Source: Rhodobacteraceae bacterium KLH11 (GTDB lineage Bacteria; Pseudomonadota; Alphaproteobacteria; Rhodobacterales; Rhodobacteraceae). From it: 64,000 bases of DNA. Within the stretch, counting starts at the first letter, position 1; the number at the start of each line of letters is the position of its first letter. The position numbers and the translations under genes are program-made. The DNA lies in the NCBI GenBank assembly GCA_000158135.1, contig DS999531.1, positions 2,026,051 through 2,090,050 of the forward strand. The letters are read 5' to 3'. This document shows positions 1 to 64,000 of the stretch, one piece after another. The notes beneath the pieces are model-generated. The model was not told the DNA's origin. It was given only the letters and a program-made list of their open reading frames with translations, and searched no databases.

Positions 1-1465
1 GACTGGGCACCGGGTTCACGGATACGGTCAGATAGCGCACCTTTCGGTTGGCCTCGGTCCGGGTGGCTTCCATTTGCTGCATTGCCGTTTGCAGCATGAC
101 ATCCCGGGCGGCCAGATCGGCCTGTGCCATCTGGATACGCACGCTTAAACGCGCCAGCGAATTTTCGCCTGCCGAAGCATCCAGCATCTCGGCATTCAGT
201 TCGGCCAGTACGGCCTCCAGCCGTTCAATATCTGCACGCGTCCCATCCACCTTGGCTTTGTTCGGGCGGAGATTGTCAAGAAGAGCCGCCAGTTGCAGTT
301 CCTTATCCTGCAACTGCACTTCGAACTGGTCGATCCTTCCGCGCAGACTGGCGATCACGCTTTGCGGATCCAGAATGGCCCCCTGCAACTGCAATTCAAT
401 CAGATCTTCCTGTGCCTGTCTGCGCGCCGCTTGCGCGGCTTCAAAGCTCGCCAGCGCATCGCGCATCTGATCTTCGCGCTTCAGTTCGGTCAGGCCATTG
501 ATCGTTTCTTCGGCGTAAGAGATCAGCCGCTTGGATATATCGACCGAAATCTCGGGGCTAGGGGCGGCAACCTCCATCCGGATGACACCATCGCTGGGAT
601 CATATCCAATCGTGATCATACGTTTGAAAAGCTTGTAGGTTTCCTCAAGCGTTGCGTCACGTGGCAGGCGCTGGATCGGATCGATCCAGTCTTGCTGGAA
701 AAACTCGGTAAACCCGATGTCCCGTTCAAGCCTTTCCAGCGCGTCTTTGGATTCCAGAAATTCCTGGGTCGAGACTGAATCCTGTGCGGTGGCAAACTGC
801 GTGCCTGCCAGAAAACCGCCAAAAGAGGCCCCGCCACCATCGGCCTGCAGGATCGAGAACACGGAATCGCTGGCATACATCGGGGTGGCGACACGGTAGA
901 AATAGTATCCTACGATCAGTGTTGGCAGGATCACAAATGCCGTTAGCCGCGCGAACAGTGCTGCAAGTTTGCGGCGGCGGCGGCGGGCGATGTCCTTCTG
1001 GATCTGCCCGATTTCATATTCGCGCCGCTGGGCGGGGCTCAGCTCGGGGCCGGGCAGGTTTTGCGCCGAGGCTCTGGCCGTCTGGGGCAGGTGGATTTTG
1101 ATATTGTCCTGCGCCTCGTTCTCTTCGTGCGCTTTGCCCTGATCGGGAACTGTCAGATCCAGCAGATTGGCGCGTTGAAACGGGTCAATACCCTTTTGGC
1201 GCAGCAGTCGCACCGCATCATAATCCGAGGTTGCTGCCAGCCCGTTCTTTTGCGCCAGCCGCCGGGCGACGCGCAGCTGCCGGCCGGTCAGCCCTTCGCG
1301 TTTGATCGCATCCAGCTCGGTACCCGGTTGCGCGCCCTGGTCGTTGTTCGAGTTCTGCGTGGCCTCGCGGATGCGCGCCATCGCATCCGAGCGTGCCTCG
1401 GCCGTTCCGGCCCCGCGCGGCGTGCGGTCGGGGTTGTATTTTCTAGCCTTGGGTTTGGTAGTCAT
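1..1465 (-). CDS. capsule polysaccharide export inner-membrane protein, KpsE/CtrB-like (3' end outside window)
   Basis: Partial: 488 codons are visible from the ATG at 1465 and the frame runs off the left edge. Residues 1-165 form an unusually long, charged, presumably cytoplasmic extension ending in an arginine-rich stretch (about 161-166). A membrane helix follows (about 168-190), then a periplasmic part with long coiled-coil stretches (AREQAQ-like heptads around 330-470). This layout fits the PCP/KpsE family, which links an ABC exporter to the outer-membrane Wza-type channel. The start lies inside the end of the upstream ATPase gene (23-base overlap), so the two are probably translationally coupled. 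Family assignment is firm. The sugar exported is unknown. Confidence 0.8.
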   Translation of the reverse strand, partial: MTTKPKARKYNPDRTPRGAGTAEARSDAMARIREATQNSNNDQGAQPGTELDAIKREGLTGRQLRVARRLAQKNGLAATSDYDAVRLLRQKGIDPFQRANLLDLTVPDQGKAHEENEAQDNIKIHLPQTARASAQNLPGPELSPAQRREYEIGQIQKDIARRRRRKLAALFARLTAFVILPTLIVGYYFYRVATPMYASDSVFSILQADGGGASFGGFLAGTQFATAQDSVSTQEFLESKDALERLERDIGFTEFFQQDWIDPIQRLPRDATLEETYKLFKRMITIGYDPSDGVIRMEVAAPSPEISVDISKRLISYAEETINGLTELKREDQMRDALASFEAAQAARRQAQEDLIELQLQGAILDPQSVIASLRGRIDQFEVQLQDKELQLAALLDNLRPNKAKVDGTRADIERLEAVLAELNAEMLDASAGENSLARLSVRIQMAQADLAARDVMLQTAMQQMEATRTEANRKVRYLTVSVNPVPS

Positions 1466-2102
1466 AAAGCTGCTTTGCCTCTTCCAAGGTTTCAAACATA
1501 TAAAGCTGACCGTCCACAAGAACCGCCGCCTGTCGCGCGAATTTCTCAAGCACTGCGGGGTTATGCGACACGATCACCAGCGTCGTTGTCCGCAGCCTCT
1601 CTTTCAGGATGTCGCCCGCTTTTCTGTTGAACTCCACATCCGTTGTCGAGGGCATCCCCTCGTCAATCAGGTACATGTCGAAATCCAGCGCCAGCATCAG
1701 CGCAAAGGTGAACCGGGCCCGCATCCCCGAAGAATAGGTGCCCAGCGGCTGGTTGAAATATTCGCCCAGATTGCACAGCCAGCTGCAATAGGCTTCGACA
1801 TAATCGGGATCCATGCCGTAAATCTTCGCAATGTACCGTGCGTTCTCCAGGGCCGAGAGACGCTTGGCCACGCCTCCGGTAAAGCCCATGGGGAACGAAA
1901 CGCGACAATCGCGCCGGATCACGCCCTCATCGGGTTTTTCCAGACCGGCCATCATGTTGATCAACGTGGTCTTGCCGGTTCCGTTCGGGGCAAGCACGCC
2001 AAGCGAGGTTCCAAGCTCAACCCGAAACGATACCTGATCCAGAATCACCTTGCGGCGGGTTCCGGTCCAGAAGGACTTGCTGACATTGTCAAATTCCAGC
2101 AT
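1443..2102 (-). CDS. capsule/polysaccharide ABC exporter ATP-binding protein, KpsT-like
   Basis: 219 residues, the usual KpsT/CtrD length. It powers export of a lipid-linked polysaccharide through a KpsM-type permease, which is not in the window. The P-loop reads APNGTGKTT at about residues 38-46; the first glycine of the Walker A consensus is alanine. The signature region is YSSGMRARF instead of LSGGQ, as is common in polysaccharide exporters. Walker B is MYLIDEG. It overlaps the KpsE-like gene downstream, which supports one export operon running leftward out of the window. Confidence in the family is high; the capsule type cannot be read. Confidence 0.85.
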   Translation of the reverse strand: MLEFDNVSKSFWTGTRRKVILDQVSFRVELGTSLGVLAPNGTGKTTLINMMAGLEKPDEGVIRRDCRVSFPMGFTGGVAKRLSALENARYIAKIYGMDPDYVEAYCSWLCNLGEYFNQPLGTYSSGMRARFTFALMLALDFDMYLIDEGMPSTTDVEFNRKAGDILKERLRTTTLVIVSHNPAVLEKFARQAAVLVDGQLYMFETLEEAKQLYDYQTQG

Positions 2103-2311
2103 GCGCGGCCTGTAGATCGCTCGGGTTTGTTGTCGGTTTGAAGGCGGGTGTGCTACCGATCCATGTTGGCCACATTATGTCGAAATATGAAACAAATGAT
2201 CAATGCGCATCCGGTGTCATGACATCGAAGTGTTGCACGGGTGGTTTCATTGGCAGGATGGCGGATCGCTCCTATCTTGGAGAAGCAAAATTGTGAAAGC
2301 CTGACGATCCC

Positions 2312-2899
2312 ATGGAATCGCTTATCAGTGAAATAGAGGCATGCCGCCTCTGCGCCGACAGATTTGCGCAGACAGCAACCGCACATACGCCGCGCCCGGT
2401 GGTCTGGTTCCGCCCCGGTGCGCGCATCTTGATCGCGGGGCAGGCACCGGGCGCGCGTGTGCATGCCTCAGGGCGGCCTTTTACGGACCCGTCGGGGGAT
2501 CGCTTGCGCGACTGGCTGGGTTTGGATGAAGGTGCTTTTTATGATCGCGCGCATGTGGCGATTGTGCCGATGGCGTTTTGTTTTCCCGGATATAACGCCC
2601 GCAAAGCTGATCTGCCTCCGCCGCCGATATGTGGCCGCACCTGGCATGACAGGGTGATGGCCGCGCTGGGCGATATGCCATTGACCGTGCTCGTTGGCGG
2701 TCATGCTCATAAGTATCATCTGGGCGCGAAAACCCCGGTGACCGAGGCCGTTCGCCGTTGGCGGGACCATGCGCCGCGGGTCTTCGCCTTGCCACACCCG
2801 TCCTGGCGCAATACGGCTTGGCTGAAGAAGAACCCGTGGTTCGAGGCCGATTTGCTTCCGGTTCTGCGCGCCCGGGTGCAAGAGGTACTGAATGGCTGA
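2312..2899 (+). CDS. uracil-DNA glycosylase superfamily protein
   Basis: 195 residues. The fold family is recognisable from the N-terminal CRLC pair, a motif-1 like segment GQAPGARVHASGRPFTDPSG (about residues 43-62) and the C-terminal LPHPSWRN, equivalent to the motif that closes on the flipped base. Family 4/5 enzymes have GEGPG/GxAPG and an iron-sulfur cluster with four cysteines; only the first Cys pair and one or two further cysteines are seen here, so cluster binding is doubtful. A role in removing damaged bases is inferred from the family. It overlaps the next gene by 8 bases, suggesting co-translation. Alternative: a non-glycosylase member of the superfamily. Confidence 0.75.
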   Translation: MESLISEIEACRLCADRFAQTATAHTPRPVVWFRPGARILIAGQAPGARVHASGRPFTDPSGDRLRDWLGLDEGAFYDRAHVAIVPMAFCFPGYNARKADLPPPPICGRTWHDRVMAALGDMPLTVLVGGHAHKYHLGAKTPVTEAVRRWRDHAPRVFALPHPSWRNTAWLKKNPWFEADLLPVLRARVQEVLNG

Positions 2900-3680
2900 G
2901 ACCACGGCGCTTGATGCCGCCCATGCCGCGATGGAGGCCACCCCGCAAGACGACGCGGCGCGGCTGCGGTTTTTCGAACGGCTTGCTGATAGCGAACTGT
3001 TCCTGATGCTGACCGAGGAAGCGCGCGACGAAAATATCTCGCCTGAACTGTTTGATGTCGCGGACGGGCGCTTTGTGCTGGCCTTTGATCTTGAAGAGCG
3101 GCTGGCCAGATTCGCGGGCCGTCCAGCGCCCTATGTGGCGCTTTCGGGGCGGGTTCTGACGGCAATGCTGTCCGGGCAGGGGATTGGGTTGGGGTTGAAC
3201 CTTGAGGTCGCCGGGTCCTCGATGCTGATCCCGGCCGAGGCCCTGGCATGGCTGGCCGAGACGCTGCAGCATGGCCCCGAGGAAGTGCAGCAGAGACTGG
3301 CCGAATTCACGCCGCCCGAAGGTCTGCCCGATATCTTGCTGACCGCGCTTGATACCAAGCTGGCAACCGCCGCAGGGCTTGCGGCTGCCGCGTTTCTGGT
3401 TGGAACCAGGGCCGAGAGCGGGGGGCAGGGGCATCTGCTGGGTTTTGTTGCAGCCGTCGAGGGGGCTCAGCCTGCGCTGGCCCGTGCTGTATCCGAGGCG
3501 TTGACGTTTTCGGGTATCGAGGCCGGGGCCCTTGATGTGGCATTCTTTGCGCCCAACGAGCCCGCCGCCGCGGCGTTGGCAAAGGTCGGGCTGCGATTCG
3601 ATCTGCCGCAACCGCAGGCCCCGAATACAGTGAGGGCCGCCCCGGGCAGTGATCCCGAGCGGCCCCCGATTCTGAAATAA
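2892..3680 (+). CDS. SseB family protein
   Basis: 262 residues with the SseB N-terminal domain (about 15-130: the FFERLADSELFLMLTEE start and the GRFVLAFDLEERLARF core) and a C-terminal SseB-like half. SseB was named in E. coli for enhanced serine sensitivity; its biochemical role is not established. The ATG at 2892 lies within the end of the glycosylase-family gene (8-base overlap), so the two form a small operon. Its stop (3678-3680) directly abuts the stop of the convergent GST gene, leaving no room for a terminator. No signal peptide or membrane segment is seen, so it should be cytoplasmic. Confidence 0.75.
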   Translation: MAETTALDAAHAAMEATPQDDAARLRFFERLADSELFLMLTEEARDENISPELFDVADGRFVLAFDLEERLARFAGRPAPYVALSGRVLTAMLSGQGIGLGLNLEVAGSSMLIPAEALAWLAETLQHGPEEVQQRLAEFTPPEGLPDILLTALDTKLATAAGLAAAAFLVGTRAESGGQGHLLGFVAAVEGAQPALARAVSEALTFSGIEAGALDVAFFAPNEPAAAALAKVGLRFDLPQPQAPNTVRAAPGSDPERPPILK

Positions 3681-4556
3681 TCAATCCGCCGGTGCCAGCT
3701 TGTCTTGCGTGCGGGTTTCAAAATCACTGGCGTCGTGGCGTTCATGCAGCTGTGTATGTGGCTCGCCAAAGGCCCGGTTGACCATGCGACCGCGCTGAAC
3801 GGCGGGGCGTGCGTCAATTGCTTTGGCCCACCGCATGACGTTTTCATAGCTTTCAACGTCAAGGAACTCGGCCGCGTCGTACAGGCGACCCAGCACCAGT
3901 TGACCATACCACGGCCAGATTGCCATATCCGCGATGGTGTAATCCTGACCTGCGATATAGGGCTGGTCAGCAAGTTCCAGATCCAGAACATGAAGCTGGC
4001 GCTTGGCCTCCATTGCGAAACGGTCAATCGGGTATTGCCATTTCTCGGGTGCATAGGCGTAGAAGTGGCCAAACCCGCCGCCCAGATAGGGCGCGCTGCC
4101 CATCTGCCAGAACAGCCAGTTCAGGACCTCGGTGCGCTCGGGCCCGTTTTCGGGTAAAAACGCACCGAATTTTTCAGCTAGGTGCATCAGGATTGAGGCG
4201 CTTTCGAAAACGCGTACCGGGGCCTCGCCGGAATGATCCCAGAGCGCCGGGATTTTCGAGTTCGGATTGGCCCCGACAAAGCCCGAGCTGAACTGGTCGC
4301 CCTCACCGATATTGATAAGCCAGGCGTTGTATTCGGCCCCGGTGTGCCCCAGTGCCAGCAGTTCTTCCAACATCACGGTGACTTTGACGCCGTTGGGGGT
4401 GGCCAGCGAATAAAGCTGTAGCGGATGTTTGCCGACCGGCAGGTCCTTGTCATGCGTGGCCCCGGCGATGGGGCGGTTGATATTGGCAAAGCGTCCGCCG
4501 CTTTCGCTGTCCCATGTCCAGATCCTGGGAGGGGTATAGGTGGATTGTTCGCTCAT
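3681..4556 (-). CDS. yghU: glutathione S-transferase family disulfide-bond oxidoreductase, YghU-like
   Basis: 291 residues from the ATG at 4556. That start is preferred to a more upstream ATG because GAAAGG sits just before it and the protein then begins MSEQSTYTPP as in homologues. YghU enzymes bind two glutathiones and reduce small disulfides. Visible features are the thioredoxin-like N domain with SLATPNGVKVTVMLEEL (around residues 50-66), the NPNSKIPAL cis-proline loop, ESASILMHLAEKFG, and an all-helical C domain with YTIADMAIWPWYG. Transcribed alone, convergent with sseB and divergent from the YHS gene. Function is taken from close family resemblance. Confidence 0.85.
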   Translation of the reverse strand: MSEQSTYTPPRIWTWDSESGGRFANINRPIAGATHDKDLPVGKHPLQLYSLATPNGVKVTVMLEELLALGHTGAEYNAWLINIGEGDQFSSGFVGANPNSKIPALWDHSGEAPVRVFESASILMHLAEKFGAFLPENGPERTEVLNWLFWQMGSAPYLGGGFGHFYAYAPEKWQYPIDRFAMEAKRQLHVLDLELADQPYIAGQDYTIADMAIWPWYGQLVLGRLYDAAEFLDVESYENVMRWAKAIDARPAVQRGRMVNRAFGEPHTQLHERHDASDFETRTQDKLAPAD

Positions 4557-4800
4557 CTCATGCCTTTCGTGCGGTATTGACCATCCGGCCGTTGCCCCCA
4601 CAGCTAATCTTGCAGAACGCAAAGTCCAACCCTCAGATGTGGCGCTGGCTTTGAAACATTCGCAACGCTTTGCCTCACATTTCCTCGTTCGATGTCACAG
4701 GGGCGCGAGGGGGGCTTCGCAGCGGGCCAAAATTACCTATTGTCTGAACAGACCCGCAGTTCGGGTGCCCAGAAACCGAATGGACATAAGGACACATTAC

Positions 4801-5319
4801 ATGAAACGTTTTGCGTTGACTCTGGCCGCGACAATGGCCTTCGCCGCTCCGGCTTTTGCCGGAGATCAATATATTGACGGCACTGGATTTGCCGTATCAG
4901 GATATGACGTTGTGGCCTATCGCAACCTGGATCAGGTTCCGGTTGGTCAAGCGCAGCCCGAGGGTGTTCGTGGCAGCGCGGATATCACTGCAGAATATAA
5001 CGGCGCGACCTGGGCGTTTGCGACGGAAGAAAACCGCGATAAATTCCTGGAAAACCCCGCCTATTACGCCCCACAGTATGATGGTCACTGCGCCTATGGC
5101 GTGTCGAAAGGCGGCAAGGTACCGGCCAACCCGAACCTGTGGCGGATTGTGGATGACAAGCTGTATCTGAACATCACCGATGTTGTTGTTGGTTTCTGGG
5201 AAGAAGACGTGCCTGGCAACATCAATATCGCCGAGGGCAACTGGCCGGGCATCGAATCGAATGTTGCGTCGACCAGCGTGATCCCGAAATTCACCTCGGA
5301 AGGTCCGGTTGTAAACTAA
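4801..5319 (+). CDS. exported YHS domain-containing protein
   Basis: 172 residues. The ATG at 4801 has AAGGA upstream and opens a clear signal peptide (MKRF, hydrophobic core, cleavage after AFA about residue 20). An upstream in-frame ATG (4540) would bury the signal peptide and is rejected. The mature protein carries a YHS-like module: GYDVVAYRNLDQVP, then TWAFATEENRDKFLENPAYYAPQYDGHCAYGVSKG, a form with one cysteine (in GHCAYG) common in roseobacter periplasmic proteins. YHS domains often bind metal, but the substrate is unknown. A strong bidirectional hairpin follows the stop. It is a single-gene unit. Confidence 0.8.
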   Translation: MKRFALTLAATMAFAAPAFAGDQYIDGTGFAVSGYDVVAYRNLDQVPVGQAQPEGVRGSADITAEYNGATWAFATEENRDKFLENPAYYAPQYDGHCAYGVSKGGKVPANPNLWRIVDDKLYLNITDVVVGFWEEDVPGNINIAEGNWPGIESNVASTSVIPKFTSEGPVVN

Positions 5320-5337
5320 ACGCTGATCAGCGAAAGA

Positions 5338-5366
5338 AAGCCCGGCTTTGATGGCCGGGCTTTTTT
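5338..5366. terminator. bidirectional intrinsic terminator
   Basis: AAGCCCGGC/GCCGGGCTT stem with a short TTTGATG-type loop, followed on the plus strand by a run of six T and on the minus strand by TTTCTTTC. It sits between the YHS gene and the convergent J-domain gene and can serve both. Confidence 0.85.
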
Positions 5367-5380
5367 GTTGGCGATTCGGT

Positions 5381-6049
5381 CTATATGGCCAATTCGTACA
5401 TATCCCGCATCTGTTGATCTGCTTCAAAGCGGATTCGAACGCTTTTTGCGCCCGGGAACTTCCGCTCGCGTATCGGATCGGGGATGACAATTTCACCCGA
5501 ACCGGCCCCTTTGGATTTGAAGGTCAGGATTTCGGTCTCTGGTTTGCGGGAACTTGCAAGCACCGAGGTGGGCAGCGCGACGCGGTTTGCACCTTCGCAG
5601 ACCGGGGAGGCGACGAAATAGGTCAGATCACGTCCAAAACAGCCGATCGCATCGGGCACGTGGTCGGATGAGATGTCTTCGATACCGGATGTGCTGGCAT
5701 CCGCAGAGGCAGACAGATCCGTCAGTGCACGTTCCGGGTTCAGCAACTCACGGCAGGCCTCGATCTCTTCCGCGGCCAGCTCGATCACGCGTTTTCTGAG
5801 GCGCGGGCGACGTGGCGCGGACGAGGGCGATGACCCTTTGCGCGTCAAACCTTCCTTGCGCAGATAATCATAGGCCGCCTTGGCCTGTGAAAATCCGGAA
5901 TAATCACCATCGGTATGATCGGGGTGGTCGTGGAAGGCGACGCTGCGCCATGCGTCACGAATCTCGTCTGCGTTGGCATTGGGTGGCAGGCCCAGAACCT
6001 GCAACGCCTCGGCCCGAGCTTTAATCTTGCTCACTGGCTTCATATTCAA
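5381..6049 (-). CDS. J-domain (DnaJ-like) protein of unknown partner
   Basis: 222 residues. An N-terminal J domain (about 12-65) has the essential HPD tripeptide in FHDHPDHTDGD, so it should stimulate an Hsp70 (DnaK) ATPase. There is no Gly/Phe region, zinc finger or DnaJ C domain, so it is a class III J protein. A basic linker (RKGSSPSSAPRRPRLRKR) leads to an unrecognised C-terminal domain with two conserved-looking cysteines (CFGRDLTYFVASPVCEG). The ATG at 6049 (MNMKP) could be replaced by the one two codons later. The protein that the C-terminal domain delivers to Hsp70 is not known. Confidence 0.7.
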   Translation of the reverse strand: MNMKPVSKIKARAEALQVLGLPPNANADEIRDAWRSVAFHDHPDHTDGDYSGFSQAKAAYDYLRKEGLTRKGSSPSSAPRRPRLRKRVIELAAEEIEACRELLNPERALTDLSASADASTSGIEDISSDHVPDAIGCFGRDLTYFVASPVCEGANRVALPTSVLASSRKPETEILTFKSKGAGSGEIVIPDPIRERKFPGAKSVRIRFEADQQMRDMYELAI

Positions 6050-6249
6050 AACACTCGTTAAAACTACACTGAGGCCAGATTGCCAGTGGTCACATTTTTG
6101 TCAAATTTTAACGGGTATTGGAGTGGCCCTGCTCAACAGTGTGCAGGTCTGGATCGCAATTGTCGCCCGCAGAATTGCTGATGTCCTGAAGCTGCGGATG
6201 CTGAACATCCCATCCGGCGGTGTTTAGACCACCGGATGAGGTGCGGGAA

Positions 6250-7116
6250 TCAGGCGACGTTCTGAAGTTCCGTCCGGGGGGTAATGCCCAAGGCAAAACA
6301 GACATCCCGGGTCAGTTCGGGGCGGTTGAGCGTATAGAAGTGCAGCTTGTCCACACCGCCTTCGATCAGGTCCGAGCAGAGCTCGGTGCACAGCGCTGTT
6401 GCCAGCAGGTCCTCGCGGTCGTCCCGCACGGCCTTTTCGAACGCGTTTTCCACCCATTCGGGAATATGCGTGCCGCAGCGTTTCGCAAAATTGCGGGCAC
6501 CTTTCCAGTTTTCGATCGGCAGAATGCCCGGCACGATCGGCTTGTCGATCCCGGCTTTTTCGCAGGCATCCCGGAACCGAAAGAAGGTTTCAGCCTCAAA
6601 AAAGAACTGGGTCAGCGCCTCATCCGCGCCCGCATCCAGCTTGGCCTTCAGCCAATCCACGTCTGCGGTTGCATTCCGTGCCTCGGGGTGCACGTCTGGA
6701 TATGCGCCGACACGGATGCTGAACATCTCGGTCTCGGCCAGCGCCGAAATCAACTCGACCGAGTTTGCGAATCCTTCCGGATGGGGGGTGAACTGGTCCT
6801 GACCTTTGGGCGGATCACCCCGCAGCGCGACAATGTCCTGAACGCCCGCGCGCGCGAAGGTATCGGCAATTTCAAGGGTTTCCTGACGTGACGCATCAAC
6901 ACAGGTCAGGTGCGCAGCGACCTGCAGACCCGAGGATTTATGCAGGGTTGCAACCGCATCGCGTGTCAGCTCTCGGGTCGTGCCACCGGCACCATAAGTC
7001 ACCGAGACAAAGCGCGGGTTCAGCGGGGCCAGAGTTTGCACCGTATCCCACAGACGGAATGAGGCCTCCAGCGTCTGGGGCGGGAAGAACTCGAATGAAA
7101 TCTCAGGCTTGGTCAT
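6250..7116 (-). CDS. metF: methylenetetrahydrofolate reductase
   Basis: 288 residues, normal MetF length. It reduces 5,10-methylene-THF to 5-methyl-THF with FAD and NADH, supplying methyl groups to methionine synthase. Family marks are EISFEFFPPQT at the N terminus (with the catalytic Glu), VSVTYGAGGTTR, HLTCVDASR and IVALRGDPP, all in the usual order along the TIM barrel. It is divergent from metR, the classical arrangement for MetR-controlled metF; a dyad lies in the 93-base gap between them. Downstream it ends about 200 bases before the J-domain gene. Confidence 0.95.
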   Translation of the reverse strand: MTKPEISFEFFPPQTLEASFRLWDTVQTLAPLNPRFVSVTYGAGGTTRELTRDAVATLHKSSGLQVAAHLTCVDASRQETLEIADTFARAGVQDIVALRGDPPKGQDQFTPHPEGFANSVELISALAETEMFSIRVGAYPDVHPEARNATADVDWLKAKLDAGADEALTQFFFEAETFFRFRDACEKAGIDKPIVPGILPIENWKGARNFAKRCGTHIPEWVENAFEKAVRDDREDLLATALCTELCSDLIEGGVDKLHFYTLNRPELTRDVCFALGITPRTELQNVA

Positions 7117-7163
7117 CTTGGCCTCGTGCTGTCATTTCCGCTCTTGTGCCAGTTTATCCTCTG

Positions 7164-7176
7164 TGAGACAAACTCA
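7164..7176. promoter_or_regulatory. candidate MetR operator between metF and metR
   Basis: TGAG-N5-CTCA is a perfect 4+4 dyad with the spacing of the enterobacterial MetR consensus (TGAA-N5-TTCA). A second element TTCA-N9-TGAA follows at 7181-7197. Only the dyad and its place in the divergent gap are observed; binding by MetR is inference. Confidence 0.45.
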
Positions 7177-7209
7177 TATTGTTCAACAACAACATGAATT
7201 GAGTGAGTA

Positions 7210-8115
7210 ATGCATATCGAATTCCGTCATCTGCGGACGATCAAGGCCATCCATGAATGCGGCGGTCTGGCGCGTGCTGCTGATCAGTTGAACATCACGC
7301 AATCTGCATTAAGTCACCAAATCAAGGGGTTAGAGGATCAGGCCGGGGTCGAGCTGTTTCTGCGCCGTTCCAAGCCCATGAAATTGTCAGCGGCCGGGCT
7401 GCGCCTGCTGCGGCTGGCCGAACAGATATTACCGCAGGTCGAGGCGATGCAGGATGAGTTTTCATCGCTGCGCGACGGGCGCACCGGTCGCATGCATATC
7501 GCCATCGAATGCCATGCGTGTTTTGAATGGCTGTTTCCGGTTCTTGAGGCGTTCCGCAAGTCGTGGTCGGACGTGGACGTGGACATCCGCCCGGGCCTGG
7601 CTTTCGATGCCTTGCCTGCGTTGCAAAAGGAAGAGGTTGATCTGGTGGTCTCTTCTGACCCCGAAGACCTGCCGGGCGTCGAGTTTATTGAACTGTTCGA
7701 CTACCAAGCCGTTTTTGTGGCTGCTTCATCACATCCGTTGGCCGGCAAGCCCTGCATCGAGGCCGAGGATTTTCGCGGCCAGACCCTGATCACTTATCCG
7801 GTTGAGCGCACGCGTCTGGATGTTTTCAACCAATTGCTGATCCCCGCGCGGGTCGAGCCCGCTGCAATTCGTCAGGTCGAACTGACCGCTGTGATCCTTT
7901 TGCTGGTGGCGTCCAACCGGGGTGTCTCGGTTTTGCCGGACTGGGTGGTGCGTGAGGTCAAATACAACTCTGACTATGTGACACGCCCGCTTACCCAAGA
8001 CGGGATCACGCGCAGATTATATGCGGCGGTGCGCTTGGAAGACCTTGAAAAACCCTTTGTGCAAGAGCTGGTGCAACTGGCCCGGACCGAGGCGCGCAAG
8101 CTTCAGACGCACTAG
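7210..8115 (+). CDS. metR: LysR-type regulator, MetR
   Basis: 301 residues. The N-terminal winged helix-turn-helix (about 4-62: FRHLRTIKAIHECGGLARAADQLNITQSALSHQIKGLE) is followed by a periplasmic-binding-like effector domain from about 90. MetR uses homocysteine as co-effector and controls met genes. The assignment comes from its overall MetR-like sequence (IEFRHLRTIKAI start, LNITQSALSHQIK recognition helix, HACFEWLFPVLEAFR) and from its divergent partner metF. The start at 7210 has only a weak ribosome site. It is probably autoregulated from the shared intergenic region. Confidence 0.85.
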   Translation: MHIEFRHLRTIKAIHECGGLARAADQLNITQSALSHQIKGLEDQAGVELFLRRSKPMKLSAAGLRLLRLAEQILPQVEAMQDEFSSLRDGRTGRMHIAIECHACFEWLFPVLEAFRKSWSDVDVDIRPGLAFDALPALQKEEVDLVVSSDPEDLPGVEFIELFDYQAVFVAASSHPLAGKPCIEAEDFRGQTLITYPVERTRLDVFNQLLIPARVEPAAIRQVELTAVILLLVASNRGVSVLPDWVVREVKYNSDYVTRPLTQDGITRRLYAAVRLEDLEKPFVQELVQLARTEARKLQTH

Positions 8116-8210
8116 CGTTTGACGCAGATCAGCCATGCGTATCATTCCTCTTGGCAAGGGCGCATTGCCCCAGTATACGCGCGGCTTGACCGGACAGGAG
8201 CCTTTGGACA

Positions 8211-8996
8211 ATGGTTGGCAGTGCAAATCTCAACATCATGATCAAGGCCGCGCGCAAAGCGGGGCGTTCTCTGGTCAAGGATTTTCGTGAAGTCGAGAAC
8301 CTGCAGGTGTCGATGAAAGGCGCGGGCGATTTCGTGTCCAAGGCTGATATCGCCGCCGAAGCCATCCTGAAAGAGGAACTGCTGGGCGCCCGCCCGACCT
8401 ATGGCTGGTTGGCCGAAGAAGGCGGCGCGATTGATGGCGAAGACCCCACCCGCCGCTGGATCGTTGACCCGCTGGACGGCACCACCAACTTCCTGCACGG
8501 GCTGCCGCACTGGGCCGTTTCGATTGCGCTGGAACACAAAGGCAAGATCGTTGCCGGTGTGATCTATGACGCTGCCAAGGATGAGATGTTCTTTGCCGAA
8601 AAAGGCGAGGGCGCGTGGATGAATGACATGCGTATCCGCGTCTCGGGTCGGCACCGAATGATTGAATCGATCTTTTCGACCGGCCTGCCTTTTGGCGGGC
8701 GTTCAGATTTGCCTGCTACCCTGCAGGATCTGGCGCGCATCATGCCTGTCTGCGCCGGTGTGCGCCGTTGGGGCGCGGCTGCGCTGGACATGGCTTATGT
8801 CGCAGCCGGGCGCTATGAGGGCTTCTGGGAACGCCGTTTGAATGCCTGGGACATGGCCGCGGGCATCATCATCGTGAAAGAGGCGGGCGGTTTTGTTCAG
8901 GCGCTGAACTCCGAAGGCAGCGTGCTTGAGGATGGCGAGGTGATCTGCGCGAATGAGCCGATCTTCGATCAGTTTGCGAAGGTAATCCGGGGCTGA
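8211..8996 (+). CDS. suhB: inositol-1-monophosphatase family protein, SuhB-type
   Basis: 261 residues, standard length. All metal-binding and catalytic motifs of the Li-sensitive phosphatase family are present: E69-E70 (LAEEGG), DPLDGTTNF at 86-94 with D86 and D89, and WDMAAG with D214. It hydrolyses myo-inositol-1-phosphate or a related sugar phosphate; in E. coli SuhB also works in rRNA antitermination, so the cellular role here is open. AGGAG lies about ten bases before the ATG. A strong terminator follows, so it is a monocistronic unit beside the bhc cluster. A second family member (hisN) lies at 54042-54833. Confidence 0.88.
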   Translation: MVGSANLNIMIKAARKAGRSLVKDFREVENLQVSMKGAGDFVSKADIAAEAILKEELLGARPTYGWLAEEGGAIDGEDPTRRWIVDPLDGTTNFLHGLPHWAVSIALEHKGKIVAGVIYDAAKDEMFFAEKGEGAWMNDMRIRVSGRHRMIESIFSTGLPFGGRSDLPATLQDLARIMPVCAGVRRWGAAALDMAYVAAGRYEGFWERRLNAWDMAAGIIIVKEAGGFVQALNSEGSVLEDGEVICANEPIFDQFAKVIRG

Positions 8997-9030
8997 TCCG
9001 TTTTCGGATGAGCCCTGTGTGAGATGTATT

Positions 9031-9056
9031 AGCGCGCCCTTTTGGGCGCGCTTTTT
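9031..9056 (+). terminator. intrinsic terminator after suhB
   Basis: Perfect 9-base stem AGCGCGCCC/GGGCGCGCT with a TTTT loop and five T after the stem. It insulates suhB from the convergent bhcD. Confidence 0.9.
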
Positions 9057-9059
9057 GGT

Positions 9060-10025
9060 TTAGATGTCGACTTTGATGGCGATGCCTTGTTTGATTGCCA
9101 GGTCGACCACCGCGGATGCGACGGCGAGGTCTTGCAGGCCGACGCCGGTGCCGTCGAACAGGGTGACCTCATCGTCCGAGCTGCGGCCCGTATGGGTGCC
9201 GTTGATCACAGCGCCGATCTGGTGGATATCGGCCTCGGCCTTGGTGCCCGCTTTCACCGCGTGCTGGCTTTCGCCCAGGGTGATCGCCTGCGCCACCTCA
9301 TCGGTGAAGACACTGGCGCGGGTGATCAGGTCGGTGCCGACCTCCTGCTTGCCGATGGTGTCGGTGCCCATGCAGGCCACGTGGGTGCCGTCGGCGACAT
9401 GATCCGACAGCAGCGTCGGTGCAAAGGACGAGGTGATGGTGACGATCACATCTGCCTGTGTCATGCCCGGCAGCTCGACCGCCTCAAAAGGCAGGCCGGC
9501 CTCGGCGGCGACCTTCTCGATATTGGGCAGCATCTCGGGGTGCAGGTTCCAGCCGATGACTTTCTCAAACTCACGCTGCTCCAGTGCTGCGCGCAGCTGG
9601 AACGTGGCCTGATGGCCCGCGCCAACCATACCGATCACCCTGGCATCCTTGCGCGCCAGATGGTTGATCGACACCGAGGACGCCGCCGCCGTGCGCAGCG
9701 CGGTCAGCAGGTTGCCGCCCACCATGGCCGTCGGCATGCCGGTATCGGGATCAAACAGGAACACGGTCGACTGGTGGTTGATCAGCCCCCGCTTTTCCAG
9801 GTTATGCGGCCAATAGCCCCCGGCCTTCAGGCCCAGCACCTGCCCGGCCTTGTCAAAGCCGCCCTTGAAGCCATAAAGCGCGTCTTCATGGCCGATTGCC
9901 TCGCGCACAACAGGAAAGTTATAGGCATCCCCCGATGCCATCGCGGCAAACACCTGCTCGACCGCTTCATAGCTTTCCTTCCGGCCCAGCAGGGCGCCGA
10001 TTTCCTTCTCGGGAACGATGATCAT
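9060..10025 (-). CDS. bhcD: iminosuccinate reductase BhcD (ornithine cyclodeaminase/mu-crystallin family)
   Basis: 321 residues. Last enzyme of the beta-hydroxyaspartate cycle: it reduces iminosuccinate to L-aspartate with NADH, which the aminotransferase BhcA then uses. The Rossmann nucleotide-binding loop VIGMVGAGHQA (about 129-139) and the family segments GYWPHN, FDPDTGMPTAMVGGNLLTALRTAAAS and DGTGVGLQDLAVA are visible. By sequence alone it could be any ornithine cyclodeaminase-like reductase. Position as fourth gene of bhcA-B-C-D beside an IclR regulator decides the call. It is separated from bhcC by an 84-base gap with a terminator-like hairpin, so its level may differ from the other three. 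Confidence 0.88.
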   Translation of the reverse strand: MIIVPEKEIGALLGRKESYEAVEQVFAAMASGDAYNFPVVREAIGHEDALYGFKGGFDKAGQVLGLKAGGYWPHNLEKRGLINHQSTVFLFDPDTGMPTAMVGGNLLTALRTAAASSVSINHLARKDARVIGMVGAGHQATFQLRAALEQREFEKVIGWNLHPEMLPNIEKVAAEAGLPFEAVELPGMTQADVIVTITSSFAPTLLSDHVADGTHVACMGTDTIGKQEVGTDLITRASVFTDEVAQAITLGESQHAVKAGTKAEADIHQIGAVINGTHTGRSSDDEVTLFDGTGVGLQDLAVASAVVDLAIKQGIAIKVDI

Positions 10026-10058
10026 CGTCTCGTGCCTTTCAATCAGTTCAGCAGAACA

Positions 10059-10090
10059 TAAAAACGGGGCGGTCTGTTGCGCCGCCCCGG
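10059..10090 (-). terminator. intrinsic terminator/attenuator between bhcC and bhcD
   Basis: On the minus strand CGGGGCGG pairs with CCGCCCCG across a 9-base loop and is followed at once by five T. It lies inside the bhc gene row, downstream of the bhcC stop (10110) and upstream of the bhcD start (10025). It looks able to stop a share of transcripts before bhcD. Confidence 0.7.
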
Positions 10091-10109
10091 TTCTTTATTG
10101 TGGTGGATC

Positions 10110-11273
10110 TCAGTAGGCCTTGCCGCGCGCCGAAACCGGCCAGACGGTTTCAACCTTGCCGCCCCGCACGCCCACATACCAGTCATGGACATTGGCGGTC
10201 GGGTCGCAATGGCCCGGCACCAGACGCAGCTTTTCGTTCACCTTCAGCACGCCATCCGGGTCTGCGATCACGCCATGCTCGTCCGAGCATTTGACGTATT
10301 CCACATCATCACGGCCATAGATGAAGGGCAACCCGCTATCGACCGATTGCGCCTTGAGGCCCGCATCGCAAATCGCCTTGTCTGCCTTGGCGTGGCTCAT
10401 CACCGAGGTCAGGATGAAGAAAGCGTTCTCCCACTCGCCCTGGTCGATGCGCTTGCCATCCTTGTCCAGGATACGGCCGTAATCGGCGTCCATGAACGCA
10501 TACGATCCGCATTGCAGCTCGTTATACACGCCCGAGTTGGACTCGAAGTAATATGACCCGGTGCCACCACCCGAGACCAGCTCGGGCTCCAGATCAACAG
10601 CCTTGAGGCCCTGAACCGCGCTTTCGACCATGTCGATCGCCACGTCCAGCTTGGCCTTGCGGTCCTCATAGCTGTCCATGTGCTGCATCGCGCCCTGATA
10701 GGCCTGAATGCCCTTGAAGCTCAGGTTGTCAGCCGCATCCACCGCGCGGGCAATGGCAACCACATCCTGCGTGGTGGTCACGCCGCAACGGCCAGCGCCG
10801 CAATCGATCTCGACAAATACGCTCAGCTCGGTGCCGTGCTTGACAGCCGCCGCCGACAGATCGGCCACATTGTCCACATCGTCAACGCAGACGATGACAT
10901 GCGCACCCAGCTTGGGCAGGCGCGCCAGACGGTCGATCTTGGCCGGGTCACGCACCTGGTTCGAGACCAGAACATCCTTGATGCCACCACGGGCAAACAC
11001 TTCGGCCTCAGAGACCTTCTGGCAGCACACGCCAATCGCGCCGCCCAGCTTTTCCTGCAGCTTGGCCACATCAACCGATTTGTGCATCTTGCCATGCACC
11101 CGGTGACGCATCCCATGCGCCTTGGCATAATCGCCCATCTTGACGATGTTGCGCTCCAGCGCGTCCAGATCCAGCACCAGGCAGGGGGTCTGGATGTCGG
11201 CCTCATCCATACCCGGCAGCGCGGGCACGTCATAGCCAACTTCAAGATCTTCCAGATTTACAGGTTTGTTCAT
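10110..11273 (-). CDS. bhcC: beta-hydroxyaspartate aldolase BhcC (D-threonine aldolase-like)
   Basis: 387 residues from the ATG at 11273, which has GGAGAA six bases upstream; an in-frame ATG 33 bases further up lacks one. In the cycle it condenses glycine and glyoxylate to (2R,3S)-beta-hydroxyaspartate. It belongs to the alanine racemase-fold D-threonine aldolase family: TPCLVLDLDALERNI, the PLP lysine region HGKMHKS (about 60-66), SGGGTGSY for phosphate binding, and the metal-binding GHCDP near the C terminus. All fit a PLP and divalent-metal enzyme. It lies between bhcB (63 bases upstream) and bhcD. Confidence 0.9.
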   Translation of the reverse strand: MNKPVNLEDLEVGYDVPALPGMDEADIQTPCLVLDLDALERNIVKMGDYAKAHGMRHRVHGKMHKSVDVAKLQEKLGGAIGVCCQKVSEAEVFARGGIKDVLVSNQVRDPAKIDRLARLPKLGAHVIVCVDDVDNVADLSAAAVKHGTELSVFVEIDCGAGRCGVTTTQDVVAIARAVDAADNLSFKGIQAYQGAMQHMDSYEDRKAKLDVAIDMVESAVQGLKAVDLEPELVSGGGTGSYYFESNSGVYNELQCGSYAFMDADYGRILDKDGKRIDQGEWENAFFILTSVMSHAKADKAICDAGLKAQSVDSGLPFIYGRDDVEYVKCSDEHGVIADPDGVLKVNEKLRLVPGHCDPTANVHDWYVGVRGGKVETVWPVSARGKAY

Positions 11274-11336
11274 GGTTTTCTCCGGTCTAATGCACATCCG
11301 GGGCACCAGCCCTGCGGACGCGGTTGAGAGTTCAGG

Positions 11337-12302
11337 TTAAATCCAGGGCAGCTTGTCCAGATCCACATTGCCGCCGGTGATGATCACACCAACCCGCTTG
11401 CCCTTGAACACATCCGGGTTCTTCAGGATCGTGGCCAGCGGCACGGCAGAGGACGGCTCCATCACCACCCGCAGGTGCTTCCAGGTCAGCTTCATCGCGT
11501 CGATGATTTCCTGCTCCGAGGCGGTGAAGATATCCGTCACGTGGTTCGAGACGAAATGCCAGGTGTTTTCCTTCAGCGGCACCAGCAGCCCGTCGGCAAT
11601 GGTCTTGGGCGCGTCATCGGCAATGATGTGGCCTGCCTTGAAGCTGCGATAGGCATCGTCGGCCTGCTCGGGCTCGGCCGCGTAGATCGCAGTCTCGGGG
11701 GCCAGGTTCGATACCGTCAGGCAGGTGCCCGACACCATGCCGCCACCGCCGATGGGCGCGATCACCGCGTCCACACCATCGGTCTGTTCCAGCAGCTCGG
11801 CCGAACAGGTGGCCTGACCCGCAATCACCCGCGGATCATTATAGGGATGCACGAAATCGCCCCCGGTCTCGGCCTGCACCTTGGCAAAGGTCTCTTCCCG
11901 CGAACTGGTCGAGGGCTCACATTCCGTGATCACCCCGCCATAGCGGCGCACCGTGTCTTTCTTGGCCTGCGGCGCCGTGCGCGGCATCACCACATTGCAC
12001 GGAATGCCCCGCAGCATCGCCGCGTAGCTCAGACAGGACGCATGATTGCCCGAGGAATGCGTCGCCACACCCTTCGCCGCCTGCGCCTCATCCAGCCCAA
12101 ACACCGCATTCGCAGCCCCCCGCACCTTGAACGCACCGGGCTCCTGAAAGTTCTCACACTTGAAAAACAGCTCCGCACCCGTCAACTCATTCAGATAAGA
12201 CGAAACACGAACAGGCGTCCGACGCACATAAGGACGAATCAAATCATGCGCAGACCGCATGTCAGTGAGAGACAGATCGGTTGCAGACACGTGATCTAAC
12301 AT
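11337..12302 (-). CDS. bhcB: beta-hydroxyaspartate dehydratase BhcB
   Basis: 321 residues. PLP enzyme of the serine/threonine dehydratase fold that removes water from beta-hydroxyaspartate to give iminosuccinate. The PLP lysine is K59 in GAFKVRGA, the phosphate loop GGGG is at about 185-188, and SSGNHA is present. The start is uncertain between two adjacent ATGs (12305 and 12302); the second is chosen because AGGAGG then stands five bases away. That ribosome site overlaps the bhcA stop codon (TGAGGAGG), so bhcA and bhcB are probably coupled. Without the neighbours it would be called threonine dehydratase or serine racemase. Confidence 0.9.
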   Translation of the reverse strand: MLDHVSATDLSLTDMRSAHDLIRPYVRRTPVRVSSYLNELTGAELFFKCENFQEPGAFKVRGAANAVFGLDEAQAAKGVATHSSGNHASCLSYAAMLRGIPCNVVMPRTAPQAKKDTVRRYGGVITECEPSTSSREETFAKVQAETGGDFVHPYNDPRVIAGQATCSAELLEQTDGVDAVIAPIGGGGMVSGTCLTVSNLAPETAIYAAEPEQADDAYRSFKAGHIIADDAPKTIADGLLVPLKENTWHFVSNHVTDIFTASEQEIIDAMKLTWKHLRVVMEPSSAVPLATILKNPDVFKGKRVGVIITGGNVDLDKLPWI

Positions 12303-12312
12303 CATTGCCTCC

Positions 12313-13503
12313 TCAAGCTGCGGCTTTGGTGTGTTTGGACGAGCCGGTACGATAGAACTCCTGCGCCGCTGCAACGCCGCTGCCCAGTTCCACCGGATAG
12401 CTCAGGTCGGCCATGGCCATTTCGATCGTGGCGAGCCCCGACAGAACCATGACATCGGTCAGGCTGCCCAGATGCCCGATGCGGAAGGCTTTGCCATCCA
12501 TCTGGCCCAAACCGATACCAAAGGACACGCCATAGGCGTTGAACGCGTGATCGGTCAGTTCATTGCTGTCAAAGCCTTCGGGCACATAGACCGCGCTGAC
12601 CGTGTCGGAATAGAGGTCGGGAGACTGCGCAACCAGTTCCATCCCCCATGCACGGGTTGCACGGCGCACGCCTTCGGCCAGACGGGTGTGGCGAGCATAG
12701 ACATTGTCCAGACCCTCTTCGAACAACATCTTCAGGCTTTCACCCATGCCATAGATCAGCTGCAATGGCGGGGTATAGGGAAAGCCACCAGAGGCGTTGG
12801 CCGCCATCATGTCGCGGAAATCAAAGAAGGTACGCGGCAGTTTGGCGCTTTCCATCGCGGCCAGCGCCTTGGGGCTGACGCACAGGATTGCCATGCCAGT
12901 TGCCAGCATGAACCCCTTTTGCGACCCCGATACAGCAATATCAACACCCCACTGATCAAACTCGAACGGCATTGACGCAAGCGAGCTGACGCAATCCACA
13001 AACATCATCGCGGGATGGCTGGCCGCATCCATGGCACGCCGGACTGCGCCAATGTCAGAGCGCACGCCAGTTGCGGTTTCGTTATGGGTGACCAGAACAG
13101 CCTTGATCTGATGGGCCTTGTCGGCTGCAAGGATCTCTTCGAACTTGTCCGCAGGTGCGCCGGTTCCCCAGGGGCATTCGACGATCTGAACATCCAACCC
13201 GTGCCGTTCGCACAGGTCAATCCAGCGATGGCTGAACACGCCGTAACGCGCGACCAGAACCTTGTCGCCGGGGCTAAGCGTGTTGGTGATTGCGGCTTCC
13301 CATCCGCCGGTGCCGCTGGCGGGGAAAGTGACGATCTGACCATCGGTTGTTTTGAAGACTTTCTTCGTGTCCTCAAGCACCGGGGCAAAGGTTTCCACAA
13401 AATCCGGAGCGCGGTGATCCTGTGTCTGAACCTGCATGGCAAGCCGCAGACGATCAGGAATATTCGTTGGTCCCGGGATAAAGACGGGGTTTTGGTTCGA
13501 CAT
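12313..13503 (-). CDS. bhcA: aspartate-glyoxylate aminotransferase BhcA
   Basis: 396 residues, class V aminotransferase. It transfers the amino group of L-aspartate to glyoxylate, giving oxaloacetate (the cycle product) and glycine (the acceptor for BhcC). Visible are the FIPGPTNIP start, ASGTGGWEAA, the FVDCVSSLAS turn with the cofactor-binding aspartate, and the Schiff-base lysine K196 in SGSQKGFM. Sequence alone would suggest serine-glyoxylate aminotransferase; the bhcB, bhcC and bhcD genes immediately downstream point to the beta-hydroxyaspartate cycle. First gene of the operon, divergent from bhcR across a 202-base AT-rich region. Confidence 0.9.
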   Translation of the reverse strand: MSNQNPVFIPGPTNIPDRLRLAMQVQTQDHRAPDFVETFAPVLEDTKKVFKTTDGQIVTFPASGTGGWEAAITNTLSPGDKVLVARYGVFSHRWIDLCERHGLDVQIVECPWGTGAPADKFEEILAADKAHQIKAVLVTHNETATGVRSDIGAVRRAMDAASHPAMMFVDCVSSLASMPFEFDQWGVDIAVSGSQKGFMLATGMAILCVSPKALAAMESAKLPRTFFDFRDMMAANASGGFPYTPPLQLIYGMGESLKMLFEEGLDNVYARHTRLAEGVRRATRAWGMELVAQSPDLYSDTVSAVYVPEGFDSNELTDHAFNAYGVSFGIGLGQMDGKAFRIGHLGSLTDVMVLSGLATIEMAMADLSYPVELGSGVAAAQEFYRTGSSKHTKAAA

Positions 13504-13705
13504 CTCTCAATCCTCTCTTCCGGGTTCAAGCTTCGCCGGAATGAAGGTTTTCTGCAATTTTCTTGAAAAACGTTTTCATTTTTTTGGTTAAATATGTAAG
13601 ATGCTGAAAATAATGATAATTGAGTTTCTCAAATTCACTGGCGGAGAATCTTTGTTGGAAAAATATGATCCGGATCCGCCATGTTGACCAGAGGGTGATG
13701 TTAAA
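13504..13705. promoter_or_regulatory. bhcA/bhcR divergent control region with several dyads
   Basis: This gap is much richer in A and T than its surroundings. It contains TGAAAA-ACG-TTTTCA (13564-13578), TTGAG-TTT-CTCAA (13620-13632) and the perfect palindrome GATCCGGATC (13667-13676). The last sits inside a wider GGCGGA...TCCGCC inverted repeat (13640-13680). Any of these could be the BhcR operator. The dyads are observed; assignment to BhcR is inference. Confidence 0.5.
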
Positions 13706-14551
13706 ATGGACGCACAGAAACGGCCGCGTGGCAGGCCCAAGTCATTGTTCAAGGAAAGCTCGGCCGGGACCATGCAGTCGCTGGATCGGGCATTGGGTGT
13801 GTTGACCGCCGTTGCCCGGCTGGAGCGTTCTGCCCTCAGCGATCTGGCGCGCGAAGTTGAGGTGCCAACCGCCACGACGCACCGTATTCTGGTGACCCTG
13901 CAAAAGCATGGCTTTGTGATTTTCGACGAAGAGCGGCAGGAATGGATGATCGGGATCGAAGCCTATCGGACGGGGGCTTCGTTCCTGCATCGCAACAATG
14001 TGCTTGAGATCGGCAGGCCGATTCTGCGGCGTCTGATGCAGGACAGCGGCGAAACCGCCAATCTGGCGGTGCCGGACGGGGCAGAGGTTGTGTTTGTGGG
14101 GCAGGTCGAGACCCAGAACCCGATCCGTGCATTCTTCCCTCCGGGGGCGCGCACGCCCATGTATGCCTCGGGGACAGGCAAGGCGATACTGGCTGCCATG
14201 AGCGATGAGAGCCTGGGCAAAGCGCTGGGGGCGACCAAGCTGATTCCCTTCACTGAAAACACCTGTTTGCCGGGGTCAGGTTTGCAGCGGGATCTGGCCA
14301 AGACCCGTGCCCGCGGCTGGTCGCATGATCACGAGGAACGGTATGAAGGCATGTCCTGTATCGGTGCGGCGATCTTCAATGACAGGGGCGAACCTTGCGC
14401 GGGTATCTCTGTGTCCGGTCCGACAGTTCGGTTTTGCAGCACGCGCGCGCCCGAGCTGGCCGAGTTGGTGCTGACCGCCGCGCGGGAAATCACCCATCTG
14501 AGCGGTGGCAGAGCGCCAGAGCTATCTGCGCGGCACCCGGGGAATCCGTGA
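13706..14551 (+). CDS. bhcR: IclR-family regulator of the beta-hydroxyaspartate cycle, BhcR
   Basis: 281 residues. The N-terminal winged helix (about 24-85: TMQSLDRALGVLTAVARLERSALSDLAREVEVPTATTHRILVTL) is followed by an IclR effector domain ending with the CAGISVSGP region. In Paracoccus the homologous BhcR senses glyoxylate and activates bhcABCD; the same divergent layout is seen here. The first residues, KRPRGRPKS, match the core of an AT-hook minor-groove motif, an unusual addition in front of the HTH. The ATG at 13706 has GAGGG about ten bases upstream. Its 3' end overlaps the convergent rhomboid gene by 30 bases. Confidence 0.88.
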   Translation: MDAQKRPRGRPKSLFKESSAGTMQSLDRALGVLTAVARLERSALSDLAREVEVPTATTHRILVTLQKHGFVIFDEERQEWMIGIEAYRTGASFLHRNNVLEIGRPILRRLMQDSGETANLAVPDGAEVVFVGQVETQNPIRAFFPPGARTPMYASGTGKAILAAMSDESLGKALGATKLIPFTENTCLPGSGLQRDLAKTRARGWSHDHEERYEGMSCIGAAIFNDRGEPCAGISVSGPTVRFCSTRAPELAELVLTAAREITHLSGGRAPELSARHPGNP

Positions 14552-15265
14552 TTGCGAAAGCTTGTATTTGTGCTCGGGATGCGGCGGATGGCCATGGGTG
14601 CGGTTCCAGAACCTTGTTCCTCCGCGCTTAAGCCAGAGTGGGACAGAAAGGATTAACCCGACGAAGAACCCTCCGGTATGGGCCCAATAGGCAACGCCCC
14701 CCTGATCCGGATTGCTGGACAGGCTGCCGATGAACTGAAGGCCCAGCCAGACCCCGAGCATGACAAAAGCCGGAATGGTGAAAATGCGGATATAGACGAT
14801 CAGGATCAGCAGGATATCCACCCGTGCTTTCGGGAACATCAGAAGATACCCGCCCATTATTCCGGCAATGGCGCCGGACGCGCCGATGGTTGGCACAACC
14901 GAGCCCGGGGCCGAGACGACATGGATCAGCCCCGCGCCGATGCCCGAAAGCAGATAGAACAGAAGAAACGGAATGTGCCCCATTTCATCTTCCAGATTGT
15001 CACCGAATATCCACAGAAACAGCATGTTCCCGGCCAGATGCATCCACCCTCCGTGCAAAAACATCGAGGTCACAAGTGTTTCCAGCCCATGCCCGTCGGT
15101 TATGCGGGCGGGGATGACCGCGTAGTCGAAATAAAACCGGCTGATCAGCCGCGTATCTTCCATGATCCCCACATAACTGAGGAAGATCAGGATATTCGCC
15201 GCCATCAGGGTGTAGACGACAAAAGGCGTGCGCCCCGAGGGGTTATGGTCACGGATCGGAAACAT
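14522..15265 (-). CDS. rhomboid family intramembrane serine protease
   Basis: 247 residues with about six membrane helices. The catalytic dyad is clear: Ser130 in GASGAIAG and His196 in YWAHTGGFFVG. The oxyanion-side His71 and Asn80 in HGGWMHLAGN are also in place, so it should be active. Rhomboids cut single-pass membrane proteins within the bilayer; the substrate here is unknown. A long loop (about 37-60) follows the first helix, and the C-terminal tail (after about 215) is basic and histidine-rich. It is transcribed alone; its end overlaps that of bhcR on the other strand. Confidence 0.88.
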   Translation of the reverse strand: MFPIRDHNPSGRTPFVVYTLMAANILIFLSYVGIMEDTRLISRFYFDYAVIPARITDGHGLETLVTSMFLHGGWMHLAGNMLFLWIFGDNLEDEMGHIPFLLFYLLSGIGAGLIHVVSAPGSVVPTIGASGAIAGIMGGYLLMFPKARVDILLILIVYIRIFTIPAFVMLGVWLGLQFIGSLSSNPDQGGVAYWAHTGGFFVGLILSVPLWLKRGGTRFWNRTHGHPPHPEHKYKLSQSRIPRVPRR

Positions 15266-15399
15266 GGCGCGACGCTGGTCTTTTCGCGGCCCAGCGTCAA
15301 GGTCCGGTTATGCCGCACCGGCCCGGCAAACACAGTGCTGTGGGGCTGCGCGGGCCCTCGGTGGTTGACCTGTCGCGTGGTCGCGCCAGTTTACTGGGG

Positions 15400-15966
15400 A
15401 TGAAACACATGGTTCCCCTTCTTGCCCTCATGATCGCTGTGCCACAGGGTGCTGTTGCCGCAGAATGTCCGGTCTCGCCCGACCACATTGCCGATATCGA
15501 CGGGCTGATCGCTCAGGCCCAAAACGCGCAGGACGAGCGCGAGGCCAGCGGCATCTCGGGCGAGATGTGGCGGTTCTGGACAGATGCACCGGATGCGCAG
15601 GCGCAAAGCTTGCTTGATCGCGGCATGGCCCGGCGTGAGGCGTGGGATCTGATCGGGGCGCTGGACGAGTTCAACGCGCTGGTCGAATATTGCCCGGATT
15701 ATGCCGAGGGCTACAATCAGCGGGCTTTTGTCAACTATCTCCGGCAGGATTATGGCGCTGCGTTGGTTGATCTGGATCGGGCGATCGCGTTGTCCCCGAA
15801 CCATGTTGCCGCGTTAAGCGGGCGGGCATTGTCGCTGTTGGGTCTCAGACGTTTGGACGAAGCGCGTACGGCGTTGAAAGATGCGCTGGCGTTGAACCCG
15901 TGGCTGTCTGAGCGGGCTTTGTTGGCCTCGGGCGGCCCGCTGGACCCGCCGGGCGAGGATATCTGA
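15400..15966 (+). CDS. exported tetratricopeptide-repeat protein
   Basis: 188 residues from the ATG at 15400, chosen because it opens a signal peptide (MKHMVPLLALMIAVPQGAVA, cut near AAEC). A longer frame starting at 15310 would hide it, and the ATG at 15409 is also possible. After a region resembling roseobacter TPR lipoprotein starts, at least two TPR units are visible (about 95-128 and 129-162: ALDEFNALVEYCPDYAEGYNQRA, ALVDLDRAIALSPNHVAALSGRA). TPRs mediate protein contacts; the partner is unknown. Two cysteines (mature start and VEYCPDY) could form a disulfide. A strong terminator follows. Confidence 0.75.
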   Translation: MKHMVPLLALMIAVPQGAVAAECPVSPDHIADIDGLIAQAQNAQDEREASGISGEMWRFWTDAPDAQAQSLLDRGMARREAWDLIGALDEFNALVEYCPDYAEGYNQRAFVNYLRQDYGAALVDLDRAIALSPNHVAALSGRALSLLGLRRLDEARTALKDALALNPWLSERALLASGGPLDPPGEDI

Positions 15967-15976
15967 GGCACGAATT

Positions 15977-16010
15977 AAAAAGCCCCCGGTTTGATGGCCG
16001 GGGGCTTTTC
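15977..16010. terminator. bidirectional intrinsic terminator
   Basis: AAAAGCCCCCGG pairs with CCGGGGGCTTTT around an 8-base loop, with A on one side and T on the other. It ends both the TPR gene and the convergent PhoX-like gene. Confidence 0.9.
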
Positions 16011-16026
16011 GATTTCGTAGGATTTG

Positions 16027-17916
16027 TTAGCCGACAAGGCCGTTATCAGCCCGTTTGATCGCAATCACCGACGAACGCGGGATGCCACCATCAGGCCAGT
16101 TGCTGCCGGGATGCTGGATGCCGACAAACATGGTGCGCAGGTCAGTGGACCATGCCAGACCGGTGACCTCGCAGCCGTTTGGGCCGGTCATGAAGCGCAC
16201 GATCTCACCGGTCACAGGATCACCAACCAGCATCTGGTTGTTGCCATTGCCAGCGAAGTCTTCCTCGTTGTCGTCATTGCCGTCTGTCTGGATCCAGATC
16301 AAACCTGTCGAGTCGATAACCATGCCGTCGGGCGAGTTGAACAGGTTGCCCTCATTCACGTTGGCTGATCCGGCGCGGTCGTCGGAATGCACGGTCGGGT
16401 TGCCCGCCATAACGTACAGGTCCCAGTCGAACCCTTCAGCGGCGTGATCGTCATTTGCCGGACGCCAGCGCACGATCTGGCCGTACTTGTTGGCCTCACG
16501 CGGGTTGGGCGCGTTGACCGAGGTGTCATCACCACCGGCATTTGGCTTCACGCCACGGTTCTTGTTGTTGGTCAGGCAGCAATAGGCCTCAACTGCAACC
16601 GGGCTGGAGGCCACCCACTCGGGGCGGTCCATGGTGGTGCCACCGACCTTGGATGCAGCCATCCGCGTGAAGATCGCGATCTCGGCTTCGTCCATGCCAG
16701 TCGTCTCCGGCGTCAGAGCCAGCCATTCACCTTTCATGTCGTCGTTGAACTTGGCGACATAGAGCGTGCCGTCATTCAGCAGGCTCTCGGTCTCGCCGCC
16801 GGGCTGGTAGGTGCCGTTCGAGACGAACTTGTACAGGTATTCGCCCCGCTCGTCGTCGCCCATATAGACAACCACACGGCCGTCGGCGGCCAGAGTTACC
16901 TCGGCGTTCTCGTGCTTGAAGCGGCCCAGACCGGTGTGCTTGACCGGCGTGCTGTCCGGTTTGGTCGGATCGATTTCAACAATCCAGCCTGCGCGATGCG
17001 GCTCGTTGGGGTTCTTCGAGGTGTCAAAGCGCGGGTCGAACAGTTCATATCCATTCCAGCTTTCGGCCTTTACACCATAGCGCTTGAACCCGTCGGCAAC
17101 CTGCTGGTTATAGCTTGCGTTTTCGTCGCTGGAGCCGAAATAGCCGTTAAAGTTCTCTTCACAGGTCAGATAAGTGCCCCATGGTGTCTTGCCCGCACCG
17201 CAATTATTCATAGTGCCCAGCGATGTTGTGCCGGTCGGGTCCGCTTTGGTTTTCAGCAGGTCATGACCGGCGGCAGGGCCAACGATCTTCATCGGAGAGT
17301 TGTGATGGATGCGGCGGTTGAAAGGGCTGTCCTTGACGACGGACCAGCCTTCCGGACCTTCCTTGATCTCCATCACGGTGACGCCCTGAATGTTCTGGAA
17401 CTTGAGAACATCATCGGCGCTGGCCGGTACACCCTCCTGCGCGGCGGGCAGGTTGATTTCGCGGTTCGGATATTCATGGTTGATTGCGATCAGCTCATGA
17501 CCCTGGAACGAGAATGTCTCCATTCCATCAGTATTTTCACCGAAAATTCTGTCAGAATTTTCGACCGGGCCGCCATCGGTGAGGTCATAGCCATCCGCGT
17601 CCGAGAACAGCGGATCGCCCCAGCGCATCAACATTTTCCACTCATACCCTTCAGGCACGTGGACGGTACCATCGGTCTGCGCCGGGATCGGGGTAAATGC
17701 AAAACGCGAGGCTCCCGCGGCCTGTGCCGAGGTCGAGCTCATCAGGCCTGCGCCCATGGCCGCCGCGCCTGAGCCAAAGGCCACGACGCCAGCCAGAAAA
17801 CCACGGCGCGAAATGGCGCTTTCTACTACGCGGTCAAAATCGTTTTCCTCGGGGCGGGGGAAGTGCAGTTCGTCCCAATCGTCGGCAGAGAGGGCGGTGA
17901 GGTCGGTGTCTTTCAT
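16027..17916 (-). CDS. PhoX-like (DUF839) Tat-exported alkaline phosphatase family protein
   Basis: 629 residues, normal PhoX length. The N-terminal leader has a twin-arginine motif, SRRGFLAG with R37-R38, a hydrophobic stretch and a TSAQAA-type cleavage site, so it is exported folded. The PhoX body is seen in HNSPMKIVGPAAGHDL, GTMNNCGAGKTPWGTYLTCEENFNGYF, DPTKPDSTPVKHTGLGRFKHE, EYLYKFVS and GLIWIQTDG. PhoX enzymes need calcium and iron and release phosphate from esters in the periplasm. Most roseobacters use PhoX rather than PhoA. Repeated TGTCAC-like units 30-80 bases upstream suggest phosphate control. Activity is inferred from family. Confidence 0.88.
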   Translation of the reverse strand: MKDTDLTALSADDWDELHFPRPEENDFDRVVESAISRRGFLAGVVAFGSGAAAMGAGLMSSTSAQAAGASRFAFTPIPAQTDGTVHVPEGYEWKMLMRWGDPLFSDADGYDLTDGGPVENSDRIFGENTDGMETFSFQGHELIAINHEYPNREINLPAAQEGVPASADDVLKFQNIQGVTVMEIKEGPEGWSVVKDSPFNRRIHHNSPMKIVGPAAGHDLLKTKADPTGTTSLGTMNNCGAGKTPWGTYLTCEENFNGYFGSSDENASYNQQVADGFKRYGVKAESWNGYELFDPRFDTSKNPNEPHRAGWIVEIDPTKPDSTPVKHTGLGRFKHENAEVTLAADGRVVVYMGDDERGEYLYKFVSNGTYQPGGETESLLNDGTLYVAKFNDDMKGEWLALTPETTGMDEAEIAIFTRMAASKVGGTTMDRPEWVASSPVAVEAYCCLTNNKNRGVKPNAGGDDTSVNAPNPREANKYGQIVRWRPANDDHAAEGFDWDLYVMAGNPTVHSDDRAGSANVNEGNLFNSPDGMVIDSTGLIWIQTDGNDDNEEDFAGNGNNQMLVGDPVTGEIVRFMTGPNGCEVTGLAWSTDLRTMFVGIQHPGSNWPDGGIPRSSVIAIKRADNGLVG

Positions 17917-17947
17917 GGATAGCTCCGGGCTGTCTGAAAAGGTTTCA

Positions 17948-17999
17948 CCCGACAGATGTAATGAGGGAGTGTGACAGAAGCATAATACTTTTGTTACGA
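17948..17999 (-). promoter_or_regulatory. possible Pho box (three units at 22-base spacing)
   Basis: Read on the minus strand towards the PhoX-like gene, TCGTAACA (17999-17992), CTGTCACA (17977-17970) and CTGTCGGG (17955-17948) follow each other at exactly 22 bases. That is twice the 11-base period of PhoB repeats (CTGTCAT-like). Position and gene context fit; the half units between them match poorly, so the site may be weak or partly degenerate. Confidence 0.4.
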
Positions 18000-18067
18000 A
18001 TGCATAACGCCCATCGGGCCGGATTGTGGGCTTGCCGAAGGCCCGCCCGGATATGCGATTTCATTGC

Positions 18068-18096
18068 TTGACGGCAGCAGGCGCATGGATTACTCA
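18068..18096 (+). promoter_or_regulatory. possible promoter of tRNA-Gly
   Basis: TTGACG at 18068-18073, a 17-base spacer and TACTCA at 18091-18096, ending 13 bases before the tRNA. The -35 is good and the -10 poor. Confidence 0.35.
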
Positions 18097-18109
18097 GCCC
18101 GAACACTGC

Positions 18110-18183
18110 GCGGGCGTTGTGTAGTGGTAAGACCTTAGCCTTCCAAGCTAATGACGCGGGTTCGATTCCCGCCGCCCGCTCCA
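18110..18183 (+). tRNA. tRNA-Gly (anticodon UCC)
   Basis: A 74-base gene with encoded CCA. Acceptor stem GCGGGCG/CGCCCGC, anticodon stem TTAGC/GCTAA with loop CTTCCAA (anticodon TCC), and T stem GCGGG/CCCGC with loop TTCGATT all form. It reads GGA and GGG glycine codons. It stands alone between the PhoX-like gene and an ABC exporter. No integrase or attachment-site copy was seen nearby, so nothing suggests an integrated element here. Confidence 0.95.
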
Positions 18184-18328
18184 GCCTTTTCCCTTCAGGT
18201 CAGTTGCGTCAAAAGGCCTTATTCGGTGTCAAAGCCAAGCCCTTGGCTTGACCACAACCGTCTGTGTCGCCAAGAAGCTTTGACAAATGCTCAGACCAGA
18301 GCGAAAGACCAGAAAACAAGGGCCAGAC

Positions 18329-20149
18329 ATGGCAAGAACACGCGCCGCCAGTCCAGCGAATAAACCGGCTCCGGGCACTCAGGAAGAGCGCGCGGGGTCC
18401 AGAAAAATTGGCGTTCTGTCATCTCTGTGGCCGTTTATGAAACCATATCGCGCGTTGATGGCCGGGGCGACGCTGGCGCTGATTTTGACCGCAAGCATGA
18501 CCCTGACATTGCCGCTGGCGGTGCGCCGTGTGGTTGACAATTTCCGCATCGAAGATGGCGAGCTGCTGGATTGGTATTTTCTCGCCGCTCTGGGTATCGC
18601 GGGGGTGCTCGCCATCGGTACCGGAATCCGGTACGCGCTGGTGACCCGGCTGGGCGAACGGGTTGTTGCCGATATCCGCAAGGCTGTATTTGACCGCGTC
18701 ATCGGCATGAGCCCCGAGTTCTACGAACGGATCATGACCGGAGAAGTCCTGAGCCGGATCACAACAGATACGACGTTGATTCAATCGGTCCTTGGGTCCT
18801 CGGTCTCGATCGCATTGCGCAACCTGCTGATGTTTGTGGGCGGGCTGGTCTTGATGCTGCTGACATCGGCGAAGCTGACCGGGTTGGTGCTGCTGCTGAT
18901 ACCGGTTGTGGTGGTGCCGATTCTGGTGCTGGGGCGCAGGCTGCGGGTGATCAGCCGGGAAAATCAGGATTGGATCGCTGCCTCTTCAGGCAACGCGGGC
19001 GAGGCGTTGGGGGCGGTGCAGACCGTGCAGGCCTTTACCCATGAGACAGCCAGCCGCGCGCAGTTTGGCGAGATGACAGAAACTTCGTACGAAGTTTCTC
19101 TGCGCCGCATCCGGACGCGCGCGATCCTGACCGTCATTGTTATCTTTCTGGTCTTCTCGGGTATTGTTGGCGTGCTGTGGATGGGCGCGAATGACGTGCG
19201 CAACGGGGTGATGACCGAAGGCGTTCTGATCCAGTTTGTGATCTATTCGGTCATCATGGCAGGCTCGGTGGCGGCCCTGTCCGAAATCTGGAGCGAATTG
19301 CAGCGCGCGGCCGGCGCGACCGAGCGGCTGGTTGAGCTGCTGAACGCGGAAGACACGGTGAACGACCCGGCCAGGGCTGAGGTTCTGCCAATGCCCCTGC
19401 GGGGAGAAATTCAGTTTGACGATGTGACATTCCACTATCCTGCGCGCCCCGACATCGTTGCGCTGGACAACCTGTCGTTGCTGGTCAAGCCGGGGGAAAC
19501 GGTGGCCTTTGTCGGCCCGTCCGGGGCAGGCAAGACGACCGTCATTCAAATGATCCAGCGGTTTTATGATCCGGATGCGGGGCGGGTCAGCCTTGATGGG
19601 CGCGACCTGCGCGACCTGAACCGCGACGATTTCCGGCAGCACATGGCACTTGTTCCGCAGGATCCGGTGATCTTTGCCGCCTCGGCGCGCGAGAATATCC
19701 GATTTGGCCGTCTGGATGCTTCGGATGCCGAGGTTGAGGCGGCGGCCCGTGCGGCTGCCGCACATGAATTTATCTCTGCCCTGCCCGAAGGTTATGACAG
19801 TTTTGTGGGTGAGCGCGGCGTGATGTTGTCGGGTGGTCAGAAACAGCGTATCGCCATTGCCCGTGCCATCCTGCGCGATGCGCCTGTGCTGCTGCTGGAC
19901 GAGGCGACCTCGGCGCTGGATGCAGAAAGCGAACGCGCAGTGCAGGGGGCGGTCGACAATATGCGGACCGGGCGCACCACGCTGATCGTGGCGCATCGTC
20001 TGGCGACCGTGAAAAAGGCAGACCGGATCGTGGTGCTTGAGGCCGGGCGCATCGTGGCGCAGGGTACTCATGACGATCTGGTGGCGCAGGATGGTCTTTA
20101 TGCCCGTTTGGCGCGCCTGCAGTTCACCGACGGGGTCGCCGCAGAATAA
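18329..20149 (+). CDS. ABC transporter, fused membrane and ATPase domains (MsbA/multidrug type)
   Basis: 606 residues from the ATG at 18329, preceded by AAGGG; an upstream ATG (18287) gives a basic extension without a ribosome site. Six membrane helices (about 40-330) precede one ATPase domain: Walker A GPSGAGKTT near 395, signature LSGGQKQR near 500 and Walker B LLLDEATSALD near 520. It works as a homodimer, exporting a lipid or drug-like compound; the substrate cannot be told. MsbA of E. coli is similar in layout, but many paralogues exist. No neighbour suggests a substrate. Confidence 0.88.
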   Translation: MARTRAASPANKPAPGTQEERAGSRKIGVLSSLWPFMKPYRALMAGATLALILTASMTLTLPLAVRRVVDNFRIEDGELLDWYFLAALGIAGVLAIGTGIRYALVTRLGERVVADIRKAVFDRVIGMSPEFYERIMTGEVLSRITTDTTLIQSVLGSSVSIALRNLLMFVGGLVLMLLTSAKLTGLVLLLIPVVVVPILVLGRRLRVISRENQDWIAASSGNAGEALGAVQTVQAFTHETASRAQFGEMTETSYEVSLRRIRTRAILTVIVIFLVFSGIVGVLWMGANDVRNGVMTEGVLIQFVIYSVIMAGSVAALSEIWSELQRAAGATERLVELLNAEDTVNDPARAEVLPMPLRGEIQFDDVTFHYPARPDIVALDNLSLLVKPGETVAFVGPSGAGKTTVIQMIQRFYDPDAGRVSLDGRDLRDLNRDDFRQHMALVPQDPVIFAASARENIRFGRLDASDAEVEAAARAAAAHEFISALPEGYDSFVGERGVMLSGGQKQRIAIARAILRDAPVLLLDEATSALDAESERAVQGAVDNMRTGRTTLIVAHRLATVKKADRIVVLEAGRIVAQGTHDDLVAQDGLYARLARLQFTDGVAAE

Positions 20150-20310
20150 GGTGACGCACCGGCACATCCCGAACCGTCGTAGCGTCATTCTACATTTTCC
20201 CGGGCCTGATCGCTAAGCCCTTGCTTGCGTGTGTTTGGTTTTGCTTCCATCTTGGAAGGGACAAAACAAGCCCGCGCATGACACGGGAGAGAGATCAGGG
20301 GAGGAGCCGC

Positions 20311-22200
20311 ATGGCCTTTGTGGGATTGGAAGACAAGGCACGCATCGAGCAGGAGATGACGTGGGAAGACCGGGATGTCCCCACAACCTTCCATCAGCTG
20401 TTGTCGCGGACGGCGGGTAAATTCCCGAACCACAAGGCGATCAGTTTCCAGTTGCTTTCAGGGCCGAATGACAAGGCCGAAACGCTGAGTTGGTCGGAAT
20501 TGCTGAGCCAGGTCAATCAGGCGGCCAACCTGTTTCGCTCGCTTGGGATCGGTGAACAGGATGTGGTGGCTTATGTGCTGCCCAACTGCAATGAGACGCT
20601 GGTCACGATGATGGGTGGCGCGGTTGCGGGGATTGTGAACCCGATCAACCCTCTGCTTGAACCCGAGCAGATATCGGCCATTCTGCGCGAGACTCAGGCC
20701 AAGGTGGTGGTCACGCTGAAATCTTTCCCCAAAACGGATGTGGCCCAGAAAGTGGAAGAGGCGGTGCGCCATGCGCCCGGTGTCCACACGATCCTTGAGA
20801 TCGACCTGAATCGCTATCTGACCCCGCCTAAATCGTGGCTGGTGCCATTCTTGCGCCCCAAGATGAGTGGCAAGGAAAAACTGGCCCATGCGGATTACAA
20901 GAATTTTAATGTCGAGCTGAACAAGCAGCCGAAAACACTGACCTTTGAAGACAGCAAAAAAGATCGGGTGGCCTGTTATTTCCACACCGGTGGCACCACC
21001 GGCATGCCCAAGGTGGCGCAACATAAATACTCGGGCCTGATCTACAATGGCTGGCTGGGCAACACGCTGTTGTTTGACGAAAACGATGTCATCATGTGTC
21101 CGCTGCCGATGTTCCATGTCTTTGCCGTGCATGTGATCGTGATGGCGGCTGTGTCCTCAGGCGCGCATGTGATCTTCCCGACACCTGCGGGCTATCGCGG
21201 CGATGGCGTGTTCGATAATTTCTGGAAACTGATCGAACGCTGGAAGGTTTCGTTCATCATCACGGTCCCCACCGCCATTTCGGCCAAGATGCAGCGCCCG
21301 GTGGATGCCGATATCTCAAGCGTGAAAACCGCCTTTTCCGGTTCGGCCCCGCTGCCGGTGGAGCTGTTCCGCCGCTTTGAGGAAGCCACAGGCGTCACCA
21401 TCGTCGAAGGTTATGGCCTGACCGAGGCGACCTGTCTGGTGTCGTGCAACCCGGTGGACGGTGAGAAGAAGATCGGTTCGATCGGTATTCCTTTCCCGTA
21501 CACGGATGTCAAAATCCTGCAGGGCGGGCCGGATGGCCCCACCGAATGCGGCACCGATCAGGTTGGTGAGATCTGTATCTCGAACCCGGGCGTTTATGCA
21601 GGCCACACCTATACCGAAGCTGACAAGAACGTCGACCTTTACCATTTTGACAAATACCTGCGCACGGGCGATCTGGGCCGGTTTGACGAGGATGGCTATC
21701 TGTGGATCACCGGTCGTGCCAAAGACCTGATCATCCGTGGCGGTCATAATATCGACCCCGCCGAGATCGAAGAAGCCTTGCTGGGGCATGAGGCCGTTGC
21801 TTTTGCCGGGGCAATCGGCCAGCCGGATGCCCATGCGGGCGAGTTGCCTTGTGCCTTTGTCGAACTGGTTGACGGGGCCTCGGCCACCGAAGAAGAACTG
21901 CTGGAATACTGCAAGGCCCATGTTCATGAACGGGCGGCGCAGCCAAAGCATCTGACCATCCTGTCTGAACTGCCCAAAACCGCCGTTGGCAAGGTGTTCA
22001 AGCCCGATCTGCGCAAACATGCGATCACGCGCGTCTATAATGGCGCGCTGGAAGAGGCTGGGGTTGCCGCGCGCGTTGTCTCGGTCATTGACGATAAAAA
22101 ACGCGGGCTGGTCGCGCAGCTTGACGCGAACGGCGCGTCCGAGGACGATGTGGCAAAGGTGCTGGGATCCTTCACCCGGCCATGGGAATGGTCTGACTAA
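20311..22200 (+). CDS. AMP-forming acyl-CoA synthetase
   Basis: 629 residues from the ATG at 20311, with GGGGAGGAG upstream; an in-frame ATG 90 bases earlier lacks such a site. It activates a carboxylic acid to its acyl-CoA through an acyl-adenylate. Motifs in order: phosphate loop HTGGTTGMPKV near 225, YGLTEAT near 375, then YLRTGDLGRFDEDGYLWITG and RAKDLIIRGGHNIDP near 465-480, and the catalytic lysine in PKTAVGKVFKPDLR close to the C terminus. The acid is probably a fatty or aromatic acid but cannot be specified. It is followed after 12 bases by an esterase gene, likely one operon. Confidence 0.85.
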   Translation: MAFVGLEDKARIEQEMTWEDRDVPTTFHQLLSRTAGKFPNHKAISFQLLSGPNDKAETLSWSELLSQVNQAANLFRSLGIGEQDVVAYVLPNCNETLVTMMGGAVAGIVNPINPLLEPEQISAILRETQAKVVVTLKSFPKTDVAQKVEEAVRHAPGVHTILEIDLNRYLTPPKSWLVPFLRPKMSGKEKLAHADYKNFNVELNKQPKTLTFEDSKKDRVACYFHTGGTTGMPKVAQHKYSGLIYNGWLGNTLLFDENDVIMCPLPMFHVFAVHVIVMAAVSSGAHVIFPTPAGYRGDGVFDNFWKLIERWKVSFIITVPTAISAKMQRPVDADISSVKTAFSGSAPLPVELFRRFEEATGVTIVEGYGLTEATCLVSCNPVDGEKKIGSIGIPFPYTDVKILQGGPDGPTECGTDQVGEICISNPGVYAGHTYTEADKNVDLYHFDKYLRTGDLGRFDEDGYLWITGRAKDLIIRGGHNIDPAEIEEALLGHEAVAFAGAIGQPDAHAGELPCAFVELVDGASATEEELLEYCKAHVHERAAQPKHLTILSELPKTAVGKVFKPDLRKHAITRVYNGALEEAGVAARVVSVIDDKKRGLVAQLDANGASEDDVAKVLGSFTRPWEWSD

Positions 22201-22212
22201 TCCGGAGCGGCA

Positions 22213-23136
22213 ATGGACTATGAACGCCTGATCGACGAAGAGACCTGGACGTTTATCCGGCGAACCGCCGGCAGCTATCCTGATGATGCGGTCGATATGT
22301 CCATCGCCGACCAACGCCGGGTCTATGACGCCATGTGTGAGGACTTCCGGCAACCGCCGCCGCCGGGGGTGGGGGCACAGGACAGGCTTGCCGATGGGGT
22401 GCCGGTTCGCATCTATACCGCTGGCGATCCAACGCGCAGCGTCATGTATTTCCACGGCGGCGGTTTTGTTCTGGGCGGTTTGGACAGTCATGACGATATC
22501 TGCGCAGAGCTTTGCGCGCAGACGGGTTATCGTATCGTTTCAGTCGATTATCGCCTGTGTCCTGAACATAGCCATCCGGCTCAGTTTCAGGACAGCTGGA
22601 CCGCCACGAGCTGGGCAGATCGGGAATATGGCGATCCGATCATCCTTGCCGGAGACAGCGCCGGGGGCAATCTGGCCGCAGCGGTTGCGCATTACAGCCG
22701 GGGGCGTCTGGACGCTTTGCTTGGTCAGGTTCTGATCTATCCCGGTCTTGGCGGTGATAGATCAAGCGGGTCTTATATCGAACATGCCAACGCGCCGCTG
22801 CTGACGCTGGCGGATGTCCGGTTCTATCGGGATATCCGCTGCGCAGGTGCAGCCCCCGAGAATGATCCGGCATTTGAACCTTTGATGGATGATGACTTTG
22901 CAGGCCTTCCGCCGACGGTGGTCGTGACCGCTGATTGCGATCCATTGCGCGATGACGGGCCTGCCTATTGCGGTAAAATCCGTGCTGCAGGTGGATTGGC
23001 GCATTGGATCAACGAGCCGGGGCTGGTCCATGGGTATCTGCGCGCCCGACACAGCGTGAGGCGGGCTGCGGACAGTTTTGAGCGTATCTCGGTCGCGATT
23101 GAGGCGCTGGGGCAGGGGATCTGGTCTTACGACTGA
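22213..23136 (+). CDS. alpha/beta hydrolase, hormone-sensitive-lipase family
   Basis: 307 residues. The HSL-family oxyanion motif HGGGF is at 81-85, the nucleophile Ser149 is in GDSAGG, and an acid and His follow (TADCDPLRDD and the EPGLVHGYL histidine near 271). This is a complete catalytic set for a short-chain ester or lactone hydrolase. No signal peptide is seen, so it should be cytoplasmic. The 12-base gap after the acyl-CoA synthetase suggests the pair handles an ester: the hydrolase frees an acid that the synthetase activates. That pathway idea is inference only. Confidence 0.85.
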   Translation: MDYERLIDEETWTFIRRTAGSYPDDAVDMSIADQRRVYDAMCEDFRQPPPPGVGAQDRLADGVPVRIYTAGDPTRSVMYFHGGGFVLGGLDSHDDICAELCAQTGYRIVSVDYRLCPEHSHPAQFQDSWTATSWADREYGDPIILAGDSAGGNLAAAVAHYSRGRLDALLGQVLIYPGLGGDRSSGSYIEHANAPLLTLADVRFYRDIRCAGAAPENDPAFEPLMDDDFAGLPPTVVVTADCDPLRDDGPAYCGKIRAAGGLAHWINEPGLVHGYLRARHSVRRAADSFERISVAIEALGQGIWSYD

Positions 23137-23139
23137 CTG

Positions 23140-23976
23140 TCAGAGCAGAAAGGCGCTGGCCTTCATTGTTTCAGCAACCGGTGCGCCCATACGTGTCAGG
23201 ATTGTCGGGGCAAGTTGCAGCTGGTCAATGACGGTATCGACCTCGGGCCCTTTGGCATCACCGAAGTAGTAGAGCGCCGTTTCCTGCTGTAACGCACTGC
23301 GTCCACCATGATGGCCGCGTTCATCTTGTCCGTGATCGGCGGTCACGATGACTTCGTACCCAAGTTGCCGCCAGCGCGGGATGAACGGGGCCAGCATTTC
23401 ATCCATCACGAAACAGGCGTGGTCCATTTCCTGACAGTCATGGAAAAACCGATGTCCCATACTGTCCAGCGTACAGGTATGCAGAATACCGTAATCCAGC
23501 CCGAAGCGCAGGCAGAGGTTGGTGAGCGATGCGAACAGATCCACGTCGCAAGGCGTCATCTGGTTGGCCTTGTTATACCCGGTCATCGAATGGAACCGGC
23601 CATGGTTGATGGTTTTGCTGTCAGGCTCGTCATATTCCACGTCACGCACGTAATCAAAGGGGTGACGGTTGAAGAATTGCGACCAATAGCTGTGCGTGAC
23701 GGCTCCGGTGATCCCTCCTGCTTCGCGCACCTGCGAAAAGACATCTTTGTGGCTCAGGCGGAAGACATTGCCGTTCCCGGTGCAGCCATGTTCCTGTGGT
23801 GTCACACCGGTATGGATCGAGGCATAACAGCTGGCCGATATCGACGGCAGGACCGATCGCAGTTTCCACACCCGGGCTTCGCCATTGTCGACCCACCCTT
23901 CAAGGTTGCCGAACAGGCGACGGAAATTGCGCCATGGGACGCCATCCAGAATGATAAGAAGCAGTTTACGGTCCAT
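23140..23976 (-). CDS. alkaline-phosphatase superfamily phosphodiesterase/nucleotide pyrophosphatase
   Basis: 278 residues, short for the family. The N-terminal metal site IILDGVPW (D11), a nucleophile region LPSISAS (Ser45 or Ser47), DSMGH and TADHGQDERGHHGG are all in the order of type I phosphodiesterases, which cut phosphoesters with two zinc ions. No signal peptide is present, so it is probably intracellular, unlike secreted NPPs. It lies 139 bases after the ABC importer genes and beyond a hairpin, so it may have its own promoter. The substrate is unknown; a phosphonoacetate hydrolase-like role is possible. Confidence 0.7.
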   Translation of the reverse strand: MDRKLLLIILDGVPWRNFRRLFGNLEGWVDNGEARVWKLRSVLPSISASCYASIHTGVTPQEHGCTGNGNVFRLSHKDVFSQVREAGGITGAVTHSYWSQFFNRHPFDYVRDVEYDEPDSKTINHGRFHSMTGYNKANQMTPCDVDLFASLTNLCLRFGLDYGILHTCTLDSMGHRFFHDCQEMDHACFVMDEMLAPFIPRWRQLGYEVIVTADHGQDERGHHGGRSALQQETALYYFGDAKGPEVDTVIDQLQLAPTILTRMGAPVAETMKASAFLL

Positions 23977-24057
23977 GGTCCGGCCCTTTGGATTGGTGTT
24001 GCACAGAACCTAAGGGATTCGCGAACCGGCGGATGCCTGTTCCCGCCCCGAATAGTA

Positions 24058-24085
24058 AAATCCCGACACCAAAGCGCCGGGATTT
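24058..24085 (-). terminator. intrinsic terminator after the peptide importer operon
   Basis: AAATCCCG/CGGGATTT perfect 8-base stem with a 12-base loop; on the minus strand it is followed by TTTTAC. It lies between the ATPase stop (24116) and the phosphodiesterase start. Confidence 0.65.
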
Positions 24086-24115
24086 CAGAAGTTATCAAAC
24101 CGGCCCTTACGGGCG

Positions 24116-25753
24116 TCAGTTCCCGGCGCTTTCCATCTTGCGATTTGCCACAACCTCTTCCAGCCAGCCCAGATGCATCTCGGGCACAGAGCTGAGCAGC
24201 AGGTCGGTATAGTCATCAAACGGTGGGCTCAGCACCTGGCTTTTCGGGCCATACCGCGCCACGCGCCCTTGATACATCACCGCGATACTGTCGCTGATGG
24301 CGCGCACCGTCGCCAGATCGTGGGTGATGAACAGATAAGCCACGTCCTCGATCTTCTGCAAATCCAGCAGCAGTTTGAGGATGCCATCCGCCACCAATGG
24401 ATCCAGCGCCGAAGTGACCTCATCACAGATGATCATCCTGGGTTTGGCAGCCAGTGAGCGCGCGATACAGACCCGCTGTTTCTGCCCGCCGGACAGCTCG
24501 GCCGGGTAGCGGTCGATGAACTTCTCGCCCAGCTCGATTTCGTCCAGCAATTCGATGATCCGCTTGCGCTTTTCGGCACCGCGCATGTTGAAGTAGAACT
24601 CCAGCGGTCGCCCGATGATGGTGCCAACCGTCTGACGCGGGTTCATCGCCACATCGGCCATCTGGTAGATCATCTGCAATTCGCGCAGATCCTCGCGCGA
24701 GCGGCCCGCCAGATCAGGGCTGAGCTTGCGCCCGGCAAAGGTGATCTCGCCATCGCGTGGCGGCAGAAGGCCGGTAATCACACGCGCCAGCGTCGATTTG
24801 CCCGACCCGGATTCACCCACCACGGCGAGCGTCTGCCCCGGATAAAGTTCGACATTCACGTTGTGCAGAACATCGAAATCCAGCCCTTTATATCGCGCGG
24901 TGATACCATCCACACTGAGGACAGGTTCAGATGTCGGTGCTTTCTCTTCATGCTCGATCGAGCGCACCGAAACCAGCGCCTGCGTGTATTCCTCTTGCGG
25001 GTTGTTGATGATCTGATCGGTACTGCCATATTCGACCGTATCGCCCATCCGCAGCACCATGATCTCGTCGCTGACCTGCGCTACAACCGCAAGATCGTGC
25101 GTGATATAAAGCGCGGCAACGCCCGTATCGCGAATGGCTTCTTTGATGGCCATCAGAACGTCGATCTGTGTGGTCACGTCCAGCGCGGTTGTAGGTTCGT
25201 CAAACACAACAAGATCAGGTTCAGGGCAGAGCGCCAGCGCCGTCATGCAGCGTTGCAACTGACCGCCTGAAACCTGATGCGGATAGCGATTTCCGATATT
25301 GTCAGGATCGGGCAGGCCCAGTTTGGCGAACAATGCGCGGGCACGCGCCTCAGCCTCTTTGCGGCTGAACTTTTTCTGTTCAACTGCAGCCTCAACCACC
25401 TGATCCATGATCTTCTTGGCGGGGTTGAAGGACGCGGCCGCGGATTGCGACACATAGGTCACCTCGCCCCCGCGCAGTTTGCGGATATCGCCCTGGGAGG
25501 TTTTCAGGATGTCCCGCCCGTTGACCCAAACCTCGCCACCGGTGATCTCAACACCACCCCGGCCATAAGCCATCGAGGCCAGCCCGATGGTCGATTTCCC
25601 GGCCCCGGATTCGCCGATCAACCCCAGCACCTTGCCGCGTTCGAGGTCAAAACTGACCCCGTGCACGATTTCAATATCATGGGGTTTCTCACCCGGCGGG
25701 TATACGGTCGCGCCGATCTTGAGGTCACGGACCTTGAGAAGGGTATCACTCAT
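24116..25753 (-). CDS. oligopeptide-type ABC importer, ATPase with two nucleotide-binding domains
   Basis: 545 residues, a natural fusion of DppD- and DppF-like ATPases. Domain 1 (about 1-265) has GESGAGKST, VSGGQLQRC and LVVFDEPTTALD. Domain 2 (about 280-530) has GESGSGKST, LSGGQKQRV and MIICDEVTSALD. Both halves carry the oligopeptide-family C-terminal extension. The start ATG overlaps the stop of the permease gene by 4 bases. Together with the two permeases and binding protein upstream it makes a complete importer; having both ATPases in one chain is common in alpha-proteobacteria. Substrate not known. Confidence 0.9.
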   Translation of the reverse strand: MSDTLLKVRDLKIGATVYPPGEKPHDIEIVHGVSFDLERGKVLGLIGESGAGKSTIGLASMAYGRGGVEITGGEVWVNGRDILKTSQGDIRKLRGGEVTYVSQSAAASFNPAKKIMDQVVEAAVEQKKFSRKEAEARARALFAKLGLPDPDNIGNRYPHQVSGGQLQRCMTALALCPEPDLVVFDEPTTALDVTTQIDVLMAIKEAIRDTGVAALYITHDLAVVAQVSDEIMVLRMGDTVEYGSTDQIINNPQEEYTQALVSVRSIEHEEKAPTSEPVLSVDGITARYKGLDFDVLHNVNVELYPGQTLAVVGESGSGKSTLARVITGLLPPRDGEITFAGRKLSPDLAGRSREDLRELQMIYQMADVAMNPRQTVGTIIGRPLEFYFNMRGAEKRKRIIELLDEIELGEKFIDRYPAELSGGQKQRVCIARSLAAKPRMIICDEVTSALDPLVADGILKLLLDLQKIEDVAYLFITHDLATVRAISDSIAVMYQGRVARYGPKSQVLSPPFDDYTDLLLSSVPEMHLGWLEEVVANRKMESAGN

Positions 25754-26565
25754 CCTCGGCCTCCTTTCAGCGATGTGGTGCGGTTCAGAACCCAGTCAGC
25801 CACGAGGTTGACCGAGATCGCCAGCGTCGCGATGGCAACAGCCGGATAAAGGGCCGCGCCAATGCCATAGACGATGCCGTCCTTGTTTTCCTTCACGATG
25901 CCGCCCCAATCTGCCAGCGGTGGCTGAACGCCCAAGCCCAGGAAAGACAGGGTTGAGACAAACAGGACCATGAAGATGAACCGCAGGCCCAGCTCGGCCA
26001 CCAGCGGTGACAGGGCGTTGGGCAGGATTTCGCGGAAGATGATCCAGCTTTGGCCTTCACCGCGCAGCTTGGCCGCTTCGACATAATCCATTACGGCGAT
26101 GTCGACCGCCACGGCACGTGCCAGACGATAGACGCGGGTTGAATCCAGCAGCCCCATGACAACGATCAGGACCGGGATGGTCACCGGAACCATGGCCAGA
26201 ACCACAAGCGCAAAGATCAGGGTCGGGATCGACATGATCAGATCGACGGTTCGTGACATGACCTGATCCGCCCAGCCCCCCAGAACAGCGGCCAGAAAGC
26301 CAAGGATCGAACCGGTCACAAAGCTGAGGATGGTTGCCGCCGTGGCGATGAAGATTGTGGTGCGTCCGCCATAGATCATGCGACTTAACAGATCGCGGCC
26401 GATATTGTCGGTGCCCAGCCAGAATTCCGGGCCCGAGGGCTCCCACACATCCCCGACAACCTCGGCCATGCCGTAGGGCGCAAGCAGAGGGGCGAAGATC
26501 GCGACGAAGAAATACAGGCCGGTGAACGCCAGCCCGATCATTGCAGAGATAGGGATATTCTTCAT
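25750..26565 (-). CDS. oligopeptide-type ABC importer permease, DppC-like
   Basis: 271 residues with about six helices. It shows the DppC-type start (a helix, then FWLGTDNIGRDLLSRMIYGGRTT), the family loop DYVEAAKLRGEGQSWIIFREILPNALSPL that docks the ATPase, and FLGLGVQPPLADWGG near the end. It pairs with the DppB-like permease. It overlaps that gene by 4 bases at its start and the ATPase gene by 4 at its end, so translation of the three is coupled. Confidence 0.9.
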   Translation of the reverse strand: MKNIPISAMIGLAFTGLYFFVAIFAPLLAPYGMAEVVGDVWEPSGPEFWLGTDNIGRDLLSRMIYGGRTTIFIATAATILSFVTGSILGFLAAVLGGWADQVMSRTVDLIMSIPTLIFALVVLAMVPVTIPVLIVVMGLLDSTRVYRLARAVAVDIAVMDYVEAAKLRGEGQSWIIFREILPNALSPLVAELGLRFIFMVLFVSTLSFLGLGVQPPLADWGGIVKENKDGIVYGIGAALYPAVAIATLAISVNLVADWVLNRTTSLKGGRG

Positions 26566-27518
26566 TTCGGATGCCTCAGCCTTGGGTTGGCCAGAATGGC
26601 AACGAGATCGGCGATCATGTTCAGACCGATATAAATCGCCGCAAAGATCACGCCACAGGCCAGAACCACCGGCACATCACGCTTGGTCACGTGGTCCACA
26701 AGATACTGCCCCATACCGGGGTAGACGAACACAACCTCGACCACGACGACACCCACGACCAGATAGGCCAGGTTGATCATCACGACGTTGACAATGGGGG
26801 CAATCGCATTCGGGAAAGCGTGGCGGTAGATGACCTTGAAATTGCTCAGACCTTTGAGTTCGGCCGTCTCGACATAGGCCGATTGCATCACATTCAGGAT
26901 CGCCGCCCGGGTCATGCGCATCATATGCGCCAGAACCACCATGGTCAGAACGATCACCGGCAAGGCAATCGCGTTCAGCTTTTGCCCAATCGACATGCTG
27001 TCGTTGATCATGGCCAGCGGTGAAAACATGCCCAGCTTCACGGCGACGAAATAAATCAGCAGATAGCCGATCAGAAACTCGGGGATCGAGATTGTCGTCA
27101 GCGTGACCGCCGAGATCATCTTGTCGGGCCAGCGGTTGCGATAGCGCACGGCCAGCAGGCCAAGGAAAATGGCAAGGGGGACCGACACGATAGCTGCCCA
27201 GAATGCCAGAAACAAAGTATTGCCCAGACGACCGGCAATCGAGTCGGCGATGTCGAGCTTGTTGGTCAGGGACTGGCCAAGATCACCTTGAACAATGCCA
27301 CCCAGCCATTCGAAATAACGGGTCAGCGCGGGGCGATTCAGGCCCATCTCTTCGCGCAGGTTGGCGAGGGCCTCAGGTGTTGCGGACTGTCCCAGGACGG
27401 CTTGCGCGGCGTCTCCGGGCAGGGCTTCGGTCAGGCCAAAAATCAAAGCCGAAGCGCCAAACAGCAATAGGAATCCCAGCGCAAGGCGCTGGGAAACCAG
27501 TTTCAGGACAGGATGCAT
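26562..27518 (-). CDS. oligopeptide-type ABC importer permease, DppB-like
   Basis: 318 residues. DppB-family layout: an N-terminal helix (GFLLLFGASALIFGLTEALPGD), ARTYVETAELKGL-type coupling segment (SAYVETAELKGLSNFKVIYRHAFPNAIAPI) and VFVYPGMGQYLVDHVTKRDVPVV near the C terminus. The second permease follows with a 4-base overlap; the binding-protein gene ends 15 bases before its start. Inner-membrane location is certain; substrate is not. Confidence 0.9.
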   Translation of the reverse strand: MHPVLKLVSQRLALGFLLLFGASALIFGLTEALPGDAAQAVLGQSATPEALANLREEMGLNRPALTRYFEWLGGIVQGDLGQSLTNKLDIADSIAGRLGNTLFLAFWAAIVSVPLAIFLGLLAVRYRNRWPDKMISAVTLTTISIPEFLIGYLLIYFVAVKLGMFSPLAMINDSMSIGQKLNAIALPVIVLTMVVLAHMMRMTRAAILNVMQSAYVETAELKGLSNFKVIYRHAFPNAIAPIVNVVMINLAYLVVGVVVVEVVFVYPGMGQYLVDHVTKRDVPVVLACGVIFAAIYIGLNMIADLVAILANPRLRHPK

Positions 27519-27533
27519 TATCCGTAGCCCGTA

Positions 27534-29117
27534 TCAGGCGAACCACAATTGACGCGAGACCTGACCATTCATGAGCTCAAGGCCAGGGTTGACCTCCCAC
27601 CCGGCCAACTGGTTGCTCATGCCTTCAATGCCATCGTTGAACATCGGGCAAATCAGGCCGCCGCCGTCCCGGACCATCATGCCCATCTGGGCATACAGCT
27701 CTTTACGTTTTTCAAGGTCCAGCTCACCGCGGGCTTCGAAAAGCAGCGCATCAAACTCGGGTACCTTGTAGCGCGTGTCATTCCAGTCCGAAGAGGACAG
27801 GTACGTGGTCGCGTACATCTGATCCTGAACCGGGCGGCCGCTCCAATAGGAGGCGCAGAAAGGCTGCACGTTCCAGACTTCGTTCCAATAGCCGTCACCG
27901 GGTTCACGCTTGATTTCAAGGTTGATACCCGCCTGAGCCGCCGATTGCTGGAACAAAGCGGCTGCGTCGACCGCTCCGGGGAACGCAACATCAGAGGTCC
28001 GCAGGATGATAGGCGACCCGTCATGCCCGGACTTTTTGTAATGTTCGGCAGCTTTTTCCAGATCAAACTCGCGCTGCGGCAATGAGTCATCAAACAGCGG
28101 ATATGCAGCATTGATCGGCATGTCGTTCCCGATCGTTCCATATCCACGAAGCACTTTGTCGACCATTTCTTCGCGATTGATTGCGTATTTCAGGGCCAAA
28201 CGCAGATCGTTGTTGTCGAACGGCGCGGTGTCGCAATGCATCACGAACACATAGTGCCCACGCCCGGGGATAGAGTGAACGGTCAGGTTGGGTGCACGCC
28301 CCAGCAGATCCGCCACTTTTGGTTCAATCCGGTTGATCAATTGAACTTGTCCTGACTGAAGCGCAGCGGTTCGTGCAGTGGCATCATTGATGACGATGTT
28401 CTCGACGCTGTCAAAGTAAGCATCGTCATTCCAGTAGTTTGCGAACTTGGTGAACGCATGGCGGACACCGGGTTCGTTAACCTCGACCTGATAGGGGCCT
28501 GTACCGATCCCTGCACCGGGATCATCCATGCCGCCATCGGGCTGAATCACAAGGTGATAGTCCGCCAGCAGATAGGGCAGGTCGGCATTTGATTCGGTAA
28601 GCGTGACCTGAAAGTTGTCACCATCGGCCTTCATCGACTCGATGCCCTTCATGATGCCCAACGCACCGGATTTGGAATCTTCGTTCGAGTGGCGCTCCAT
28701 GGTTTTGAGCACATCTTCACTGGTCAGGGTTTTGCCGTTGTGAAACTCGACCCCAGGGCGAATTTTGAAGGTCCAGACACGGGCATCCGCGCTGCCTTCG
28801 ACACTTTCTGCAAGGCGAGGTTCGATTGTACCATCTGCGGCAACCTCGACCAGAGGATCCCCGAAATGGCGGCCGTTCATGTAAGGGACGGTGCTGGCAT
28901 AGGTCGCCGGGTCCAGTGAGTTGGTGGATTCGCCCCCCTGCAGGCCCAGTTTCAGATCGCCGCCCCGTTTCGGCTCGGCCGCGCGGGCCGCATCGGCGAA
29001 CATGGTGCTGGCCATCGCAGCGGACACGCCCAGAGCAGCGGCCTTGCCCATAAATTCACGGCGCGTCAGTTTTCCTGCCGTGACCTGTTTGGCCATGTGA
29101 GTGAGTTGTTCGTTCAT
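27534..29117 (-). CDS. periplasmic substrate-binding protein of the oligopeptide-type importer (SBP_bac_5)
   Basis: 527 residues. The leader carries a Tat motif (LTRREFMGKAAALG, near residue 18) and a cleavage site after ARAA (about 47). The body has the cluster C binding-protein signatures GTIEPRLAESVEG..WTFKIRPGVEFHNGKTLTSEDVL and NNDLRLALKYAINREEMVDKVLRGYGTIGNDMPI. Such proteins bind di- or oligopeptides, nickel chelates, glutathione or opines, so peptide is only the likeliest ligand. It begins 126 bases after the CocE-like gene, with a GC hairpin in the gap, so it may have its own promoter or processing site. Confidence 0.88.
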   Translation of the reverse strand: MNEQLTHMAKQVTAGKLTRREFMGKAAALGVSAAMASTMFADAARAAEPKRGGDLKLGLQGGESTNSLDPATYASTVPYMNGRHFGDPLVEVAADGTIEPRLAESVEGSADARVWTFKIRPGVEFHNGKTLTSEDVLKTMERHSNEDSKSGALGIMKGIESMKADGDNFQVTLTESNADLPYLLADYHLVIQPDGGMDDPGAGIGTGPYQVEVNEPGVRHAFTKFANYWNDDAYFDSVENIVINDATARTAALQSGQVQLINRIEPKVADLLGRAPNLTVHSIPGRGHYVFVMHCDTAPFDNNDLRLALKYAINREEMVDKVLRGYGTIGNDMPINAAYPLFDDSLPQREFDLEKAAEHYKKSGHDGSPIILRTSDVAFPGAVDAAALFQQSAAQAGINLEIKREPGDGYWNEVWNVQPFCASYWSGRPVQDQMYATTYLSSSDWNDTRYKVPEFDALLFEARGELDLEKRKELYAQMGMMVRDGGGLICPMFNDGIEGMSNQLAGWEVNPGLELMNGQVSRQLWFA

Positions 29118-29144
29118 TCAAGGGTCTCCCTATTGATGCTTTAT

Positions 29145-29166
29145 GCGCCATTACGAGGCGCTTTTT
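29145..29166 (+). other. GC hairpin upstream of the binding-protein gene
   Basis: GCGCC-N7-GGCGC followed on the plus strand by TTTTT. On the plus strand it looks like a terminator, yet no plus-strand gene lies within several kilobases. On the minus strand it falls 28-45 bases before the binding-protein start, in its leader, and could limit read-through or protect the mRNA end. Confidence 0.4.
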
Positions 29167-29243
29167 ATTGATTGCTGAGTCAAAGTAGACGCATTTCGAC
29201 AGGCCGGGCAAGGTTAAAAGGCGAGCCCTGCAATCGGTTGGTT

Positions 29244-31190
29244 TTACATATGCTCACGTATAACCCGATCTTCCTTTGTCGTCGAGAACACCAAGCTGCC
29301 ATTTTCAAACGCTTTTATCGTTGCCTGAAGATAAAAATGTCCGTGATCTGACCACATCTTGCAGTCAGCTTCGGTTTTCAGATGCAAATCGTCGCGCCTG
29401 AGGTCCTGAACCCAGCGGCACATACCATGCGCGGTCGAAGGATCATCCGGATGGATCGACCACGTCTCATGCGCGGATCCGCCACTGATCAGACCATGCG
29501 CACAGTCTTGGACCAGACCAAAATCGTCATCGATCATCAGCTTGACTGTTCCGGTATTCATGTCCGTTTCGACACGGCGAGAATTGCTGGGTTCGCGCAG
29601 CGACCTGATTTGCCAGGGTTCTTCGGCATCGGGGGGCGGAAAGGTACATTCATCAAGGGTCGCAGGCTTGCGCTGTGGCAGGGTGATCTCACCCTCGGTC
29701 AGGTTCAGCTCTGCCGTTTCGGGCGAAGGCCAGATCAGCGGCCAATATGCGCTTGAGATCGCGATGCGCAGCCGGTGCCCTTTGGGAACGCGATAGGCGA
29801 TGTGATCCAGATCCAGCTCGATCTCATAGAGCTTTCCGGGTGTCAGGGCGGTTGGCGCGGTATGGCTGTCCCGATGCGTGAGGTTCAGTACGCCATATGT
29901 CACGCGGGTCGATGCCCCGTCGGGGTGAACATGATTCAACCGGACCGCAATCTGAGCCTGCGCCTTGTCCGACCCAAGCCGCAGCCGGAGGCGTGGTGCG
30001 CCGACGATATCCATGTCCTGATCCAGCGGGGCGCTGTCAAAACAGGCCGATAGCGCATCATCGGCCCGCTGATCGCCGGGCATGTCCGGGCCCAGCCAGA
30101 TGGCGCAATATTCTCCGCCATCCAGGCCGCAATGATGGGGTGAACGTATCTTTGCGCTCAGCGGCCCAGCTTCGCCCAACCCCTTGTCGCTCAGCGCAAG
30201 CGTGACGGTCGGCAGGTGCGAGGTTGCGCCCCGGTCTTCCGTGATCCAGTGCCCGGGCCGCTCGGTATACCAGCGCGCGGGCCGCACGCCATCCATCAGA
30301 TAGGCGCGATAATCGGGGTCGCTTTCGACGCCGGTATCGATACCTTTCAACCAATGATCCCACCAGCGCAGCGCCTCTTGAAGGAACCCGATTCTGGGCT
30401 CGGGCGTGGCGAAATGCGGATATTTATGTACCCACGGGCCAATGATACCCTTTACCGGCGCATCAAGCTGCTCGACCAGAAGAGGGACAGTGTTCTTGTA
30501 GGCGTCCCCCCAGCCCCCGACGGCAAGCGTGGCGGCCTGTATAGCGCTGAAATCCTCGCAGACCGAGCCGTGCTGCCAATAGGCATCGCGGGTTTGATGG
30601 CGCAGCCAGACCGAGGGCAGGAAGGGCTCGTTCCGTAGCCGCTCCAGCCACAGCGCACGCCAATCGTCACGCAGCGCGGGATCGGGCGGGCGCGAGGAAT
30701 ATGACCACATCGTCGCCCCCCAACCCAGATTTTCGTTCAGCAGGCAGCCGCCTTTATAGTGGATGTCGTCAGCATACCGATCAGCCGTTGAGCAGAGCGT
30801 GATGATCGCCTTCAGGGGCTCGGGTTTCAGGGCCGCGACCTGCAGCGCGTTGAACCCGCCCCAGCTGATGCCCATCATACCCACAGCGCCGCTGCACCAG
30901 GGTTGATCGGCCAGCCACCGGATCACCGCAACCGCGTCATCCAGTTCCTGTTGGGTGTACTCATCCTCCATCAATCCTTCGCTGTCGCCATTCCCCCGCA
31001 TATCGACCCGGATGCAGGCATAGCCGCGTTTGGCGAACCATGGATGTGTCAGCGCGTCACGTGCGGTTGTGCCGTCCCGTTTGCGATAGGGCAGATATTC
31101 CAGAATGGCCGGGACAGGCGCGTCAGTGGCATCCACAGGACGCCAGACGCGCGCCGAGAGGCGGCACCCGTCAGGCATGATGATGCCCAT
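29244..31190 (-). CDS. CocE/NonD family (X-Pro dipeptidyl-peptidase-like) hydrolase
   Basis: 648 residues from the first ATG (31190). The alpha/beta-hydrolase domain has the nucleophile in GMMGISWGGFN (near residue 108) with RDALTHPWFAKRGYACIRVDMRGNGDSEG before it. A C-terminal jelly-roll domain follows from about 350 (RLRLRLGSDKAQAQIAVRLNHV). Family members hydrolyse cocaine esters, glutaryl-beta-lactams or prolyl peptides; the natural substrate here is open. The reading frame stays open and homologue-like (NAFRDIEDIPD) upstream of this ATG, and a GGAGG stands eight bases before an in-frame ATA at 31238. The true start may therefore be non-canonical. No signal peptide. Confidence 0.85.
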   Translation of the reverse strand: MGIIMPDGCRLSARVWRPVDATDAPVPAILEYLPYRKRDGTTARDALTHPWFAKRGYACIRVDMRGNGDSEGLMEDEYTQQELDDAVAVIRWLADQPWCSGAVGMMGISWGGFNALQVAALKPEPLKAIITLCSTADRYADDIHYKGGCLLNENLGWGATMWSYSSRPPDPALRDDWRALWLERLRNEPFLPSVWLRHQTRDAYWQHGSVCEDFSAIQAATLAVGGWGDAYKNTVPLLVEQLDAPVKGIIGPWVHKYPHFATPEPRIGFLQEALRWWDHWLKGIDTGVESDPDYRAYLMDGVRPARWYTERPGHWITEDRGATSHLPTVTLALSDKGLGEAGPLSAKIRSPHHCGLDGGEYCAIWLGPDMPGDQRADDALSACFDSAPLDQDMDIVGAPRLRLRLGSDKAQAQIAVRLNHVHPDGASTRVTYGVLNLTHRDSHTAPTALTPGKLYEIELDLDHIAYRVPKGHRLRIAISSAYWPLIWPSPETAELNLTEGEITLPQRKPATLDECTFPPPDAEEPWQIRSLREPSNSRRVETDMNTGTVKLMIDDDFGLVQDCAHGLISGGSAHETWSIHPDDPSTAHGMCRWVQDLRRDDLHLKTEADCKMWSDHGHFYLQATIKAFENGSLVFSTTKEDRVIREHM

Positions 31191-31282
31191 GTCGGGGATG
31201 TCTTCAATGTCACGAAACGCGTTGGAAGGTTGTGCTATGATGATGGCCTCCGGGCCGTGGTTTTTCGGGGCAGGATGCCAGA

Positions 31283-32386
31283 TCAGTCTTTTATTGCAAT
31301 CACCAGATCCATCACATTGGTGCCGGTCGGCCCCGTGACCAGAAGCGCCCCGGCTGTATCCAGAAAACTGCCGCTATCAGCCCGGTCAAGGTAGTTCCGG
31401 GCGCCTGCGGTCCATGTCTGACCCGTGACAATCGCCCCGGCAGCGTTGGTGGGGCCATCCGTCCCGTCCGTTCCGCCGACAATCACTGTTAGTCCGGGTT
31501 GTCCTGCAATCTCGCGGGCCAATGCAAGCGCCAGGGCCTGATTGCGCCCGCCGCGCCCGGGCTGGTCCGGCAGGACGACTGTTGGCTCTCCGCCAAATAT
31601 CATGGCCCCTTTGGGCATGGTGCACAGGCGTTGCCCGATACGGGAGGCGACAGTGAGATAGTCATCATGCATTGTTTCTTCATTGGCCAGAATGTCGAAC
31701 CCTGCCGCACCGGCCGCGCGCGCCGCCGCATCCCGCGCATGGGCGTTTGAGGCGATGATTGTCGACGCGGCTTCAAATCCCGGCCTATCAGGCAGCGCCC
31801 CGATACCAGACCCGATCACGCCCAGATCGTCCCCCGGCACGTCCGAGATTGCGAGAACCGTGGCGCGTTCGCCGGGGAAACAGGAAAGCAAGCCGCCACC
31901 CTTGATGCGCGACAGCTTGCGCCGCTGAGTGTTCATTGCCCCGATATCCAACCCCTCGGCCAGCAATTGCCGGTTGAGGGTTGCAAGATCATCCAGCGTC
32001 TTGCCCGGTACCAGATCTTCGGCCAGCGACGACGCACCACCTGACACAAGCAGCAGCAACCTGCTGCCGGTGCCCATACCCTGAACGGTTTCTCGCAAAG
32101 CCTGCCCACCGGTCAGACTGCGGGCATCGGGAACCGGGTGCGAGGCCTCCAGCACCTTGATATGTGTGGGCAGGTCGTGGCCGTGACCGTCCTTGGTGAC
32201 CACAAGGCAGGGCACAGTGCCGAAACGCTCGGCAGCAGCGTGGGCCATCGCGCCAGCCGCCTTTCCGACCGCCACGATCTGATCGGGCTGCTCGATCGTT
32301 TGAATGGCCGCCAGCGTTGCACGATACCCGTCAACCGCCGAAACCCCCGCATACCAGATATCCTGCACGTGTTGAGACGGTTGCAT
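31283..32386 (-). CDS. glycerate 2-kinase (GckA/TtuD, MOFRL family)
   Basis: 367 residues. It phosphorylates glycerate, most likely to 2-phosphoglycerate, using ATP. The DUF4147 N domain (AVGKAAGAMAHAA, LLVSGGASSL, NTQRRKLSRIKGGGLLSCFPGERATVLAISDVPGDD) and the MOFRL C domain (MIFGGEPTVVLPDQPGRGGRNQALALALA, GGTDGTDGPTNAAGAIV) are both complete. The ATG at 32386 overlaps the dtd stop as TGATG with GGAG five bases upstream; a start 15 bases earlier is less likely. Glycerate kinase links glyoxylate and serine use to glycolysis, which could complement the bhc cluster, but it is not adjacent. Confidence 0.88.
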   Translation of the reverse strand: MQPSQHVQDIWYAGVSAVDGYRATLAAIQTIEQPDQIVAVGKAAGAMAHAAAERFGTVPCLVVTKDGHGHDLPTHIKVLEASHPVPDARSLTGGQALRETVQGMGTGSRLLLLVSGGASSLAEDLVPGKTLDDLATLNRQLLAEGLDIGAMNTQRRKLSRIKGGGLLSCFPGERATVLAISDVPGDDLGVIGSGIGALPDRPGFEAASTIIASNAHARDAAARAAGAAGFDILANEETMHDDYLTVASRIGQRLCTMPKGAMIFGGEPTVVLPDQPGRGGRNQALALALAREIAGQPGLTVIVGGTDGTDGPTNAAGAIVTGQTWTAGARNYLDRADSGSFLDTAGALLVTGPTGTNVMDLVIAIKD

Positions 32387-32823
32387 CAGCTCTCCATCCA
32401 AATTGTGACCGGCCCGTCATTGATCAACTCAACCGCCATATCTGCACCGAATGCTCCGGTTTCGACCGCTATGCCCTGCGCGGCAAGATCGCGCACGAAA
32501 GCCTCGTACAGGTGCTTGCCCTCTGCTGCAGGGGCCGCTTCGGAGAACCCGGGGCGATTGCCGCGTGATGTATCAGCCGCCAGTGTGAACTGGCTGATCA
32601 CCAGCGCCGAGCCCCCCACATCCAGGATCGAGCGGTTCATCTTTCCCGCGCTATCCTTGAAGATGCGCAGTTTCGCGATCTTCCGGGCCAGTTGCAGCGT
32701 CTGGGCTTCCCCGTCCCCTTGCATTGCGCAGACAAGGATCAGCAAGCCCGGGCCGGATTGCCCGATCACGGTGCCATCGACGGTCACCGAGGCTTTGGAA
32801 ACTCTTTGAAGCAATGCACGCAT
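32386..32823 (-). CDS. dtd: D-aminoacyl-tRNA deacylase
   Basis: 145 residues from the ATG at 32823, exactly the usual DTD length. It removes D-amino acids (and glycine) wrongly attached to tRNA. The two cross-dimer active-site motifs are present: SQFTL ([17 protein letters not shown]) and the Gly-cisPro motif in NDGPVT near the C terminus. Its stop overlaps the glycerate kinase start by one base (TGATG), a tight coupling. The nitroreductase gene ends 40 bases upstream. Confidence 0.95.
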
Positions 32824-32863
32824 ATGCAGGTCCTGTCTGTTTCTTTCGTGGATGTTTGCCGGT

Positions 32864-33532
32864 TTATCCGCGCCAGTCGATAACATCATCCGGCGGGGCA
32901 CGTTCCGTCCGAAAGCTATTGGCGGGATGGTCCTTGTCCGGATAACCAAAGGAGATAGCGCACAGGATCAGGTGGTCATCCGATATCGCGAAATAGCGGT
33001 GCAGAAACGGCCCGTAAGCCACCACGGCTGCCTGCGGGATCGAGGCCACGCCCAACGCTTGTGCGGCGAGGGCAAAAGCGGTCACGAAACCTCCGCAATC
33101 CATTGCGCCGTAGGGGCCCAGCTCAGCCGGGCTTGAGATGATCGCGCAATGGGGCGCGCCGAACAGGGCGTAGTTTTCCAACATCTGCCGGGCCGAGGCT
33201 GTACGGTCACCTTTTTCGATGCCGAGCGCCTTGTACAAAGCCCAACCGCACGTGCGGCGGCGATCCTTGTAGACGCCGGAATAGCCCGATGGGAATGGCA
33301 GGTCCGGGGCGGGCGCTGACGTTTCCACTTCGTTTTGCAGCGCGTCCCGAAACTGGTCGGTTTCCGTGCCGCTGGTGATCACAACCTGCCAGGGTTGCGC
33401 GTTGCACCAGCTCGGAACGCGGGTTGCGCTCGCCACGATCTGCTCGATCTGTTCGCGCGGAACAGGGCGCGCCAGAAAGGCCCGGCAGGAATGCCGTTCG
33501 GTCAAGAGCGTTGTCAGAGCGTTCAGGTGCAA
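32864..33532 (-). CDS. nitroreductase family FMN oxidoreductase
   Basis: About 222 residues. The nitroreductase fold is seen in [40 protein letters not shown] (FMN-binding), [23 protein letters not shown] and [26 protein letters not shown]. These enzymes reduce nitroaromatics, quinones or enones with NAD(P)H and FMN. No ATG is suitably placed. A TTG at 33532 has AAGGAGG seven bases before it, and a GTG at 33538 is too close to that site, so TTG is chosen. The frame extends far upstream over the zinc-ribbon gene but that part is not coding. The substrate is unknown. Confidence 0.8.
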
Positions 33533-33614
33533 TGTCACGCCTCCTTGCGGACAGCTTGCCGTGGGGCAAAGGCCGGAAAGCCCGCAGGTGACTGGCAGCA
33601 AGCCCGGATCATGC

Positions 33615-34703
33615 CTATTGCTGCCCGGTTGCAACCAGATAGCCAACACCAGCTGCAGCCAACAGCCCCAAAACCACGGCAATTGTGATCTTGATCGCAG
33701 ACCAGGGGCGTTCGCCCTGCACCTGGCCGGTCCGGCCGTTGATGACAAAGCGATAGGTCTCGCCACGGTACTTATAAGCAGCCATCCAGACCGGCAGCAG
33801 GATATGTTTGAAGGTGACGTCGCGCACGTCGGTATCAACGGCGTGAATGCGTTGACGATCCCCGCCGATATCAAAGCGCACGTCACGTTCAATGACGCGC
33901 GCCATATGGGCCCGTGCCTCCTGATAGCCTTGCCGGAGTTCGACCGTATAGGCCTCGGCCCGGAAGCCGGCGAGGTATTCGGGCTGATAGGGTTCCAGCG
34001 CGGGCAGGTCCCACGGTTCCAGCGCATCCGTATAGGTCTTGGGCAGAGAACGCGACGCCAGCACCAGTACGTCATCGAAGAACCGCGCCACACGTCCCGA
34101 TTTTGCTGTCCAGCGCACTTTGGGAATTCTTTGCTCGACCCGCTTGCCGTCGCGCATGACGCTCCGTGTTTCATAATAAACCACGCCCCGCTCACCCCGA
34201 TAGGTCGATTTGGTATCGGCGTCGAAGGTCCAGTAGGGCACATAGATGCCCTGCATCTTGCGGCCTTTGCGGGCGTATTCCTTCAGCCCGTTAGGCGCAA
34301 ACCAGAGCCGCCCCAGCCAGTCACTCATGGCTTTGTGCGCCGTGCGTTCATCCAGCGCAAAGGGCAGAATGCCCCGTGGCTTGATATGGCGGCTAGTGCC
34401 GGTATCGGTGACCACAGGCGTGGCGCAGAACGGGCATTCGGCGGCGTGGGTGTTTGGATCGAACTCAACCTGCGCGGCGCAGTTGGGGCAAGTGAGGACG
34501 CGGGTTTCTTCGATCTCGCTGGCAGGCAACTGATCCGTGATGGCCGCGTCGAAATCCAGCTCACGCAGACTGGCCCCGCCCCATGGTCCCGCGTCGATGG
34601 TTTCAGAATGACCGCAATGATCGCAGGTCAACGTCCCGTCGCCGGGGTTGAACCGGTAATCCGCCCCGCATTGTTCGCAGGGAAAGCGGTGTTCGGTGCT
34701 CAT
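33615..34703 (-). CDS. zinc-ribbon (TFIIB-type) membrane-anchored protein
   Basis: 362 residues. Two zinc ribbons lie at the N terminus: CEQCGADYRFNPGDGTLTCDHCG (four cysteines near 9-30) and CPNCAAQVEFD...CPFCATPV (near 72-97). A middle domain with WLGRLWFAPNGLKEYARKGRKMQGIYVPYWTFDADTKSTYRGERG follows. One membrane helix (about 338-358) closes the chain, so the ribbons probably face the cytoplasm. Such proteins are often labelled helicase-like in databases, but no helicase motif is present. It is the last gene of the XpaC-TelA-SPFH operon; its ATG overlaps the preceding stop (ATGA). Function unknown. Confidence 0.75.
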   Translation of the reverse strand: MSTEHRFPCEQCGADYRFNPGDGTLTCDHCGHSETIDAGPWGGASLRELDFDAAITDQLPASEIEETRVLTCPNCAAQVEFDPNTHAAECPFCATPVVTDTGTSRHIKPRGILPFALDERTAHKAMSDWLGRLWFAPNGLKEYARKGRKMQGIYVPYWTFDADTKSTYRGERGVVYYETRSVMRDGKRVEQRIPKVRWTAKSGRVARFFDDVLVLASRSLPKTYTDALEPWDLPALEPYQPEYLAGFRAEAYTVELRQGYQEARAHMARVIERDVRFDIGGDRQRIHAVDTDVRDVTFKHILLPVWMAAYKYRGETYRFVINGRTGQVQGERPWSAIKITIAVVLGLLAAAGVGYLVATGQQ

Positions 34704-35242
34704 CGGTCGGCCTCTATTCGAACACCCTTGTTACCCGGGCCAATTATCAAGCGCACGACCAAAGCTGCCAGGATGCAGATTACGATGAAATTGAGAGAAT
34801 TCTTTGCAAATAACCACCACCCATAGTCAGTAAAAGCACCGTTAATCGAGATTGTGCCAAAGCTGTCGCCAAAGCTGGATGTGCTTTTAGGATTCTGTGA
34901 CATCCGCCAGCTTCTGAAAAGCCTGATCGCCAGCCTAAGGGCGATGAGGTTGGCCGCAATTCCTGCACCCCAAATGGCAGCGCGCACATAGGTGATCTGA
35001 CGCCGCATCATCAGGCGCAGAAATGGTTTGACCAATAGCCAGCAAATAAGAAGAGAAATTGGCAGTCCAAACAACGCGTACCAGAAAACAAGATACACTG
35101 AGTCCAGATCTAAACCTCTGCTGTACATATGTGAAAACAGCGGGACGCCAATAACCCCTATCCACCCAAATAGCGCTGACAGTTTTACCGCAGAGGCGAG
35201 GTCGCTTTGAGAGTAAGGAGATACAGTATTGGCGTCTGCCAT
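34700..35242 (-). CDS. four-helix membrane protein of unknown function
   Basis: 180 residues from the ATG at 35242, four bases after the SPFH gene stop. A much longer frame runs upstream over the SPFH gene but is only its shadow. Hydrophobic segments lie at about residues 20-37, 49-72, 88-105 and 150-172, with basic loops between (KPFLRLMMRRQITYVRAA). No known domain is recognised. The AT content is higher than in its neighbours, particularly around 34750-35200. It sits between the SPFH-GYF_2 and zinc-ribbon genes, joined to the latter by an ATGA overlap, so it is presumably a partner in the same membrane complex. Confidence 0.65.
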   Translation of the reverse strand: MADANTVSPYSQSDLASAVKLSALFGWIGVIGVPLFSHMYSRGLDLDSVYLVFWYALFGLPISLLICWLLVKPFLRLMMRRQITYVRAAIWGAGIAANLIALRLAIRLFRSWRMSQNPKSTSSFGDSFGTISINGAFTDYGWWLFAKNSLNFIVICILAALVVRLIIGPGNKGVRIEADR

Positions 35243-35246
35243 CGCG

Positions 35247-36395
35247 TCATACCCCCGGAGGCGGAGGTGGCAGAATGGTGAACAATTGCGCAAGTTCCTG
35301 CACCTCTCCGGCCTTTTTCCATCCGTCCTGACCGGCGGTCCAGACATGGGTGTCTCGCGTGATTTCTCCATCTGCCGCCATACGGCCCATCTTGGCCTTC
35401 GAGAACGGGCCGCTCGTCTGGCCATCCACCGCAATGTGCCAAACATGCTCAACAGGCGGAGGAGGCGGCGGTGCGGCATGCGCCGAGGGTTGCGGTGCAG
35501 CGGGGGCGGGACCGCCCCACGGGCCGCTGGGTTGACCCGCTGCCATGTTCGACATCTGCTGCGCCATTGCCATGCCCATTCCCATGCCAAGCCCTGCGCC
35601 CATGCCACCACCCTGACCGGGGTTGTTGGCGGCTGCCGTCATGGCCTCGGCCGCAGAATACTGGGTGAATTTGCCCAGATCGCCCGCCAACCCCATTGAG
35701 GTGCGTTTGTCCAGCGCCGCCTCGACCGCGGGCGGCAGCGAGATATTCTCGATATAGAACTCGGGCATCTCCAGCCCATAGCCTTCCAGTACGGGCGAAA
35801 CCTCGGCCGCGATCAGTTTGCCCAGATCGGCGGTGTTGGCGGCCATATCCAGAACCGGGATACCGGACCCCGCGATCACACGGCTGAATTCCTGCACGAT
35901 GATGTTGCGGATCTGAAAGCTGATCTCATCCATGGTGAATTCACCATCGGTGCCAACAATCTCGATCAGGAACTTGGCCGGGTCCTTGACGCGGACCGTA
36001 TAGGTGCCGAAGGCGCGAATGCGGGTGGGGCCAAACTCCGGATCGCGCAGCATGATCGGGTTCTTGGTGCCCCATTTCAGGTCATTGAACCGGGTCGTGT
36101 TGACGAAATAGACCTCGGATTTGAACGGAGACTGAAAGCCGTGATCCCAGTGCTGCAGCGTCGTCAGGATCGGCATGTTGTTGGTCTCAAGCATATAAAG
36201 ACCGGGCGTGAACACATCCGCCAGCTGGCCCTCATGCACGAACACCGCCGCCTGACCTTCGCGCACGGTCAGCTTGGCGCCATATTTGATCTCATGGCCT
36301 TCGCGTTCGAACCGCCAGACCATGGTGTCACGGGTGTCATCGACCCAATGAATGACATCAATGAATTCTCCTCTCAGAAAATCAAATATTCCCAT
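35247..36395 (-). CDS. SPFH domain protein with C-terminal GYF_2 domain
   Basis: 382 residues. An SPFH/band-7-like domain fills about 25-235 (VREGQAAVFVHEGQLADVFTPGLYMLETNNMPILTTL, GTYTVRVKDPAKFLIEIVG). A Gly/Met-rich and then Pro/Ala-rich linker (about 255-310) leads to a GYF_2 domain (WHIAVDGQTSGPFSKAKMGRMAADGEITRDTHVWTAGQDGWKKAGEV, about 318-365), a fold that binds proline-rich peptides. The chain ends in a proline run that could itself be a GYF ligand. Family members are called virion-core-like. SPFH proteins form oligomeric membrane scaffolds. Located mid-operon between the DUF2927 lipoprotein and a membrane protein. Confidence 0.85.
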   Translation of the reverse strand: MGIFDFLRGEFIDVIHWVDDTRDTMVWRFEREGHEIKYGAKLTVREGQAAVFVHEGQLADVFTPGLYMLETNNMPILTTLQHWDHGFQSPFKSEVYFVNTTRFNDLKWGTKNPIMLRDPEFGPTRIRAFGTYTVRVKDPAKFLIEIVGTDGEFTMDEISFQIRNIIVQEFSRVIAGSGIPVLDMAANTADLGKLIAAEVSPVLEGYGLEMPEFYIENISLPPAVEAALDKRTSMGLAGDLGKFTQYSAAEAMTAAANNPGQGGGMGAGLGMGMGMAMAQQMSNMAAGQPSGPWGGPAPAAPQPSAHAAPPPPPPVEHVWHIAVDGQTSGPFSKAKMGRMAADGEITRDTHVWTAGQDGWKKAGEVQELAQLFTILPPPPPGV

Positions 36396-36417
36396 TTGGG
36401 TTCTCCTGTGTTCGGGG

Positions 36418-37374
36418 TCAAAGCGGCTGCCCCATCAATTCGCGTGCAATGATACGGACCACCGGGCGCGCCTCGTCGGCCGTCATCCCCGCTTTCAGGC
36501 GCGGGTCGTAAAGGATGGTCAGCAGTTTCTCGTCATGGCTGGTGAGTAGCGCAAATTCGTCATCATCGTTAAAGATCGATGGCCGGGCCGAGGGGCTGTC
36601 ATTCGGCAGGCCCAGGCCTTGCGCAATTTCCTCGTGAATACAGCTCAGGCGCACCAGATCGGGATGTTCGGCCCGGATCAGGGCAACCGCCCGCGTATAG
36701 GTTTGCGGTGCGCCGTTTGACGCGGATGCAAAGACGAAACAGTAGAAAGACCGCGGCAGTTCATCGAACAGGTCAAGCTGCGCCTGCCCGATGCCCGGGA
36801 TCAACTGTCGCAGCCGGGCCTGAACATAGGCCGTATCATCTTCGCCCGCCACAAAGACGTGGAAATTTGCGTTCCGGCTTACGGTCGAGATCGGGTGATC
36901 GGTCAACCGTGACAACCGGCTGGCGTAGGAATCGATCCGGGCGGCCTCCTGCTGGCGCACATTCGGCGCGACCGACGGGCCAAACTCGGGCTGGATACGT
37001 ACCGGAACCGACCAGCGGCTGAGTTGACGGCTGGTGCGGCGGCCGCTGCTTGAAACGGCTTGCCCGGGATATTCGTTGTAAAAGGCGATGGTTTCGAAGT
37101 TCCGCGCCAGATCATCGGCATCATAGGGTGTGTCTGGCCCGCCCCCATCTGTTCGCAGCAATCCCCGGGTCAGCAGGTTGGTCTGCACGCCTTGATAATA
37201 CCGCGCCAGATCAAGACTTACGGGCGAGGGCGGCTTATATGCATTGCTCGGGCCTTGTAGCTGCGCGGGCCGGGGCTTGGGCTTGACGGTTGGTGCCAGC
37301 GCGGGTTCGCAACCGGCCAGAGCCAGCAGCGATATCCCCCATATTGCAGTTCGGGTGGTCAGAAACGATCGCAC
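36418..37374 (-). CDS. DUF2927 lipoprotein
   Basis: 318 residues. The start encodes a lipoprotein signal with lipobox LALAGC (Cys22), so it is probably anchored in a membrane facing the periplasm. A proline-rich linker precedes the DUF2927 domain (about 80-300), with ARNFETIAFYNEY, NFHVFVAGEDD, FYCFVFA and CIHEEIAQGLGLPND. The HEEIAQGLGL stretch resembles an HExxx metallopeptidase helix, and metal-dependent hydrolysis is possible but unproven. It follows telA by 14 bases and precedes the SPFH gene by 22, so it is the periplasmic member of this operon. Confidence 0.75.
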   Translation of the reverse strand: MRSFLTTRTAIWGISLLALAGCEPALAPTVKPKPRPAQLQGPSNAYKPPSPVSLDLARYYQGVQTNLLTRGLLRTDGGGPDTPYDADDLARNFETIAFYNEYPGQAVSSSGRRTSRQLSRWSVPVRIQPEFGPSVAPNVRQQEAARIDSYASRLSRLTDHPISTVSRNANFHVFVAGEDDTAYVQARLRQLIPGIGQAQLDLFDELPRSFYCFVFASASNGAPQTYTRAVALIRAEHPDLVRLSCIHEEIAQGLGLPNDSPSARPSIFNDDDEFALLTSHDEKLLTILYDPRLKAGMTADEARPVVRIIARELMGQPL

Positions 37375-37388
37375 GCCCGCGGTTTCCT

Positions 37389-38579
37389 TTATTCGGGGAC
37401 AGCTGTTCCAGCATTGTCGCCGGTCCCATCCTGACGCGCCTTGGCCGAGGCCAGAGTGTCGCGCAGCTCTTTTTCCATATTCTGCAGTTCCTGTTCGGCG
37501 GCGGCGCGTTTGGCCTTGCCCTCGTCGGCAATGGCAAGGCTTTCGTTGATCGTGCCGATCAGATCGGCATTGGCCTGTTTGACGGCCTCGATATCGAACA
37601 CGCCGCGCTCCATCTCTTCGCGGATCATCTTGTTCGATTCGCGCAGATTGGCCGCGTTCGAGGTCAGCAGTTCATTGGTCAGATCATTGGCGTCACGCAC
37701 CGCAGCTGCGGCTTCGGCGCTGCGCTGGATGGTGACGGCCTGTGCCAGTTGCGTTTCCCACAATGGCACGGTGTTGACCAGGGTCGAGTTGATCTTGGTC
37801 ACCAGCGATTTGTCGTTTTCCTGCACCAACCGGATTGAGGGCAGGGATTGCATCGTGACCTGACGCGTCAGTTTCAGGTCGTGCACCCGGCGTTCCAGAT
37901 CGTCGCGTGCGGCGCGCAGGTCGCGCAGCTCCTGCGCTTTCATCACCTGGCTGTCTTCGGCTGCGGCCTGAACTTCGGCCTCTTTTGCGGGAATGTCCTG
38001 GCTGTCCAGCTCGGTCAGCTTTTCCTCGCCCGCTGCGATGTAAAGCGCCAGCTCGTCATAGAATTCCAACGTCTTTTCATAAAGCAGATCAAGCGACTTG
38101 ATGTCTTTCAGCAGGGTATGTTCGTGCCCCAGCAGATCGTCAGTGATCTTGTCGATCTGGCTTTGAACATCTTCATATTGCGCGGTGAACTTGGCAAAGG
38201 GCGCGGCGCGGCCCAGCAGTTTTTCCCACCAGCTGCGTTCGCGGCGCACGTCCAGTTCGCTGACCGAGAAACCCCGGATTGTCGTTACGATATTGCGCAG
38301 GCTGTCGCCTGCGGGGCCCACATCCTTGTTGCGCACATCTGCCAGCATGGCTTGGCTGATTTCCTGCAATTCCGCCTGTGCCGACGATCCGAACGAGACG
38401 ATCGAATTGGTGTTGTCCATATCGATCTCACCCATCCGCTTGCGTATCTCAGCGCCAACCGGTTCTTCGGCCTCTTCCAGCGGGACAATCGCTGTCTGCG
38501 GATCAGGCAGGGTGACAGCGGTGACTTCCTGCACCAGTGTTTCAGCCTCGACCGCTTTGTTCTTGATGTCATGGGACAT
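37389..38579 (-). CDS. telA: toxic anion resistance (TelA/KlaA family) protein
   Basis: 396 residues, normal TelA length. Mostly helical with predicted coiled coils; it shows the family segments FTAQYEDVQSQIDKITDDLLGHEHTLLKDIKSLDLLYEKTLEFYDELALYI-type core (about 130-185), LTRQVTMQSLPSIRLVQENDKSLVTKI and TVPLWETQLAQAVTIQR. TelA was found through tellurite resistance, and comparative work ties it to TerD-type and XpaC proteins in membrane stress. Its molecular action is unknown. It follows the xpaC-like gene by 30 bases, the classic pairing, within an operon that has no TerC/TerD gene in view. Confidence 0.9.
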   Translation of the reverse strand: MSHDIKNKAVEAETLVQEVTAVTLPDPQTAIVPLEEAEEPVGAEIRKRMGEIDMDNTNSIVSFGSSAQAELQEISQAMLADVRNKDVGPAGDSLRNIVTTIRGFSVSELDVRRERSWWEKLLGRAAPFAKFTAQYEDVQSQIDKITDDLLGHEHTLLKDIKSLDLLYEKTLEFYDELALYIAAGEEKLTELDSQDIPAKEAEVQAAAEDSQVMKAQELRDLRAARDDLERRVHDLKLTRQVTMQSLPSIRLVQENDKSLVTKINSTLVNTVPLWETQLAQAVTIQRSAEAAAAVRDANDLTNELLTSNAANLRESNKMIREEMERGVFDIEAVKQANADLIGTINESLAIADEGKAKRAAAEQELQNMEKELRDTLASAKARQDGTGDNAGTAVPE

Positions 38580-38609
38580 GGGTATAATCCTCGCTCAAAT
38601 AATAGCCGG

Positions 38610-39524
38610 TCAGTCCAACCGGACGCCTTCGCGCTGCAACCGGTCGCGCAGCACATCAATTTCAACCGTCAGATCACTGCGGTCATCCAGTAGCATTTTT
38701 CGCGTCCGAGCCGCAAAATTCTGTTCCAGATCATCCAGCAGGGCCGAGTAATCCTCAAGCGCCTTGGCGTCACGGGTACGGGTATAGACATCCGAGAACT
38801 TGACCGTCGCATCGCGCGCGCCCTGCAAATAGACCGTCAGGTATTTCCGGGCACCGGCCAGATCGCGGGGGTCTTCCTCGACCGTGCGAAACAGATCGCG
38901 GGCTGTGTCCTGAAACCGTTCGACGCGCGCCTCAATCCGGCGGTCGCCGGCGCGTTTGATTGCATCGGTCATCTCGGCCAGATGCGTTTCCGCGTCTTCT
39001 ACAACGCGCGCCACGCGGTCTTGCTGGAAAGTGTCGATCCCTTCCATGCCCTTGTCTTTCAAAGGATCCAGCCCGAATGAGATTGAATGCAGAACTGATG
39101 CAGCGACCCCGAACAGAACCGGTGCCAGCAGGCTGGCCTGAGCGGCGGCTTCGGTATCCAGAAACTCACTGCGATAGGCTGCCAGTGCGGCACCCAGACC
39201 CGTAAGGCCACTGGCAAATATCTTGCGGGGGAAGGCCGGGCGGCGTGCTGTGCGTCTGGCGTTGTAAGCCGCTTCGGCGCGCAGGCCTTCACGCAGCAGG
39301 AATGCGGCGGCGGTCAAAAGGCCCGCTGCAACCAAGCCGATCGTCATGCCGATAGCGCCGTCGTTCAGGGACAGAAACACCAATGGGATCGCCGGCAGAA
39401 ACAGTAGATTTGCCCGCGCGCCCGCAGGTTCAACCCGGGCGCGGTCAAACTGCCCGCGTGGTGGCTGGCCTTCATCTGAGGGCGCCCCCTGAGGGCTGAA
39501 TTTCCCGCCGAACCGCTTGGCCAT
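38610..39524 (-). CDS. XpaC-like (5-bromo-4-chloroindolyl phosphate hydrolysis) family protein
   Basis: 304 residues. The N-terminal 40 residues are polar. Membrane helices lie around 41-80 and 105-150 (LLFLPAIPLVFLSL, IGMTIGLVAAGLLTAAAFLL, and the IFASGLTGLGAALAAY to VLFGVAASVLHSI stretch), and a cytoplasmic helical domain follows (about 165-300). The family name comes from a Bacillus phenotype and does not establish phosphatase activity; no catalytic motif is visible. It is the first large gene of the operon and directly precedes telA, its usual partner. Its ATG stands 3 bases after the stop of a 29-residue membrane peptide gene. Confidence 0.8.
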   Translation of the reverse strand: MAKRFGGKFSPQGAPSDEGQPPRGQFDRARVEPAGARANLLFLPAIPLVFLSLNDGAIGMTIGLVAAGLLTAAAFLLREGLRAEAAYNARRTARRPAFPRKIFASGLTGLGAALAAYRSEFLDTEAAAQASLLAPVLFGVAASVLHSISFGLDPLKDKGMEGIDTFQQDRVARVVEDAETHLAEMTDAIKRAGDRRIEARVERFQDTARDLFRTVEEDPRDLAGARKYLTVYLQGARDATVKFSDVYTRTRDAKALEDYSALLDDLEQNFAARTRKMLLDDRSDLTVEIDVLRDRLQREGVRLD

Positions 39525-39527
39525 ATC

Positions 39528-39617
39528 CTACAAGCCCCCCAGCACACCGGTGCAGACGCCGAACAACAGCGCCAACAGGGCCGCGTAGGCCAATTTTTGC
39601 ACTCCGGTCCCGGACAT
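39528..39617 (-). CDS. 29-residue hydrophobic microprotein upstream of xpaC
   Basis: ATG at 39617 and TAG at 39530-39528 enclose 29 codons. The peptide starts MSGTGVQKLAYAALLALLF and ends with a glycine-rich GVCTGVLGGL. It has one lysine near the start and a single helix of about 20 residues with one cysteine, as expected for a small inner-membrane protein. A GGGGGG tract lies four bases upstream of the ATG. Its stop is only 3 bases from the XpaC ATG, so it is almost certainly co-transcribed and perhaps translationally coupled. It was not matched to any named family. A regulatory leader peptide is the alternative. Confidence 0.6.
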   Translation of the reverse strand: MSGTGVQKLAYAALLALLFGVCTGVLGGL

Positions 39618-39698
39618 GGTGCCCCCCAACTGTGGCTTTCACAGAAAAGTTAGGCGATGCGCGGGCTTGGCGCTAGGGGGAAGGTTGAATAACCCGCG

Positions 39699-40514
39699 TC
39701 ACTTGCGAGGTTTCTTGCCGATTGCCGGTCTTTTGCGCTGTGGGCGGGCGGGGCGTTTTGCGGGGGCCTTGCCGTCGCCCTCGGCGTCCAGCCCCAACTG
39801 GTCGCGCATCACCCGGCGGCGGATTTCCTCAACCTCGCCGGGTTTCAGATCACCCAGCTGAAACGGCCCGTAAGAGACCCGCAAAAGCCTGTTCACCACA
39901 TAACCGATATCTTCGATGGCGCGACGGATTTCCCGGTTCTTGCCTTCGCGCAGGCCAATGGTCAGCCAGGCATTTGCGCCCTGTTGGCGGTCCAGTGTCA
40001 CGGTCATGGGCTGAAACCGTTCGCCGTCGATCACCAGCCCCTTGCGCAGCGGTGCGAAATCTTCGTCCCTAGGCCGCCCGTTTACCCGCACCCGGTATTT
40101 GCGCAGCCAACCGGTTGAGGGTAGCTCCAGCTTGCGTTTGATGCCGCCATCATTGGTCAGCAGCAGCAACCCTTCCGAGTTCAGGTCGAGCCGCCCGACG
40201 CTCATGACCCGGGGCATGTTTTCGGGGAGTTTGTCGAAGATCGTGGTACGCCCCTTTTCATCCCGTGCGGTGGTCACCAGACCCGGCGGTTTATGATAGA
40301 GCCAAAGGCGTGAAGGCTCTGGTTCCGACACGGGTTTGCCGTCAACGGTGATCTTGTCCTTGCCGGTCACGTTCAGCGCCGGGCTGTTGATTGGCTTGCC
40401 ATTCACGGCCACACGACCGGCTTCGATCATACGTTCAGCTTCGCGGCGCGAGGCGATACCGGCGCGGGCCAGCACTTTGGCGATCCGGTCGCCGGGAGGA
40501 GGGGTGTTGCTCAT
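39699..40514 (-). CDS. rluB: 23S rRNA pseudouridine synthase, RluB type
   Basis: 271 residues from the ATG at 40514 (GGGGG just before); the frame extends upstream but over the divergent tadA gene. An S4 RNA-binding domain (about 10-55: DRIAKVLARAGIASRREAERMIEAGRVAVNGK) precedes the RsuA/RluB catalytic domain with the aspartate motif GRLDLNSEGLLLLTND. The C-terminal tail (after 245) is strongly basic (KAPAKRPARPQRKRPAIGKKPRK), typical of alpha-proteobacterial RluB. It modifies a uridine of 23S rRNA (position 2605 in E. coli). RsuA or RluE specificity cannot be fully excluded. Divergent from tadA with 61 bases between the starts. Confidence 0.88.
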   Translation of the reverse strand: MSNTPPPGDRIAKVLARAGIASRREAERMIEAGRVAVNGKPINSPALNVTGKDKITVDGKPVSEPEPSRLWLYHKPPGLVTTARDEKGRTTIFDKLPENMPRVMSVGRLDLNSEGLLLLTNDGGIKRKLELPSTGWLRKYRVRVNGRPRDEDFAPLRKGLVIDGERFQPMTVTLDRQQGANAWLTIGLREGKNREIRRAIEDIGYVVNRLLRVSYGPFQLGDLKPGEVEEIRRRVMRDQLGLDAEGDGKAPAKRPARPQRKRPAIGKKPRK

Positions 40515-40575
40515 CCCCCGGCCATAGCGCATACCGGCGGCTTGCGAAAGGCAGGTTTCTGGGGCAGTCAGAGGC

Positions 40576-41028
40576 ATGGAGTTCAGATCGCACATGAAAC
40601 TGGCGCTGGAACAGGCGCGTGCGGCGGCAGATCGCGGCGAGGTGCCGGTTGGTGCGGTGATCGTTGCGCCAGACGGGCAGGTTGTTGCCGCCGATGGAAA
40701 CCGGACGCGGGAACTGAATGACCCCACCGCCCATGCCGAGATTCTGGCCCTGCGCGCGGCCTGTGCGCAGGTTAAGTCCGAGCGGCTGCCGGATCACGAC
40801 CTTTACGTGACGCTGGAGCCCTGCGCCATGTGCGCGGCGGCGCTGGCTGCCGCGCGTATCCGGCGCGTGTATTACGGCGCATCCGATCCGAAATCTGGCG
40901 GTGTGGCGCATGGGGCACGGGTGTTTTCTCATCCCCAGACCCACCACAGGCCAGAGGTTTATGACGGCATCGCGGCTGATGAGGCCGCCGCGTTGCTCAA
41001 ACAATTCTTTGCGGCGCAGCGCAGTTAG
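40576..41028 (+). CDS. tadA: tRNA-specific adenosine deaminase
   Basis: 150 residues. The cytidine-deaminase fold zinc site is complete: AHAEI (ligand His and catalytic Glu) and EPCAMCAAAL (two ligand Cys). With the GEVPVGAVIV start and GARVF near the end it matches TadA, which converts A34 of tRNA-Arg(ACG) to inosine and is essential in most bacteria. The ATG at 40576 is chosen over the one 18 bases on because it fits family length. The last codon overlaps the convergent M24 gene end by 4 bases. Confidence 0.88.
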   Translation: MEFRSHMKLALEQARAAADRGEVPVGAVIVAPDGQVVAADGNRTRELNDPTAHAEILALRAACAQVKSERLPDHDLYVTLEPCAMCAAALAAARIRRVYYGASDPKSGGVAHGARVFSHPQTHHRPEVYDGIAADEAAALLKQFFAAQRS

Positions 41029-42191
41029 GATTTCACGACCATTTCACGCGGGATATCGGCCAATGATTGACCGCCCGTATTGGTCACCACAAAGCTTTCA
41101 GTAATAGCCAGCCCCCAGTCAGGTGTCCACAAACCGGGCATCAGGTGAAATGTCATGTTTTCCTGCAACTCTGTCACATCGCCCGGCCGCAAGCTCATGG
41201 TGCGTTCACCCCAATCGGGCGGATAGCTCAGGCCGATCGGATAGCCGGTGCGGTTGGCTTTGACATAACCCGCCCGGGCGAAGCTTTCATAGACGCAGGC
41301 GGCAACCTCTTCGCAGGTTGTGCCGGGGCGTGCGGCAGACAGGGCGTCTTCGATGGCCTGAAGCACAGCCGCCTCTGCCCGCCGGATGTCATCCGGAGGA
41401 TCGCCCAGAAACAGGCTGCGGCTGGCCGGGCAGTGATACCGGCGATAGCAGCCTGAGATTTCGAAATAGGTGGCCTCTCCACGCGTCAGAGGCCTGTCGT
41501 TCCATGTGATGTGTGAAGCCGAAGCTTCGCGGCCTGACGGTGCGATTGGCACGATCGCGGGGTAGTCTCCGGCAAGGCCGGGCAGCCCGGCGATGCCTGC
41601 GGCCTGAACCTCGGCCACCAATTGGTTCTTGGGCAGGCCTTCCCGAAACGCCCGTCGCAGAACGCTGTGCATATGGGCGGTCAGTTGCCCCGCTTTGCGC
41701 ATCATCCCGATCTCGGCATCGCTTTTGACAGCGCGCTGCCAGTTCACCAGCCCGGTGGCGTCGATCAACGCCCCGAAGGCGCGTTCAAGAATGTGGTGGC
41801 TTTTGGCGGAGTAGTAATAGTTATCCATCTCGACCCCCAGCCCCGAGGTCCAGCCGCGTTCGCGCAGCGCAAGTACCAGAGCATCGACCGGGTGATGGTC
41901 GGGATGCTGCACGTGTTCCTCGGGCCAATCCAGCAAGTCGGACGTATCCAGCCACGTGGTCTGTGCCGCGCCCGCCTTATCCTGCGTCCGCCCCCACCAG
42001 AGCGGAGAACCTTTGGCTGGCAGGATCACCATTTGCGGAACATAGAAGCTCCACCCGTCATATCCCGTCAGCCACGCCATGTTGGAAGGATCAGTGATCA
42101 ATAATGTCTCGATCCCACGCTGCGCCATGGCAGCGCGGGTTCTGGCAATACGCCCGGCATATTCCTGCGCGCTGAAATCCGAGGCGGGCAT
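41025..42191 (-). CDS. M24 family (creatinase/prolidase-like) hydrolase, DoeA-like
   Basis: 388 residues with a creatinase N-terminal domain (about 12-150, DPSNMAWLTGYDGWSFYVPQMVI) and a pita-bread C domain (from 160). The usual five metal ligands of M24 peptidases are not all present: the first Asp site reads FEISGCYRRYHCPASRSLF, as in metal-free creatinase-like enzymes. The whole resembles ectoine hydrolase DoeA, which opens ectoine to N-acetyl-diaminobutyrate. No other ectoine-use genes (doeB, doeC, doeD, transporter) are near, so the substrate is uncertain. Its ATG overlaps the upstream MBL gene stop (TGATG). Confidence 0.75.
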   Translation of the reverse strand: MPASDFSAQEYAGRIARTRAAMAQRGIETLLITDPSNMAWLTGYDGWSFYVPQMVILPAKGSPLWWGRTQDKAGAAQTTWLDTSDLLDWPEEHVQHPDHHPVDALVLALRERGWTSGLGVEMDNYYYSAKSHHILERAFGALIDATGLVNWQRAVKSDAEIGMMRKAGQLTAHMHSVLRRAFREGLPKNQLVAEVQAAGIAGLPGLAGDYPAIVPIAPSGREASASHITWNDRPLTRGEATYFEISGCYRRYHCPASRSLFLGDPPDDIRRAEAAVLQAIEDALSAARPGTTCEEVAACVYESFARAGYVKANRTGYPIGLSYPPDWGERTMSLRPGDVTELQENMTFHLMPGLWTPDWGLAITESFVVTNTGGQSLADIPREMVVKS

Positions 42192-42883
42192 CAGAGTGTG
42201 ATCGCCTGCATGACTTCAGGCTCGATCACATCAACCCCGGGCAAACCGTCCTTCAAAGCTTTGGCCGATTGCTCAAGGATCGGGAAGGTTTTGTAATGGC
42301 AGGGTATTACAGTCTTGAAGTTGAAATACCGTTTGGCGGCATAAGCCGTGCCCTTCATATCCATGGTGAAATGGCCGCCCGCCGACAGAATGCCGATATC
42401 GGGTTTGTAGTAATCGCCCATCCACTCCATATCAGCCATGATATCTGTATCGCCTGAAAGATAGACCATATGCCCCTCAGCCGCGATCATATACCCGACC
42501 TCAGTGCCGCCGGTGCGCAGCCCGTCCGGGGTTGAGAAGGTTGAGCTGTGGGAGGCTGGCACCATCGACACCTTGATGCCATTCAGGTCCACCGTGCCCC
42601 CTTTGTTGAAACCAACGGTTTCGATCCCTTCAGCCTCGGCCCAGTATCCCATCAGGTCATACTGTCCCACCACGGGTATTTTCAGATGCTTGGCAAGGGG
42701 CAGTACATCGACCACATGATCGAAATGCGTATGTGTCAGCAGGATATGCGTTGCCCCGGCAACAGCCGCGTCATGCTGATCTTCGGGCAAAACCGGATTT
42801 CCGGTCAGCCAGGGATCAATCAGCAGAACCTGTCCTGCGGTTTCGATGCGAAAGCTGCCATGTCCCAGCCAAATGATATCCAT
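42191..42883 (-). CDS. metallo-beta-lactamase fold metal-dependent hydrolase (UPF0173/YtkL type)
   Basis: 230 residues from the ATG at 42883, which has GGAGG seven bases before it; an in-frame ATG at 42898 precedes that site and is rejected. The metal motif THTHFDHV (HxHxDH) is near residue 50, with GDTDIM and the ASHSS and CHYKTFP histidines further on, so the two-metal site is complete. The L-type family has no known physiological substrate. It is coupled with the M24 gene downstream (1-base overlap), suggesting both act on one compound, perhaps a cyclic amide. Confidence 0.82.
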   Translation of the reverse strand: MDIIWLGHGSFRIETAGQVLLIDPWLTGNPVLPEDQHDAAVAGATHILLTHTHFDHVVDVLPLAKHLKIPVVGQYDLMGYWAEAEGIETVGFNKGGTVDLNGIKVSMVPASHSSTFSTPDGLRTGGTEVGYMIAAEGHMVYLSGDTDIMADMEWMGDYYKPDIGILSAGGHFTMDMKGTAYAAKRYFNFKTVIPCHYKTFPILEQSAKALKDGLPGVDVIEPEVMQAITL

Positions 42884-42940
42884 GAAGGTTCCTCCCATTT
42901 TCTGCTTGGAGCCAACCTAGCATCCGCTATGTAAAAATCC

Positions 42941-43618
42941 ATGGACTGGACGCAGCATATTGACGGCTATTGCGAGCGGCTCTCGCCCGTATACTGGGCC
43001 GAGCCGATCAATGCGCTTACCAATGCGGCATTTCTGATCGCAGCCTTTGTCATGTGGCGCCGGGTGCGCGGGCAGGGGGCTCCGCTGGCGATGGCTCTGG
43101 TTGTGATATTGGCCGGGATCGGGGTCGGAAGTTATCTGTTTCATACCCATGCGCAGGTCTGGGCCGCGCTTGCGGATGTTGCACCGATCCTGCTGTTCAT
43201 CCTTGTCTATATCTTTGCAGTGAACCGCGATGTCTGGGGTCTGCGCCCGATCCATGCGTTTGGGTTGACCACCTTGTTCTTCCCCTATGCCGCCCTGACC
43301 CTTCCTGTGTTCCAACTGGTGCCGGGGCTGGGTGGCTCGGCGGCTTACGCACCGGTGCCGCTGCTGATTCTCATCTATGCAGGTCTGTTGCGGCACAAAC
43401 AGCCGCAAACAGCGCGCGGTCTGGCGATCGGAGCGGTGATCCTGATCGCCTCGATCACGTTTCGCGCGGTTGATGCGCCGATTTGCATGCGCCTGCCGAT
43501 GGGAACGCATTTCATGTGGCACATCCTGAATGCCATAATGCTGGGGTGGATGATCGAGGTCTATCGCAGAGCTATTGTGGCAAACCGTTTTGCATCAGCC
43601 TCGGAACGCAGCAGCTAA
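42941..43618 (+). CDS. ceramidase-family (PF05875-like) integral membrane hydrolase
   Basis: 225 residues with about seven helices. Conserved points of the alkaline ceramidase/CREST superfamily are seen: YCERLSPVYWAEPINALTNAAF at the start, SYLFHTHAQVWAALADVAPI (Ser-x3-His type and an Asp) and THFMWHILNA near the end; these His/Asp residues bind zinc in the eukaryotic enzymes. Ceramide-like lipids are not usual in roseobacters, so the target may be another amide lipid such as an ornithine or glutamine lipid. That is inference. Single gene; its end overlaps the convergent DUF4202 gene by 24 bases. Confidence 0.75.
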   Translation: MDWTQHIDGYCERLSPVYWAEPINALTNAAFLIAAFVMWRRVRGQGAPLAMALVVILAGIGVGSYLFHTHAQVWAALADVAPILLFILVYIFAVNRDVWGLRPIHAFGLTTLFFPYAALTLPVFQLVPGLGGSAAYAPVPLLILIYAGLLRHKQPQTARGLAIGAVILIASITFRAVDAPICMRLPMGTHFMWHILNAIMLGWMIEVYRRAIVANRFASASERSS

Positions 43619-44158
43619 CGCATCGGGCAGATCGAACTCATCCAGAACCCGCGCGCGACCCTCGGCAGACATTTTGAGGGCCGTTTTCTCGACGATGCGC
43701 TGGATTTTCTCGCCCGGGTGTTTGGCTGCGAAAGGTTCGAAATACCATTTCAGAAAGACGAAACAGATCACATCCTCAAGCGCCTGAACCTCGGCGTGAC
43801 GTTTGATTCCCTGTTTGCGCAACATCTGCTCGACAGCCTCGATCTGATCCGCGCCGAATTCGGCCTGCTCCATAAATCCGCGAATGACATCTGCGTGATA
43901 CACGCCCTGCGCCTTGCGCCATGCCAGATACCCGGCCCGGCCTTCCGGATACTCTGTGCGTTTCAGTTTCCAGCGCTCCACGTGCTGGCCCCGCGCAGCG
44001 ATCTGCAAAGCGTCTGATGCATCGGGGAACAGGCGGTCCAGCTCGGCGCTCATTCGTTGGCCATAAAGCAACTCGGCAGGTTGGCCATCCTCAAGGTTGG
44101 GGTCTTGCGCATTTGCCGCGTCAATCGCGTTCAGAACCGCTTGCTTGCGAGTGCTCAT
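43595..44158 (-). CDS. DUF4202 protein
   Basis: 187 residues, all helical. Typical DUF4202 features are visible: DAANAQDPNLEDGQPAELLYGQRMSAEL near the start, IAARGQHVERWKLKRTEYPEGRAGYLAWR, and HAEVQALEDVICFVFLKWYFEPFAAKH. The order of His, Glu, Asp and Arg residues resembles HD-domain hydrolases and a metal site is plausible, but no activity is established. No signal peptide. Transcribed alone, 3' overlap with the ceramidase-like gene. Confidence 0.75.
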   Translation of the reverse strand: MSTRKQAVLNAIDAANAQDPNLEDGQPAELLYGQRMSAELDRLFPDASDALQIAARGQHVERWKLKRTEYPEGRAGYLAWRKAQGVYHADVIRGFMEQAEFGADQIEAVEQMLRKQGIKRHAEVQALEDVICFVFLKWYFEPFAAKHPGEKIQRIVEKTALKMSAEGRARVLDEFDLPDALAAAFRG

Positions 44159-44311
44159 CTTCCGCTCCGTTAGCCGGCCGAAACCTCACCCGATGGGCGG
44201 TTCGGTCTAGTATCGGGAACCATGCTAACCGCTTGCGAGAGCGGGCGCAGCAGTCAATTGCACACGCGCCGGGTCAGGAGGGGGCAGGCTGACCCGACGC
44301 GTCGGGCCACG

Positions 44312-44470
44312 TTACTTGTCTGACGGGGTCTGGTCCTTGGTGACCGGCTCCGAGACGGGCTCGGGGAAGGTCAGGTTTCGGGTCAGGTTGCTCAGGTCGA
44401 TTCCCAGGGCCAGGGCAGGAGATGCAAGAACCACTGCCGACAGGAAAAGGGCGGGGAGTAGGGTTTTCAT
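44312..44470 (-). CDS. 52-residue secreted peptide
   Basis: ATG at 44470, TAA at 44314-44312. The first 21 residues make a clean signal peptide (MKTLLPALFLSAVVLASPALA). The mature part is about 31 residues, acidic and proline-rich (LGIDLSNLTRNLTFPEPVSE...), with no cysteine. GGAG stands seven bases before the start. I know no named family. Two matching operator-like dyads lie 35-89 bases upstream, so expression is probably under a dedicated repressor. It could be a periplasmic accessory peptide or a secreted signal; no partner gene is adjacent. Confidence 0.6.
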   Translation of the reverse strand: MKTLLPALFLSAVVLASPALALGIDLSNLTRNLTFPEPVSEPVTKDQTPSDK

Positions 44471-44504
44471 GAACTGTCTCCGGTTTTGTTTGCTTGTGTT
44501 TTAG

Positions 44505-44559
44505 AAGTGAACAGTTTGGTTCACTTTTCAATGCCAAAAGTGAACTAATTAGTTTACTT
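44505..44559. promoter_or_regulatory. two 22-base operator-like dyads, 33 bases apart
   Basis: Dyad 1 (44505-44526) is AAGTGAAC-N6-GTTCACTT, perfect in both arms. Dyad 2 (44538-44559) is AAGTGAAC-N6-GTTTACTT, with one mismatch. The starts are 33 bases apart, about three helical turns, so two dimers would bind on one face. They lie just upstream of the secreted-peptide gene on one side and about 130 bases upstream of gatC on the other. The matching regulator was not found in the window. Confidence 0.65.
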
Positions 44560-44692
44560 TTTTGCATATGAGCCATTCAAAAATGCATGGCAGCCCGCGA
44601 ATTGGTGTTGCAAAACCCGGTCAGCGGCTTGCCGGTCTTGCGAGTGCTGCGGCAGGCAGGTAAACGCCCCATAACGCATATGAGGTTTTCCG

Positions 44693-44980
44693 ATGTCGAT
44701 TGACCAAAGTACCGCCGCCAAGGTGGCCAAACTGGCCCGGATCAAGGTCGAGGATGACGCGCTGCCCGCGCTGGCGTCCGAGTTCAACACCATCCTTGGG
44801 TTTATCGAGCAACTGAACGAAGTGGATGTCGACGGGGTCGAGCCGATGGTCTCGGTCACACCAATGCGGCTTAAGCGGCGTCAGGATCAGGTCACTGACG
44901 GCAACCAGCAGGACAAGGTTCTGTCCAACGCCCCGGATGCGCGCGAAGGGTTCTTCGCTGTTCCCAAAGTTGTGGAGTAA
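44693..44980 (+). CDS. gatC: aspartyl/glutamyl-tRNA amidotransferase subunit C
   Basis: 95 residues, the standard GatC length. It wraps around GatA and GatB and holds the GatCAB complex that amidates Glu-tRNA(Gln) and Asp-tRNA(Asn). Family marks: VAKLARIKVEDDALPALASEFNTILGFIEQLNEVDVDGVEPM and the C-terminal VLSNAPDAREGFFAVPKVVE. TGAGG precedes the ATG. Followed after 3 bases by gatA; gatB is not in the window. Confidence 0.95.
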   Translation: MSIDQSTAAKVAKLARIKVEDDALPALASEFNTILGFIEQLNEVDVDGVEPMVSVTPMRLKRRQDQVTDGNQQDKVLSNAPDAREGFFAVPKVVE

Positions 44981-44983
44981 GTC

Positions 44984-46471
44984 ATGAGCGAATTGAACAA
45001 ACTGGGTCTGGCCGAGGCCCGCGACGCGCTGCGCAAGGGTGATGTAACCTCGGTTGAGCTGACCGAATCCTGCCTGAAGGCCATTGAGGACGCTGACGCG
45101 CTGAATGCGTTCGTCCACAAGACACCCGAGATCGCGCTGGAGCGCGCCAAGGCCGCGGATGCACGGATCAAGACTGGCGATGCACCTTCCATGTGTGGTT
45201 TGCCGATCGGCATCAAGGATCTGTTCTGCACCAAAGGTGTGCCCTCGCAGGCGGCGTCCAGAATCCTCGACGGGTTCAAGCCCGAATACGAATCCACCGT
45301 GTCACAGCAACTGGCTGACGCGGGTGCCGTGATGCTGGGCAAGCTGAACATGGACGAATTCGCCATGGGCTCGTCGAACGAAACCTCTGTCTATGGCAAC
45401 GCGGTCAGCCCGTGGCGGCGCGGCAATGACGATGCGCAGTTGACACCGGGTGGCTCGTCCGGTGGCTCGGCCTCGGCGGTTTCTGCTGATTTGTGTCTGG
45501 CAGCAACCGGCACCGATACCGGTGGTTCGATCCGTCAGCCTGCGGCGTTTGTGGGCATCACCGGTATCAAGCCGACCTATGGCCGTTGCTCTCGTTGGGG
45601 TATCGTGGCCTTCGCGTCCTCGCTGGATCAGGCCGGACCGATGACCAAGAACGTGCGCGACGCGGCGATCATGCTGGAAACCATGTGCGGCCATGACCCC
45701 AAGGATTCCACCAGCGCCGAACTGGCTGTGCCCAACTTTGAGGCGATGCTGACCGGCGACATCAAGGGCAAGAAAATCGGTATCCCCAAAGAATACCGCA
45801 TGGACGGCATGCCCGCCGAGATCGAAAAACTCTGGTCTGACGGTGCTGAGATGCTGAAGGCTGCAGGGGCCGAAATCGTCGATATCTCGCTGCCACACAC
45901 CAAATACGCACTGCCCGCTTACTACGTGATCGCCCCGGCCGAGGCGTCCTCGAACCTCGCACGCTATGACGGCGTGCGCTATGGTCGCCGCGCACATCTG
46001 GCGCAGGGCGATGGCATCACCGAGATGTATGAAAAGACCCGCGCCGAAGGCTTCGGCCCCGAGGTCCAGCGCCGCGTCATGATCGGTACCTATGTGCTGT
46101 CGGCAGGTTTCTACGATGCCTACTACAACCGCGCCCGCAAGGTGCGCACGCTGATCAAGAAAGACTTCGAGGATGTCTTTGCCGCAGGTGTTGACGCGAT
46201 CCTGACCCCGGCAACGCCTTCCGCCTCGTTTGGTCTGGGAGAGATGACCGAGGCCGACCCGGTTCAGATGTACCTGAACGATGTCTTTACGGTCACGGTA
46301 AACCTCGCGGGTCTTCCGGGCATTTCGGTGCCTGCAGGGCTGGATGCGCAGGGCCTGCCGCTGGGCCTGCAACTGATTGGCCGTCCGTGGGGCGAAGGCG
46401 ATTTGCTCAACACCGCCTATGCGCTTGAGAACGCCGCCGGGTTTGTGGCCAAACCGGGCAAATGGTGGTAA
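44984..46471 (+). CDS. gatA: glutamyl-tRNA(Gln)/aspartyl-tRNA(Asn) amidotransferase subunit A
   Basis: 495 residues. It hydrolyses glutamine and passes ammonia to GatB. The amidase-signature catalytic triad is visible: K78 ([10 protein letters not shown]), the serine in [10 protein letters not shown] (158/159) and S182 in [10 protein letters not shown]. GatA-specific [14 protein letters not shown] is present, which separates it from general amidases. The gene directly follows gatC. A lipoprotein gene begins 37 bases downstream and may be read from the same promoter. Confidence 0.95.
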
Positions 46472-46508
46472 ATCTCGGCCCGGCAAAACAACAAAACGGA
46501 GCAGCCAA

Positions 46509-47216
46509 ATGCGCAAGATGCTTCTGATCCCCGCCCTTGGGCTCATCGCGGGCTGCGATACTGTCGCGCCCGTCGCCGGAACAGGTTTCAATACTCCGGA
46601 GTATCAGGCGCAGCGCGAAGCTGAGCTGGCAGGGCAAGGGCAGGCTGGCAACCCGTTGCTCCCGCCCGAGGCGATCGCACAGCAACCGCTGTCGGCGCAG
46701 GGGCAGGCAGGCGCGGTCACGCCGCTGAACGATGGCAGCGCCGCCGATATCGCAAACCAGACCGCAGCCGCGCTGGCCAGTACTTCGGGGCAGACGACCT
46801 CTGCCGCTTCTGTGTCAAACAACGGGGCAATCTCTGACGAGCAGGATTTCGAAGCGGTATCGAACCGCCGCAGCATTGATGCCGACGCGGCCCGGATCGA
46901 AGAGAACCGGCAAACCTACGAGGTCATCGCGCCCACCATCGTGCCGCAACGCGGCTCTGACGGGCAGCCCAATATCGTACAATATGCGCTGAACACGTCA
47001 AACCCCGTCGGTACCCAGCTCTATAGCCGCGCCGGATTCAACCTTCAGGCCAAGGCACAGCGTAACTGCGCGCAATTTGCCTCACCTGATCAGGCCCAGA
47101 TCGAATTCCTGTCCAATGGTGGCCCGCAAAGAGACCGCAAAGGTCTGGATCCGGACGGTGACGGCTACGCCTGCAGCTGGGATCCCAGCCCGTTCCGCAG
47201 TGCCGTCAATAACTGA
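46509..47216 (+). CDS. lipoprotein with C-terminal excalibur-like calcium-binding motif
   Basis: 235 residues from the ATG at 46509 (GGAG eight bases upstream). The leader MRKMLLIPALGLIAGC has a lipobox with Cys16. A long low-complexity region rich in Ala, Gln, Gly and Ser (about 25-130) probably reaches into the periplasm. The C terminus has RNCAQFASPDQAQIEFLSNGG and LDPDGDGYACSWDPSPFR, the excalibur calcium-binding pattern with paired cysteines. Many excalibur proteins work at the cell surface. The gene overlaps the amidase downstream by 17 bases, which suggests a role linked to the cell wall. Confidence 0.8.
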   Translation: MRKMLLIPALGLIAGCDTVAPVAGTGFNTPEYQAQREAELAGQGQAGNPLLPPEAIAQQPLSAQGQAGAVTPLNDGSAADIANQTAAALASTSGQTTSAASVSNNGAISDEQDFEAVSNRRSIDADAARIEENRQTYEVIAPTIVPQRGSDGQPNIVQYALNTSNPVGTQLYSRAGFNLQAKAQRNCAQFASPDQAQIEFLSNGGPQRDRKGLDPDGDGYACSWDPSPFRSAVNN

Positions 47217-47883
47217 ACGCCCCCCGATCTGGCACCCTTCGCCCAATTTCGGCCCGCGCCGGGATGGGTTGAAGCCCACTCTGATCGTACTGCACTACAC
47301 CGCGATGCACAGTGCGGATGACGCGTTGGAACGGTTGTGTGATCCGGCCCACGAGGTTTCGGCCCATTATCTGATCGGACGTGACGGAACGCTCTGGCAA
47401 CTGGTACATGAACCGGACCGCGCCTGGCATGCCGGGGCGGGGGAGTGGCACGGCCAGACCGACATAAACTCCCGGTCGATCGGTATTGAACTTGACAACG
47501 CAGGTACGCACCCCTTCGCCGCGCCCCAGATGTCTGCTCTGGACCATCTGCTGCCCGATATCATGGGCCGGTGGAATATCCCGCCTCAAGGTGTAATCGG
47601 CCATTCCGATATGGCACCCGGGCGGAAAATCGACCCCGGCCCCAAATTCGATTGGCAGCGGTTGGAGCGGCAGAACCTTGCCGCCCGTCGCGGATATGAT
47701 GATGGCCCTCGGAAGGCGTCGCCAGATCTGTTTCGTAAACTGGCCCGCGCCGCAGGGTTTTCCGCGAACGTCGATGATGAAACACTCCTCGCCGCTGTTC
47801 GCCTGAGATATCGCCCATGGGCCAAAGGCGCGCTGGAGCCTGCGGATTTCACCCCGCTGGATCACGCCGCCCTCAGGGCCTGA
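47200..47883 (+). CDS. N-acetylmuramoyl-L-alanine amidase, AmpD-like
   Basis: 227 residues with a GTG start at 47200, inside the 3' end of the lipoprotein gene. No ATG is available after that gene; the family-typical N terminus RPPIWHPSPNFGPRRDG begins only nine residues on. Amidase_2 zinc ligands are present: LHYTAM (first His), HAGAGEWHG and GVIGHSDMAPGRKIDPGPKFDW (second His and the Asp). It cleaves the amide between muramic acid and the peptide stem; without a signal peptide it acts in the cytoplasm in peptidoglycan recycling. The C-terminal 65 residues resemble a short peptidoglycan-binding-like domain. Confidence 0.85.
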   Translation: MPSITERPPIWHPSPNFGPRRDGLKPTLIVLHYTAMHSADDALERLCDPAHEVSAHYLIGRDGTLWQLVHEPDRAWHAGAGEWHGQTDINSRSIGIELDNAGTHPFAAPQMSALDHLLPDIMGRWNIPPQGVIGHSDMAPGRKIDPGPKFDWQRLERQNLAARRGYDDGPRKASPDLFRKLARAAGFSANVDDETLLAAVRLRYRPWAKGALEPADFTPLDHAALRA

Positions 47884-47890
47884 TCCGTTC

Positions 47891-47954
47891 TTCATCTGGC
47901 CAAAAATATCCCGGGGTTGAATTGGCCGCAGGCCAAGAAGGGGCTGGCCCCTTC
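47891..47954 (+). repeat. dispersed 3'-end element, copy 1
   Basis: Starts 7 bases after the ampD stop. A 22-base box (47891-47912, beginning TTCATCTGGCCAAAAATATC) is followed by hairpin TTGGCC-GCA-GGCCAA (47922-47936). A second perfect hairpin, GAAGGGGC-TG-GCCCCTTC, lies at 47937-47954. The same box and loop recur at 56297-56345. Confidence 0.7.
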
Positions 47955-48002
47955 ACCACCTCAACCGCTCTTGACGCCGCCGTCCCCAAAGCATACCCCA
48001 TC

Positions 48003-48402
48003 ACCCGCGCGGAGGGCCGGATGGCCGCTGGGGTCGTAAGACCCGAGAGGAAAGTCCGGACTCCACAAGGCAACGGTGCCGGGTAACGCCCGGGCGGGGA
48101 AACCCGATGGAAAGCGCCACAGAAATCAAACCGCCACACGCGTGTGGCAAGGGTGAAACGGTGGGGTAAGAGCCCACCGCGCCGCTGGCAACAGCGGCGG
48201 CACGGCAAGCCCCACCGGGAGCAATGCCGAATAGGGTCCCCGCGCGGGCCGGTCGGTGCAAACCGATACCGCCGCTAGGCACGCCTTGGCCGAGAGGGAC
48301 CGGGTTGGCAGCTTGAGCCGCGCAGCAATGCACGGCCTAGAGGAATGGTCATCGAAGGGGGCAACCCCGGAACAGGATCCGGCTTACAGGCCCTCCGCGC
48401 AT
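48003..48402 (+). ncRNA. rnpB: RNase P RNA (bacterial type A)
   Basis: About 400 bases. The ends pair: GCGCGGAGGGCC (48007-48018) with GGCCCTCCGCGC (48389-48400), forming P1. The conserved core GAGGAAAGTCCGGACTCC (P4/J3-4 side) is near 48046-48064. AGAGGAATGGTCATC and ACAGGATCCGGCTTACAGG near the 3' side give the other half of the core. This ribozyme trims the 5' leader of tRNA precursors. It is unlinked to the protein subunit gene rnpA here. Exact ends are uncertain by a few bases. Confidence 0.95.
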
Positions 48403-48408
48403 ATCTTC

Positions 48409-48741
48409 TCAGCCGGTCGGTGGCGTATACACTCCGGTCAATTCCGCAGCCCGTTGGGCGACCGAGGCAAAATCCTCGGCAGGCCAGGCGCGTACCGTTT
48501 CGATCCGCGATACAGCCCCGGTGCTGGCAACCGCCATCCCGATCGCGACCGCATCTGTCCCGTCGGGAACTTCGCTGATAACCACCACATCATTTCCGCC
48601 AGTGGTGATATAAAACGAAATCAGCTTGCCGCCCGCTTTCTCCAACAGCGCCCTGACCGGACCTGTACGATCCTGCGGGTTTGTCACCATCGCTTTGACG
48701 GCATCCTGCGAATACGATGCGTATGTAATGAAAACAGGCAT
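48409..48741 (-). CDS. GYD domain protein
   Basis: 110 residues, a single dimeric alpha/beta-barrel-like GYD domain: MPVFITYASYSQDAVKAMV, ALLEKAGGKLISFYITTGGNDVVVISEVPDGTDAVAIGMAVASTGAVSRIETVRAW. The family signature around G-x-D (GGNDVV) is present. Function is unknown; related folds include EthD- and muconolactone-like proteins. GGAG precedes the ATG at the right distance. The gene faces rnpB end to end, with only a few bases between. Confidence 0.8.
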   Translation of the reverse strand: MPVFITYASYSQDAVKAMVTNPQDRTGPVRALLEKAGGKLISFYITTGGNDVVVISEVPDGTDAVAIGMAVASTGAVSRIETVRAWPAEDFASVAQRAAELTGVYTPPTG

Positions 48742-49109
48742 GGAAAGCTCCTTTGCACTCGAATTAAACAGAGCCTCTCAGCCGGCGGGCCCTCTCGCCG
48801 CATCTCGCGCCGTGGCACGAAAAATCTTATGATCCCGGCCCGGTGGCCCGGCCCTGATCAAAGTTCACATGAGTGGTGAAGCCCCGCAGACTGATGAAAT
48901 CAGGCCTGATCGTGATGCGAGTGGGGGCTCAGATTCCGGCGACCATATCACAAACCCGTGAACGGACCAAATGCAGTGCTCAGCGCGATGATGTGAATTG
49001 TCGATTGCCGGGCCGAATCCGGTTGACTTGGGCGCGCGAGCAGGTAAAAGCGCACGCTCATAAGGATTCAACCGAAAGGCCCCTGCCTTTTCGGACGCAG
49101 GAGATAACC
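48742..49109. promoter_or_regulatory. intergenic region (368 bases) with possible rpmG promoter
   Basis: Between the GYD gene and rpmG. The best promoter-like match is TTGACT (49023-49028), a 16-base spacer and TAAAAG (49045-49050), about 60 bases before rpmG. A 30-codon plus-strand frame at about 48869 has no ribosome site and is not called. Otherwise nothing is recognised. Confidence 0.4.
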
Positions 49110-49277
49110 ATGGCGAAGCCGACGACAATCAAGATCCGTCTGAACTCGACCGCGGGCACGGGCCACTTCTACGTGACCAAGAAGAACGCGCGCACCATGA
49201 CCGAGAAAATGACCGTTCGTAAATACGATCCGGTTGCTCGGAAGCATGTCGAGTACAAAGAAGGCAAGATCAAGTAA
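49110..49277 (+). CDS. rpmG: 50S ribosomal protein L33
   Basis: 55 residues, the normal L33 length, starting [21 protein letters not shown] and ending [11 protein letters not shown]. This is the zinc-free (C-minus) form: no CxxC pairs are present. It is part of the large ribosomal subunit near the E site. AGGAG lies seven bases upstream. A clear terminator follows, so the gene is monocistronic. Confidence 0.97.
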
Positions 49278-49302
49278 TCTGTTTTCTGACTTGAGATTCT
49301 GA

Positions 49303-49333
49303 AAAAGGATCCTGCCAGGCGGGGTCCTTTTTC
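49303..49333 (+). terminator. intrinsic terminator after rpmG
   Basis: AAAAAGGATCC pairs with GGGGTCCTTTTT (one mismatch) around a short loop, ending in five T. Confidence 0.85.
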
Positions 49334-49482
49334 TGTGCGGAACTGTCACAATCGAAGATCACATGCAAAGCGGGGCGTTGCAGGGGCGCATCAGCCCTTT
49401 GGGTGTTCTGGGCCGCGGCGGCTTGCTTTTTCGCATCCTCTGCCGCTACGCTTCAGCAACTCTTTCCAAAATGTTGACCGCC

Positions 49483-49986
49483 ATGAAAAAAATCTTGTTG
49501 CCCGCCCTTGCTGTCCTGACCCTGTCAGCCTGCGAAGATCCGTTTAACCGCGAAGGCGTCGGTTTTACCGGGATCGATGGTGAACCGCGCACGGTTTCCG
49601 ATGTGAAAGGGGCTGTGGCCTTTGTCCCTCCTGCGACCAACATTCCGGCCGAGTTGGCAGAGTTGCCTACGATTCAGGTTTCGACGGATAAAACTGAGCC
49701 CGGAAAAATTGCCGGGGTTGCAATCGACAATGGCGGGCGCTCAGAAGCCAATGCAGTTCAACTTGAAGGCAGTGATACCAATCTGTACCTGAGCACGGTC
49801 AGCGTGAATGGTCAGTTGTTCGGGGTGTTGCGCACAGAGGGCAGGGCGAAAGTCGATAACTCCATTGGCTCGACCTTTGGGGCGCAGACAGAACGCTTTA
49901 CCGGTTGCCTGCCTGCTGGCGATGTGCTCCGCAAGGGATCAAGCGAACGCAGTTCTGGGTTTGCGGTGCCTTTGAACTGCAGCTGA
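49483..49986 (+). CDS. lipoprotein of unknown function
   Basis: 167 residues from the ATG at 49483; an ATG four codons earlier (49471) is possible and neither has a strong ribosome site. The leader MKKILLPALAVLTLSAC gives a lipobox with Cys17. The mature protein has a beta-rich look with SDVKGAVAFVPPATNIPAELAELPTIQVSTDK, VAIDNGGRSEANAVQLEGSDTNLYLSTVSVNGQLFGVLRTEG. Two further cysteines near the C terminus (FTGCLPAG, LNCS) could form a disulfide. No family is recognised. It is flanked by terminators on both sides, so it is an independent unit. Confidence 0.65.
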   Translation: MKKILLPALAVLTLSACEDPFNREGVGFTGIDGEPRTVSDVKGAVAFVPPATNIPAELAELPTIQVSTDKTEPGKIAGVAIDNGGRSEANAVQLEGSDTNLYLSTVSVNGQLFGVLRTEGRAKVDNSIGSTFGAQTERFTGCLPAGDVLRKGSSERSSGFAVPLNCS

Positions 49987-50008
49987 TCTAAAAGCTGGAA
50001 CCGGTTCA

Positions 50009-50041
50009 AAACCCCTGCCATTCGGCGAGGGTTTCTTTTTT
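50009..50041 (+). terminator. intrinsic terminator after the lipoprotein gene
   Basis: Interrupted stem AAACCC..GCC/GGC..GGGTTT with loop ATTC, then CTTTTTT. Confidence 0.7.
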
Positions 50042-50096
50042 CGCAATCAGCTGACCAGATGCGTTTGTACATCGATGCGACCAGCGAAACCGGCGC

Positions 50097-50128
50097 AAAA
50101 AAAAGAGGCCGGTCAGATGACCGGCCTC
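50097..50128 (-). terminator. intrinsic terminator after the Bax-inhibitor-1 gene
   Basis: Perfect 11-base stem GAGGCCGGTCA/TGACCGGCCTC, followed on the minus strand by eight T. Confidence 0.9.
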
Positions 50129-50159
50129 GGATAGCGTCACGTCTGATTGTGGTCAGGCG

Positions 50160-50939
50160 CTATTCCTGTTGCCCCATGAACATCAGCAGGAACTGGAACA
50201 TGTTCAGGAACGAGATATAGAGGCTCAGCGCGCCATCAAAGGCCGCTTTGTCCAGCCATTCCTGATCACCATGCGCCGCATGCGCGACATAGGTGTTCTT
50301 GATGTCTTGCGTGTAGAAGGCTGTCAGCCCGGCAAAGATCAGCAGACCAATAACCGAGATTGCCATCATCATGGCGCTTGATTGCAGGAATAGATTGACG
50401 ATCATCGCAACCAGCAGACCAATCACGCCCATCATCAGGAAGGTGCCCATCCCGCTGAGGTTACGTTTGGTGGTGTAGCCATAAAGGCTGAGCCCTGCAA
50501 AGGCGATCGAGGTCACAAGGAAGGTTTGTGCGATCGAATATGGAGTGTAGATCATGAAGATCGAGCTCATCGACACGCCCATGACGGCCGCGAAGATGAA
50601 AAAGCCCAGTTGCACCGCAGCGGCAGAGCCCCGGCGCATCAGCGCACCCCAACCAAAGAACAGGAAGCCCAGCGGTGCGAACATGATTACCCATTTGAGC
50701 GGCGACAGGAACAGTGCACCACCCAGGCTGGTCAGATAGCGATCGACACCGATTTGCGCCACCGCGTTGGCCGGATCACTTGTGACCGCCAGCCCTGAGA
50801 TTGCCCAGGCTGCCAGCGCTGTGATCAGCATACCTACGGACATCGTGCCGTAGACTTTGTTCATATGGGCGCGCAGGCCCTCGTCAATCTCGGCAGCGCG
50901 CGCGCCGGACACCGTCCGGATCGTGTCGAATTGTGCCAT
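50160..50939 (-). CDS. Bax inhibitor-1/YccA family membrane protein
   Basis: 259 residues with seven membrane helices. The polar N-terminal 30 residues carry the motif ARAAEIDEGLRAHMNKVYGTM; the helices contain FIFAAVMGVSMSSIFMIYT and LIFAGLTAFYTQDIKNTYVAHA with the conserved Asp of the pH-sensing diaspartyl region, and the chain ends SLYISFLNMFQFLLMFMGQQE. Bacterial YccA-like members modulate FtsH or leak calcium; which applies here is not known. Monocistronic, with a strong terminator behind it. Confidence 0.88.
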   Translation of the reverse strand: MAQFDTIRTVSGARAAEIDEGLRAHMNKVYGTMSVGMLITALAAWAISGLAVTSDPANAVAQIGVDRYLTSLGGALFLSPLKWVIMFAPLGFLFFGWGALMRRGSAAAVQLGFFIFAAVMGVSMSSIFMIYTPYSIAQTFLVTSIAFAGLSLYGYTTKRNLSGMGTFLMMGVIGLLVAMIVNLFLQSSAMMMAISVIGLLIFAGLTAFYTQDIKNTYVAHAAHGDQEWLDKAAFDGALSLYISFLNMFQFLLMFMGQQE

Positions 50940-51064
50940 TTAAGGGTCTCCCTTCAATATTCTATGCGCAGCCTGCGATTGCAGGCCGGTTCCCAGCAAA
51001 TATCGGAGAGTCCGGCCCCCGTTTCAAGGGTTTTACGCCCAATTCTCAGCAAAACTGTCGGCAA

Positions 51065-51096
51065 ATTTGGCGACTCGTGCAAAAGAGTCGCCAAAT
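51065..51096 (-). terminator. long hairpin downstream of the DUF1127 gene
   Basis: A perfect 12-base stem ATTTGGCGACTC/GAGTCGCCAAAT with an 8-base loop, 17 bases beyond the DUF1127 stop. It lacks a good T run on either strand. It may be a weak terminator or an mRNA-end stabiliser. Confidence 0.6.
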
Positions 51097-51112
51097 CGGA
51101 CGTGTTTTCGAT

Positions 51113-51331
51113 TTAATACAGCTGGTTGTGCCAGTTGTCGGGGGTGTCCCAGATGGGGCGTGCTGCCTCGGTTTGTGCCTCGGACCGGCTGAGACCGATG
51201 TCCGCCAGCGCGCGATCATCCAGCCGGGCAAGGGCGCGGCGTTGCCGGGCAAGGCTGAGCATGTTCAGCAAACGTGTGCGAAACGTCTGGCGTGTGATGC
51301 AGTGCGGGTTTGAAATAGCGATATGGGTCAT
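51113..51331 (-). CDS. DUF1127 small basic protein
   Basis: 72 residues from the ATG at 51331 (AGGGC eight bases upstream); a start 15 codons earlier lacks a site. The arginine-rich helix TRLLNMLSLARQRRALARLDDRALADIGLSRSEAQTEAARPIWD is the DUF1127 domain. In alpha-proteobacteria members of this family bind RNA-regulatory partners or affect phosphate and carbon uptake, and they are often induced under stress. It is divergent from a LysR regulator gene, a pairing frequent in Rhodobacterales, so it is probably that regulator's target. Confidence 0.82.
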   Translation of the reverse strand: MTHIAISNPHCITRQTFRTRLLNMLSLARQRRALARLDDRALADIGLSRSEAQTEAARPIWDTPDNWHNQLY

Positions 51332-51458
51332 CTTTATTGCCCTTTCATGGTTGCTTGATGAAACATGGCCTTTCAATCAATTTCCTTGATCTATATGAGG
51401 CAATCTGACATATTTTGGAAATGAATGTTTATGACGTGACTCATAAAGGATATTGAAG

Positions 51459-52337
51459 ATGCGAAATCTGGACACCACTACATTACGCTCTTTCGTAGCT
51501 GTGGCCGATCATGGCGGCGTGACCCGCGCCGCCGGATTTTTGCACCTCACGCAGTCGGCGGTGTCGATGCAGCTCAAGCGGCTGGAAGAGCTGTTGGGGC
51601 TGGAATTGCTGGATCGTTCGGGCCGGACCATCGCGCTCACGCCGTCAGGAGAGCAATTGCTGGCCTATGCACGGCGAATGATCGCGCTGAATGATGAGGT
51701 GATCGGGCGGCTGACGGATCAGGCCTTTGAAGGCGAGGTCGTGCTGGGTGTGCCGCATGACATTGTGCACCCTTTCATTCCGCGCGTACTGCAACGCTTC
51801 AACGCCAGCTTTCCGCGGGTCAATGTGAACCTTGTGACCTCCAACACCCGCCATCTGAAAGAAGAGTTCGCGCGGGGTGGGTTTGATCTGATCGTAACCA
51901 CCGAATCAGGAGCAGGTGAGGGGGCCGAGACGCTTTTGCACATGCCATTGCGCTGGGTTGGCGCGCTGAACGGCTCGGCCTGGCGGCAAAAACCGCTGCG
52001 CCTTGGGTTTTGCCGGAACTGTATCTTCCGCCCTGTTGCGACTGCGGCGCTTGATGATGCCGGGATCGAGTGGGACATGAGTATCGACAGCGATTCCGAC
52101 CGCTCGGTCGAGGCCACGGTGAGCGCTGATCTGGCGGTCGGTGTTTTGCTGGAAGGAACCCAGCCCAACCATCAGGAACTGATCGACCACACCGGTGTTC
52201 TGCCCGAGCTGCCGGTGCAGTTCATCAACCTGTATGGTGCCGAACGCGTGCGTGAGGAATATGTGGCAGAGCTTGCCAGTCTTATACGGCAGAACTTTTC
52301 ACGCCCAGGTGCGCAGCCGCTTAAAGTGGTGGGTTGA
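51459..52337 (+). CDS. LysR-family transcriptional regulator
   Basis: 292 residues from the ATG at 51459 (AAAGGA about eight bases before); a TTG two codons up is less likely. The winged helix is at about 3-62 (LDTTTLRSFVAVADHGGVTRAAGFLHLTQSAVSMQLKRLEELLG), and the effector domain follows from 90. It resembles the LrhA/HexA branch of LysR, whose effector domain is short and whose members often act without a known small ligand. Divergent from the DUF1127 gene. Its 3' end overlaps the convergent oxidoreductase gene by 17 bases. The target set is not known. Confidence 0.85.
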   Translation: MRNLDTTTLRSFVAVADHGGVTRAAGFLHLTQSAVSMQLKRLEELLGLELLDRSGRTIALTPSGEQLLAYARRMIALNDEVIGRLTDQAFEGEVVLGVPHDIVHPFIPRVLQRFNASFPRVNVNLVTSNTRHLKEEFARGGFDLIVTTESGAGEGAETLLHMPLRWVGALNGSAWRQKPLRLGFCRNCIFRPVATAALDDAGIEWDMSIDSDSDRSVEATVSADLAVGVLLEGTQPNHQELIDHTGVLPELPVQFINLYGAERVREEYVAELASLIRQNFSRPGAQPLKVVG

Positions 52338-53289
52338 TTTTGATTACCACTTTGCCGGTGGATTTACGGTCGCGAAGCAACTCCAACCCCTTCGCGGCCT
52401 CTTCCAGCGGCAGCACATGGCTGATATGCGGTTTGATCCGCCCCTCTGAGTGCCAGCGAAACAGCGTGTTGAAGCTGTCGCGCACGACCTCGGGCCGGAA
52501 TTTCAGATAGCCGCCGATATAGACGCCGATAACGCTTATATTCTTGACCAGAAGATGGTTGGCAGGGATCTGGGGAACCTCGCCCCCGGCAAAGCCAATC
52601 GGCAGCAGGCGGCCCTCGGGGTTGGTTGCGCGGAACGCTGCCTTGAACACGTCGCCGCCAATCGCGTCATAGACCACATCAGCGCCGCCCAAAGCGCGCA
52701 CCCGATCCCGCAAATCTTCGCCCGCGTCAATCAGATGGTCCGCGCCAGCCTTTTGCGCCACTGCCAGTTTATCTTCGCCTCGGGCCTGCGCGATGACCGT
52801 GGCGCCCATCAGTTTGCCGATTTCGACAGCGGTCAGCCCGACGCCGCCGGCTGCTCCGGTAACCAGCAGGGTCTCGCCGGGCTGCAGGCGCGCGCGATGG
52901 TCCAGCGCGATATGGCTGGTGCCATAGGCGATCTGAATCGCGGCGGCGTCTTCGAAACTCATGGTCTCAGGAAGAGGGATCGCCCGCGCTGCATCAAAGA
53001 CCCCTGATTCGGCCAAACCACCTTGGCCAGAATAAACAGCGACGCGATCGCCGGGCTTCAGATGCGAAACATTGTTCCCGATTTTGTCAACAATCCCGGC
53101 GATTTCCATCCCCAGCGTGAACGGAGTTTCGGGGGTGTCCTGATACGTCCCTTTCTGCATCAGCAGGTCAGCAAAATTTAAACCGCAAGCGCGGATGGCG
53201 ATACGGATCTGGTTACTCGCCGGGGTGGGCAGTTGCGTTTCTGTCAGGCGCGCAGAGGCTCCTTTAGTCTCAATGCGATATGCCTGCAT
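52321..53289 (-). CDS. zinc-free MDR family NADPH:quinone oxidoreductase
   Basis: 322 residues from the ATG at 53289 with GGAG eight bases upstream; the open frame continues further up but is a shadow of the XRE gene. It has the quinone-oxidoreductase pattern: IRACGLNFADLLMQKGTYQ, LGMEIAGIVDKIG, GDRVAVYSGQGGLAE, then the nucleotide loop LVTGAAGGVGLTAVEIGKLMGATVIA. The structural zinc cysteines of alcohol dehydrogenases are missing, as expected for the QOR branch. It reduces quinones or enones with NADPH. No operon partner. Confidence 0.85.
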   Translation of the reverse strand: MQAYRIETKGASARLTETQLPTPASNQIRIAIRACGLNFADLLMQKGTYQDTPETPFTLGMEIAGIVDKIGNNVSHLKPGDRVAVYSGQGGLAESGVFDAARAIPLPETMSFEDAAAIQIAYGTSHIALDHRARLQPGETLLVTGAAGGVGLTAVEIGKLMGATVIAQARGEDKLAVAQKAGADHLIDAGEDLRDRVRALGGADVVYDAIGGDVFKAAFRATNPEGRLLPIGFAGGEVPQIPANHLLVKNISVIGVYIGGYLKFRPEVVRDSFNTLFRWHSEGRIKPHISHVLPLEEAAKGLELLRDRKSTGKVVIKINPPL

Positions 53290-53625
53290 GGCTGCTCTCC
53301 GGTGGTCTCGCCACATAGGTGCCGTGGCGCGCGTATTTGTCAATTCCAAACCAAAAGGTCGCGACGTTCCGCAGTTGAAAGCCGCGGGCACTGTTTCCAA
53401 CCCGGCAACACAGGGGCTTGGCCAGATGGCACAACCGCAAACCACTGTCCCTATTCTTTGACTCAACTCGCTTGAAAAAATATTCGATTGCGGCAATATT
53501 ACCTTATGGTGCTGTTCGGGGGGCACGATCCCAGTTAGGGAGTTCTTAAGGAGCGACCCGCTAGCTTGGCGGAGATGGCTTCTGTCGCGTTTTCCGGACA
53601 GATGTTTGTGTAAAGGAGACCACCA
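53290..53625. promoter_or_regulatory. intergenic region (336 bases) with possible promoter
   Basis: Divergent gap between the quinone oxidoreductase and the XRE regulator. A promoter-like pair TTGACT (53458-53463), 17-base spacer and TATTCG (53481-53486) points towards the XRE gene, which has AAGGAG before its ATG. The stretch 53465-53510 is AT-rich. No repeat or RNA structure was recognised in the rest. Confidence 0.35.
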
Positions 53626-53997
53626 ATGACCCATCACGTCGATGTCCATGTGGGCAAACGCGTCCGGCATCGTCGCTGGCTGATTGGCATGACCCAACAA
53701 CAGCTGGCGCAACAAGTTGGTATCAAGTTTCAACAGATCCAGAAATATGAAACAGGTGCCAACCGGGTTAGCGCGTCTCGCCTTTGGGACATTGCCGAGG
53801 CATTGGAGGTTCCTGTCAGCTTTTTCTTTGAAGGTCTGGAAGAGACACAGAAATCCGATTCTGACAAGAAATCTGTTCCAGCCGATCTGATGGGTGACAA
53901 GGAAGCGCTTGATCTGGTTCGGTCTTACTACGCGATCCCCGAAAATCAGCGCCGCCGACTGTTCGAACTTGCCCGTGTGCTGAGCGACGTCGCCTGA
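53626..53997 (+). CDS. XRE-family helix-turn-helix regulator
   Basis: 123 residues. The Cro/CI-type HTH (about 8-66: VGKRVRHRRWLIGMTQQQLAQQVGIKFQQIQKYETGANRVSASRLWDIAEALEVPVSFFFEGL) is textbook. The C-terminal 50 residues have a short helical segment (DLVRSYYAIPENQRRRLFELARVLSD) seen in widely conserved alpha-proteobacterial housekeeping XRE proteins. No peptidase or sensory domain. It precedes hisN by 44 bases and could be co-transcribed with it. Targets unknown. Confidence 0.85.
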   Translation: MTHHVDVHVGKRVRHRRWLIGMTQQQLAQQVGIKFQQIQKYETGANRVSASRLWDIAEALEVPVSFFFEGLEETQKSDSDKKSVPADLMGDKEALDLVRSYYAIPENQRRRLFELARVLSDVA

Positions 53998-54041
53998 TAC
54001 CATGACTTGACTTCGCTGGGTGCAACGCGCACGGGTAAGCC

Positions 54042-54833
54042 ATGCAAAACACTCAACGAAGTGATCTGGAAGTTGCCGAAGAAATGGCCGACGCCGCACG
54101 GGCGACCATTCTTCCTTTCTTTCGTCAAGCCAACCTGAAGGCAGATAACAAGCTGGAGGCAGGCTTTGATCCCGTCACGGTCGCAGACCGCGAGGCGGAA
54201 AAGGCAATGCGCGCGGTGCTGGCCGCCCACCGCCCCGAGGATGGCATTCTGGGTGAGGAATTCGGGCAATCCACGGGCACAAGCGGGCGCGTCTGGGTAC
54301 TGGACCCGATTGATGGCACACGCGGGTTTATCAGCGGCACCCCGACATGGGGTGTGTTGATCGCTCTGAGCGATGACGCAGGCCCGATGCTGGGTGTGAT
54401 TGACCAACCTTATATCGGGGAACGTTTCGTCGGCAGCGCAGGTCATGCATTCGTAAGCGGCCCCGCAGGTCGGGCGAGTTTGGGAACGCGCAATACCGAA
54501 ACGCTAGATCAGGCCATTGTGTTCACAACGTTCCCCGAGGTCGGCACCGAAGCTGAAGCACAGGGCTTTCGCGCTGTTTCGCAGCAGGCGAAGCTGACGC
54601 GTTACGGGATGGATTGCTATGCCTATGCCTTGCTGGCGGCGGGTCAGATTGATCTGGTCATCGAGGCGGGGCTCAACGCCTATGACATTCAGGCCCCGAT
54701 TGCAGTCATCCAGGCCGCAGGAGGCATCGTGACCGATTGGCAGGGCAAGCCAGCACATAATGGGGGGCGGGCGCTGGCCGCTGCAAATCAGGATTTGCAC
54801 GCTGCGGCAGTGGATATCCTGCGACATTATTAA
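54042..54833 (+). CDS. hisN: histidinol-phosphatase, inositol-monophosphatase family
   Basis: 263 residues. Metal and catalytic motifs are complete: LGEEFG (Glu pair), VLDPIDGTRGFISG and NAYDIQAP (final Asp). RGF after DPIDGT, rather than TNF, and the IQAP ending mark the HisN branch, which removes phosphate from histidinol phosphate in histidine synthesis. It differs from the SuhB-type paralogue at 8211-8996. Preceded by the XRE regulator gene. The ribosome site is weak (GGGTAAGCC). Confidence 0.82.
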   Translation: MQNTQRSDLEVAEEMADAARATILPFFRQANLKADNKLEAGFDPVTVADREAEKAMRAVLAAHRPEDGILGEEFGQSTGTSGRVWVLDPIDGTRGFISGTPTWGVLIALSDDAGPMLGVIDQPYIGERFVGSAGHAFVSGPAGRASLGTRNTETLDQAIVFTTFPEVGTEAEAQGFRAVSQQAKLTRYGMDCYAYALLAAGQIDLVIEAGLNAYDIQAPIAVIQAAGGIVTDWQGKPAHNGGRALAAANQDLHAAAVDILRHY

Positions 54834-54949
54834 ACCCAGTTGCCACGACGCAGCATCGTTTCTAAAATACCCTCGGCTGGTTCTTACGCCCGTTTTCCAC
54901 CAGCCCTGCACTTCACGCATGAGACGGGCAAATGCGGGAGTGCCCAGTT

Positions 54950-56284
54950 ATGCCAGAAATATTGATCCGTAACGCTGATCTCGTCCTGACAATGGATGAT
55001 GAGCGCCAGGAGCTTGAAAAAGCCGACCTGCTGATGCGCGATGGGCAAATCGCACGAATTGGCCAGGGGCTGACCACCAGCGGTGAAAGCCACGATGCCA
55101 CCGGCTGCGTTGTGATCCCGGGTCTGGTGAACACCCATCACCATCTCTATCAAACGCTGACCCGCGCAGTGCCCGGCGGGCAGGATGCGTTGCTGTTCGG
55201 GTGGCTGCAAACGCTCTACCCGATCTGGGCGCGCTTCGGCCCGGAAGAGATGTTTGTCTCAGCCCAGATTGGTCTGGCCGAGCTCGCCCTGTCTGGCTGC
55301 ACGCTCAGCTCCGATCATCTTTACCTCTACCCCAATGGCGCGCGGCTTGATGATACAATCCACGCCGCTGCCGAACTGGGCCTGCGGTTTCACCCCACAC
55401 GCGGCGCGATGAGCATCGGCGAAAGCGATGGCGGCCTGCCGCCGGATGCGCTGGTCGAACCGGAAACAACCATTCTGGAAGATATGATCCGGGTCGTGGA
55501 CACCCATCATGACCCGTCAGAGGGCGCGATGTGCCGGGTTGGTCTGGCTCCGTGCTCGCCTTTCTCGGTCAGCCGGAACCTGATGCGCGATGCGGCCCTG
55601 TTGGCGCGCGACAAAGGCGTGATGCTGCACACGCATCTGGCCGAGAATGACGAAGACATTGCCTATTCACAGGCACAGTTTGGCTGTCGCCCGGGCCAAT
55701 ACGCGGAAGAGCTGGACTGGACCGGGCCGGATGTCTGGCACGCCCATTGCGTCAAGCTGGACGGCTCTGAAATCGACCTGTTTGCCCGCACCCGAACCGG
55801 TGTTGCGCATTGCCCCTGCTCCAATTGCCGCCTTGGATCGGGTATCGCGCCGATTCGCACCATGCGGGATCGCGGTGTGCAGGTCGGCCTGGGCGTCGAC
55901 GGTTCCGCCAGCAATGACAGCAGCAATCTGGTGGCCGAGGCCCGACAGGCCATGCTGCTGCAGCGGGTCGCGAACGGAGCCAACGCCATGTCCGCCCGAG
56001 AGGCGCTTGAAATTGCCACGCGTGGTGGTGCGGATGTGTTGAACCGCCCCGATTGCGGCCGCCTGATGCCCGGAAAACGCGCTGATATCGCGATCTGGGA
56101 CATAGCTGGTATTGAAAACTCAGGCAGCTGGGATCCCGCGGCGCTGCTTTTGGCAGGGCCAACCCGGGTCAAACACCTCTTTGTCGAAGGACGGCAAATC
56201 GTGCGCGACGGTCAGATCACCACCATCGATCTGCCCAAGACGATTGAACGCCAAAACCGTCTTGCGCGCGCCCTGATGCAATAG
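54950..56284 (+). CDS. 8-oxoguanine deaminase (amidohydrolase family)
   Basis: 444 residues from the ATG at 54950 (GGGAG about 11 bases before); an ATG at 54932 is also in frame. The zinc-dependent TIM barrel has NTHHHLYQTLTR (HxH), HTHLAEN, HAHCVKLD and the GVDGSASNDSSN aspartate, plus the CPCSNCRLGSGIAPIR segment found in 8-oxoguanine deaminases. Relatives also include hydroxyatrazine ethylaminohydrolases, so specificity is probable, not certain. It would turn 8-oxoguanine to urate. It stands tail to tail with guanine deaminase, making a small purine-deaminating locus. Confidence 0.82.
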   Translation: MPEILIRNADLVLTMDDERQELEKADLLMRDGQIARIGQGLTTSGESHDATGCVVIPGLVNTHHHLYQTLTRAVPGGQDALLFGWLQTLYPIWARFGPEEMFVSAQIGLAELALSGCTLSSDHLYLYPNGARLDDTIHAAAELGLRFHPTRGAMSIGESDGGLPPDALVEPETTILEDMIRVVDTHHDPSEGAMCRVGLAPCSPFSVSRNLMRDAALLARDKGVMLHTHLAENDEDIAYSQAQFGCRPGQYAEELDWTGPDVWHAHCVKLDGSEIDLFARTRTGVAHCPCSNCRLGSGIAPIRTMRDRGVQVGLGVDGSASNDSSNLVAEARQAMLLQRVANGANAMSAREALEIATRGGADVLNRPDCGRLMPGKRADIAIWDIAGIENSGSWDPAALLLAGPTRVKHLFVEGRQIVRDGQITTIDLPKTIERQNRLARALMQ

Positions 56285-56296
56285 CGGGATCCGCCC

Positions 56297-56345
56297 TTCA
56301 TCTGGCCAAAAATATCCCCGCCGGAGGCATGCGCCGCAGGCGCAT
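56297..56345 (+). repeat. dispersed 3'-end element, copy 2
   Basis: Begins 13 bases after the 8-oxoguanine deaminase stop. It has the same 22-base box (56297-56318) as at 47891, then hairpin ATGCGCC-GCA-GGCGCAT (56329-56345). The loop GCA is the same as in copy 1, while the stem bases differ in compensating pairs. Its last bases touch the guanine deaminase stop region. Confidence 0.7.
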
Positions 56346-56346
56346 T

Positions 56347-57633
56347 TCACTCACGCAGGCGTCCTGCAATCCAGACATCCGCGACGGCCCGATCATCCCC
56401 CATCATTATGGTCGGAAACACCGCTTCCCAAACGTCATCAGCCCCGGCCTCGCGTTGAGCGATGGCAGGGGTTGAGGCCAGGTTCAGCACCACCAGATCC
56501 GCTTCCATCCCCACGGTCACGTTGCCGACGCGATCCTCCATCCGCAACGTCCGGGCCGAACCCACGGTCCCAAGCCAGAGCAACTGCGACGGATGCAGCG
56601 GACGCCCCCGCAGCTGGCCGATCTCATAGGCCGCCGCCATTGTACGCAACATCGAAAAACTGGAACCACCGCCAGTGTCTGTGGCCAGACCCACCTTGTG
56701 CCCCGCTTGGATCAGGCCGTTCATGTCAAACAGGCCAGACCCGATGAACGTGTTCGATGTAGGGCAGTGGATCAGGGCCGCGTCCATTTCGCGCAGACGA
56801 TCCCGCTCACGATCTTCCAGATGGATCGCATGCCCATAAAGACCTTTGCTGCCCAACAGGCCAAATTGCTCATAAGTATCAAGATAGTCGCGCGCCTCAG
56901 GAAACAGAGAGCGCACCCACTCGATCTCATCCGTCTGTTCGCTCAGATGGGTTTGCATCAGGCAGTCGGGATGCTCGGCCCAAAGCGCGCCCATCGCTTC
57001 CAGCTGCTCGGGGGTTGAGGTGGGCGAAAAGCGCGGCGTGATGGCGTAAGACACCCGGTCAACCCCGTGCCATTTCTCCAGCAGCGCCCTGGACTGGTCA
57101 TAGCCCGTTTGCGCAGTATCACGCAGCCCTTCAGGCGCGTTGCGGTCCATACAGGTTTTACCCGCAACAACCCTCTGCCCCCGTGACTGAGCCGCCGCAA
57201 AGAACGCCTCCACGCTTTCAGGATGGATGGTGCAAAAGCTGCACATGGTCGTTGTGCCATGGGCAGCAGTCAGGTTGAGATACCGATTGGCGATCTCTGC
57301 GGCATAGGCGGGGTCGCCGAATTTCATCTCTTCGGGGAAGGTGTAGCTGTTCAGCCAGTCGATCAGGCGCTTGCCCCAGCTCGCGATGATGGCGGTTTGC
57401 GGGTAATGGACATGGGGATCGACAAACCCGGCCATGATCAGATGGGTGCCGTACTCTTTCACCTCGGCATCCGGATACGCCTTTGACAGATCATGGGCCG
57501 TGCCCAGGGCGGCAATATGCCCATCCTCGATCAGCACCCCCTCGTGCAGTTCGGCTGCGTCAGTGGGATCGCCCTTGAACGGGGACCCGTTGAAGCTTAG
57601 GACACGCCCTTTCAAAAGCGTCTTTTGGGCCAT
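56347..57633 (-). CDS. guaD: guanine deaminase
   Basis: 428 residues from the ATG at 57633 (GGAG ten bases upstream). It hydrolyses guanine to xanthine. The zinc site and signature are complete: VDPHVHYPQTAIIASWG (HxH), MQTHLSEQTDEIEWV, LYGHAIHLEDRE and GLATDTGGGSSFSMLRTM with the catalytic Asp. CPTSNTFIGSGLF is typical of GuaD. The gene points at the 8-oxoguanine deaminase gene, with the dispersed element between their ends. No xanthine dehydrogenase gene is in the window. Confidence 0.93.
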   Translation of the reverse strand: MAQKTLLKGRVLSFNGSPFKGDPTDAAELHEGVLIEDGHIAALGTAHDLSKAYPDAEVKEYGTHLIMAGFVDPHVHYPQTAIIASWGKRLIDWLNSYTFPEEMKFGDPAYAAEIANRYLNLTAAHGTTTMCSFCTIHPESVEAFFAAAQSRGQRVVAGKTCMDRNAPEGLRDTAQTGYDQSRALLEKWHGVDRVSYAITPRFSPTSTPEQLEAMGALWAEHPDCLMQTHLSEQTDEIEWVRSLFPEARDYLDTYEQFGLLGSKGLYGHAIHLEDRERDRLREMDAALIHCPTSNTFIGSGLFDMNGLIQAGHKVGLATDTGGGSSFSMLRTMAAAYEIGQLRGRPLHPSQLLWLGTVGSARTLRMEDRVGNVTVGMEADLVVLNLASTPAIAQREAGADDVWEAVFPTIMMGDDRAVADVWIAGRLRE

Positions 57634-57771
57634 GGGCTGCGTTCTCCACCTGATTGCGACCGACATGCAGCATAGGGTGGCGAAAGATGTGGGTAAATTG
57701 GACCATTGTCATTGTTTTTCGGTAGCTGCTTCTTCTATCTAGAAGCAATCACCAGGACTGAGGGGGCGTGC

Positions 57772-59166
57772 ATGACGACAGGTATCGACGAAGCCAGACC
57801 TGAGCAGCCCCCCGAAGAAGACGCCTATGCGCTGGATCGCCGGACTGTGACAGCCATCCTCTATGCGGTGGATGTCGGTGATCGCGCCAAGCTGATCGAG
57901 CTGATGGAACCGCTGCATGCGGCAGACATTGCCGACCTGCTGGAACAGATCAATCCCTATGACCGGACCAGCCTGATCCGTCTGTATGACAAGGAGTTCG
58001 ACGGAGACATCCTGTCGGAACTGGATGAAGCGCTGAGGGAAGAGGTCATCGGCGTTCTCAAACCGGATGTTCTGGCCGAAGCGGTTCGCGACATGGAAAG
58101 CGACGATGTTGTCGACCTGCTGGAAGATCTGGAAGAGCCGCAACAGGAAACTATTCTGGACGCGCTTGAGGATTCCGAGCGGATCGCGGCGGAACAGGCG
58201 CTGTCTTATCCGGAAAACTCTGCCGGGCGTCTTATGCAGCGTGAAGTTGTCATGGCACCCGAGCACTGGACCGTGGGGCAAGCCATTGACTTCATGCGGG
58301 CGAAAGATGATCTGCCCGAACAGTTCTACCATGTGGTTCTGGTCGACCCGCGCCTGCGCCCGATCGCACATGTGATGCTGGGTAAACTGATGGCGGCCCG
58401 GCGCGAGGTGCCTCTGATCGATCTGACCGAGCCGAATTTTCACACCATCCCCGTCGATCAGGATGAAGAGGATGTGGCGTATGCATTCAACCAGTACCAC
58501 CTGATCTCGGCCCCGGTTGTGGACGCCGATGGGCGGCTGGTCGGGGTGATCACCATGGATGACGCCATGGTGGTGCTGGAAGAGGAATACGAAGAAGACA
58601 TGCTGCGCCTTGCCGGGGTGTCAGACGAAAGCTCTCTGTCTGACAGCGTTGCTGCGACCAGCAAGCGGCGCTTGCCATGGCTGGGCGTCAATCTGGTCAC
58701 CGCAATCTGCGGCTCACTGGTGATTTCCCAGTTTGAGGCCGCGATCGACCAGTTGGTTGCGCTGGCGATCCTGATGCCGATCGTTGCCTCGATGGGGGGC
58801 AATGCGGGGACACAATCGCTGACTGTTGCGGTGCGGGCGCTGGCGACACGGGATCTGACGGGCTCGAACGTGGGGCGGGTGATCCGGCGGGAATTGCTGG
58901 TCGGCCTGCTGAATGGCCTGTGTTTTGCCATCGTGCTGGGGGTTGTCGGGATGATGTGGTTCGCCTCACCGCTGCTGGGTGTTGTGATCGGGTCGGCGCT
59001 GGTGGTGAATATGATCATTGCAGGCTTTGCCGGAACAGTTGTCCCGGTGGTGCTGGATCGCCTGGGCGTTGACCCGGCGCTGGCATCGGGCACTTTTGTG
59101 ACCACGACAACGGATGTCATGGGGTTCTTCGTCTTTCTGGGGCTTGCCAGCGTGGTGTTGTTGTGA
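57772..59166 (+). CDS. mgtE: magnesium transporter MgtE
   Basis: 464 residues from the ATG at 57772 (GAGGGGG before it). The acidic N-terminal superhelical domain (about 30-135), tandem CBS domains (about 140-270; NSAGRLMQREVV, HLISAPVVDADGRLVGVITMDD) and five membrane helices (about 295-464; MPIVASMGGNAGTQSLTVAVRALA, GTVVPVVLDRLGVDPALASGTFVTTTTDVMGF) form a complete, gated Mg2+ channel. The acidic N domain senses cytosolic magnesium. The stop overlaps the GTG start of the cyclo-ligase gene (GTGA). Confidence 0.95.
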   Translation: MTTGIDEARPEQPPEEDAYALDRRTVTAILYAVDVGDRAKLIELMEPLHAADIADLLEQINPYDRTSLIRLYDKEFDGDILSELDEALREEVIGVLKPDVLAEAVRDMESDDVVDLLEDLEEPQQETILDALEDSERIAAEQALSYPENSAGRLMQREVVMAPEHWTVGQAIDFMRAKDDLPEQFYHVVLVDPRLRPIAHVMLGKLMAARREVPLIDLTEPNFHTIPVDQDEEDVAYAFNQYHLISAPVVDADGRLVGVITMDDAMVVLEEEYEEDMLRLAGVSDESSLSDSVAATSKRRLPWLGVNLVTAICGSLVISQFEAAIDQLVALAILMPIVASMGGNAGTQSLTVAVRALATRDLTGSNVGRVIRRELLVGLLNGLCFAIVLGVVGMMWFASPLLGVVIGSALVVNMIIAGFAGTVVPVVLDRLGVDPALASGTFVTTTTDVMGFFVFLGLASVVLL

Positions 59167-59735
59167 CCGAAACAACCGATCTGACCGAAATCAAGGCGGC
59201 CGCCCGCAAAGCGGCTTTTGCACGTCGCAAAGCCGCGTTTGATACGCGTCTTCCGGGGGCGGCAGGGCGTTTATCCGAAGTGCTTGCGGGGTATCGCGGC
59301 GTTCCCATGTCCGGTTACATGCCGATCCGGACCGAGATCAACCCGGTGCCCGCCATGGCCGAAGCCACCGCTTATGGCCCTGTTGGCGTGCCGGTTATTC
59401 AGGCCGCGGGGCAGCCCTTGCGCTTTTCGCGCTGGACGCCGGACGGGGCGCTGAAAGATGGGCCATTCGGTGCGAAGGTGCCGGAAGTTGATGACTATTT
59501 TGACCCGGAAATCCTGATTGTGCCGCTGGTTGCTTTTGATGCGCAGGGCGGTCGCCTCGGCTATGGCGGCGGCTTTTATGACCGCACGCTGGAGGGGTTG
59601 CGCAGCAAGCGCCCGACCTTGGCCATCGGGTTTGCGTTTGACGCGCAGGAGGCCGAAGAATTGCCGCTTGAGGCAACCGATCAGCCACTGGACATGGTTG
59701 TTACGGAAAGCCGGGTTCTGACGTTTCCCGCCTAG
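59163..59735 (+). CDS. 5-formyltetrahydrofolate cyclo-ligase
   Basis: 190 residues with a GTG start overlapping the mgtE stop. It converts 5-formyl-THF to 5,10-methenyl-THF using MgATP. Family marks: AARKAAFARRKAAF near the start, GYMPIRTEINP, and the signature VPLVAFDAQGGRLGYGGGFYDRTL near 120-145. The mgtE link may be simple gene packing, although the enzyme needs magnesium. Its stop shares the palindrome CTAG with the stop of the convergent DUF333 gene. Confidence 0.9.
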   Translation: MTETTDLTEIKAAARKAAFARRKAAFDTRLPGAAGRLSEVLAGYRGVPMSGYMPIRTEINPVPAMAEATAYGPVGVPVIQAAGQPLRFSRWTPDGALKDGPFGAKVPEVDDYFDPEILIVPLVAFDAQGGRLGYGGGFYDRTLEGLRSKRPTLAIGFAFDAQEAEELPLEATDQPLDMVVTESRVLTFPA

Positions 59736-59959
59736 CCGACATGTTGGGCGCGAAAGTAATCCCACGCATCCTGCTTTGACCCGTCCGGCAAGGTGCAAAT
59801 GCCGGTCTGACCGTCGGCACCGTCCTGTATCTGGTATTCACCACCTTGTTCTATGCAAAAGGTTGCTGCGGGATTAGCCAGTTCGGTTGACGGTCCTGCC
59901 GATTGATCGCACGCGGCGAGCAGGGCCAGAAGGGCGGTGATGATGAAAGGGCGGGTCAC
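59732..59959 (-). CDS. small DUF333 (hemolysin-like) lipoprotein
   Basis: 75 residues with a GTG start at 59959, six bases after AGGAG. An in-frame ATG far upstream would extend over the ymdB-like gene on the other strand and is rejected. The leader VTRPFIITALLALLAAC has a lipobox with Cys17. The DUF333 domain is NPAATFCIEQGGEYQIQDGADGQTGICTLPDGSKQDAWDYFR, with its two cysteines. Function unknown; the hemolysin label in databases has little support. Convergent 4-base overlap with the cyclo-ligase gene. Confidence 0.8.
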   Translation of the reverse strand: MTRPFIITALLALLAACDQSAGPSTELANPAATFCIEQGGEYQIQDGADGQTGICTLPDGSKQDAWDYFRAQHVG

Positions 59960-60047
59960 AAGCTTCTCCTGCCATATGCAGTTTCGCGGTTTCTGGTGAC
60001 AGTTTAATCGCTTGTGCTTGTGTTGCGCCACACTTAGGACGGTTTGC

Positions 60048-60860
60048 ATGAAAATATTGTTTCTTGGCGACGTCATGGGGCGTTCAGGTCGCACCGCCAT
60101 TCAGCAGCATTTGCCGCGCTTGCGCGCGGAATGGCGGCTGGATTTCGTCGTGGTCAATGGCGAGAATGCCTCGAACGGAATGGGGCTCAGCGGCGATCAC
60201 GCCAAACTGCTGTTCGAAGCCGGGGCCGATTGCGTCACGCTGGGCGATCATGCGTTTGACCAGAAAGACATGCTGCAGTTCATCGAGAAAGAGCCCCGGA
60301 TCGTGCGGCCGGTGAACTACGCCAAAGGCGCTCCGGGGCGGGGGCATCGGTTGTTTACGGCCACGGGCGGGCGCAAGGTGCTGGTGGTGCAGGTTCTGGG
60401 GCAGGTATTCATGAAGCGGCCCTTTGATGATCCGTTCTCGGCCATTGAACCGATCCTGAAATCGCACCCGCGCGGTGGGCAGGCACAGGCGATCATCGTC
60501 GATATGCATTGTGAGGCGACATCCGAGAAGATGGCCATGGGCCATTATTGCGACAAGCGCGCAAGCCTTGTGGTCGGCACGCATACCCATGTGCCAACAG
60601 CAGACGCGCAAATTCTGCCGGGCGGTACCGGCTATCTGACCGATGCCGGGATGTGCGGTGATTATGACTCGGTCATCGGTATGGACAAGCAGGAGCCGAT
60701 GCGCCGGTTCATAACCGGGATGCCCAAGGCGCGGTTCACGCCGGCCAATGGCGAGGCCACGCTGAGCGGGGTGTTCGTCGAAACCGATGACCGCGACGGC
60801 AGCGCAAAATCTGTGCAGATGGTCCGTGTGGGCGGGCGTTTGCAGCAGGCAGGGCCCTGA
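60048..60860 (+). CDS. YmdB-type metallophosphoesterase (TIGR00282 family)
   Basis: 270 residues from the ATG at 60048, which starts MKILFLGDVMGRSGR directly with the first metal ligand (Asp8). Further ligands are in VVNGENASNGMGL, LGDHAFDQKD, DMHCEATSEKMAMG and VGTHTHVPTAD, giving the full dinuclear iron site. Bacillus YmdB hydrolyses 2',3'- and 3',5'-cyclic nucleotides and affects biofilm and RNA turnover. In alpha-proteobacteria the role is not known. The SLC13 gene begins 91 bases downstream. Confidence 0.85.
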   Translation: MKILFLGDVMGRSGRTAIQQHLPRLRAEWRLDFVVVNGENASNGMGLSGDHAKLLFEAGADCVTLGDHAFDQKDMLQFIEKEPRIVRPVNYAKGAPGRGHRLFTATGGRKVLVVQVLGQVFMKRPFDDPFSAIEPILKSHPRGGQAQAIIVDMHCEATSEKMAMGHYCDKRASLVVGTHTHVPTADAQILPGGTGYLTDAGMCGDYDSVIGMDKQEPMRRFITGMPKARFTPANGEATLSGVFVETDDRDGSAKSVQMVRVGGRLQQAGP

Positions 60861-60951
60861 AAGGCATGTCGGGCTTGCCCTGCAGCGCGCAATACGTGAA
60901 ACTGTATGTCAGGCGCATGTGCCAGGCCAGGGTTCGGACAGAATACCAAGA

Positions 60952-62730
60952 ATGCAATTCCTTCAACTGACAGAGACGGGCAGTGCAGTTCTGGCGCTGA
61001 TGATTGTTGCGGGCATGTTCATCTTGTTCCTGCGCGAAAGCTATCCGACCGAGGTTGTGGCCATCGGCGGCGTCGCGCTGATGCTGGCAACTGGTATTCT
61101 GCCCTATCAAAGTGCGCTTGCGGTGCTGTCGAACCCGGCACCCTGGACCATCGGTGCGATGTTTATCATCATGGGTGCTTTGGTCCGGACCGGGGCGCTT
61201 GATGCTTTCACCTCGGTCGCGCAGAAACAGGCGCAGGTCAATCCGCGCTTTGCCATCGGGTTGCTTATGGCATTTGTCGTGCTTGCATCGGCAGTGGTTT
61301 CAAATACGCCGGTTGTTGTGGTGATGATCCCGGTCTTTATCCAGATTGCCCGCACTTTGAATGTACCGGCCTCCAAACTGTTGATCCCGCTCAGCTATGC
61401 GGCGATCCTTGGCGGCACCCTGACCCTGATCGGTACCTCGACCAACCTGCTGGTCGATGGTGTGGCCCGTTCGCAAGGGATGACCGCGTTCACGATCTTT
61501 GAAGTGACGCCGTTGGGCATTGCCCTGGTGATTTACGGCATGATCTATCTGCGCTTTATTGCGCCTCGCCTGCTGCCGGATCGCGACAGTATGGCCGATA
61601 TGCTCAGCGACCGGTCGAAGATGAAGTTCTTTACCGAGGCCGTCATCCCGCCCGACAGCAACCTGATCGATCGCGAAGTGACCGGGGTGCAATTGTTCAA
61701 GCGCCCCGGCGTGCGTCTGATCGACGTGGTTCGGGGTGACGAGTCGCTGCGCCGCAACCTCAAGGGCGTGACGCTGAAAGTGGGCGACCGTGTGGTGCTG
61801 CGGACCGAGATGACCGAGTTACTGAGCCTGCAAAGCAACAAAGAGCTCAAACGCGTGGATCAGGTCTCGGCGGTTGAGACCAGAACGGTTGAGGTGCTGA
61901 TCACGCCGGGCTGCCGGATGGTCGGCCGGACGCTGGGGGCGATGCGGTTGCGACGCCGGTACGGTGTGTATGTTCTGGCGGTGCATCGCCGGAACCAGAA
62001 TATCGGACGCCAGCTGGATGATCTGACGGTCCGGGTCGGGGATACGCTGCTGCTTGAAGGGTCTCCGGCAGATATTCAGAGACTGGCCGCCGACATGGAT
62101 ATGGTCGATGTAACCCAACCTTCGGCGCGGGCGTTCCGTCGCAGCCATGCGCCCGTCGCCATCGGGTCTTTGGTTGGTATCGTTGTTCTGGCGGCATTGG
62201 GTGTTGCGCCGATCCTGCTGTTGTCAATCCTTGCAGTGGCGGTGGTTTTGCTGTCCCGCTGTATTGACGCGGACGAGGCGTTTTCGTTTGTCGAAGGCCG
62301 TTTGCTGGCCCTGATTTTCTCGATGCTCGCGATTGGTGCCGCGCTGGATCACTCTGGCGCGGTTATGCTGATTGTCGAAGCGATTGCCCCCGCACTGGGC
62401 ATGTTGCCGCCCTTCCTGATCATCTGGGCTGTATATCTGCTGACCTCGGTCCTGACCGAGCTGGTGTCGAACAATGCGGTGGCGGTGGTGGTGACACCGA
62501 TTGCAATCTCGCTGGCGCAGGCTGTGGGCATCGATCCGCGCCCGTTGGTGGTTGCGGTGATGGTGGCAGCGTCGGCGTCGTTTGCGACACCGATCGGGTA
62601 TCAGACGAACATGATGGTCTACGGCCCCGGCGGGTACCGTTTCACGGATTTCCTGAAAGTCGGCGTGCCGCTGAACCTGACCGTTGGCCTGCTGGCGTCG
62701 CTGCTGATCCCGCTGATCTGGCCGCTGTAG
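60952..62730 (+). CDS. SLC13/DASS family anion transporter with TrkA-C (RCK_C) domains
   Basis: 592 residues from the ATG at 60952; the longer open frame upstream lies on the preceding gene. About 11-12 helices carry two SNT-like signatures: VVSNTPVVVVMIPVF with LIGTSTNLLVDG, and ELVSNNAVAVVVTPIA with SFATPIGYQTNMMVYGPGGY. Two TrkA-C modules (about 225-300 and 310-390) sit in the central cytoplasmic loop and may bind a nucleotide or regulate transport. Substrates in the family include dicarboxylates, sulfate and, in roseobacters, taurine-derived sulfite or C4 acids. The neighbours do not settle which. Confidence 0.85.
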   Translation: MQFLQLTETGSAVLALMIVAGMFILFLRESYPTEVVAIGGVALMLATGILPYQSALAVLSNPAPWTIGAMFIIMGALVRTGALDAFTSVAQKQAQVNPRFAIGLLMAFVVLASAVVSNTPVVVVMIPVFIQIARTLNVPASKLLIPLSYAAILGGTLTLIGTSTNLLVDGVARSQGMTAFTIFEVTPLGIALVIYGMIYLRFIAPRLLPDRDSMADMLSDRSKMKFFTEAVIPPDSNLIDREVTGVQLFKRPGVRLIDVVRGDESLRRNLKGVTLKVGDRVVLRTEMTELLSLQSNKELKRVDQVSAVETRTVEVLITPGCRMVGRTLGAMRLRRRYGVYVLAVHRRNQNIGRQLDDLTVRVGDTLLLEGSPADIQRLAADMDMVDVTQPSARAFRRSHAPVAIGSLVGIVVLAALGVAPILLLSILAVAVVLLSRCIDADEAFSFVEGRLLALIFSMLAIGAALDHSGAVMLIVEAIAPALGMLPPFLIIWAVYLLTSVLTELVSNNAVAVVVTPIAISLAQAVGIDPRPLVVAVMVAASASFATPIGYQTNMMVYGPGGYRFTDFLKVGVPLNLTVGLLASLLIPLIWPL

Positions 62731-62824
62731 CACCGGCGCGGAATCGCCGACCCTCGGGGAGCATGCCTTGTAAATACCGATCCTGCTACAATCTTTTCAT
62801 AGAGACCGATGAAAGGATGAAGCC

Positions 62825-63571
62825 ATGCCTTTGCCAAGACTTGGACAGGCCATTGTGGCCATAGCCGTTATATTGACCTTGCTGGGCGGAGAAAGCAGGG
62901 CAGGCGCGGTATCGGGTAGCGCGACCTATCGCGAACGAATCGCCTTACCGCCCGACGCGACATTATATGTCGAGCTTCAGGACATCTCGCGCGCGGATGC
63001 GCCTGCGGTAACACTTGCCGCGCAGCGCTATGCCCTGAGTGGGGTGCCTGTGGAGTTTGAGCTTACCTATGATGATGCGCTGATCCGCGATGAGGTGACT
63101 TATGCGATACACGGTTCGATCTATCGTGGCGACAAGCTGTTATTCACCACAGATACGATCCATCCTGTTCTGACCAATGGTGAGGGCAGCTCGGCTGAGC
63201 TTCTGCTGGTGCAGGCTGATGCGCAGGGCGCTGCGGCGCTGGAGGGAACGGATTGGACCGCAATCGGCATGGACGGGGCGGTTCTGAACACTGAACGCCC
63301 GCCGCAGCTTTCCTTTGCACAAGGCGGGGCCTTTGGCGGATCGGGCGGGTGTAACCGGTTCTCGGGGCAGGCCGATCTGTCGGGCAATCACCTGGAATTT
63401 CCGGACAACATGGCTGCGACGCTGATGGCGTGCCCGCCGCCTCTGGAAGAGATCGAGGATCAGTTCTTTGCAGCCCTGCAGCGGGTAACCTCCTACGCGC
63501 TGGCCGGAGACAGCCTTGTCCTGTTGGATACCGCCGGTGAGCCGGTGCTGACGTTCATCCGCACGCAATAG
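62825..63571 (+). CDS. exported protein with YbaY-like and META domains
   Basis: 248 residues. A signal peptide (LGQAIVAIAVILTLLGGESRAGA, about 1-27) leads to a YbaY-type beta domain (about 30-130: GSATYRERIALPPDATLYVELQDISRADAPAVTLA, FELTYDDALIRDEVTYAIHGSIYRGDKLLFTTD). A META/HslJ domain follows (about 138-248: LEGTDWTAIGMDG, GSGGCNRFSGQADL, MAATLMACPPPLEEIEDQFFAAL). HslJ-type proteins are linked to novobiocin resistance and outer-membrane stress; the exact role is unknown. Its stop abuts the end of the convergent flavoprotein gene with no gap. Confidence 0.82.
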   Translation: MPLPRLGQAIVAIAVILTLLGGESRAGAVSGSATYRERIALPPDATLYVELQDISRADAPAVTLAAQRYALSGVPVEFELTYDDALIRDEVTYAIHGSIYRGDKLLFTTDTIHPVLTNGEGSSAELLLVQADAQGAAALEGTDWTAIGMDGAVLNTERPPQLSFAQGGAFGGSGGCNRFSGQADLSGNHLEFPDNMAATLMACPPPLEEIEDQFFAALQRVTSYALAGDSLVLLDTAGEPVLTFIRTQ

Positions 63572-64000
63572 TCACGCCACGGCGCGCGATCGTCCTGCAT
63601 TGCGGCCCGAAAAGATGCAGCCACCCAGAAACGTGCCTTCCAGCGCGTTATAGCCATGGTAGCCACCGCCGCCAAAGCCTGCGACCTCGCCAGCTGCAAA
63701 CAGGCCGGGAACGACCTGACCATTTGCGCCGACCATCTGACTGTCGAGGTTTGTCTGCAACCCGCCCAGCGTTTTGCGGGTCAGCACATGCAATTTGACC
63801 GCGATCAGCGGGCCGTTTGACGGATCGAGGAACTTGTGTGGCCTGGCCGTGCGGATCAGTTTGTCGCCCCGATAGTTGCGCGCCGCCAGGATCGCCATCA
63901 TCTGGGCGTCTTTCGAGAACGGATTGTCGACCTGAGAATCCCGCGCCTCGATCTGGGCGCGCAGATGGGCCTCGTCGATCAGGCCACCGCCCAACTGGTT
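63572..64000 (-). CDS. FAD-binding dehydrogenase (fumarate reductase/3-ketosteroid dehydrogenase-like), C-terminal part
   Basis: The last 142 codons are visible; the gene continues beyond the right edge. KLHVLTRKTLGGLQTNLDSQMVGANGQVVPGLFAAGEVAGFGGGGYHGYNALEGTFLGGCIFSGRNAG is the C-terminal FAD-contacting region of the FAD_binding_2 family, where GGLQTN and the GLFAAGE segment hold the flavin. Such proteins reduce or dehydrogenate C4 acids, steroids or related compounds; the substrate-binding cap is outside the window, so no specific function is given. Confidence 0.8.
   Translation of the reverse strand, partial: NQLGGGLIDEAHLRAQIEARDSQVDNPFSKDAQMMAILAARNYRGDKLIRTARPHKFLDPSNGPLIAVKLHVLTRKTLGGLQTNLDSQMVGANGQVVPGLFAAGEVAGFGGGGYHGYNALEGTFLGGCIFSGRNAGRSRAVA

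Follow-up and report, generated by a model that had tools for sequence, protein, structure and literature searches.

Gene content and layout of the bhc locus

The window, a stretch of 64,000 nucleotides from contig C6 of the genome (C6:2026051-2090050), carries five genes assigned to the beta-hydroxyaspartate cycle (BHAC). On the minus strand lie bhcA for L-aspartate:glyoxylate aminotransferase (12313..13503), bhcB for beta-hydroxyaspartate dehydratase (11337..12305), bhcC for 3-hydroxy-D-aspartate aldolase (10110..11273) and bhcD for iminosuccinate reductase (9060..10025), and bhcR, for an IclR-family regulator, is read divergently from bhcA on the plus strand (13706..14551). All five genes are open at these coordinates in an ORF check of the window; bhcB and bhcC both start with ATG, the mechanical ORFs beginning earlier with TTG at 12374 and GTG at 11306, respectively. 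The 202-bp region between bhcA and bhcR (13504..13705) is the predicted site of BhcR control by analogy with Paracoccus denitrificans, whose regulation of the bhc operon by BhcR is described in PMC11323563. At the other end of the locus, a GC-rich hairpin with a T-tract on its plus-strand side (9032..9051) sits between bhcD and a convergent inositol-monophosphatase-like gene, and a comparable GC-rich palindrome is found 3' of bhcD in aligned orthologues from the genus.

The four enzymes pass their curated NCBIfam cut-offs: BhcA with 729.6 bits (NF045640, cut-off 650), BhcB with 569.1 (NF045641, 550), BhcC with 766.9 (NF045642, 690) and BhcD with 571.6 (NF045643, 500), BhcB and BhcC having been scored with one extra N-terminal codon. 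BhcR scores 333.4 bits, 17 short of its cut-off of 350, yet NF045644 is the top-scoring of all families for this protein, and its position and divergent orientation, in place in the genus, agree with a BhcR role. The enzyme and regulator types named in the initial annotation, from class V aminotransferase and PLP dehydratase to IclR, were recovered as Pfam domains (Aminotran_5, PALP, Ala_racemase_N with D-ser_dehydrat, OCD_Mu_crystall and IclR). The closest solved structure to BhcC, over its full length, is D-3-hydroxyaspartate aldolase (PDB 6qkb, 724.5 bits), and that to BhcD is iminosuccinate reductase (PDB 6rqa, 430.9 bits). The genome's sole bhcA and sole bhcR are those in the window, the next-best match to BhcA being 34% identical.

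Comparison with P. denitrificans (record L283) yields all five genes in the same order with a divergent bhcR, at identities of 65% for BhcA, 86% for BhcB, 81% for BhcC, 64% for BhcD and 44% for BhcR. Together with the scores of BhcA-D, this gene order upholds the initial annotation, which had read 9060-14551 as a complete BHAC locus and had pointed to the Paracoccus proteins for comparison. The two loci differ in that the BhcR of the window is below the family cut-off, that its BhcA and BhcR represent a diverged form, with identities of about 60% and 43% to the other type, and that its genome has an additional bhcBCD copy without bhcA. The order is also identical to that of the annotated bhcRABCD genes of Ruegeria pomeroyi DSS-3 (BhcA 61%, BhcB 86%, BhcC 86%, BhcD 69% and BhcR 41% identical), which differ in lying on a megaplasmid among other neighbours. 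On two plasmids that were opened, complete bhcRABCD loci occur among allantoin genes.

Conservation, phylogeny and predicted function

Among 14 same-genus loci fetched, 10 share the neighbourhood LysR-IMP-bhcDCBA/bhcR-rhomboid, one of them in broken form; BhcR is 80-87% identical in nine of these syntenic loci, and bhcR is broken in the tenth. Across the family, the exact R/A-B-C-D arrangement is present in 91 of 132 BhcC loci, the window included, so chance is no issue for the arrangement of the window. It might be argued that the genes encode generic amino-acid enzymes adjacent by coincidence (threonine dehydratase, D-threonine aldolase, ornithine cyclodeaminase and serine-glyoxylate aminotransferase), since their Pfam families are broad, but four equivalog cut-offs are passed and the order is common to P. 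denitrificans and those 91 loci; this explanation is contradicted already at the sequence level and its probability is negligible. The family has 105 loci with bhcB, bhcC and bhcD, of which 98 also have bhcA, four have a dadA-like gene instead and three are cut by contig ends.

Trees were built for BhcA, BhcC and BhcD. In the first, the BhcA of the window falls among operon BhcAs; two remote paralogues, whose branches are very long, stand apart. For the BhcC tree, rows were flagged as long and poorly filled, with mistranslation probable in some of them, and the tree is used for the nearest rows of the window only; there, the smallest well-supported set around the window protein comprises 10 operon proteins and one ungrouped protein, and lone BhcC-like proteins do not form a single separate clade (four label changes). 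In the BhcD tree, which has no outgroup and in which 42 of 95 inner branches are weak, the pair formed by the window protein and its second copy is not joined to other dadA-linked copies. The placement in Bhc clades to which the initial annotation had tied its reading is thus only partly upheld by these trees.

Family membership, gene order and synteny of the window locus are observed directly, and the locus is very probably a functional, vertically inherited BHAC operon. With chemistry and regulation transferred from P. denitrificans, BhcA would transaminate glyoxylate with aspartate as the donor, yielding glycine and oxaloacetate; BhcC would join this glycine to a second glyoxylate to give 3-hydroxyaspartate, which BhcB would dehydrate to iminosuccinate; and BhcD would reduce iminosuccinate to aspartate, which would go back into the cycle. 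The net result would be the conversion of two glyoxylate to oxaloacetate with no carbon lost, and BhcR would activate the operon on glyoxylate. The cycle was first described in 2019. Glycolate use by the organism is plausible, because a GlcE that passes its cut-off (287.2 against 284) adjoins a gene for a GlcD-like protein, itself below both GlcD cut-offs (444.8 against 567.9 and 528.6 against 897). On its own, the window operon is a further example of an already described pathway.

A second bhcBCD copy behind a dadA-like gene

A 3.25-kb segment of the window (9020..12269), comprising bhcB minus its first codons, bhcC and bhcD, is repeated with 99.3% identity on the 708,450-base contig C5 (386456-389706), where it is placed behind a gene for a DadA-type FAD amino-acid dehydrogenase. 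Inspection of this operon and a whole-genome search found no bhcA or bhcR belonging to it. The two copies differ by 21 substitutions and one indel in 3251 columns, and all 18 coding differences are silent; the C5 proteins pass all three cut-offs (BhcB 573.4 against 550, BhcC 766.9 against 690 and BhcD 571.6 against 500). The near-identity of the copies could be taken as a sign of an assembly artefact, but the C5 copy sits inside a large contig between unrelated flanks, and the substitutions and indel tell the copies apart, which makes an artefact very improbable.

The C5 bhcBCD was probably copied from the chromosomal window locus, because the chromosomal synteny is conserved in the genus and because the N-terminus of the chromosomal bhcB resembles that of genus orthologues (the five of eight that were listed), which that of the C5 gene does not; a sorting by N-terminus, limited to 18 loci, is left out of the counts. 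Transfer in the opposite direction, from C5 to the chromosome, was rejected on the same two grounds, a chromosomal neighbourhood common to the genus and an orthologue-like bhcB N-terminus. At the 21 substituted sites, genus orthologues favour neither copy consistently, and these sites give no verdict on which locus was the donor.

At E <= 1e-162, the C5 DadA was matched in one of 385 genomes class-wide, the source genome itself, with at most four candidates scored per genome shown, and none of 126 records in a plasmid search spans 80% of the C5 dadA-bhcBCD stretch. A search of the genome for BenA gave no good match, the top one being 27% identical (E 1.4e-20); the C5 operon therefore does not belong to a benzoate cluster of the L028 type.

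A candidate glycine branch

The dadA-bhcBCD order without bhcA is also present in other Roseobacter-group genomes. Six of nine named loci are clustered with genes for an M20 amidohydrolase, muconate cycloisomerase and benABC, which looks like a cluster for hippurate (benzoylglycine) catabolism, and in eight of the nine the dadA-bhcB junction is overlapped as TGATG. For the L201 locus, none of 37 records in a plasmid search spans 80% of the dadA-bhcBCD stretch. Among titles and abstract openings of the matches listed, with partial literature coverage, none links bhcBCD to glycine oxidation or hippurate.

The C5 operon may assimilate glycine, and we consider it an evenly balanced proposal that dadA-bhcBCD constitutes a distinct, bhcA-independent glycine branch, hippurate-linked in marine Roseobacter relatives, whose bhcBCD body was overwritten by chromosomal genes in the window organism. 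In this branch, the putative DadA would oxidise glycine to glyoxylate, and BhcC, BhcB and BhcD would join glyoxylate and a second glycine into L-aspartate with no CO2 lost, making a natural two-glycine-to-C4 route alongside glycine cleavage. In the marine relatives, the M20 amidohydrolase, together with the benABC cluster, would free glycine and consume benzoate. The C5 copy beside a glycine-oxidase-like gene hints at an undescribed use of glycine, and the operon without bhcA suggests that BhcB, BhcC and BhcD are a portable module that can be joined to any supplier of glyoxylate and glycine. If DadA oxidises glycine, the annotation "D-amino acid dehydrogenase" would mask a way for these bacteria to turn glycine into a C4 acid without losing carbon.

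One may argue instead that the C5 operon only adds to the dosage of the ordinary cycle under separate regulation, with glyoxylate made from some amino acid by DadA and the cycle completed by chromosomal BhcA. This BhcA, encoded once, is still available, and BhcA is present at E <= 1e-100 in five of the nine genomes with dadA-bhcB; it was not found at that limit in the other four, whose assemblies may be incomplete, and two of these (L196, a MAG, and L201) have a dadA-bhcBCD free of internal stops. The isolate Roseobacter sp. MED193 carries the operon, and a search of its assembly found no BhcA. An extra dose of the cycle is rather unlikely.

The proposed glycine branch depends further on the substrate of DadA. 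NCBIfam scores the DadA of these operons as D-amino acid dehydrogenase, below the cut-off for the glycine oxidase ThiO; for the C5 protein, the values are 647.9 against 494 with PRK12409 and 129.5 against 250.8 with the ThiO model TIGR02352. The closest solved sequences and folds are glycine oxidases, sarcosine and dimethylglycine oxidases scoring nearly equal. For a modelled DadA of the hippurate type (that of L195, not C5), the top Foldseek match is glycine oxidase 4ysh (E 3.6e-22), alike in fold with an identity of only about 21%, and sarcosine oxidase 7exs follows closely (E 2.1e-20). Oxidation of a D-amino acid unrelated to glycine, such as D-alanine, with the position before bhcB being incidental or serving the use of environmental 3-hydroxyaspartate, is unlikely: it has in its favour the name of the family model and, among four plasmid relatives opened, one near alanine racemase and one beside a RidA gene, against which stand these nearest structures and the TGATG overlap in loci mostly beside the M20 amidohydrolase and benABC. 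Of the two remaining plasmid relatives, one is uninformative and the other, which also speaks against a D-amino acid, adjoins genes for glycine C-acetyltransferase and threonine dehydrogenase.

The locus in the window and its history in the genus

The initial annotation described a complete beta-hydroxyaspartate cycle (BHAC) locus at positions 9060-14551 of the window, with bhcD, bhcC, bhcB and bhcA on the minus strand and a divergent bhcR on the plus strand. Our coordinates for all five genes agree, and the reading holds: BhcA, BhcB, BhcC and BhcD all pass the NCBI curated equivalog cut-offs in profile searches, and gene order is as in Paracoccus denitrificans. BhcR is the best-scoring family for the regulator, yet the score lies 17 bits under its cut-off. 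The closest solved structures are 6qkb (D-3-hydroxyaspartate aldolase) and 6rqa (iminosuccinate reductase), which we take to be P. denitrificans enzymes, whereas for BhcA, BhcB and BhcR the PDB list holds broader relatives only. The comparison with P. denitrificans that had been proposed (record L283) gave identical gene order and identities of 65% (BhcA), 86% (BhcB), 81% (BhcC), 64% (BhcD) and 44% (BhcR); the corresponding values for R. pomeroyi are 61, 86, 86, 69 and 41%. Taken alone, the window locus is of a known kind. Use of glycolate or glyoxylate by the organism may fairly be inferred, given that GlcE of the same genome passes its profile cut-off and is adjoined by a GlcD-like gene.

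BhcD matches (E <= 1e-80) occur in 50 of 54 genomes of the genus. We compared 14 loci, mostly the best matches, drawn from 12 of the matching genomes, and 10 share the window's neighbourhood of a MetR-like LysR gene, an inositol-monophosphatase-like gene, bhcDCBA, bhcR and a rhomboid gene; in one of the 10 (L194, genome G254) bhcR and bhcA are split and bhcC is absent. The remaining four belong to a different bhc type and lie elsewhere. This common neighbourhood is most simply explained by vertical inheritance of the window operon. In G254, L194 looks broken, but the genome also has a complete bhc locus of another type (L193). BhcA and BhcR form two diverged types within the genus (60-61% and 43-45% identity between types; window 12313-14551 versus L189-L191 and L193), but BhcB and BhcC of these loci are still 84-89% identical, hinting at mosaic operons.

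A second bhcBCD copy behind dadA

Window BhcD has two 100% matches within its own genome. The second copy lies on another contig (C5, 708 kb) in a dadA-bhcB-bhcC-bhcD operon without bhcA (C5:385188-389662; L017:10189-14666), dadA encoding a DadA-type FAD amino-acid dehydrogenase. Window 9020-12269 and C5:386456-389706 are 99.3% identical, with 21 substitutions and one indel. All 18 coding differences (nine in bhcB, three in bhcC, six in bhcD) leave the amino acids unchanged, suggesting that selection acts on both copies. The genome has no second BhcA or BhcR, the next matches being 34% and 30% identical, respectively.

On C5 the gene order is LysR, dadA, bhcB, bhcC and bhcD, followed by a convergent M20 amidohydrolase, a GbdR-like AraC regulator, a DapA-like gene and 4-hydroxyproline epimerase; the last three (L017:15991-19055) may form a hydroxyproline locus of their own. 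At the dadA-bhcB junction the stop and start codons overlap as TGATG. Chromosomal bhcB starts MLDHVSATDLSLTDM, similar to genus orthologues such as MLDQIPVADLTIEDM (comparison with five of the eight orthologues), whereas C5 bhcB starts MTIPT, as does the dadA-linked BhcB of Tropicibacter, and thereafter runs into chromosomal sequence. This handful of codons suggests, and we hold it loosely, that C5 formerly carried a dadA-bhcBCD of its own and that the chromosomal genes overwrote its body.

Distribution of dadA-linked bhcBCD

BhcC matches (E <= 1e-120) occur in 127 of 248 sampled Rhodobacteraceae genomes, at 132 places, all of which were inspected (130 retrieved stretches besides the window and the C5 copy). 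bhcB, bhcC and bhcD stand together in 105; bhcA is present in 98 of these, a dadA-like gene precedes bhcB in its place in four, and three stop at a contig edge. The remaining 27 have at least one of the three genes missing or cut off (BhcC alone in 21). BhcC-like aldolases with 52-76% identity to window BhcC but without recognised bhc neighbours are found in L036 and most of L135-L164. Besides C5, the dadA-linked loci are L028 (intact), L030 (dadA interrupted by a stop) and L034 (dadA recognised only in part). C5 DadA itself has matches in 28 of the 248 genomes (E <= 1e-120).

A scan of named genomes with L028 DadA gave 272 relatives, and the analysis covers the 80 best loci. bhcB lies behind dadA in nine of these: Primorskyibacter aestuariivivens, an Ahrensia MAG, Ruegeria marina, Roseovarius gaetbuli, Roseobacter MED193, Nioella ostreopsis, Thetidibacter halocola (bhcB fragment only), Tropicibacter alexandrii (bhcB interrupted by a stop) and Mesobacterium pallidum (dadA interrupted by a stop). 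The Primorskyibacter and Mesobacterium loci are very likely L028 and L030 (genomes G099 and G153) and not additional cases. The TGATG overlap recurs in eight of the nine, and in L197 and L201 BhcB, BhcC and BhcD all score above their cut-offs. No bhcA was seen within the fetched stretches of the 80 loci, some of which are short; at genome level, BhcA (E <= 1e-100) occurs in five of the nine and was not found in the other four assemblies, which may be incomplete. As far as limited literature searches show, this bhcA-less, dadA-linked form is undescribed, and it is the part deserving experiment.

A possible supply of glycine

M20, MarR, cycloisomerase and benABC genes accompany dadA-bhcB in six of the nine loci. 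Among the same 80, another ten loci combine M20, MarR, dadA and benABC but have no bhc genes, and a further two are short only of a recognised M20; bhcBCD thus appears either to have been inserted into a single cluster or to have been lost from it. L028 BenA, BenB, BenC and muconate cycloisomerase score above curated cut-offs, and its M20 does so only for the broad amidohydrolase model; cluster genes elsewhere were named by similarity to L028. The order TRAP/M20-MarR-dadA-bhcBCD-catB-benABC in the Roseobacter-group loci L195, L197, L198, L201, L202 and L210 is probably a hippurate catabolism cluster; no TRAP gene was seen in L210, whose M20 extends past the contig end.

M20 and benABC fit hippurate, from which M20 would yield benzoate and glycine. 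A glycine-oxidising FAD enzyme would convert glycine to glyoxylate, thereby giving BhcC both substrates, and BhcB and BhcD would carry its product on to aspartate. The nearest solved sequences and folds to DadA are glycine oxidases (fold search on the L195 model, pLDDT 80.5), and an Agrobacterium relative adjoins glycine C-acetyltransferase and threonine dehydrogenase. In the fold search, however, glycine oxidases are closely followed by sarcosine and dimethylglycine oxidases, so the fold leaves the substrate unfixed; the curated model that DadA passes is named D-amino acid dehydrogenase, its score falls short of the ThiO cut-off, and other relatives have alanine racemase or RidA genes nearby. 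Nor does the hippurate reading transfer directly to the C5 operon, since C5 DadA shares only 57-59% identity with the cluster type, the genome has no good BenA, and C5-type DadA (E <= 1e-60) is found in one of 54 genus genomes, the window's own. Our guess is that the C5 operon is fed by glycine, or by glycine out of another conjugate.

In L281 and L282, on Marinovum and Leisingera plasmids, bhcRABCD-type loci lie amid allantoin and ureidoglycolate genes and a urea channel, suggesting purine-derived glyoxylate as another feed.
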